Source: a virus
DNA length: 25,402 nt
Reading direction: 5' to 3' (one strand)
Virus record (IMG/VR): IMGVR_UViG_3300032116_001200
Span: 1 to 25,402 of that record
This document shows positions 1 to 25,402 of this stretch, in pieces. Within the stretch, counting starts at the first letter, position 1, and each line of letters opens with the position of its first letter. The notes under the pieces were generated by a model. It was not told where the DNA came from, did no database searches, and saw nothing but the letters and a program-made list of their open reading frames with translations. The translations under genes and the position numbers were made by a program.

Positions 1-9
1 TGCGCCACC

Positions 10-222
10 ATGCCTGACCCCAGTCGCGACACAGCCGCCGCCATGCTCCAGGCGGTGCGATGGGCTGAACTGTCCAGCCAGCCGCTCGCCGTGGGGCTGG
101 CGGATGCGTTGGAGGAGCTGGTGGGCAGAGAGTCCGACCATAGCCACCCCAGGACATGCGTAATATCCTGTGATTCCATAGAAGAAATCATTAACCACCT
201 TCGCACTGATAACCATGCATGA
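10..222 (+). CDS. Small hypothetical protein (70 aa)
   Basis: A 70-residue acidic protein of unknown function that I do not recognise. It begins at an ATG 9 bases inside the window, so a longer upstream start cannot be excluded. The N-terminal half is a likely amphipathic helix (residues 10-40, rich in Ala, Leu and Glu), followed by a short segment with two Cys (positions 50 and 54). There is no signal peptide or membrane segment. It is the first of a chain of plus-strand genes: its last bases overlap the start of the 28-aa membrane peptide, which suggests translational coupling and supports a real gene. Its ribosome binding region lies mostly outside the window. Confidence 0.5.
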   Translation: MPDPSRDTAAAMLQAVRWAELSSQPLAVGLADALEELVGRESDHSHPRTCVISCDSIEEIINHLRTDNHA

Positions 223-301
223 ACTCACCTGGCCTGATGTTGCTGTCATGCTCATCGGCATTCTCCCAACTTGCATTTTCATCTGGAAGGTAATCAAATG
301 A
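215..301 (+). CDS. 28-aa single-span membrane microprotein
   Basis: A 28-codon frame starting MHELTWPDVAVMLIG and ending FIWKVIK. It has a short polar N-terminus, one continuous hydrophobic stretch (about residues 9-23) and a C-terminus with two lysines, so it should span the membrane once with the basic end in the cytoplasm. The start ATG overlaps the end of the preceding gene, and the stop overlaps the next start as ATGA. Tight coupling at both ends is the main argument that it is translated. Function is unknown; small phage membrane peptides can be holin-like, superinfection-exclusion or accessory proteins, and nothing here chooses among them. Confidence 0.55.
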   Translation: MHELTWPDVAVMLIGILPTCIFIWKVIK

Positions 302-591
302 ACCAGCCGCTCAGCCCCGCCGCGCAGGCGGTGGTAGATGCGGCCAATGGAGCTTGCTCTTATGGGGCAGATGACGTGCTCAACGATTCGCGCCAGATTG
401 CTGCCGCCGCACTCCGCGTTGTTGCGGATCAGGTGGTGCCTGCCGCTTCTCCACGGGATCGAGCAACCTGGAGCCCGTTCGCAGGGCAGATCCGCGCCGA
501 AATCCTCGCCATCGCCGCCGAACTGAAGGGCGCAACCACCACCACCACCACCACCACCACCACCACCACCACCACGGATCAACCATGCTGA
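298..591 (+). CDS. Hypothetical protein with C-terminal poly-threonine tail (97 aa)
   Basis: The start is placed at the ATG at 298, with GGAAGG 8 bases upstream and ATGA overlap with the preceding peptide. The in-frame upstream ATG at 271 lacks this context. Residues 1-80 are an Ala-rich helical domain of a type I associate with small proteins of freshwater picocyanobacteria and their phages (pattern SPAAQAVVDAAN near the start, then AAALRVVADQV). The C-terminus is 14 consecutive threonines followed by DQPC, encoded by a pure trinucleotide repeat. No enzymatic motif is visible. The gene ends 7 bases inside the dCTP deaminase gene, so its translation probably feeds that gene. Confidence 0.65.
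   Translation: MNQPLSPAAQAVVDAANGACSYGADDVLNDSRQIAAAALRVVADQVVPAASPRDRATWSPFAGQIRAEILAIAAELKGATTTTTTTTTTTTTTDQPC
535..576 (+). repeat. (ACC)13 trinucleotide microsatellite
   Basis: Thirteen uninterrupted ACC units followed by ACG, giving 14 Thr codons in frame. Length changes would come in whole codons and keep the reading frame, altering only the tail length of the host protein. The tract ends 9 bases before the dCTP deaminase ATG, so it also forms most of that gene's translation initiation region. In the minus direction it reads as poly-Trp, which is not a plausible protein. Confidence 0.95.
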
Positions 592-1184
592 AACCCGACC
601 GCTGGATCAGACAACAGGCCGCCAATGGCATGATCAAGCCGTTTGTGCCGGAGCTGGTGCGCGAAGTGCTGACAAGCGACGGCGAACCCATCCGCCGCGT
701 CCTGTCCTACGGCACATCCTCCTACGGCTACGACCTGCGCCTCTCTCCAAAAGAGTTTCTGATCTTTCGCCACGTTCCGGGAACGGTGATGAACCCGAAG
801 CGGTTCAACCCCGCCAACCTGGAACCCGCCCAGCTCCACCAGGATGAGGATGGCTGCTACTTCATCCTCCCCGCCCACTCCTACGGCCTTGGCGTGGCAC
901 TGGAACGGCTGCGGGTTCCCGACATGATCACGGTGATCTGCCTCGGCAAGTCCACCTATGCCCGGCTGGGCATCATTGCGAACATGACGCCAGCCGAAGC
1001 CGGCTGGGAGGGGCATCTGACCCTGGAGTTCAGCAACAGCAGCGGCGCCGACTGTCGGGTGTACGCCGGCGAAGGGATCTGCCAGCTGCTGTTCTTTGAG
1101 GGGGATCCCTGCGACACCACCTACGCGGCGCGGGCGGGGAAATACCAGGGCCAGCCTGAGACCGTCGTGGGGGCGCGGGTATGA
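585..1184 (+). CDS. dcd: dCTP deaminase
   Basis: A 199-residue protein of the dCTP deaminase/dUTPase trimeric family. It deaminates dCTP to dUTP, supplying the precursor of dTMP for phage DNA synthesis in the cytoplasm. Signature segments are SSYGYDLR (residues 45-52), the phosphate-binding GKSTYAR (121-127), and AGWEGHLTLEFSN (139-151), in which Glu148 matches the catalytic glutamate of the family. The C-terminal part has GEGICQLLFF and a Gly/Gln-containing tail (KYQGQ) that closes over the nucleotide. Length is normal for the bacterial enzyme. Whether it is monofunctional or also hydrolyses dUTP cannot be read from the sequence. Its start overlaps the preceding gene by 7 bases and its stop overlaps the next start as ATGA. 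Confidence 0.93.
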   Translation: MLKPDRWIRQQAANGMIKPFVPELVREVLTSDGEPIRRVLSYGTSSYGYDLRLSPKEFLIFRHVPGTVMNPKRFNPANLEPAQLHQDEDGCYFILPAHSYGLGVALERLRVPDMITVICLGKSTYARLGIIANMTPAEAGWEGHLTLEFSNSSGADCRVYAGEGICQLLFFEGDPCDTTYAARAGKYQGQPETVVGARV

Positions 1185-1441
1185 GCAGCACCAACCCCGA
1201 CCGCCAGCCGCTGTGGCGGGCCATGGAGGCTGCCTACTACCAGGGCCGCGACCCTGGGCACAACGAGCGTCACGGCTACGCCGCTGAGATCCGCGCCGTG
1301 GGGGTTTGGCTGCTGCCGGAGGAGCCCGAGCCAGAGCCGGGAGACCGCTTTGAGCAACGCCACATCATCTGGCGGCACAATCAACGCCTCCGCGCCCTGC
1401 TCACCGCTGAAGCCGACCGTGCGGAGCGGGGCGATGGTTGA
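1181..1441 (+). CDS. Hypothetical protein (86 aa) downstream of dcd
   Basis: Starts by ATGA overlap with the dCTP deaminase stop. The protein is charged, with many Arg and Glu, an aromatic helix near residues 12-25 (WRAMEAAYYQ), a Pro/Glu segment (PEEPEPEPGD) around residues 46-55, and a C-terminal amphipathic helix. I recognise no family. It ends ERGDG, the same five residues that end the next gene, because the two gene junctions share a 15-bp sequence. Function is unknown; a role in nucleotide or replication metabolism is only a guess from position. Confidence 0.65.
   Translation: MSSTNPDRQPLWRAMEAAYYQGRDPGHNERHGYAAEIRAVGVWLLPEEPEPEPGDRFEQRHIIWRHNQRLRALLTAEADRAERGDG
1423..1437 (+). repeat. 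15-bp junction repeat, copy 1
   Basis: GGAGCGGGGCGATGG spans the end of the 86-aa gene and the start of the ASCH gene. It supplies a Shine-Dalgarno-like GGAG 7 bases before the ATG. An identical copy lies 670 bases downstream at the other end of the ASCH gene. Confidence 0.9.
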
Positions 1442-2111
1442 GTGTCCCATCCTGTTCAGTGGCCCCATGGTCCGCGCCATCCTGGAGGGCAAGAAGACAC
1501 AGACGCGGCAGATAATTAAGCCTCAACCAAAAGGCCCCTTGATCTGTCGCACTCTTGACGGCACATGGGGTTACGAGTGGAACGGCGACGACTGGCGCTG
1601 CCCCTACGGCAAACCCGGCGATCGGTTGTGGGTGCAGGAAACGTGGGCCGTGCAGCACGAATACGATGCCGCTGCTCCATCCGAGATCGGCTCCAATGCT
1701 CGATGGCACTATGCGGCCACCGAAAACCTGGCTGGCCTTCGCTGGCGCACATCAATCTTCCTCCCTCGCCGTGGCAGCCGGATCACGCTGGAGATCACGG
1801 GCGTCAGGGTGGAACGGCTGCAGCGGATCAGCGGTCCAGATTGCTGGGCGGAGGGGATTAGCCACGCTGGCTGGGATCCAGAGCGCTATGGGTCTGTGGT
1901 TGAGTGCTATCACGACCTGTGGGATTCGATCAAAGCCCGCAACCGCCCCCAGCTCCCAGGCAACCCCAACGGCAGGCGATACGCCCGGGTAAAGGCCTGG
2001 CTTGAGGCGCACCCAGACACGAGTTGGGACGCCAACCCCTGGGTGTGGGTTGTGGAGTTTCGCCGGCTGATCCCGTCATCGCCCTGTGCGTTGGAGCGGG
2101 GCGATGGCTAG
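1434..2111 (+). CDS. ASCH-domain protein
   Basis: A 225-residue protein of the phage ASCH-type family. The start is the ATG at 1434, preceded by GGAG and overlapping the previous stop; the longer in-frame start at 1350 would overlap the previous gene by about 90 bases. Landmarks are PILFSGPMVRAILEG (residues 5-19), the basic loop GKKTQTR (19-25), PGDRLWVQETWA (61-72), a beta segment SRITLEITGVRVERLQ (115-130) and WDANPWVWVVEF (198-209). ASCH domains resemble PUA folds and are thought to bind RNA or modified nucleotides. In phages such genes sit among early or accessory genes, and their role is unsettled. It ends ERGDG like the preceding gene. Confidence 0.85.
   Translation: MVECPILFSGPMVRAILEGKKTQTRQIIKPQPKGPLICRTLDGTWGYEWNGDDWRCPYGKPGDRLWVQETWAVQHEYDAAAPSEIGSNARWHYAATENLAGLRWRTSIFLPRRGSRITLEITGVRVERLQRISGPDCWAEGISHAGWDPERYGSVVECYHDLWDSIKARNRPQLPGNPNGRRYARVKAWLEAHPDTSWDANPWVWVVEFRRLIPSSPCALERGDG
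2093..2107 (+). repeat. 15-bp junction repeat, copy 2
   Basis: Second exact copy of GGAGCGGGGCGATGG, at the boundary between the ASCH gene and the HTH/Cys gene. It again carries the ribosome binding site and start codon of the downstream gene and the ERGDG C-terminus of the upstream gene. Confidence 0.9.
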
Positions 2112-2463
2112 ACAAGGCGACAGATTAAGCGCCGAACAAGTGCGGGATGTGTTGCTGGCGATCGGCAAAGAAACCCTCAATACAACCGCTAAACGGGTAG
2201 ACCGGACAGCATGGGTGATCTCTCAGATTCAACGAGGGCAGAAATACGCGGACGTGCATCCTGAGCTGCCTCGTCGGCCAGGTCGTCCCAAAAGGCGGCA
2301 TGCTCCCCAGCCGACTGCTGGGGAGCCGTCGTGCAGGATCTGCCAGCATTGGATCGAGGAACCAGAACCAGGCCGGCCGCCGTGCGATCTGGGCCTGCCT
2401 GATGTCCACGAGGTTGGGCTGGGATTTGCAACAGAATGCAACCTCTACCAGATGCAGCGATGA
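2104..2463 (+). CDS. HTH plus Cys-cluster DNA-binding protein (119 aa)
   Basis: The start is the ATG at 2104, with GGAG 7 bases upstream inside the repeated junction. Residues 8-46 look like a helix-turn-helix of the Hin/NUMOD type (LSAEQVRDVLLAIGKE, then TAKRVDRTAWVISQIQRG). They are followed by a basic Pro/Arg linker resembling an AT-hook (PRRPGRPKRR, 56-65). A C-terminal cluster Cys77, Cys80, Cys94 and Cys112 could bind one zinc ion. The most likely role is a small phage transcription factor or DNA-binding accessory protein. The target is unknown, but it is encoded just upstream of the repeated promoter boxes, making it a reasonable candidate to act on them (inference). The stop overlaps the next start as ATGA. 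Confidence 0.72.
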   Translation: MARQGDRLSAEQVRDVLLAIGKETLNTTAKRVDRTAWVISQIQRGQKYADVHPELPRRPGRPKRRHAPQPTAGEPSCRICQHWIEEPEPGRPPCDLGLPDVHEVGLGFATECNLYQMQR

Positions 2464-2786
2464 GCAGTCCCAGCTGGCGGCAGTTCCGCGAGATCCCGTT
2501 TGATGCGACGGTCGCTGCCGTGGTCAAAGCCCTGGATCTGGAGATCCCCGATGAGGGCCGGCCCCGATCGTTCCGTGGGCCAAGGGGCCAGTTCCTCGCG
2601 TCCACCACTCAGGCTGGCGACTGGGTGGTATGCCATGGCGGGGAGAGCAGGTTTGTTGATGGCCCAGATGCAGTGAGGAGGGCTGCCATGCTGCCGGCCA
2701 GCACACCATCAGGCGATGCGCTCCGGCAGTGGCTCCGATGGTGGGGATGGGTGCCGCGATCGGAGCAGCGGCAGGCAACTGACTGA
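2460..2786 (+). CDS. Hypothetical protein (108 aa)
   Basis: The start is chosen at the ATG at 2460, which overlaps the upstream stop as ATGA; a slightly longer in-frame ATG at 2436 is less likely. The protein begins MSSPSWRQFREIPFDATVAA. It has a mixed alpha/beta pattern and a Trp-rich C-terminal helix (LRQWLRWWGWVP, residues 87-98). I do not recognise a family and see no membrane segment or metal site. It is the last gene of the first tightly coupled plus-strand run: the first promoter-like box overlaps its last codon. Confidence 0.6.
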   Translation: MSSPSWRQFREIPFDATVAAVVKALDLEIPDEGRPRSFRGPRGQFLASTTQAGDWVVCHGGESRFVDGPDAVRRAAMLPASTPSGDALRQWLRWWGWVPRSEQRQATD

Positions 2787-2803
2787 CACGATTGCGCTAC
2801 GCT
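2784..2803 (+). promoter_or_regulatory. Promoter-like box, copy 1
   Basis: GACACGATTGCGCTA followed by CGCT. The last six bases, TACGCT, fit a TAnnnT -10 element, and transcription would begin about 16 bases before the 70-aa zinc protein's ATG. It matches the copies at 3081 and 3421 at 15 of 17 positions in the box but lacks the downstream hairpin. No convincing -35 hexamer is seen, so the box itself may be bound by an activator or an alternative sigma factor. Confidence 0.5.
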
Positions 2804-2825
2804 GGCGAGCCACCACAACAGCAGA

Positions 2826-3038
2826 ATGGCCCCACTGACCAATGCGGAACGCTGCCAGCGCAGGCGAGATAGAGCGGCAGGGAGGCTGCCGGCCTGCGGT
2901 CCCTGCGCCAATGAATGCGGCCGGAACCACTACGGGATGCATGGGTCGCTGTGCTCGATCTGCTGGACCAACTGCACCGATGAGGGGCGAGCTGATCGAG
3001 CGAAGCGGGTGAAGCGTGCGACGCAGCGCAAGGCGTAG
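2826..3038 (+). CDS. Small zinc-ribbon protein A (70 aa)
   Basis: A very basic 70-aa protein. Residues 5-20 form an Arg-rich helix (TNAERCQRRRDRAAGR). Cys24, Cys27, Cys31 and the pair Cys43-x2-Cys46, with His35 and His39 between, suggest one zinc ribbon, followed by a second basic helix (RADRAKRVKRATQRK). The layout is shared with the protein at 4108-4377: AG.LP, a first Cys pair, CxxCW, then T(D)xGR and a basic helix. The two are therefore probably paralogues. It may bind nucleic acid; the family is common as an unassigned small phage protein. It is preceded by promoter-like box copy 1, and no Shine-Dalgarno sequence is obvious. Confidence 0.68.
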   Translation: MAPLTNAERCQRRRDRAAGRLPACGPCANECGRNHYGMHGSLCSICWTNCTDEGRADRAKRVKRATQRKA

Positions 3039-3042
3039 AGTA

Positions 3043-3101
3043 TTACAGATTGTGAACCGGTCGGGTAAGGGGGTGACCGGTAGACACGATCGCGCTAGTA
3101 T
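3043..3101 (+). promoter_or_regulatory. Promoter module, copy 2
   Basis: Two conserved boxes: TTACAGATTGTGA (3043-3055) and TAGACACGATCGCGCTA (3081-3097), the latter running into a TAnnnT -10 element, TAGTAT (3096-3101). The downstream box is identical over 17 bases to copy 3 at 3421. The expected start of transcription (about 3108) lies directly before the conserved hairpin. No standard -35 is evident; GGTGAC at 3072 is a weak candidate. Confidence 0.6.
3056..3081. repeat. 7-bp inverted repeat upstream of promoter copy 2
   Basis: ACCGGTC (3056-3062) and GACCGGT (3075-3081) are exact reverse complements separated by 12 bases, with half-site centres 19 bp apart (two DNA helical turns). It could be an operator for a dimeric regulator, or a weak RNA hairpin after the zinc protein gene (18 bases past its stop, no U-tract). 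It is absent at the other two promoter copies and accounts for the 8-bp longer spacing there. Confidence 0.45.
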
Positions 3102-3110
3102 GGGATCACC

Positions 3111-3126
3111 GGAGGGGAGTCCCTCC
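3111..3126 (+). promoter_or_regulatory. Conserved 5'-leader hairpin, copy 1
   Basis: GGAGGG-GAGT-CCCTCC, a perfect 6-bp stem with a tetraloop, starting 9 bases after the -10 element. The copy at 3451 has GGAAGG-GAGG-CCTTCC at the same distance. The G-C to A-T change in the fourth pair is compensatory, so the structure and not just the sequence appears to be maintained. It is too far (17 bases) from the ATG to act as a normal Shine-Dalgarno, so a 5'-end stabilising or regulatory role is more likely. Confidence 0.6.
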
Positions 3127-3143
3127 ATAACCCACCATCAAAA

Positions 3144-3341
3144 ATGGCTCGGACCACCAGCAAGCAACAAGCTCAAGTTCTCCCTGCATTTGCCGAACCC
3201 GGCTACTATTTTGAAACCCTTAAAGATGGCGTAGTGGTTGATAGCAAGTTTCAAAATCTCCGGCTTGCACTTGAATCTATCGAAAATTGGCCAGTTCATG
3301 AACACCACAAGGCTTCGGTAAGGCTCGCCAAATACGCCTGA
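3144..3341 (+). CDS. Hypothetical protein in a stand-alone cassette (65 aa)
   Basis: A 65-residue protein beginning MARTTSKQQAQVLPAF, with a predicted beta hairpin (YYFETLKDGVVVDSKF, residues 21-36), a helix (LRLALESIENW) and a basic end. Function is not recognised. Its base composition is visibly more AT-rich than its neighbours. It has its own promoter and leader hairpin upstream and an intrinsic terminator starting 8 bases after its stop. A single gene with its own signals and foreign composition fits the moron pattern of lambdoid phages: an independently expressed accessory gene, often host-altering or anti-defence. The translation start has no clear ribosome binding site. Confidence 0.68.
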   Translation: MARTTSKQQAQVLPAFAEPGYYFETLKDGVVVDSKFQNLRLALESIENWPVHEHHKASVRLAKYA

Positions 3342-3349
3342 CTTTCGCC

Positions 3350-3372
3350 GCCCCGGTCACCCGGGGCTTTTT
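3350..3372 (+). terminator. Intrinsic (rho-independent) terminator
   Basis: GCCCCGG (3350-3356), loop TCAC, CCGGGGC (3361-3367), then five T's. This is a perfect 7-bp GC stem with a U-tract, lying 8 bases after the stop of the 65-aa gene and just before promoter copy 3. It insulates the cassette from the next transcription unit. Confidence 0.9.
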
Positions 3373-3390
3373 CATGCCCTTGCCACAGTG

Positions 3391-3441
3391 TTACGGATTG
3401 TGACGCAACCACCCACGCACTAGACACGATCGCGCTAAGGT
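3391..3441 (+). promoter_or_regulatory. Promoter module, copy 3
   Basis: TTACGGATTGTGA (3391-3403) matches the upstream box of copy 2 at 12 of 13 positions. TAGACACGATCGCGCTA (3421-3437) is identical to copy 2 and leads into the -10-like TAAGGT (3436-3441). The two boxes are 17 bases apart here and 25 in copy 2. It lies directly after the terminator and is followed by the leader hairpin and the 95-aa gene. Confidence 0.6.
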
Positions 3442-3450
3442 AACTGCATC

Positions 3451-3466
3451 GGAAGGGAGGCCTTCC
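3451..3466 (+). promoter_or_regulatory. Conserved 5'-leader hairpin, copy 2
   Basis: GGAAGG-GAGG-CCTTCC, a perfect 6-bp stem and tetraloop placed 9 bases after the -10 element, exactly as at 3111-3126. One stem pair differs from that copy with both sides changed. The ATG follows 15 bases later. Confidence 0.6.
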
Positions 3467-3481
3467 ACCGCCATCGCACCC

Positions 3482-3769
3482 ATGGGAATCATCACCGACA
3501 CACTCCGCGCCAGCCTCCAGGATCTGGCCGCAGCCGATGCCCGCCTCTACCGGGGCCTGGCCGCCGAGCTGGAGGGCACCGCCCCCGCCCGGGCGCTGCC
3601 ACCCGCCACAGACGACGCCACGGACGAGGCCGTGACCGATGTCGTGACCGCGTTCAAAGCCGTTCGAGATTCAATGACTGAGGCGCAGTTCCTCAAGGTC
3701 TTTGAGAAAACGCCACAGATGAACGCCCTCTGGGATGCACTGATGCAACTGGAAGACGTCACCCGCTGA
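3482..3769 (+). CDS. Hypothetical protein (95 aa)
   Basis: An acidic, mostly helical protein beginning MGIITDTLRASLQDLAAADA, with a Pro/Ala/Thr linker near residues 35-45 (TAPARALPPATDD) between two helical halves. There are no Cys, no membrane segment and no recognised family. It is the first gene after promoter copy 3 and may head a unit that runs through the coiled-coil and zinc-ribbon genes to about 4750. GC-rich tandem repeats follow its stop. Confidence 0.6.
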   Translation: MGIITDTLRASLQDLAAADARLYRGLAAELEGTAPARALPPATDDATDEAVTDVVTAFKAVRDSMTEAQFLKVFEKTPQMNALWDALMQLEDVTR

Positions 3770-3806
3770 CCCCCACGGGCCCCCCACGGGCCCCCCACGG
3801 GGCCCC
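3770..3806 (+). repeat. GC-rich tandem repeat after the 95-aa gene
   Basis: Three near-perfect units of CCCCC(C)ACGGG(G), about 11 bases each, in the 66-base gap between two genes. GGGCCCCC segments are self-complementary, so the transcript could fold into alternative short hairpins. No T-run follows, so it is not a classical terminator. Confidence 0.85.
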
Positions 3807-3835
3807 ACATCACGCCTTCCCCCACCGCCACCGCC

Positions 3836-4078
3836 ATGGACCACGTCACATACGCCACCGACACTGAAACCGCCGCTCTGCTGGCCGAGGTGGACGCCCT
3901 GCTGGCCGAGGCGGACGCCACGGACGCACGGATCGAGGCGCTGCTGCGCACCGGCAGCACGGCGGTGGTGATGGCCGATCTGGCGCTGCAGATGGAGCTG
4001 GGCCGCCAGGAACTGGACCAGATCGAACGGGACCAGATGGCGATCCAGGCAGAGCTCGACGCGCTCGACGCGCCCTGA
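3836..4078 (+). CDS. Small coiled-coil protein (80 aa)
   Basis: An 80-residue acidic protein that is almost entirely predicted helix. Leu/Ile/Ala repeat at heptad spacing from residue 14 to the end (ALLAEVDALLAEADATDARI, then LGRQELDQIERDQMAIQAEL). It probably dimerises as a coiled coil. There are no Cys and no enzymatic motif. Similar small helical proteins are common in phage accessory arms, but I cannot name a family. It is separated from the preceding gene by the GC-rich repeat. Confidence 0.6.
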   Translation: MDHVTYATDTETAALLAEVDALLAEADATDARIEALLRTGSTAVVMADLALQMELGRQELDQIERDQMAIQAELDALDAP

Positions 4079-4107
4079 GGCGCCACTCACGACACCACCC
4101 CCGACCC

Positions 4108-4377
4108 ATGACCGACACCGCCACCCGCCGCGAACAGCTCGATCGCGCAGCCGCCAATGCCCGCGTCCGTCGCTGCCGGCTGCGACTGGCCGGCCTGCTG
4201 CCGCCCGTGCCCCGCTGTGTGGTCTGCGGGTGCCGTGCCACGGCCGCAGACCCAGATGAGTCGAGCCCCGTGTGCAGCAGCTGCTGGCGCCTCACCGACG
4301 CTGGCCGACAGTGGAATCGGGAGCGCGTGCGACTGGCTCGCCAGGCGCGCCGAACCGTCAGCGGGGGCGCAGAGTGA
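4108..4377 (+). CDS. Small zinc-ribbon protein B (89 aa)
   Basis: A basic 89-aa protein. An Arg-rich helix (residues 8-28) is followed by AGLLPPVP, Cys37-x2-Cys40, then Cys56-x2-Cys59-Trp, and a C-terminal basic helix (GRQWNRERVRLARQARR). The two Cys pairs 15 residues apart indicate a single zinc ribbon. It shares its plan with the 70-aa protein at 2826-3038, so the pair probably arose by duplication or was recruited twice. A nucleic-acid-binding role is likely from the basic helices; the target is unknown. Its stop overlaps the next candidate start as GTGA. Confidence 0.66.
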   Translation: MTDTATRREQLDRAAANARVRRCRLRLAGLLPPVPRCVVCGCRATAADPDESSPVCSSCWRLTDAGRQWNRERVRLARQARRTVSGGAE

Positions 4378-4562
4378 GCGCCCCACTTCCGCCACCAGGC
4401 CCAGAGCAACCCATCTGGATCACTACCCGCTGCGGATCCATCGGCCGCCTACGGTGGGCCAACAGTGACCCGAGTGGCACAGATGCGCACCTTGGCTGGC
4501 TCCGCTGGGGGCTATGCGGGATTGACTCCGGCTGGTTCAGAGAATCAATCCGCAGCAGCTAG
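4374..4562 (+). CDS. Hypothetical protein with GTG start (62 aa)
   Basis: This frame opens at a GTG that overlaps the preceding stop (GTGA), the same coupling style as the rest of the arm. It runs 62 codons: a Pro-rich N-terminus (APLPPPGPEQP) and a compact beta-like body with several Trp and Gly (IWITTRCGSIGRLRWAN, GWLRWGLCGIDSGW). No family is recognised. The following candidate gene overlaps it in another frame if that gene uses its first start, so at least one of the two has uncertain boundaries. Confidence 0.45.
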   Translation: MSAPLPPPGPEQPIWITTRCGSIGRLRWANSDPSGTDAHLGWLRWGLCGIDSGWFRESIRSS

Positions 4563-4752
4563 CCTCAGCCTGGATGTGATCAACCGAGACGGCGCCCCGG
4601 TGTGGCGCTGCTGCGTTGGTGGCCGCGTCGTTGCGGAAGGGCCCAGTGCCCCCGCTGTGTGCGCCGAGCTCAGCGCTCGGCGAGGATCGCCCAGCCGGTG
4701 CCCGGCCCCTCGACCATCCATCGAGGCCCCAGGTTGCGACGGCTGTAGCTGA
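4465..4752 (+). CDS. Hypothetical protein overlapping the convergent endolysin gene
   Basis: An open frame of up to 95 codons starting at GTG 4465; a GTG at 4576 would avoid overlap with the previous candidate. The segment LDVINRDGAPVWRCCVGGRV followed by VAEGPSAPAVCAEL looks like genuine protein (two beta strands and a helix). The last 27 codons run antisense through the end of the endolysin gene and are Pro/Ser/Cys-rich with no structure. This suggests that the natural 3' end was lost at the convergent junction, or that the gene simply reads into it. Function is unknown. Confidence 0.42.
   Translation: MTRVAQMRTLAGSAGGYAGLTPAGSENQSAAASLSLDVINRDGAPVWRCCVGGRVVAEGPSAPAVCAELSARRGSPSRCPAPRPSIEAPGCDGCS
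4662..4682. terminator. Hairpin at the convergent gene junction (possible bidirectional terminator)
   Basis: CGCCGAGC (4662-4669), loop TCAGC, GCTCGGCG (4675-4682): a perfect 8-bp stem readable on both strands. The loop contains the endolysin stop codon. Its place exactly where the two arms converge argues for a role in ending transcription or protecting RNA 3' ends, though no U-tract follows on either strand. Confidence 0.5.
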
Positions 4753-5203
4753 GCCCGGCCCCGTTGTTGGAGATGTATCCGCCCCGTCGTAGATCCAGGT
4801 CGCCGTAGGGGTCGTGAACGAGAATGGCGTCAGGCGTGTAGCCGATCGCGATGATCCAGTGGCCGCCACCTCCAGGCCTCGTGACCGGTCCTTGATGAAG
4901 CATGCCCAACGGCGTGGGAATGCCCCGGTTAATCTGGCCCTCGATCGTGCTCCAGTTCGCATTCTGAACGAACTTCGCCTTTACCCCATAGCTGGCGAGG
5001 GCCTTCAGCTGAGCCGCCGCAGCGGTGGTGTCACCGAACTGGCGCACCCTGGCCAGGAACTGGTCATCGCCGTTGGCCCCCTTCAGGGTGCCGGGCTTAA
5101 GCGACTCCAGCAGCATGGCGCAGCTAGAGCTGAAGCACATCCTGTAAGCCTGGCTGGAGGCGCTGTCCCGCTGGCTGTAGTAGGGGACCGAGAGGGTTTT
5201 CAT
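4670..5203 (-). CDS. C39-family peptidase endolysin
   Basis: A 177-residue papain-like cysteine peptidase of the C39_2 type, used by phages as a lysin that cuts peptidoglycan cross-links. Motifs are YYSQRD with Gln11 (oxyanion hole), MCFSSSCAM with Cys23 as the likely nucleophile (aligning with the family pattern CGPTSLAM), GGHWIIAIGY with His115, and VHDPYGD with Asp131. There is no signal peptide, so it should need a holin for export; two membrane-protein genes lie directly upstream in the same operon. Its start overlaps the upstream stop as ATGA. A role in tail-associated wall penetration is a less likely alternative. Confidence 0.85.
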   Translation of the reverse strand: MKTLSVPYYSQRDSASSQAYRMCFSSSCAMLLESLKPGTLKGANGDDQFLARVRQFGDTTAAAAQLKALASYGVKAKFVQNANWSTIEGQINRGIPTPLGMLHQGPVTRPGGGGHWIIAIGYTPDAILVHDPYGDLDLRRGGYISNNGAGLSYSRRNLGPRWMVEGPGTGWAILAER

Positions 5204-5529
5204 CTCATGCCAGCGTTAGCTTCTAGTGCTCGCAGTCTAACCCCATGTTCGGCAATCTTCAAAGCATTGGCCCTGTTAAATGTCTCCAGGGATTTAATAT
5301 CGTCCCCTTGCGCTTGATTGCTTGTTGAGATATTGCGCAGCTCTAAGCGTAGCTCTCTGGTGTCATCACGCAGCGTTATTAACAGGTTGACATATGCCGT
5401 GAGCAGGAGAACGATCAGCGGGCCACAGATGCCAGCAGACCATCTCAGGAGGCAGGTGACACGGGGATCAGCCGCGCCCAGGGGGGGACCGGTAGCGGGG
5501 GCCAACAGCCAGTTACGAGCAACCGCCAT
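5200..5529 (-). CDS. Membrane protein with coiled coil, probable holin or spanin-like lysis protein
   Basis: A 109-residue protein. The start is placed at the ATG at 5529 because GGAG lies 5 bases upstream; the frame extends to 5580 without such a site. Residues about 30-53 are one hydrophobic span (ICGPLIVLLLTAYVNLLITL), followed by a charged helix with heptad spacing (DDTRELRLELRNISTSNQ to the end). A single N-terminal anchor plus a long coiled coil recalls inner-membrane spanins (Rz) or XhlA-like proteins. Position immediately before the endolysin, with a 4-base overlap, supports a lysis role. No lipoprotein (o-spanin) partner was found. Confidence 0.62.
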   Translation of the reverse strand: MAVARNWLLAPATGPPLGAADPRVTCLLRWSAGICGPLIVLLLTAYVNLLITLRDDTRELRLELRNISTSNQAQGDDIKSLETFNRANALKIAEHGVRLRALEANAGMR

Positions 5530-5602
5530 TCTACTCCGCCCAGCCGCGCTTACCACAGTGTTGCCCCGCTGTAGCAGCACCCTACATCAGTTGTCGGCAC
5601 CG

Positions 5603-5770
5603 TCAACGCCGCCCCGACCGGTCACCCCGGCGGCTGTCGCCTATGGCCCGCAGCGCGATCAGCACCAGTTGGATCCAGCCGTTGGCGCGGATAGCCGGGG
5701 TCAGCGACAGCAGCTCAGATCCGACTGCAGCGATCACGGCGGCATAGAGGGCGACGGTCTCGGGACTCAC
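5603..5770 (-). CDS. Small membrane protein, holin candidate (55 aa)
   Basis: A 55-codon frame with a GTG start, beginning MSPETVALYAAVIAAVGSEL. It has one hydrophobic span at residues 5-21, a polar turn (TPAIRANG), a second moderately hydrophobic stretch (WIQLVLIALRAIG) and a strongly basic tail (DSRRGDRSGRR). A short protein with one or two spans and a positive C-terminus is typical of holins. It sits between the last tail gene and the two other lysis genes in the same direction. GGAGG lies 15 bases before the GTG, further than usual. Some uncertainty remains because there is no overlap to neighbours. Confidence 0.6.
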   Translation of the reverse strand: MSPETVALYAAVIAAVGSELLSLTPAIRANGWIQLVLIALRAIGDSRRGDRSGRR

Positions 5771-5793
5771 AGGTGGCCAGCAGGGCCTCCAGG

Positions 5794-6180
5794 TTAGTCC
5801 GAGACGATCGCGACAACCGACCGCAGCCGGCAGGTCACATCAACCAGCCCCGCAGGCCGGTGCGATTCCTCAGGCTGTTCTGCCCATACCCAGCGGTGCC
5901 AGTCCGGCAGGATGTCGTACCGGCTGGCATGGCCTGCCCATGCCGCATCCGACAGGGGGAACGACAGGTAGGTGCCGTGAGTGCGCCAGTGGTCCCGCAG
6001 CAGCTGAGCCTGGCTCTGCGTCAGCAGCTCCAGAGGCAGCTCCAGCGATACGCCGAATCGCTCCCGCGCCAGGCGAAATCGGACGTTACCGCCAGTGGCA
6101 GATCGTTCCGTGACCACGGCCGTACCACGCAGCCGGTAGCGGCGCCGACCAGAGGGTGCGAGGGAGGGGAAGACGGTCAT
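5794..6180 (-). CDS. Distal tail protein with FPSL-type domain (128 aa)
   Basis: Begins MTVFPSLAPSGRRRYRLRG and continues as a beta-rich domain with LELPLELLTQSQAQLLRDHW, then YLSFPLSDAAWAG. The same plan (FPSL.PS.R, a helix with L.D/A.H, then FxLP/FPL) occurs in the N-terminal 150 residues of the protein at 6594-7814, so this is a free-standing copy of that domain. I know such proteins as distal tail or baseplate-associated proteins of siphophages, but the precise role is not established. Its start overlaps the preceding gene's stop by 4 bases. It is the last virion gene before the lysis genes. Confidence 0.68.
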   Translation of the reverse strand: MTVFPSLAPSGRRRYRLRGTAVVTERSATGGNVRFRLARERFGVSLELPLELLTQSQAQLLRDHWRTHGTYLSFPLSDAAWAGHASRYDILPDWHRWVWAEQPEESHRPAGLVDVTCRLRSVVAIVSD

Positions 6181-6590
6181 CCGTTCTGCTGGGTCAAAAT
6201 GCTCTGCTGAACAGTGAACGGTTCATTACTCGTTACAACATCGCGCAAGAAATCGATATAGCAGAGTAATTCGTCAGCACTAGCGGCGCCACCCCTGGAT
6301 TTGTAAACCTCGGCGCCTCGCGCTGTGATCGTACTGCTGGGCCACGTTGCCTGAGGAATAACTATACTCAGTGCGTTAGTCGTGTTTGATACTGAGAAGG
6401 TCGGCACAATGATCTGCCCACCAGCCGTATAACCCGTGCCGGTGACTTCATTGGTCACCTGGTTGCGGCGGCTGTGTGCCCTGCTGGCGCTGTGGCCGCT
6501 GGTTACCAGCATGATCCTAAATGTGTCTGCAACGTTAAGATTGCCCTGCCACGGATCAAGCATGGCACTGTTGTGAATGAGAGAAGCCAT
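6177..6590 (-). CDS. Tail-associated structural protein (137 aa)
   Basis: A beta-rich protein with motifs seen in a widespread family of small phage structural proteins: an N-terminal FRIMLVTSGHSASRAHSRRN, the hallmark VTGTGYTAGG near residues 49-58, an internal TWPSSTITARGAEVY and a final strand with FTVQ. Members are usually encoded near tail fibres and are thought to be fibre- or tail-tip-associated; biochemical function is unknown. It lies between the LamG protein (3-base gap) and the FPSL-domain protein (4-base overlap) in the same operon. Confidence 0.7.
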   Translation of the reverse strand: MASLIHNSAMLDPWQGNLNVADTFRIMLVTSGHSASRAHSRRNQVTNEVTGTGYTAGGQIIVPTFSVSNTTNALSIVIPQATWPSSTITARGAEVYKSRGGAASADELLCYIDFLRDVVTSNEPFTVQQSILTQQNG

Positions 6591-6593
6591 GGC

Positions 6594-7814
6594 TTAGTAA
6601 AATGGTGTTGGTGGTACAGTGTAAGTACCACTGTATCGTGCAATGCTGCTTAGGCGTAGGTAGCTGAGCCTGGCATTCAGCGCTGCATGTGCGTCGTCGC
6701 GAACCCGTCCAATGTAGGCCGGGCCGTTCTGTGTCCTGGCGTTGCTGTCGCTGACGGTCGCCAGCTGGGCGCCGGCTGCGAACAGGCTTAGGGCTGTGCC
6801 ATTCCAGCACACAGCAACATGGGTCCATGTGTTGAGCGGGATGGCGTTGGCCGAGCTCTCCAAATCCGTGAGCGGTCCCCTGAATAATTTTAGTTTCCGG
6901 CTGCTGTCCACCGCCAGGAGGATTGCCTCCTGGCCAAACGTTGAGGTAGGCGTCCTGGTATCAATGATTGCTGCATAAGAACCGCTAGGAGTAACCGGCA
7001 GATATAGCCATGTCTCAAGCGTAAAGGCTGTAGAGAATGTAAAAGCTGAACTGGCCGGAATGGTTAGGTAGGTGCTGCTATTACCGTCGAATAATCCGCT
7101 GGCACCGTTGAAGATATATTCAGCCGTTGATATCTTGGCATTGCCATTAGCAGTTACGGTCAGATCCAGTGGGCCATCATCGGGGAACTCGGTCGAGTCG
7201 TTGGCCCCGATCATGGGCAGCAACAGTCGGACGCTGGAGGCATACGGATCGTTTGTGGCCCTGCCGCCGGTGATAGCCCATGCCGTCGTCAACGCTGCGC
7301 CAGGCGCGATCGGTGCAGGTCTCGGCAGCGCTTCGCCGGGCTGGATCAGCCACTCAGTTGTGATGTCCGCGCCTCGGGCGAACACAGGGGCCGCCGTGCG
7401 GATGCTCCATCGAGTACTGACGTCAGCCCCTGGAGCTGCCACACCATCGACCGGTACGATGCCCAGGGAAACCGCAACGGTGTGCCCCCCGCACTGATAG
7501 TCCTCTACCTCGGGAGCCTCCAGGTAGATCCAGCCGTAGCCGGCCGGCAGAAAGTCCGACTGGTTCAGCCCATCGAACACAGAACCAGGCAGGGTGAAGT
7601 GTTGCCAGTTGATGCCGACTGCCTCAACGTGGGCATCAATGGCCAGCATCTCCGACTCGCTGATGCCAATAAACGTCAGCTGCAGGCGCCCGTCGATTTC
7701 AACCGATCCCAGCCTGACGCGAGCCTCTGCCACCGCCATGGAAGCGTGCAGCTCGGTGGGTCGATCACCGGGGGACCACAGGCGCGAGCTGGGAATCAGG
7801 GATGGAAACGGCAT
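6594..7814 (-). CDS. Tail protein with C-terminal LamG/concanavalin-like domain, probable adhesin (406 aa)
   Basis: Modular protein. Residues 1-150 form the FPSL-type tail domain (PFPSLIPSSRLWSPGDRP near the start). Residues 150-200 form a linker of three repeats of the type APGA(D/L)(V/T)(S/T)T.W.I. Residues about 200-406 form a LamG-like jelly roll: FTLETWLYLP, AIPLNTWTHVAVCWNGTALS, LFAAGAQLATV and AYIGRVRDD are typical of Laminin_G_3 domains, which bind sugars. It probably attaches to the tail tip by the first domain and recognises a surface glycan with the last. It starts one base after the TipJ-like gene's stop codon (TAA, then C, then ATG). Confidence 0.78.
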   Translation of the reverse strand: MPFPSLIPSSRLWSPGDRPTELHASMAVAEARVRLGSVEIDGRLQLTFIGISESEMLAIDAHVEAVGINWQHFTLPGSVFDGLNQSDFLPAGYGWIYLEAPEVEDYQCGGHTVAVSLGIVPVDGVAAPGADVSTRWSIRTAAPVFARGADITTEWLIQPGEALPRPAPIAPGAALTTAWAITGGRATNDPYASSVRLLLPMIGANDSTEFPDDGPLDLTVTANGNAKISTAEYIFNGASGLFDGNSSTYLTIPASSAFTFSTAFTLETWLYLPVTPSGSYAAIIDTRTPTSTFGQEAILLAVDSSRKLKLFRGPLTDLESSANAIPLNTWTHVAVCWNGTALSLFAAGAQLATVSDSNARTQNGPAYIGRVRDDAHAALNARLSYLRLSSIARYSGTYTVPPTPFY

Positions 7815-7815
7815 G

Positions 7816-10122
7816 TTACGGCACCTGGCCTAGGTCGCCAGTGGGGCCCCACTGGTAACCGGTCCAGTCTGGTGGCGTTACCGATTGACTGCCGGCTGGC
7901 AATGATGCCGTAGGACCAATAAAGAAATTAACAATATCAAAAGCAACAATAGGACCGCCAATGATAAGCCATTGCATAGTAGCGTGGGCGGGGTTATTAG
8001 GATTGCTGTAATCGTAAGGCAGGTTCTGGTATCCTATGACATTATCGTTTTTATTGAAGATGATATGATGATACGCTAAGAAGTTTGTATCAACCCAGTA
8101 AAGCGGATCCCACGGCGGTCCGTCATCTTTAAGAACCCTAACTTTGTAGGCAACTGACTTACCACCTGGGACATCTCCTGGCGGCTGGAATGGCGCTAAA
8201 TCTTGTGGCCTAACAGTGTACTCTCTTGTGTATCGTATATTACTAGGATCCCTTATTTGTTCTTCGGTTGTGTCTGTTGTTTTTGGGCAATAGTATTTTG
8301 CGTAATACTGCCCACCCGGTCTTATTATCTTGCGCTCTCCCGGCTGGCTGCCTGGCTCGATTGGCAGTATTGGTTTGCCTTTTCTTCCGACGGTAGGATA
8401 GGGCTTGTAATCGGTTCGATCGTTTGGCCTGTAATACCATTCGAGTCCTTGCGCTTCTTCGCCTGTATCGCACGTTATTGGTTCCAATACTGCTGGAGCA
8501 TTTGGAGCGCTTTGAGATCGGTTAGGATCAGATTGACGGTCGCCAGGTCCGTCCTCATCGCCATACGGCGGCGCTTGATCATTCAGGCGATTGTCGAGTT
8601 CCTCCGCCTTACCTGCGCCAGTTGCATCATTAGTTGATGGACTGGTCTGGGAGATGCCCACATCCGGGGGCACAGTGGCGTCAGTGCTGCTGTTGACATC
8701 CTGCAGAATGCCGGAGCGCTGCGGGCTCAACAGAATGCCGGTGCCCCTGGCTGAGACCACATCGAGAGCTACCAGGCTGCGACGGTCAGCATCGACCGGC
8801 AGGTGGGTCAGCTCGTATGCCACATCGCCAGCCAGGGTTTTGGAAATCCGTTCCACCTGATACAGATAGTCCCATCGGTCATCTCCCCCGCTGCTGGTCT
8901 CTCGGGGCAGGGTGAGGCGAACCACGGCGCCAGTGGACAGGGTGGTGCTGTGGCCCCCAGGCCGCGCCCGTAGCCGCGCCGTGTGATCGATCTGGCAGCG
9001 GCGGGCCAGCAGGTGGGCGGCGACACGGGCCGCGTGCAACTCGTTGGTGGCGAACTGGCTGAGGTCATGCAGCTCAAATGGCCCTGTCTCTGCTGTCCCC
9101 GCGTACCGCGTCTCCAGCACTCGGGCAATCCCTAGGTCGTTGGCCGGTTGCTGCCTCCAGCGAGATTGAACCGTGAACGGCTGGCGGTTGCCCAGGGGGC
9201 TGTAGTTGATCTCCAGCGAATCCGGCAGGCTGTTGTCAGCGTTGAACCGATAGGCGTAGGTGAGCGGGCCAGTGAGGATGTTTCCCTGCGCATCGGTCGG
9301 CAGCACGGGCCTCAGGCCCAGCTTGCCGTTGTTGCGTGATTCCGTCACCAGGAAGCATGGCCCCCAGTTGGCGATCAGATCTGGGATGCTGGTGCGCTCG
9401 GTTATCACGCAGTTGCAGGTGAACCCCTGCCGCTCCAGGAACACAGCCGTTGCCGTCAGCGCTGGGATGTCGATCATCTCCGCTGGGATCCTGCTGCTGC
9501 GTTGCATCAACCACAGGATCAGATCTGCGAAATTATCTGACGGACCGTAGACACCATCCGCCAGGCGGGTTACATTGATCCCACCGCGAATGAAGATATT
9601 AACTTGACGCTTGAATGAATCATCAGCCAGCGCCGTCTGTATTTGATAGCTCAGCGTGCTGACGCCTGGATAGGTTCCGACACTGCCGCAGTATTGCGAC
9701 AGCTGGGCGATCTCCGGCACTGACAGATCGGTGATGAAGTTGCCTGGCAACCAAGTCCCCGCCCGTCGGTTGTAGGACTGATTGAACGATCCAGCCCGGA
9801 TCGCGCCGGAGAACACATCGCGAACCTCGATCGCGCTCATCGGCCCCTCGCCGAGGATCAGGTGGTAGCTGGCCTGGATCTGCCCACCGCCTGGTGTCTC
9901 ATACCGCAGCTCAGTAGCTGGAGGGCTGAGCAACACACCACCCGCGCCGTTCCGCCACCGAGCCCACACCACAGGGATGGGGTCACCCGGCTGAGCCGCC
10001 CGCTGGTCCGCCGTGGCAAGGTCACCCTGGCCGTTGGCGGTGATGCTGGGCGGCACCACCCCCGCGTAGAGCGCCAGCAGGGCCTGAGGATCGGAGGATG
10101 CGAGCCAGGTCATAGCCTGCAC
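7816..10122 (-). CDS. TipJ-like central tail hub / host-specificity protein (768 aa)
   Basis: A large protein at the gene position of lambda J. Residues 1-460 carry hub-like segments: an early QPGDPIPVVWARWRNGAGG, a long beta-rich body with FNQSYNRRAGTWLPG, and LLARRCQIDHTARLRARPGG followed by GAVVRLTLPRET. This resembles phage TipJ/baseplate hub proteins that close the tail tube and contact the receptor. The region after about residue 530 (7816-8520) changes to AT-rich DNA and to a Tyr/Asn/Pro-rich sequence without recognised domains, probably a swapped receptor-contact segment. It is shorter than lambda J (1132 aa). The start overlaps the preceding gene by 13 bases. Confidence 0.75.
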   Translation of the reverse strand: MQAMTWLASSDPQALLALYAGVVPPSITANGQGDLATADQRAAQPGDPIPVVWARWRNGAGGVLLSPPATELRYETPGGGQIQASYHLILGEGPMSAIEVRDVFSGAIRAGSFNQSYNRRAGTWLPGNFITDLSVPEIAQLSQYCGSVGTYPGVSTLSYQIQTALADDSFKRQVNIFIRGGINVTRLADGVYGPSDNFADLILWLMQRSSRIPAEMIDIPALTATAVFLERQGFTCNCVITERTSIPDLIANWGPCFLVTESRNNGKLGLRPVLPTDAQGNILTGPLTYAYRFNADNSLPDSLEINYSPLGNRQPFTVQSRWRQQPANDLGIARVLETRYAGTAETGPFELHDLSQFATNELHAARVAAHLLARRCQIDHTARLRARPGGHSTTLSTGAVVRLTLPRETSSGGDDRWDYLYQVERISKTLAGDVAYELTHLPVDADRRSLVALDVVSARGTGILLSPQRSGILQDVNSSTDATVPPDVGISQTSPSTNDATGAGKAEELDNRLNDQAPPYGDEDGPGDRQSDPNRSQSAPNAPAVLEPITCDTGEEAQGLEWYYRPNDRTDYKPYPTVGRKGKPILPIEPGSQPGERKIIRPGGQYYAKYYCPKTTDTTEEQIRDPSNIRYTREYTVRPQDLAPFQPPGDVPGGKSVAYKVRVLKDDGPPWDPLYWVDTNFLAYHHIIFNKNDNVIGYQNLPYDYSNPNNPAHATMQWLIIGGPIVAFDIVNFFIGPTASLPAGSQSVTPPDWTGYQWGPTGDLGQVP

Positions 10123-10571
10123 CCCACGCCCATGATCTCTGTCGTCAACGCCCGGGGCGGCACCTGGGAGCCGACCGGATCCAGGGCTGTGCCGAGCTGT
10201 GCCGTCATGGTCGTCAGGCTGGCAGAGGCGCCCACCACCTGCCCGATGAACTGGGCCTGCAGCACATGCACGACCGGGGGGGCGCCGGGGCTAGCCAGGG
10301 GATCAAACTGGTACTGGGTCAGCTCCACCAGGTGGCCGCCTGCGAGGGCTGCCTCGAATGCCTGGCGCACCTGCCGCGTCGCGGGGGCCGAGATCGTCAC
10401 GCCGGTCTCGTCGCCGGACACGCCGGCCACCATTCCGCCCGCGGTGAACGGGACCCAGATCCAGGGGGCTCCTTGCCAGGTGACGGTCGGGCCGTGATAG
10501 CCGTTCTGCCAGCGGGCCAGGGTCACCCCGTCTCGGATGAACCGGAGGTACTGGCTGATCCCGAGTTCCAT
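10110..10571 (-). CDS. Minor tail (tail-tip) protein, lambda L/M-position (153 aa)
   Basis: A 153-aa beta-rich protein between tape measure and hub. Segments WIWVPFTAGGMVAGVSGDET and VELTQYQFDPLASPGAPP, plus a conserved-looking C-terminus (VPPRALTTEIMGVGC), resemble small tail-tip proteins that join the tape-measure end to the hub, the role of lambda gpM/gpL. A single late Cys (Cys151) is present, fewer than the iron-sulfur ligands of gpL, so it may be only functionally equivalent. Its start shares one base with the tape-measure stop (TGATG). Confidence 0.65.
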   Translation of the reverse strand: MELGISQYLRFIRDGVTLARWQNGYHGPTVTWQGAPWIWVPFTAGGMVAGVSGDETGVTISAPATRQVRQAFEAALAGGHLVELTQYQFDPLASPGAPPVVHVLQAQFIGQVVGASASLTTMTAQLGTALDPVGSQVPPRALTTEIMGVGCRL

Positions 10572-13003
10572 CAGGCCATCCCCAGCGCACGCCGCGCCTG
10601 TGGGTTGCGGATCAAGGCCAGTGTCCCGTCTCTGGTGGCGATCACCGCCCGCTCCAGATCATCCAGCGTGACCCGCCGCTGGCCGGTTTCGTCCTGCATC
10701 ACAGGGCCGGTGGTGATGTTGATGGCCGGGGCTGTGAACGATCCGGTGCCACTGCCAGCGGTAGGCCCGTTGTCAGCGAGGTAGCGGGTAGCAAACCCGG
10801 CTGCCTTGGACTCGGGCACAACATATTCGGGCTCGCCGCCATCGCCGATCATGGCCAGGGTTGGGCGGGTGACAACGCCACCCTGAGCAAACGCCGGAAT
10901 CAAGGTGATCGCCGGTCCTCCTACCCTGCCGCTGAGAGAATTAAACCCTCGAATAGCTGTGTTGACTGCATCAACCACGGGCCGAAGCAGTGACCGCACA
11001 GCATTAGCTACGGCGTTAACAGCGCCATTGATTGACTTAACAATGTTGTTCCAAATGCTTAGTACAAAGTTAGCAGCATTTTGCATACCTCCTACAACCA
11101 GACTGGTGAAGCTATTCCAAAGCTTAGATAATGGCGCAGTAACATTCTTGTTAAACCATCCAACGAGAATACCGAATCCTGCTGTAATACCATACACAAC
11201 ACCATCAACTGCGTAGGCAATGCCTTTGCCAAGCCAGGCGAAGAATCCTGCAATCTCCTTGCGCCAGATCACGATGGCGGCAACGATCGCGACAGCAATC
11301 AGCGCTAGTCCTAGCGGGCTGGCCACGAAAGCAACCAGGGCAGGAATAGCTACACCAGTGATCCAGGCGATCAGTCCGCTGATCAGAGCCTTGATTCCGG
11401 CAATGGCCGGGGCAGCTAATCCCAGCCAGCCAGCAATAGTGGCGCCGATCTTCAGGCCCCCGATCGCGCCGCCAATGATTACCAGGTTGGCCAGCAAGCC
11501 GGCAAGAACTGGCAGCGCCAGGGATAGGCCGATCACGGCTAAAGTGATTGCCTTAAGCGGGCCTGGCATTTGATTGAATGCTGTGACGCCGTTTGTTACG
11601 GCGGTTGTAATATATATCAATGCCGGCAGCAATACGATGGCCAGATCAATACCTAGCCGGCCAACTTTACCGGACAGTCCGATTAGCTGATCCTGGTATT
11701 GATCTGCTGCCTTGGCAAACTCAGTTGTCATACTGACAGCCATGCCCCTGATAGCCTTGCTGCCCATTAGGAACATTGGTATCAGTTCGCTGCCGCCACG
11801 GCCGAGCAACTTCATCGCCAGTTCGGTGCGCTTGGCTGGATCCTCAATCCGGTTCAGCGCATCGCCAACATCCAACATCACATCAGCAGGATTCCGCAGC
11901 CGGCCGGCCGCATCGGTCACGGCTACCCCCAGTTGGCGGAACGTCTCTGACGCCGCCTTGCCCGATAGCCCCAGCTCCTCCATCTGCTGGCTCAGCTCGT
12001 TGGCATTGGTGCCCCGGATGGCCTTCTCTCGCGCATCGGCCGCGGCCTTGAATGCGGCCACCTGGGCAGCGGTCCCCGCCCGCACCTCGCTGGTCTGCGC
12101 CTCCATGGCAGCCTTCAGCGCCTGCTCCTCCCGCCGCTTGCGGTCGTCAATCGCGTCCTGCTGCAGCTGCTGCTGATCCCTCAGCGCCCGCTCCCGCGCA
12201 CGGCGCTGATCTGCAGCGCCTTGGCGCACCGCGTCCAGCTGGGCATCCTCCTGGTCTTGCAGCTGCTGCAGCTGCCGATCCCTGGCATCCTCGCTCAACC
12301 GCTCATCTCGCTGGATCCCCCGCCGGAGCGCATCGAAGCGCCGCTGGACTGACTTCTCAACCGCGTTGGTCTCGCGCTCTGCCGCCCTCTCCTCTGCGCT
12401 GCGGCGATCGTCGAACCGGTCGTCCAGGATCCGCTGTTCATTTCGGTAGCGGCGGTTCAACTCAGCCAGCCGCTGGTCAGATTCCCGGCTGATCGCTTCC
12501 AGCCGCTCATCAGCCGCGCGCTCAACGGCCGCCACCTGATTTCGCTCGCCGGTGCGGACTGCCTCCACCGCTCGGTTCATGTCTTCCGCCGTCATCTCTC
12601 CAACCCGGCTGCTGCTGGCCGCGGCGGCCATCGAGCGGGCCAGGCGCGTGAGCCCCTTCTCCACCGCCTCGATCGTGGTTCCGCTGAGGGCCGCCGCCCG
12701 CTTGAACCTGGCCAACATCTCAACGCTGACGCCAGTCCGCTCGCTCATGTCGTAGAAAGCGTCGCCGGCGTCGATGGTGGATTTCGCCATGGCGACGATG
12801 CCGCCCACCGACAACAGCGGCAGGAGGCGGCTGAAGGCCCCGCCGAGCCCCTGCATGCTGGCTGCCTGTGCTAGGCCTCCCAGGCTTTTGCTCGCCACGT
12901 TGCCAGCCCGGCTGACGCCACCGATCGCGCCAGCCAGTCCCTGAATAGCGCCCTGCCCGTCAGCCTTGGCGGTGATCTTCAGCAGGCTGGAGAGGATGGC
13001 CAT
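10571..13003 (-). CDS. Tail tape measure protein (810 aa)
   Basis: The longest gene here. Residues 1-130 hold the usual N-terminal helical segment (KITAKADGQGAIQGLAGAIG, then TGVSVEMLARFKRAAALSG). Residues about 135-340 form a highly charged coiled coil rich in Arg, Glu and Gln. Around 430-600 are long hydrophobic stretches (PALIYITTAVTNGVTAFN, SPLGLALIAVAIVAAIVIW) that could enter the host membrane at ejection. Near 725 is GGEPEYVVPES, a common C-terminal tape-measure motif. It sets tail length: at the accepted ~0.15 nm per residue this predicts a tail near 120 nm (inference). It follows the chaperone genes directly, as in lambda. Confidence 0.93.
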   Translation of the reverse strand: MAILSSLLKITAKADGQGAIQGLAGAIGGVSRAGNVASKSLGGLAQAASMQGLGGAFSRLLPLLSVGGIVAMAKSTIDAGDAFYDMSERTGVSVEMLARFKRAAALSGTTIEAVEKGLTRLARSMAAAASSSRVGEMTAEDMNRAVEAVRTGERNQVAAVERAADERLEAISRESDQRLAELNRRYRNEQRILDDRFDDRRSAEERAAERETNAVEKSVQRRFDALRRGIQRDERLSEDARDRQLQQLQDQEDAQLDAVRQGAADQRRARERALRDQQQLQQDAIDDRKRREEQALKAAMEAQTSEVRAGTAAQVAAFKAAADAREKAIRGTNANELSQQMEELGLSGKAASETFRQLGVAVTDAAGRLRNPADVMLDVGDALNRIEDPAKRTELAMKLLGRGGSELIPMFLMGSKAIRGMAVSMTTEFAKAADQYQDQLIGLSGKVGRLGIDLAIVLLPALIYITTAVTNGVTAFNQMPGPLKAITLAVIGLSLALPVLAGLLANLVIIGGAIGGLKIGATIAGWLGLAAPAIAGIKALISGLIAWITGVAIPALVAFVASPLGLALIAVAIVAAIVIWRKEIAGFFAWLGKGIAYAVDGVVYGITAGFGILVGWFNKNVTAPLSKLWNSFTSLVVGGMQNAANFVLSIWNNIVKSINGAVNAVANAVRSLLRPVVDAVNTAIRGFNSLSGRVGGPAITLIPAFAQGGVVTRPTLAMIGDGGEPEYVVPESKAAGFATRYLADNGPTAGSGTGSFTAPAINITTGPVMQDETGQRRVTLDDLERAVIATRDGTLALIRNPQARRALGMA

Positions 13004-13332
13004 CAGTGCTTACGGGGAGTGGTCAGCCGTGCATTCATCTTGGCAACCGCGTGCAGCTCCATCACCTGGAGATCCTCCATCACTGTAGGCAGATCGGCCA
13101 CCTGATAGAGATGCGCCAGCTGCAACACGGCGACGTAGTTAAACCCTACGAACTCTTCGCCCTTAAAGTGCCGCTGCGTCCACACCCGCAGGAACAGGTC
13201 CAGGGCGGGGGCATGCTCCGCCCATAGCTCGTAGTGTTGGGGCTGCTCGGGTTCCAGCAGGGTGACGCCAAAGGCCTTGGCAGCATCGTCCATCTCCTGG
13301 GTTTTGACATCGCCGCGAAACAGATAGTCCAC
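13003..13332 (-). CDS. Tail assembly chaperone, gpT-like extension (DUF1799-like)
   Basis: A 109-codon frame opening at GTG 13332, but probably translated mainly as the C-terminal part of a -1 frameshift fusion with the upstream chaperone (about 239 aa in total), as in lambda gpGT. The body matches the small DUF1799-type proteins that precede tape measures: a central LDLFLRVWTQRHFKGEEFVG, FNYVAVLQLAHLYQVADLP and a C-terminal LQVMELHAVAKMNARL. These chaperones bind the tape measure and recruit tail-tube subunits, and are absent from the finished virion. Its stop overlaps the tape-measure start by one base. Confidence 0.78.
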   Translation of the reverse strand: MDYLFRGDVKTQEMDDAAKAFGVTLLEPEQPQHYELWAEHAPALDLFLRVWTQRHFKGEEFVGFNYVAVLQLAHLYQVADLPTVMEDLQVMELHAVAKMNARLTTPRKH

Positions 13333-13340
13333 GGCGCCAG

Positions 13341-13721
13341 CTAGTTTTTTGCTTTGGCCTTGCTGGCAGATTCGATGTAGGTTTCTACCAATACATCAGC
13401 CAGCCCTTCAACCTCCAGCAGCTCGCGCTTCAGCTCTTCGCTGTAAGGGATCTGGGTAGTGCCATCATCCTCGAACACGTCAGACCAGCCCACCAAGATA
13501 TTGGCGGCAATCTCCCTGGTGGGGATTGAGTCTACATAAATATCGCGAGCTATGTCAGCCTTAATCCGCTGATAGTCCAGCTGGATTTTCTCTAGCTCAG
13601 ACTGCGGCAGCCGTTTGTAAACGGCCGTAAAGCTGTGCTGACGGTAGCGCCCACCGTCGATTCGCTCCCGATATGAAATCGGCCAACTAAATGTTGGGTT
13701 GCGCTGTAGAGTGAATCCCAT
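13341..13721 (-). CDS. Tail assembly chaperone, gpG-like (126 aa)
   Basis: A 126-residue protein between the tail tube and the gpT-like frame. It begins MGFTLQRNPTFSWPISYR. The middle has charged helices (SELEKIQLDYQRIKADIARD) and ILVGWSDVFEDDG, typical of phage tail chaperones that report on acceptance of the incoming substrate. It ends KAKAKN with the stop directly behind a slippery A_AAA_AAC. The start overlaps the tail-tube gene's stop by one base. The N-terminal domain alone would be the abundant gpG-like product. Confidence 0.78.
   Translation of the reverse strand: MGFTLQRNPTFSWPISYRERIDGGRYRQHSFTAVYKRLPQSELEKIQLDYQRIKADIARDIYVDSIPTREIAANILVGWSDVFEDDGTTQIPYSEELKRELLEVEGLADVLVETYIESASKAKAKN
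13344..13350 (-). promoter_or_regulatory. Programmed -1 ribosomal frameshift site (A_AAA_AAC)
   Basis: On the minus strand the last sense codons of the gpG-like gene read GCA AAA AAC TAG. This is the classic X_XXY_YYZ heptamer in the correct frame, with the stop codon immediately after it. A -1 slip continues with CTA GCT GGC GCC GTG and enters the gpT-like frame without another stop. Seven bases downstream, CGCCG can pair with CGGCG across a 16-base loop, giving a possible stimulatory stem. The arrangement matches lambda-like G-GT genes. Confidence 0.88.
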
Positions 13722-14653
13722 CAGGTGAGCACCAGGGTGTCTTCGTCGTTGCCCGTGTTGGGCTGCGCTTCAAACGGTAGCGCAATGTGATATATTTCGT
13801 CACTGATGGACAAGGAGGGAGCGCCAAACGCACAGGTTGGTGCGTTGTATGTGATGATGTTCCCGGGTGTAGTGCCATGGGTCCAGGTGATTGGCCCGAC
13901 CGCCTGGTTTGCCGCAATAGTAAAGAAATCCATGGCGGAAACTAGGGGCATCTGTAATGTAATCGAACCGGTTACCCTACGGTTAGGGATAATCACTTCC
14001 TTGGAGCATCCCGCAGGCTGAAGAAATACTATTTGGTTGCCGTCTTGCACTGAGAACTCAGACATGCACGCGGCGAACCCGTGTACGCTGACCGTCGGCG
14101 TATTGTCGGAGTTCACCGCCACAGGCTGCGCCTGCAGGGTAAACGTCGGACTTGGGTTTGCTATGACGGTGGGAGTGTTGTATATGCCCAGCATATCAAA
14201 GGTATATTTGGCAATCCCTTCAACAGTCATGCTTAGAGATGCCGTGCCCCTACACCCGGTCATCCGGTGGCGCTGGCCGTCCAGGTACGCGTCGATCGTT
14301 ACAGAGCTGAGCCCGCTCATCACCCTGGCATGGGTGACGCTGGTGTTGGCCACAATCGTCTCAGATCGGCCGCAGGCCTTCAGACACGGGCCATAGCGCG
14401 GCGCTGTGCCAGGCGTGCCGGATCCCACCAGCTCGACACTAAACTGAATCCTGGCCGACTGGCGAGTCACAATCTGGGGCGATGCGCCGGGGTATCCTCG
14501 AACCAGCTCCCTATCTTCCCGCTCGAGCTGGAGCAGGTCGAGGGACAGGTTCGACACCATCAGGGCATCAGTGCCCGTCGGGTTAGCGCTGATCCCGTAG
14601 TTCGTCTCCGACTTCTGCACGATCAGCGTCCGGGATGCATGCAGCACTGTCAT
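13721..14653 (-). CDS. Major tail tube protein (gpV-like)
   Basis: A 310-residue, beta-rich, Thr/Ser-rich protein located directly upstream of the chaperone pair, the invariant position of the tail tube subunit. Features are an N-terminal SETNYGISANPTGTDALMVS (new tube subunits of siphophages often show Y.G.dP.pTGtdAl), paired beta segments with ARIQFSVELVGSG, TPGTAPRYGPCLKACG, and a C-terminal region with ALPFEAQPNTGNDED. Subunits stack as hexameric rings around the tape measure. The ATG at 14653 is the natural start; an upstream small frame overlaps its first 71 bases. Confidence 0.82.
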   Translation of the reverse strand: MTVLHASRTLIVQKSETNYGISANPTGTDALMVSNLSLDLLQLEREDRELVRGYPGASPQIVTRQSARIQFSVELVGSGTPGTAPRYGPCLKACGRSETIVANTSVTHARVMSGLSSVTIDAYLDGQRHRMTGCRGTASLSMTVEGIAKYTFDMLGIYNTPTVIANPSPTFTLQAQPVAVNSDNTPTVSVHGFAACMSEFSVQDGNQIVFLQPAGCSKEVIIPNRRVTGSITLQMPLVSAMDFFTIAANQAVGPITWTHGTTPGNIITYNAPTCAFGAPSLSISDEIYHIALPFEAQPNTGNDEDTLVLT

Positions 14654-14819
14654 AGTCGGGGGTTTCGGGTTCGGGGGCTAGTGCGGGTTCGGCGGCAGGC
14701 TCGGTGCCGGCCGGTGCTGTGGACTGCTTGCAGTCCCAGGCCTGACCATCAGGGCTCAGCTCATAGGTGCCGCCAGAGCTGGGCAACGGGGGCAGCTGGG
14801 CTGGCATGGCATAACCCAT
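14583..14819 (-). CDS. Small protein overlapping the tail tube gene (78 aa)
   Basis: A 78-codon frame beginning MGYAMPAQLPPLPSSGGTYE and continuing LSPDGQAWDCKQ, then an Ala/Pro/Glu-rich acidic tail. The first 45 residues look like a conserved small tail-module protein; the last 23 residues are encoded inside the tail-tube gene in another frame and have no obvious structure. It fills the gap between the tail terminator and tail tube genes, otherwise about 180 bases. No function is assigned. The overlap of 71 bases is unusual for this operon, where 1-4 bases is the norm. Confidence 0.5.
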   Translation of the reverse strand: MGYAMPAQLPPLPSSGGTYELSPDGQAWDCKQSTAPAGTEPAAEPALAPEPETPDYDSAACIPDADRAEVGDELRDQR

Positions 14820-14832
14820 AGATCGGGCCAGT

Positions 14833-15258
14833 CTACGCGATTGTCAGATCAGGGATGCTGGTGCGGAACGTGATCGTGTAGACCGCCGTCATCCAGCAGG
14901 ATGCCGCGTCAGCCCGCTCCAGGTCGGTGGTCACCGGACCGGGCGACAGGTTGATGGCCAGGCCCCCTACGGTCCGATCAGCCATCAGCAGGCCATGGGC
15001 TGCCGTCAGCACCGCATCGGCTGCAGTGTCCGGCACAGCGCCGCAGGCATAGGCGGACACCAGCACATCAAAGGTCCAGTCCAGCTTGCAGAGTGCGTGG
15101 ATGGTGGGGATCGCCTGTCCTGCCTCGATCGTCACGGCCGGGGATTCCTTGCGGCTGTAGGCCGCAACGCGGGAACGATAGACACCGGTGACGCCAGGCA
15201 GGGTGGCCACGCTGGCGGCAAGCGCTTGGATGATCTGCTCGCGGCGGGAGAGGGTCAT
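14833..15258 (-). CDS. Tail terminator protein (gpU-like)
   Basis: A 141-residue protein with the plan of siphophage tail terminators: an N-terminal helix MTLSRREQIIQALAASVATL, then VYRSRVAAYSRKESPAVTIE, a beta strand LDWTFDVLVSAYACG, the helix TAADAVLTAAHGLLMADRTV, and a final TAVYTITFRT strand. These hexameric proteins cap the tail tube when it reaches the tape-measure length and form the surface that joins the head. It lies just upstream of the tail tube, as lambda U precedes V. Start and upstream stop overlap by 4 bases. Confidence 0.76.
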   Translation of the reverse strand: MTLSRREQIIQALAASVATLPGVTGVYRSRVAAYSRKESPAVTIEAGQAIPTIHALCKLDWTFDVLVSAYACGAVPDTAADAVLTAAHGLLMADRTVGGLAINLSPGPVTTDLERADAASCWMTAVYTITFRTSIPDLTIA

Positions 15259-15689
15259 GGGGTGCCCTCCAGCATCGCCTCCACCGCCGTCAGAAACGCC
15301 GGATCCAGGTGGCAGGAGTGTGCCAGCGCCAGTAGCTCCAGGCCAACCTCATCCCTCTGTTGAGCGGGCAGCAGAGACAGGCATGCGGCAACAGCGGTCA
15401 AAAACTGGCCCCACTGCGTTGGCGCCGCCTGCCAGACGTTGAGGCTGGATATCAAATTGATGGCAGCCCGAGTATCCCCGGCCATGATGGCCGACCATGC
15501 TGCAGGAAACCCGTTATCGGTTTGCAGCTGAGACCTGAATCGCTCCCAGTCCGGGGCGGGCACTTGCGGCGCCGCGTAGGCGGTGGCAGCAGCGATGATC
15601 TCCGCCTGCTGATCGCGGAGAAACGTCAGCGGTGGTCGGTCACCGATGTCATCGGTGACAACGACGTGGGTTTCGGTGTAAGAAATCAT
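15255..15689 (-). CDS. Hypothetical protein following the fibre gene (144 aa)
   Basis: Starts MISYTETHVVVTDDIGDRPP, 4 bases after the fibre gene's stop. An N-terminal beta hairpin is followed by all-helical sequence (QQAEIIAAATAYAAP, WSAIMAGDTRAAINLISSLN, LPAQQRDEVGLELLALAHSC). No family is recognised with confidence. Its place directly behind a large fibre-like gene recalls fibre assembly chaperones; a neck (gpZ-like) protein is another option from lambda order. Codons 10-17 contain a 21-base near-perfect palindrome. Confidence 0.6.
   Translation of the reverse strand: MISYTETHVVVTDDIGDRPPLTFLRDQQAEIIAAATAYAAPQVPAPDWERFRSQLQTDNGFPAAWSAIMAGDTRAAINLISSLNVWQAAPTQWGQFLTAVAACLSLLPAQQRDEVGLELLALAHSCHLDPAFLTAVEAMLEGTP
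15639..15659. repeat. 21-bp palindrome near the start of the 144-aa gene
   Basis: GTCACCGATG and CATCGGTGAC are exact 10-bp inverted copies around a single base. It lies 30-50 bases inside the gene and codes for VTDDIGD. It could be a binding site for a dimeric protein; as RNA the loop would need two or more pairs to open. Confidence 0.85.
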
Positions 15690-15693
15690 GATG

Positions 15694-17739
15694 TTAGGCT
15701 AGTGCGTTGACTAACAGCGAGACAAACACTCGCGGAGTGTTGATCTCAGCGACCGTCCTTGTCGACATATCTGGCCAAGACCCATAAGTCCAAGGAAAGC
15801 TAAACTCAATATTACCGATTGTTCCAGACGGGATCCCGTTTGTGAGGGAGCCTACCAGGCTCATAAACTCTGGCACTGCTGGGCTGGGCGCCGTAAACGT
15901 GCCGGTTGCCGCCCCAGTTACGTTAACCGCTCTAAAATATATTTGACCTGGATATAACCAGGTCGGTGTAATTGTTGCGTTGACCAAGGTCCCTGACGCC
16001 ATAGACAGATCTCCTGTTGCTACGAGCGGAGTTCCGGTAGGGACGTTTACAGAAGAGGCAGCATATATGGCTATCTGAAATGTGCCCGCCTGCGCGGTTA
16101 TTACGCGAACTTGCGTACCACCAACCCTAGCGGCACGCAACACTCTGAATGGATAGAAGAATATGGTGTTTATTGCTACTGCTGGACCTGTGGCAAACGG
16201 CGTTTCTGATGTAGGTATGTACCCACCTACTCGGTACGCAGGCAGTGTCCCGGCCGATGGCACGTTGGTCAGCTGCGACCCGTCAACCGCCGGCAACCGG
16301 GCTGACCCGTCGAGTGCTACCAGGTTGCCGGCTGCTGTGCCGATGGTCGCCGTGGCGGCGCTGGTTAACGCGAGATCCTCCCGCATCTCGGAGGCACTGC
16401 GGGCAGATACCGTGTTGTCCGAGTTGATCCGCAGGAACGAAACCGCCGACGGGTTGACCAGCGACCGAAGCGCATTGCCGACGGTGGTTCCCAGTGCCGC
16501 TACGGCCGCGCTGAAATCGCTGATGGTGTCGGCCAGCTGCGTCCCGGTGTGGTTGCTGCGCTGGACAGCTGCCGCCTGAGCTGCAGCAGCGGCACCGGCT
16601 GTCTCGGCTGAGATCGCGTTGCGGGCCGCCGCGGCATCAAATGCCGTCAGGACAGCCCGGCCGGTAATGGTGCTATCGCTGATAGCAGTGGCAGCCAGGC
16701 TGATGGTGACGTTGTTGACTGCGGTCAGCCGGCCCTGTGCGTCAACCGTGAAAGCGGCAACCGACGACCCAGAGCCGTAGGAGCCTGCCGCCACAGCCGT
16801 GGCCGGCAGATCTGCAGCCAGCAGAGCGCGGAACGTCGGCGCAGCAGCAGCGCCTGACGCGGGGCCAGTCAACACCACATTGGCCGCCCTGGTGGCCGTG
16901 GCTGAGACGAAATCGGAGGTTGCCGCCGCCGCCGCTGTGCCTAGGGAAGGCTTGCCCGAGAGGTCGGAATAGGCGCCTGTGGTGGCGACAGTGGCCAGGA
17001 TGGGCCGGCCGCTCAGGTCTCCATAGGCCCCTGTGCTAGCCACCGCCGCGAGCTCCAGGCTGGCGCGACCCGTCGCAGCATTCAGGTGTTGGTTGCCACC
17101 ATCCCAGCTGCGGCGCTGCGTGAATGCCGCGTCCCAGTCCGCCTGCCGGGTGTCGGTCGGCAGGCTGTATCCGGCTGCGAACGACAGGGCCAGGGTGCCG
17201 GTAGATGTGACCGGAGAGCCGCTGACATTGAACCCAGTTGGCGCCGACAGAGACACGCTGGTGACGGTGCCACCGCCGCCAGGTGGGCTGGCCCATGTCC
17301 CGTCAGCCCTGAGAAACGTGGTTGTGCCGCCGCCGCTGGCGGCCACCAGACCGGCAAGGGTGGGGCTGAACAGCGGCAGGGTGACATCCTGCCCGGTGCT
17401 GCTGCTCAGCAGTCGGGTGGCCTCGTCATAGGCAAGGTTTGCCGCCGGGGCCAAGGCAGCAATGGCCCCAGTAGTCGCCTCGCGTGTCTCAACCTCGATC
17501 GCGGTCCCTGTGCCCGTGCCTGCAGCGGTGGCCACAAACGTCAGGCCCACCGCTGCCGTCACGCCAGCAGGCAGACCACATGCCGTCCAGTTGGTGGTGC
17601 CGACCGTCTCGATCCGGTAGCCGGTGCCCACCACCAGGGCAGAGGCAGCAACGGCGCTCCCGACCGTCTGATCCATGGGCACCCGCTCGCCACCCGTGAG
17701 CGGCAAGCTGGCGCTTGGCAGGCTGGTGATCGAGGTCAT
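15694..17739 (-). CDS. Large fibre-like structural protein (681 aa)
   Basis: An Ala/Thr/Ser/Gly-rich 681-aa protein of the phage fibre type. After an N-terminal domain (SLPLTGGERVPMDQ), residues about 145-180 show FLRADGTWASPPGGGGTVTS, a common fibre linker. Residues about 230-275 contain two copies of the (A/S)TGAY(G/S)DLSG(R/K)P repeat found in tail fibres, and residues 380-405 hold an Ala-rich helix ending RSNHTGTQ, another fibre hallmark. The C-terminal 170 residues (from YRVGGYIPTSETPFATGP) form a separate beta domain, probably the binding tip. Unlike ordinary tail fibres it is encoded between the head-tail joiner and the tail terminator, so it may decorate the neck or head. Confidence 0.75.
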   Translation of the reverse strand: MTSITSLPSASLPLTGGERVPMDQTVGSAVAASALVVGTGYRIETVGTTNWTACGLPAGVTAAVGLTFVATAAGTGTGTAIEVETREATTGAIAALAPAANLAYDEATRLLSSSTGQDVTLPLFSPTLAGLVAASGGGTTTFLRADGTWASPPGGGGTVTSVSLSAPTGFNVSGSPVTSTGTLALSFAAGYSLPTDTRQADWDAAFTQRRSWDGGNQHLNAATGRASLELAAVASTGAYGDLSGRPILATVATTGAYSDLSGKPSLGTAAAAATSDFVSATATRAANVVLTGPASGAAAAPTFRALLAADLPATAVAAGSYGSGSSVAAFTVDAQGRLTAVNNVTISLAATAISDSTITGRAVLTAFDAAAARNAISAETAGAAAAAQAAAVQRSNHTGTQLADTISDFSAAVAALGTTVGNALRSLVNPSAVSFLRINSDNTVSARSASEMREDLALTSAATATIGTAAGNLVALDGSARLPAVDGSQLTNVPSAGTLPAYRVGGYIPTSETPFATGPAVAINTIFFYPFRVLRAARVGGTQVRVITAQAGTFQIAIYAASSVNVPTGTPLVATGDLSMASGTLVNATITPTWLYPGQIYFRAVNVTGAATGTFTAPSPAVPEFMSLVGSLTNGIPSGTIGNIEFSFPWTYGSWPDMSTRTVAEINTPRVFVSLLVNALA

Positions 17740-18107
17740 GGGAGGGTCGCCAGAGGAATGCCGAGGATGGTGGTCAGGTTCAGGCCGGAGATCGTGGTGA
17801 GGTTCTGGGCTGCGGGGGGAATGGTGTCATCCTTCGTCAACAACACCAGGCAGAATGTCCCATCATCAACCTTCAGCGGTTGTTCTCTGACGGTATAGGC
17901 GACGCCTTCGACCGCGATGCTGTCGTTATAGCTAAGAGTTCCGAACTTAGAGGTTTCCGCACGAAGCAGGTACTCATTGGTGATCACCCTTTCGTTGTGC
18001 AGATACTCGCCTGGCATGTCGAGTATCCCCAGACCCGTGGTCCCGCTCGCGGTCACAGTGACCCCAAAGTCAACCAGGAAGTCGGTGGGATCCTCGGTCC
18101 ATGCCAT
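17736..18107 (-). CDS. Head-tail joining protein (FII-like)
   Basis: A 123-residue protein beginning MAWTEDPTDFLVDFGVTVTA and continuing GLGILDMPGEYLHNE, TLSYNDSIAVEGVAYTVREQ and VLLTKDD. This is the layout of lambda gpFII-type head-tail connectors, whose beta barrel sits between the portal/gpW ring and the tail terminator. The C-terminus is extended by about 25 residues rich in Thr and Leu (NLTTISGLNLTTILGIPLATLP pattern with a short internal repeat). The stop overlaps the fibre gene's start by 4 bases, so both are coupled. Confidence 0.77.
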   Translation of the reverse strand: MAWTEDPTDFLVDFGVTVTASGTTGLGILDMPGEYLHNERVITNEYLLRAETSKFGTLSYNDSIAVEGVAYTVREQPLKVDDGTFCLVLLTKDDTIPPAAQNLTTISGLNLTTILGIPLATLP

Positions 18108-18116
18108 CGGCTACCC

Positions 18117-18494
18117 TCAGCTGTACTTCTTCAGGCCGAAGCCGAAGCAGGTCACAGACGACGAAGCTGTGCCGGTCTCAGCTGTGCAGCTCAGGCGGAT
18201 GTAGCGCTTGAGGTCATTGCTGTTGAGCGTGATCACCTGCTTCGCGGCGGCATTGCCAATCGCCGTGAAGGTGCCGCCAGTGGCAGCGGTGTAGGTACTG
18301 TCATCAGCGGATTCCTCAATCCGGAAGGTCAGATCAGCACTCGCGCCGGCGGCAGTGCCAGAGAGGATGATCTGAACATCTCCCTCGAATCCCTGCAGAT
18401 CAACACCGGTTTGGTTGCCAGTGGCAGTGATGGTGGTAGTAGCCAGGAGGGTGAAATGCTGAAGCTTGTCCAGCGAAAGTTCATGAACGGCCAT
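18117..18494 (-). CDS. Small beta-rich head protein, possible capsid decoration (125 aa)
   Basis: A 125-residue all-beta protein: MAVHELSLDKLQHFTLLATT, TGVDLQGFEGDVQIILSG, LTFRIEESADDSTYTAA and a final CFGFGLKKYS. The strand pattern resembles small phage structural proteins with a jelly-roll or Ig-like fold that coat capsids. Its position between the capsid and head-tail joiner genes suggests a head decoration or completion role (inference). The start overlaps the preceding gene by 14 bases. Confidence 0.6.
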   Translation of the reverse strand: MAVHELSLDKLQHFTLLATTTITATGNQTGVDLQGFEGDVQIILSGTAAGASADLTFRIEESADDSTYTAATGGTFTAIGNAAAKQVITLNSNDLKRYIRLSCTAETGTASSSVTCFGFGLKKYS

Positions 18495-18693
18495 GGGTTT
18501 GACGGGGGCTGGGTTTGCGAAGGCGAGGCATTGCAGCCTCTGAGGTGATCACCACAAGGTCAGGATCCTGCGCTACCTCAGCCCTGCCCATGGCCAGCAG
18601 CAGCCGGGCATCTGCAGGGGTTGCATCAACTACATCGCCAACCCGTGCAGGCTGGCCGCTGATTGATGTCTGGCGCAGAATCCTGATCCTCAT
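18481..18693 (-). CDS. Small head-module protein, lambda FI-position (70 aa)
   Basis: A 70-aa protein beginning MRIRILRQTSISGQPARVGD. A beta hairpin and the pattern GDVVDA(T)PADARLLLAMGRAE are typical of a family of 60-80 aa proteins found next to HK97-type capsid genes, usually ending in a basic tail, as here (RLRKPSPRQTHGRS). The role is unknown; position matches lambda FI, a packaging accessory, without visible homology. It begins 5 bases after the capsid gene's stop. Confidence 0.65.
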   Translation of the reverse strand: MRIRILRQTSISGQPARVGDVVDATPADARLLLAMGRAEVAQDPDLVVITSEAAMPRLRKPSPRQTHGRS

Positions 18694-18698
18694 AGTGG

Positions 18699-20588
18699 TT
18701 ACAGGTTGTTGTTGCCGCGGCAGAAGGCTTGAGGGTGGCGCACCGCGTAGTCGATGGCCTGGTGAGCCACGACCCGGATGTTGCCCTCTTTGTCCTCGTT
18801 GTAGGGGTTCACCTGCAGATCGACGGCACCGAACAGGCCCAGCACAAGCTGGCTCCAGACGCCGAAGAACACGTCACCGGCTTCCACCTGGTTGGAGCGA
18901 ACCACGCCGTAGCTGTTCACCGTGCCGCCGGGCTCGAGCACGAATTGAGCGGTGTTGGCCGCCTTCTCCGTGGTCTTGAAGCCGCCGTAGATGGTGGCGT
19001 TGGTGACATAGCCCATGGTGCCGATGTCGGCGTCATCGGCCGCAATGAGCGTCTCCATGTCGACCAGCTCGGCGTAGGTGGGCTGGTTGGCGGCGAAGTC
19101 CTTGGTGTTGATGCCGGTGGTGAGCTTCAGTCCCTCAGGCTGAGACGAGGCACCCAGTCCGTACAGGGCAACCCTGGCCTGCTCCAGGGCCATGACCGTC
19201 ACGATGTCGTTGCGAACGAACGTCTCTACATCGATGGAGCTTTGCAGCATCAGCGAACGTGAGAAGCGGGTCCAGGCGCTCATCTCCTTGAGCGTCATTG
19301 TCACCTGGCCCACGCTGGGCTCAGACTCAGGCGCAGCAACGCCCTCACCCTTCCAATAGACCTGGCTGCCGCCGGTCTGCTTGGGGATACCTACAGGGCC
19401 GGTCAGGCCAGAGAGGATGGTCACGCCAAGGCCGGTGAGAAAGTTTCTCTTCCGCAGCAGCTCGATGAAGCTGCCAGGCCTGGCATCGGTGAAGATCAGA
19501 TCGCCAGCGGTTGCCGCAGTGCCGGCAGTCAAGGCCCGGCTCAACACATCGTTGGGGATCAGCAGTCCCTTGGGGCTCATGCCCATTCTCTGGGCGGCGG
19601 CCTGGCTGGCCTCGCGCTCAAATGCCGCATCCTCCTGGAAGGTGCGCTCGTTCGGGAACATCTGGGCCCGCATGGCTTTCAGGAAGCTGAACGAGCGGCA
19701 TTCCTTGTCGGTCAGGCCGATGTCAGCCGAGGAACCGCCGGAGGCGATCGGCTGAGCAGCCGAGGCCTTAGGGGTTGCGGGCTGGCTGGAGCGCTGGGCC
19801 AGCGTGGTCAGCACCTGGCGCATGGCGTCCGCCTCAGAGGTGCCAGATTCAATCATGCCTTGGGCCAGATCTTCGGCGCCGTGCTGGCGGGTGAGGCTGG
19901 TGATGCTGGCGACGCGGGTGCGCTCTTCGGCCGCAGCCTGAGCCCGCACCGCCTCGATGTCGAATTGTGGTTCCATGGGTTGGGAAGGGGGGGGGGTGGT
20001 TGCGGCCTGGGCCGCTGGATTGCCGATTGCTCGGCCTTGGCCGACCGTGTGGTCGGCTGGAATGGAAACGGTCGATACCTCCATTGGTGTGAACGCTGTT
20101 ACCAGCGCCACGCCCTCGCGAGACGTGACGTCAAGCGGAGCATCAATGGAGTACATGAAGCTGACATTGCGGATGATACCCGCCTCCCAGTTCTGCCGAA
20201 CCTTCCATTCCTCGGATCCTTCGGCCTTGGTGTTTGGGCTCCAACGAGTGCGGACCATGCCGCGCCCATCACCGCCCTGCCAAGCCTTCTCGACTCCGCC
20301 AAGAACCACGTCTGGGTTGTGATTCCAGAGCCATGGCGCCGCCCCTGTGTTGAGGCGAACCATATTCATTGCGCCGGGCTGATGGCTCAGCACTTCCATC
20401 CCGAAGTAGCGCTCAACCGGCTCCTCTGACGAGAAGCTGAACTCGACCACATCAGGATCGTCCTCAGCCTGCCGCCATTCGCAAACAACCGCATTGCGAT
20501 ACAGAGGTCGCTGGTTCAACTCCCGCAGATCCATCGCTACAATCGCCGGTCTTGAGTCCAGTGTAGCGGTGCCGTTGACGTTGGCCAT
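18699..20588 (-). CDS. Prohead protease fused to HK97-fold major capsid protein (629 aa)
   Basis: One continuous frame encodes protease, scaffold and capsid. Residues about 20-190 are an S78-type prohead protease. Likely catalytic residues are His90 (WLWNHNP), Ser143 (IIRNVSFMYSI) and Glu170 (PMEVSTVSIPADHT); spacing resembles HK97 gp4, and assignment is by analogy. Residues 205-290 are a Gln/Ala-rich helical segment acting as the delta/scaffold domain. Residues about 300-629 are the HK97-fold subunit: KGLLIPNDVLSRALTAGTAA, RKRNFLTGLGVTILSGLTGP, AWTRFSRSLMLQSSIDVE and VNPYNEDKEGNIRVVAHQAI. The precursor would assemble, cleave itself and release mature capsid protein. The start shares a base with the portal stop. 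Confidence 0.92.
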   Translation of the reverse strand: MANVNGTATLDSRPAIVAMDLRELNQRPLYRNAVVCEWRQAEDDPDVVEFSFSSEEPVERYFGMEVLSHQPGAMNMVRLNTGAAPWLWNHNPDVVLGGVEKAWQGGDGRGMVRTRWSPNTKAEGSEEWKVRQNWEAGIIRNVSFMYSIDAPLDVTSREGVALVTAFTPMEVSTVSIPADHTVGQGRAIGNPAAQAATTPPPSQPMEPQFDIEAVRAQAAAEERTRVASITSLTRQHGAEDLAQGMIESGTSEADAMRQVLTTLAQRSSQPATPKASAAQPIASGGSSADIGLTDKECRSFSFLKAMRAQMFPNERTFQEDAAFEREASQAAAQRMGMSPKGLLIPNDVLSRALTAGTAATAGDLIFTDARPGSFIELLRKRNFLTGLGVTILSGLTGPVGIPKQTGGSQVYWKGEGVAAPESEPSVGQVTMTLKEMSAWTRFSRSLMLQSSIDVETFVRNDIVTVMALEQARVALYGLGASSQPEGLKLTTGINTKDFAANQPTYAELVDMETLIAADDADIGTMGYVTNATIYGGFKTTEKAANTAQFVLEPGGTVNSYGVVRSNQVEAGDVFFGVWSQLVLGLFGAVDLQVNPYNEDKEGNIRVVAHQAIDYAVRHPQAFCRGNNNL

Positions 20589-22234
20589 CAGCTGAGCACC
20601 TCGCCCTCTGCGTCATCCTCGGCCGTGTCATCTGGCGTGTCATCAACCTCGCCCGGGCTGTCGGTGCTGTCGGTCTCAGCCGCCGTGTCGTTGGGCGCCC
20701 AGGGATCCTGAGGGATAATGCTCCCCGGTGGCCTCGCCTGTGTCAGGCCGGCGTTGCTCACCTGGCCAGGGTTGGTGTCCAGGATGATGCCCCGCGCCTG
20801 GGCCATGGCCAGCTCCTGCTGGCGTTCGTCCATCATCTCCTCGATGTCGCCGTAGCTCTCGGCAACGATTGCGGTTTGCGTGGTGAAGCCAGCCCTGACC
20901 GCCTCTTTGTTTGCTTTTACGTCTTCTTCAGGATTAACGTACTCCCAGCCGCGCGGATACCAGCGGCACTCCTGGTAACGGCGGAACATGGTCTCATAGC
21001 CCACCAGCGGCAGGGCGTTAGCTGCTACAGCCGCACCCATGGCACGCTCATTGATGGGAGTACAAACGTCTTCGATAATCCAATCTTGCAGGGATCGCCA
21101 GTAAGGCAACACTTCAAGCCTCTCTAGTCTAGAGCTGCTGTAGTTGGCTGTGCTGTAGTCACTGGATAACGCGGGATATGGCACGGAAGAGGATGCCGAT
21201 AAGCCGCGCAACATGCAGCGCAGAAAGGGCTCATAGTCGGACTCGTCGTTCCCCAACTGGGGAACGGTAACCCTTTCGCCTGGTGCCAATGTCTTGAACG
21301 TGCCAGGCTCAAACACTGACACCCGATCGCCGTCAAAGACATCCTCGGTCAAGCCGTCAGGTTCCGGGGTTTCAATAAATCCCATCAGCGACGATCGCGC
21401 GCGCTTACCTACAACCTCCGCCATCTCGAACCCGTCCAGATGGTGCAAGCGTTTCATCCCGGCCACCAGCCAAGGCATTCCACGCGTTTGGCCTGGCCTG
21501 TCTTGGATGTAGATGTGAATGATCTCAGTCGCCGGAATGTTAACGGTTTGGTGTCCAGTCGAACCGGCAACATCGCCGGGATGGCTAGTCCTGAACCGGT
21601 AGGCAATAGGTCTATTCCACTTGTCTACGTGAACCCCCATCCGCCATTGACTCCCATCAGATAGCCGGCCGGTAGTATGACCTTCATCACAGTAATCTGA
21701 CTCAATGATCTCAATCCCTAACGGCGTTGTGCTGCCGCCGAATGATTCAGGAACCAGCCGGATGAAGACTTCTCCAGACTCAACAACAGCGTCAACGCAT
21801 TGGCGGAGGATGCGAGCAAATGAGAGCTTGCCTGCTACGTGGATATGCTCTTTCCTGGTGTAGTCCTTCCACCATGCTTCTATCTGTCGCCGCATTTTGC
21901 TATCAATCTGGACGTTGCCTTGCTGCATCTTCACGCGGCTTTGAAATCTAATCCCCCGGCCAATTACATTGTTTGTAATGACGCGAATAGCCTGGGCAAA
22001 GTATGGATTGTCGCGCCGTAGTTGGCGGCTTGCGTTCCTCGCCCGTACCAGGCTGCCGTCAATCTCAGCGTCAGCGCTTGTGCTGGTCGTGACCCAGTTG
22101 GCTGTCAGCCGGTTCTGGATCGCCGCTTCATAGAGTCGCTGCTGTCGTCGTGACGGCGCAAGCACCTGCACCCGCGGGGCGGAAGGCTGGCGAGGCTGTG
22201 GGTTGAAGCCACGGGCACCGAACTCGAAACCCAT
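20588..22234 (-). CDS. Portal protein, lambda (gpB) family
   Basis: A 548-residue portal forming the dodecameric ring through which DNA enters and leaves the head. Family features are an Arg-rich N-terminal helix (RRQQRLYEAA), RARNASRQLRRDNPYFAQAI, VITNNVIGRGIRFQS, VVESGEVFIRLVPE, DRPGQTRGMPWLVAGMKRLH, YPALSSDYSTANYSSSR and a C-terminal acidic tail rich in Asp, Glu and Thr from about 515. Lambda gpB is trimmed at its N-terminus by the head protease; whether the fused protease here does so is unknown. Its ends share one base with both neighbours' start or stop codons. Confidence 0.95.
   Translation of the reverse strand: MGFEFGARGFNPQPRQPSAPRVQVLAPSRRQQRLYEAAIQNRLTANWVTTSTSADAEIDGSLVRARNASRQLRRDNPYFAQAIRVITNNVIGRGIRFQSRVKMQQGNVQIDSKMRRQIEAWWKDYTRKEHIHVAGKLSFARILRQCVDAVVESGEVFIRLVPESFGGSTTPLGIEIIESDYCDEGHTTGRLSDGSQWRMGVHVDKWNRPIAYRFRTSHPGDVAGSTGHQTVNIPATEIIHIYIQDRPGQTRGMPWLVAGMKRLHHLDGFEMAEVVGKRARSSLMGFIETPEPDGLTEDVFDGDRVSVFEPGTFKTLAPGERVTVPQLGNDESDYEPFLRCMLRGLSASSSVPYPALSSDYSTANYSSSRLERLEVLPYWRSLQDWIIEDVCTPINERAMGAAVAANALPLVGYETMFRRYQECRWYPRGWEYVNPEEDVKANKEAVRAGFTTQTAIVAESYGDIEEMMDERQQELAMAQARGIILDTNPGQVSNAGLTQARPPGSIIPQDPWAPNDTAAETDSTDSPGEVDDTPDDTAEDDAEGEVLS
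21247..21266. repeat. 20-bp dyad inside the portal gene
   Basis: CGTTCCCCA and TGGGGAACG are exact 9-bp inverted copies separated by two bases, within codons for VPQLGND. It may be coincidental coding sequence; no regulatory context surrounds it. Confidence 0.8.
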
Positions 22235-22806
22235 CAGCCGAACCTCACGAACAGATTGCGCGGATCTCCCAGCCCAGCGGCCACCTTCTCCGCCGCCTTC
22301 TCACGCGCCACAATCGCCTTCAGCTGCGCCTCTCGTTCCATCAGCACCCCCAGATCCTGCGCCGTGTAGCTGCGAGTGCCGATGGTGTAGGCCTTGCTGC
22401 CCTTGCTGATGATCGCCCTGATCGCAGCCTGCACGGCCTCCAGGTCCTGCTGTGCCTGGCTCCTGCCATCGAATGCTGCAGGCGATCCGGCATAGCTGAG
22501 GCTGGCCAGCACCGTCGCGCTACCTGCGCCGATCGTAATCACCGTGGCGCCGCTGCTGATCGTCGTCTGCCACTGCCACTGCCCAGCATCAAACCCGCCG
22601 GTCGTCGTGGCGCTGATCGCCATATTCCACCCGCCGTCAGCGCGCGCAGTGCCAACCACCGTGGCACCCTCGGCCGCGGTGTTCGTCCGCAGGTAGCTGG
22701 TCAGCGTCCAGGTTGCTGATGTTGCAGCCGCGCCACTGAGATCCACAGCCGCAGGCTCAACCCACGTCACCGTGTCACCTGCTCGAATCTCAGATGGGAC
22801 AGTCAT
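22234..22806 (-). CDS. Head-tail connector: beta domain plus gpW-like C-terminus (190 aa)
   Basis: A two-part protein. Residues 1-110 are an Ig-like beta domain (PSEIRAGDTVTWVEPAAVDL, FDAGQWQWQTTISSGATVIT). Residues about 115-190 resemble lambda gpW, the small head-completion protein placed under the portal: QQDLEAVQAAIRAIISKGSK, YTIGTRSYTAQDLGVLMERE, and the ending RNLFVRF. Gene order (terminase, this gene, portal) is the lambda A-W-B order. gpW itself is only 68 aa, so the N-terminal domain is an addition, also known in other phages with this architecture. The gene lies 9 bases after the large terminase and shares a base with the portal start. Confidence 0.7.
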   Translation of the reverse strand: MTVPSEIRAGDTVTWVEPAAVDLSGAAATSATWTLTSYLRTNTAAEGATVVGTARADGGWNMAISATTTGGFDAGQWQWQTTISSGATVITIGAGSATVLASLSYAGSPAAFDGRSQAQQDLEAVQAAIRAIISKGSKAYTIGTRSYTAQDLGVLMEREAQLKAIVAREKAAEKVAAGLGDPRNLFVRFG

Positions 22807-22815
22807 AGCCTCATG

Positions 22816-24726
22816 CTACCAACCCTGCACGAACCCACCGCCAGTGGCTGGCGCTGCTCGCCGCCGTGCGGTCGCACCCTGCGCCGGTGCCCGCCCCGCG
22901 CTCTCCTCCAGCTGGTCCCACATGGTCGCCCGGTTGTACCGCCTGGCAACCAGCTGCAGGGCCGCGTAGGCCATGCGGGTGCAGTCACCGCCCTCGTCGT
23001 GCGCACCTGATGGCAGCACCCAGCTGTAGGTGGTCTGGCCGTCCTTGCGCTCGGGCATGCGTTTCCACGGGAACAGCTCAGACAGGAACTGATCGGTTGC
23101 CGCTTGCCCGAAATGCAGGTAGCCAGGGCCGGGGCTTTCAATCCTCAGGCGGGCCTGAAGCTGCTTGATCGAGGCGGCATAGCCCAGCTCGTAGGACAGA
23201 ACCGCTCGGCCCGGTTTGCTGACTGCCCTGTTCTTCTTATCGATCTGAACAGGTGACCCCTTGCCGATCAGCGGCCTGCCGATTGCTCCCGATCCCTTCA
23301 TCGGCACCCACTTCCCGATGCGTCCTTGGCACCATTTCCGCATCTCGTAGGACGCGCCGCCGCCGTCATCGATCCCGCCCAGGGCCATTCGCAGTTCTTG
23401 GCCGTCGTCGCGTCGCCACCGAGTGGCCGCCACTGCGTCGAGCTGGTTGAGGGTGGCCTCGTTCTCCGGGTCGCCCTCGATCTCGAAATGACCCAGGTGC
23501 CAGCCTTCCTCGCCGCGACCCCAGCCCCAGATGGTCACCACCAGCCGTTCATTGAGGCTGCCGTCGCCACCCTGTCGGTCAACTCCAGCGGTGATCAACA
23601 ACACGCCGTTGGGCACCGTGCCGTCGGCGTAGTCGTTGCCCGCTGTCATGTCCTGCCGCCGCTTTGCCAGTTCGTCGCCGGTGAGCCTGCTGCTGATGGC
23701 GTCCTCCCATGGCACGCCCAACACGGTGTTGTGGAACGTCTGCATCGCGTCGGGATCGCCCTTGCTCATGGCGTCCAGCGCTACAGAGTGCTCCCTCACC
23801 AGGGTGGTCCAGTCAGCCGCAGGGCTGTAGCTGTAAGCCGCCCAGATATGGAAGCTGGCTAGCCCCGGCTCTTGGCTGACAGCTGTTGGCCTCCACTCGC
23901 CGCGCTCAACCATCCAGCGCTTTTTGCTGTGCGGAATAGGCTCGGTGCAGTTCTCGCATCTGTAGTGACCCAGGTGTTCGCCTTCCCGTATGAACTGCTC
24001 CCAGCGAAGCACCTGCATAGACTGGCAGAACGGGCATGGGACATAGAATCTGCGCTGATCACCACGTAGAAAAGCTTCTTCAGTCTTGTCGCCTTTGAAG
24101 ATCGGTGTTCCGCCTAGTCCAATCTTGCGGTCCCAGTAGTAGTCCGCACGGTTGCGGCCTAGCTTAATTATGTCACCTTCGTCAATCCTGCGGTAGGCGT
24201 CGATCTCATCAAACAGAACAACTTTCCGAGACTTGCGCCGAAAGCTTCGACCGCTGGCAGCGTTTACAATGTCGATCAATCCGCCGTTCTCTAGTTGCTT
24301 AAGCAGGATTGTATTGCTTGACGTATTACGGGATTTGCTTTCAGACAGCAAGCCCCGCAAGACTGGCGTATCTTCGAATAGTGGCTTGATCTCTTCCTTA
24401 CTGTATCCTTCCGCATCCTCCTTCACCGGCTGAACAATCATGATCGGGCACGGATCTTGATGGCTGTAATACTGCACAACAACGCCTAACATCTTGGTCC
24501 AGCCCACTCGGGCAGATTTCATGATCGCGATTGTCTCTACAGTCGGGTCACTGAAGGCGTCCAGGATTCCCCGCTGATACGGGAGCGTGTTCCATCGCCC
24601 CCTCTCCGCAGCGTTGCCGGTCATCACGGCAAACTCATCGGCGTAGTCGCTCAGCCTCAGCTGCGGTGGCGGCATGAAGCCGCTCAAGATCTGCCGCGTC
24701 AGCGCGTCTGGGTCGCTGGCGATCAT
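22816..24726 (-). CDS. Terminase large subunit, lambda GpA family
   Basis: A 636-residue packaging motor and nuclease. The ATPase has a Walker A variant MKSARVGWTK (69-78), close to lambda gpA KSARVGYSK, and Walker B VVLFDEID (169-176) with Glu174 as catalytic carboxylate. A zinc-binding pair Cys231/Cys234 and Cys257/Cys260 follows the motor domain. The C-terminal half carries the nuclease (ITAGVDRQG, then GWHLGHFEIEGDPENEATLN and IDDGGGA) and ends in a short basic, glycine-rich tail. GpA-type terminases generally cut at cos sites and leave cohesive ends. Its start overlaps the small terminase stop by 4 bases. Confidence 0.95.
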   Translation of the reverse strand: MIASDPDALTRQILSGFMPPPQLRLSDYADEFAVMTGNAAERGRWNTLPYQRGILDAFSDPTVETIAIMKSARVGWTKMLGVVVQYYSHQDPCPIMIVQPVKEDAEGYSKEEIKPLFEDTPVLRGLLSESKSRNTSSNTILLKQLENGGLIDIVNAASGRSFRRKSRKVVLFDEIDAYRRIDEGDIIKLGRNRADYYWDRKIGLGGTPIFKGDKTEEAFLRGDQRRFYVPCPFCQSMQVLRWEQFIREGEHLGHYRCENCTEPIPHSKKRWMVERGEWRPTAVSQEPGLASFHIWAAYSYSPAADWTTLVREHSVALDAMSKGDPDAMQTFHNTVLGVPWEDAISSRLTGDELAKRRQDMTAGNDYADGTVPNGVLLITAGVDRQGGDGSLNERLVVTIWGWGRGEEGWHLGHFEIEGDPENEATLNQLDAVAATRWRRDDGQELRMALGGIDDGGGASYEMRKWCQGRIGKWVPMKGSGAIGRPLIGKGSPVQIDKKNRAVSKPGRAVLSYELGYAASIKQLQARLRIESPGPGYLHFGQAATDQFLSELFPWKRMPERKDGQTTYSWVLPSGAHDEGGDCTRMAYAALQLVARRYNRATMWDQLEESAGRAPAQGATARRRAAPATGGGFVQGW

Positions 24727-25283
24727 GCCGCCTCCTGGCCGGTAGCCAGCTCTGCGAGCGCTTCACGGATCAGCCCCATCAGGATCTCAACCTCCTTCAC
24801 GTCGAGGTGCGGGATCCGCTGCTTGGCCACACTGGGGACGCCCAGCAGTTTGGTCCGGGTCAGGTTGACAGCTCGCCCCCAGGCCTGATCCACATCCTCA
24901 CGCCGCAGCAACTCGCCCTCCTTCTCTTGCCTGGCCAGCTGAGCCAGCAGGCGCTTCTCGCGCTCGTGCAAAGCTCGCTCCTCGTTGTAGTTGGGGACAT
25001 CCTCGCCACCAGGATCGGCTGCAGTAGCCGGCTGGGGGCGCCTGGGTTGGCGGGCTGCCGCTGGCTGTTCGCTCTGTTGCTGGCGAGTGTCAGTGTTGCT
25101 GAGGTACTCCTCAATCAGCCGGTCGGGATCAAGCCTAATCGGCGACAGGCTGATGCAGCTGCGAGGCAGCCGGCCAGCTCGGCACAGCTTCTCGAGGTTT
25201 TGCCTGCTGCAGTTCCGCCCTGTTTCGGAACGGATCAGCTCTGCCGCCTTGGTCGAGTTGAGGGGCTCGGTTGCAACTGCCAT
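24723..25283 (-). CDS. Terminase small subunit, Nu1-like (186 aa)
   Basis: Start chosen at the ATG at 25283; an in-frame codon at 25295 would add four residues. Residues 8-45 form a winged helix-turn-helix (LNSTKAAELIRSETGRNCSR, QNLEKLCRAGRLP) that should bind the packaging site. A Gln/Pro/Arg-rich linker (66-100) leads to a helical C-terminal region (NYNEERALHEREKRLLAQLA, REDVDQAWGRAVNLTRTKLL) typical of Nu1-type subunits that contact the large subunit. It is the first gene of the late operon, and upstream of it lie repeated TGCAACC half-sites. A TATGCT hexamer just before the ATG could be a -10 element, with no good -35. Confidence 0.85.
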   Translation of the reverse strand: MAVATEPLNSTKAAELIRSETGRNCSRQNLEKLCRAGRLPRSCISLSPIRLDPDRLIEEYLSNTDTRQQQSEQPAAARQPRRPQPATAADPGGEDVPNYNEERALHEREKRLLAQLARQEKEGELLRREDVDQAWGRAVNLTRTKLLGVPSVAKQRIPHLDVKEVEILMGLIREALAELATGQEAA

Positions 25284-25355
25284 GCAACCGAGCATAACCC
25301 GGTTGCAATTAGAGCAGAGTCAGCTGGGACGGGGATCCACAGCCCCAGTGCAACC
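25269..25355. repeat. Four TGCAACC half-sites at the small terminase promoter/packaging region
   Basis: GGTTGCAA at 25269-25276 and 25301-25308, and the complement TGCAACC at 25283-25289 and 25349-25355. The first two overlap the first codons of the small terminase gene and form an inverted pair. Clustered half-sites here could be small-terminase binding sites (equivalent to lambda R sites in cosB) or repressor operators for the late operon. Confidence 0.6.
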
Positions 25356-25402
25356 TTGTTTCGGCGCCGTTATCAAGATTGAAACCGCGGTTCGAATATA
25401 CC
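25296..25402. other. Intergenic region upstream of terminase, candidate cos region
   Basis: About 107 bases without a gene at the right edge. Besides two of the TGCAACC half-sites it holds the palindromes CGGCGCCG (25362-25369) and AACCGCGGTT (25383-25392), the latter overlapping TTCGAA. In lambda, the nicking site cosN and the binding sites lie in this position relative to the small terminase gene. Nothing in the sequence alone proves cleavage here. Confidence 0.4.

Follow-up and report, generated by a model that had tools for sequence, protein, structure and literature searches.

Cyanophage infection is light-dependent, and little is known about how phage genes would sense light. Among the host regulators that cyanophages are already known to borrow are NtcA (nitrogen) and the Pho system, with NtcA and Pho-box promoters found in marine T4-like cyanophages (PMC3037559). 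In cyanobacteria, HLR1 (KTTACAWW-N2-KTTACAWW) is the site of the OmpR-type light/redox regulator RpaB (PMC13421787, PMC9241938) and activates at positions -66 to -45 (PMC13421787), and the -35 element is absent from most Synechocystis promoters (PMC9241938). No paper joining HLR1 or RpaB with cyanophage promoters was found in the open-access literature.

The window analyzed here, the whole stretch of 25,402 nucleotides, is a virus fragment (25.4 kb) in which the minus strand encodes a lambda-type portal and a terminase and the plus strand carries small genes. The terminase is 75% identical to that of the freshwater Synechococcus phage S-LBS1, a likeness from which the host clade is read as probably freshwater picocyanobacteria. 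No isolate phage matched the region by BLAST. Two intergenic cassettes (3038-3143 and 3342-3481) each contain an upstream element, a 17-bp box, a TAnnnT -10 element, and a hairpin. The first cassette occupies the gap between the ORFs at 2826-3038 and 3144-3341 (plus strand, 65 aa; no relatives by protein search). The second lies between 3341 and the ORF at 3482-3769 (plus strand, 95 aa; homologues in L138, L300, L328, and L337), behind an intrinsic terminator on the plus strand at 3350-3372 (GCCCCGG-TCAC-CCGGGGC-TTTTT; stem-loop at 3350-3367, followed by the T tract). The same terminator was also present at the module of the relative L337 and in the host MAG contig L502. Beside these genes, an 11-bp GC-rich unit (CCCCCACGGGC) is repeated three times in tandem between two small genes at 3770-3806, and an 80-aa protein encoded at 3836-4078, which is 82% identical in L138 and shows a weak DUF6284 match, is a marker for the phage group. 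Elsewhere, an ACC/ACA triplet tract at 540-582 gives the ORF at 271-591 a poly-threonine end.

A sequence-only reading of this locus had described a repeated phage promoter module, and a direct check of the window found all the sequences that it named in their places. The 17-bp box (TAGACACGATCGCGCTA) is repeated exactly on the plus strand at 3081-3097 and 3421-3437. The third, diverged copy, placed here at 2783-2799, matches at 14 of 17 positions (three mismatches; 0.05 matches expected at that tolerance) and with its TACGCT (2783-2803, plus strand) precedes the ORF at 2826-3038; it has neither an upstream HLR1-like element nor a hairpin. The -10 elements, TAGTAT at 3096-3101 and TAAGGT at 3436-3441, are in the same register on the plus strand. 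Transcription would start at A3108 and A3448, 7 nt after the -10, as predicted from the spacing and a conserved purine. The hairpin begins exactly 30 nt from the start of the box in both full copies, so that the box-to-hairpin distance is equal, with the 13 intervening bases mostly different. Copy 2 has its upstream element 8 nt nearer. No consensus -35/-10 promoter (TTGACA-like -35, 16-18 nt from the -10) was found in 2400-4700, which agrees with the reported lack of a usual -35 at these modules.

A second box had been reported upstream of the first two 17-bp boxes, and its only exact matches in the window are TTACAGATTGTGA (3043) and TTACGGATTGTGA (3391). Read on the minus strand, the element is a direct repeat with a period of 10, which fits HLR1. 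Element 1 (TTCACAATCTGTAATACT; 3039-3056) places its second half-site 45 nt before the -10, and element 2 (GTCACAATCCGTAACACT; 3387-3404) lies 37 nt before it. When T or C was allowed at repeat position 2 (KTYACAWWN2KTYACAWW), the two elements matched at 13 and 14 of 16 positions, respectively, and strict comparison with the published HLR1 consensus gave 12/16 and 13/16, indicating a variant form. The phage elements are likewise HLR1 variants, many having TCACA or TCGCA in place of TTACA. With a PWM derived from relatives only, element 1 scored 26.4 bits, the best in the window (next, 12.6 bits), and element 2 scored weakly. Relative to the predicted starts, the elements would span -69 to -52 and -61 to -44, near the published activating range. 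The HLR1-like second box, a presumed RpaB site, is most likely the activator site of the module. RpaA or another regulator of the OmpR family could use the motif instead.

Host promoters carry a similar element. A search of 14 picocyanobacterial genomes with the T/C-allowed motif gave three matches (reversed control, 0), all directly upstream of hli-type (Chloroa_b-bind) genes, which are known RpaB targets; the T/C variant form occurs in these strict hli matches as well. At the psaD promoters of 13 of 13 picocyanobacteria (L441-L453), a 12/16 element (TGTTGACGGGTGTGAA) was found in the same orientation as in the phage, 46 nt (12 genomes) or 45 nt (1 genome) before TAG[CT]TT with a diverged spacer. 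A 12/16 match occurs by chance in 0.8% of random stretches or promoters, and the 13 genomes are related and do not represent 13 independent events. The host psaD elements are HLR1 variants, as are those of the phage. Strict HLR1 (at least 13/16) was not detected at host psa/PSI genes apart from one off-target match, and the phage-derived PWM did not clearly single out host PSI genes. As an observation on the hosts themselves, TGTTGACGGGTGTGAA at psaD is a likely RpaB site of picocyanobacteria.

Relatives were first reached through the neighboring 80-aa gene, and a scan with the box of the relatives then gave 50 stretches. Together with prior loci, these provided 28 non-redundant modules, which were aligned without gaps into a sequence-only model (R1) containing no window sequence. 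In the window, R1 ranked 3038-3131 first (20.8 bits, E 4.9e-6) and 3387-3469 second (6.8 bits, E 0.11). Over 83 loci, R1 gave 87 matches, often two to four per contig and usually before a small ORF. The 69 distinct modules among them came from 34 loci, mostly freshwater cyanophage contigs, including L502, a contig of a Synechococcaceae MAG. The -10 was TAnnnT in all 67 unique modules tabulated. An HLR1-like element of at least 12/16 was present at a fixed 45-nt register in 66 of the 69 modules (65 when the best site had to lie at exactly 45 nt), a count that is partly circular, as the HLR1 region contributes to detection by R1. The 30 real modules found by box only, which are free of this circularity, scored 12-15/16 at the fixed register, and chance matches scored at most 11. 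One exception, L334:461, is a hairpin-bearing module without the HLR1-like element. The phages bearing the module differ in their portal (phrog_21 in the window, DUF4055 in G003), and no module was found by the model in S-LBS1, the nearest isolate by terminase. That the repeats are chance events or gene-conversion remnants without function is scarcely credible: the record has only two full copies, but a model built from other phages finds both, the hairpin covaries, and the spacing is fixed in dozens of phages. The pattern of box, 5'-leader hairpin, and missing -35 recurs throughout the 69 modules, which confirms by sequence comparison that the original observation was real, belongs to a family, and is more general than could be seen from one stretch.

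In one class of modules, the leader extends to an RNA of approximately 60 nt that is 93% conserved (L328:10460-10520, L306:740-800, L150:5896-5956, and 11 more; alignment A6). This RNA contains a putative H-type pseudoknot (CGCC..CGGCY..GGCG..RGCCG), in which the Y-R pair covaries, and a further hairpin. It has no Rfam match and is a candidate new structured leader RNA. Its blastn match in the cyanophage S-2L lies at 5102-5156, and S-2L was the only isolate phage in which BLAST matched the modules, through this leader RNA.

The 17-bp box itself is constant within one phage and differs between phages. In the relatives it reads CCGTAACrG....GCTACnnT, in modules of otherwise the same anatomy, and the window box aligns to GTA-ACGGACCGGCTAC of the relatives with a 3-nt insert. 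The exact 15-mer of the window box gave 52 single matches across viral contigs, none of them a repeated module. By reading, the NtcA site GTA-N8-TAC is absent from the window modules, and the relatives have GTA-N10-TAC inside the box. Since the box is constant within a phage but variable between phages, and since the copy at 2783 stands without element or hairpin, it is most plausibly a core-promoter element particular to each phage, for which a host sigma factor, a phage sigma factor, and a repressor are the candidate readers. It had been proposed that the box may replace the -35 as a target of an activator or an alternative sigma factor. This proposal can be refined: the activator role most likely falls to the second box; for the 17-bp box, a role for a phage sigma factor or phage regulator is more likely because other phages differ at the box. 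Two other readings were rejected. For sigma-54, the GG/GC spacing is off by one, and cyanobacteria are not known to have sigma-54. For a T7-like single-subunit polymerase, no such gene was seen, and the -10/HLR1 spacing suits the host polymerase.

It is a serious possibility that a phage-encoded sigma-70 reads the box and -10, in which case the HLR1-like element would have a secondary, modulating role or be the target of a different host regulator. Region 2 of sigma-70 was matched in 6 of 18 module-bearing records (4 over the cut-off), two of which have regions 1.2, 2, and 3 or 4, and S-LBS1 and S-2L carry annotated sigma factors. The box also occurs once, at 2783, without element or hairpin, and is phage-specific in sequence as described above. 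In S-2L (MW334946, L511; 2400-5950, minus strand), another promoter-like repeat (CGTGCTTTAATAG) occurs seven times before small genes, most copies following ATTGCGC and most having a 5' hairpin, and only one copy has an HLR1-like element. On the other hand, no sigma gene was found in this 25-kb record, which is itself a fragment, and the element keeps its spacing in 66 of 69 modules and is therefore not a bystander.

The exact repeats of the 17-bp box overlap the promoter, as would be expected if the box were the operator of a phage repressor acting in immunity or timing. Its core is near-palindromic (CGATCG here, CCGTAACGG in the relatives), it differs between phages like heteroimmune operators, and S-LBS1 has an integrase. 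However, no repressor gene was seen in the window and the palindrome is broken in the third copy (GATTGC), which makes an operator quite improbable.

The hairpins had been described as 6-bp stems nine bases past each -10 that differ by a compensatory change. Both were present on the plus strand exactly 9 nt after the -10: GGAGGG-GAGT-CCCTCC at 3111-3126 (-11.8 kcal/mol) and GGAAGG-GAGG-CCTTCC at 3451-3466 (-10.5 kcal/mol). Perfect 6-4-6 hairpins number 16 in the window, or 0.06% of positions. The sequence following the -10 was folded for 32 modules and gave a mean of -9.9 kcal/mol, compared with -6.4 for shuffled sequences and -1.9 just downstream. Of the 67 tabulated modules, 42 have an uninterrupted stem; among these are 34 different hairpins, which mostly begin 9 nt past the -10. 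In the other 25, judged by reading, a mismatch or a small internal loop breaks most stems, and one module is truncated at its contig end. In the 6-4-6 class, 98.5% of cells are paired, and at three pairs both partners vary. The covariation was 0.470 versus 0.240 for shuffled alignments, with 0 of 500 shuffles reaching the observed value, and slid controls gave at most 0.152. The pairing is kept in the relatives at the same offset, an outcome in favor of the earlier reading, which had named loss of pairing in related phages as a refutation. Because the hairpin sequences vary yet mostly pair, with covariation, these data point to a function as RNA rather than as a DNA operator. A general count of TAnnnT, hairpin, and ORF in 14 loci gave no enrichment over controls; therefore, a hairpin plus -10 alone is not diagnostic. 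No Rfam match reached the gathering score in the window or 12 relatives, and 3030-3500 gave only chance-level matches. Shine-Dalgarno sequestration was rejected, as the stem lies at least 15 nt from the start codon and the SD-like strand still further.

Messenger RNAs such as ompA are stabilized by a stem-loop that lies within a few bases of the 5' end. Lambda boxB is a small GC-rich stem with a GNRA-like loop near the 5' end. The phage hairpins, with small GC-rich stems and loops that are often GNRA (GAGA, GAAA, GGAA), resemble boxB, and a terminator is present between the cassettes. They might therefore act in transcription or RNA-protein binding, as in boxB-like antitermination or recognition by a phage RNA-binding protein, instead of in stability. 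This is unlikely, as the stems and loops of the 34 distinct hairpins vary widely, unlike a sequence-specific protein site, and each cassette has its own promoter. In model bacteria, RNase E-driven mRNA decay depends strongly on the 5' end (PMC10989914), and so 5' protection would be the most economical use of the hairpin. The hairpin most likely shields the mRNA 5' end from RNase E decay; other uses of a 5' hairpin are possible.

In summary, the modules are probably phage promoters that lack a -35, respond to RpaB, imitate host photosystem promoters, and provide the mRNA with a protective 5'-terminal hairpin. Each cassette would form an independent transcription unit, early or accessory, of a phage of freshwater picocyanobacteria, with a terminator closing at least the first. 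Host RpaB would bind the HLR1-like element approximately 45-70 bp upstream of the start and recruit RNA polymerase to the -35-less promoter, in the manner of psaD and other photosystem I promoters of the host. Directly ahead of the -10, the phage-specific box would give the core promoter its specificity, and its reader may be a sigma factor that the phage encodes. The predicted mRNA would open with three unpaired bases, followed by the GC-rich hairpin that may guard it from host RNase E. Such promoters would be expected to be on in low light or darkness and down in high light, and the arrangement suggests that the phage links some of its genes to the light status of the host. More tentatively, and with rather low confidence, a promoter-leader system combining redox control through the RpaB site, the box with a phage sigma factor, and a protective covarying hairpin may be common to distinct freshwater cyanophage lineages (S-2L in part), so that infection would be light-gated for each small gene. 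With an RpaB-type site in a position like that at a photosystem I gene of the host, phage transcription can be tested directly for light control, and the covarying 5' hairpin offers a small natural leader whose effect on mRNA stability can be examined in cyanobacteria.

Among known systems, RpaB/HLR1-activated promoters (psaD and other PSI genes) share with the module a period-10 HLR1-like repeat at approximately -45 to -69, the absence of a -35, and a TAnnnT -10, and psaD of the 13 picocyanobacteria also shares the orientation and spacing of the element. Unlike them, the module is phage-borne, adds a phage-specific box, and yields an mRNA that would open with a conserved hairpin. The HLR1 of hli genes is of the same motif type, with strict matches in the hosts, but it lies at the start region and represses, whereas the phage element is upstream in an activating position. 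The NtcA and Pho-box promoters of marine T4-like cyanophages similarly borrow a host regulator, but for nitrogen or phosphate, in other phages, and with no 5' hairpin module described (PMC3037559). In the S-2L array, too, small genes are preceded by a repeated phage-specific box with a -10 and then a 5' hairpin, and one copy has the HLR1-like element; the array differs in box sequence, and most copies lack that element. The ompA-type stem-loop likewise lies close to the mRNA 5' end, but the phage hairpin accompanies a repeated promoter and recurs in many phages. The strongest new element, judged from sequence, appears to be an upstream site that resembles host RpaB-type promoters both in itself and in its spacing, joined to a covarying leader hairpin.
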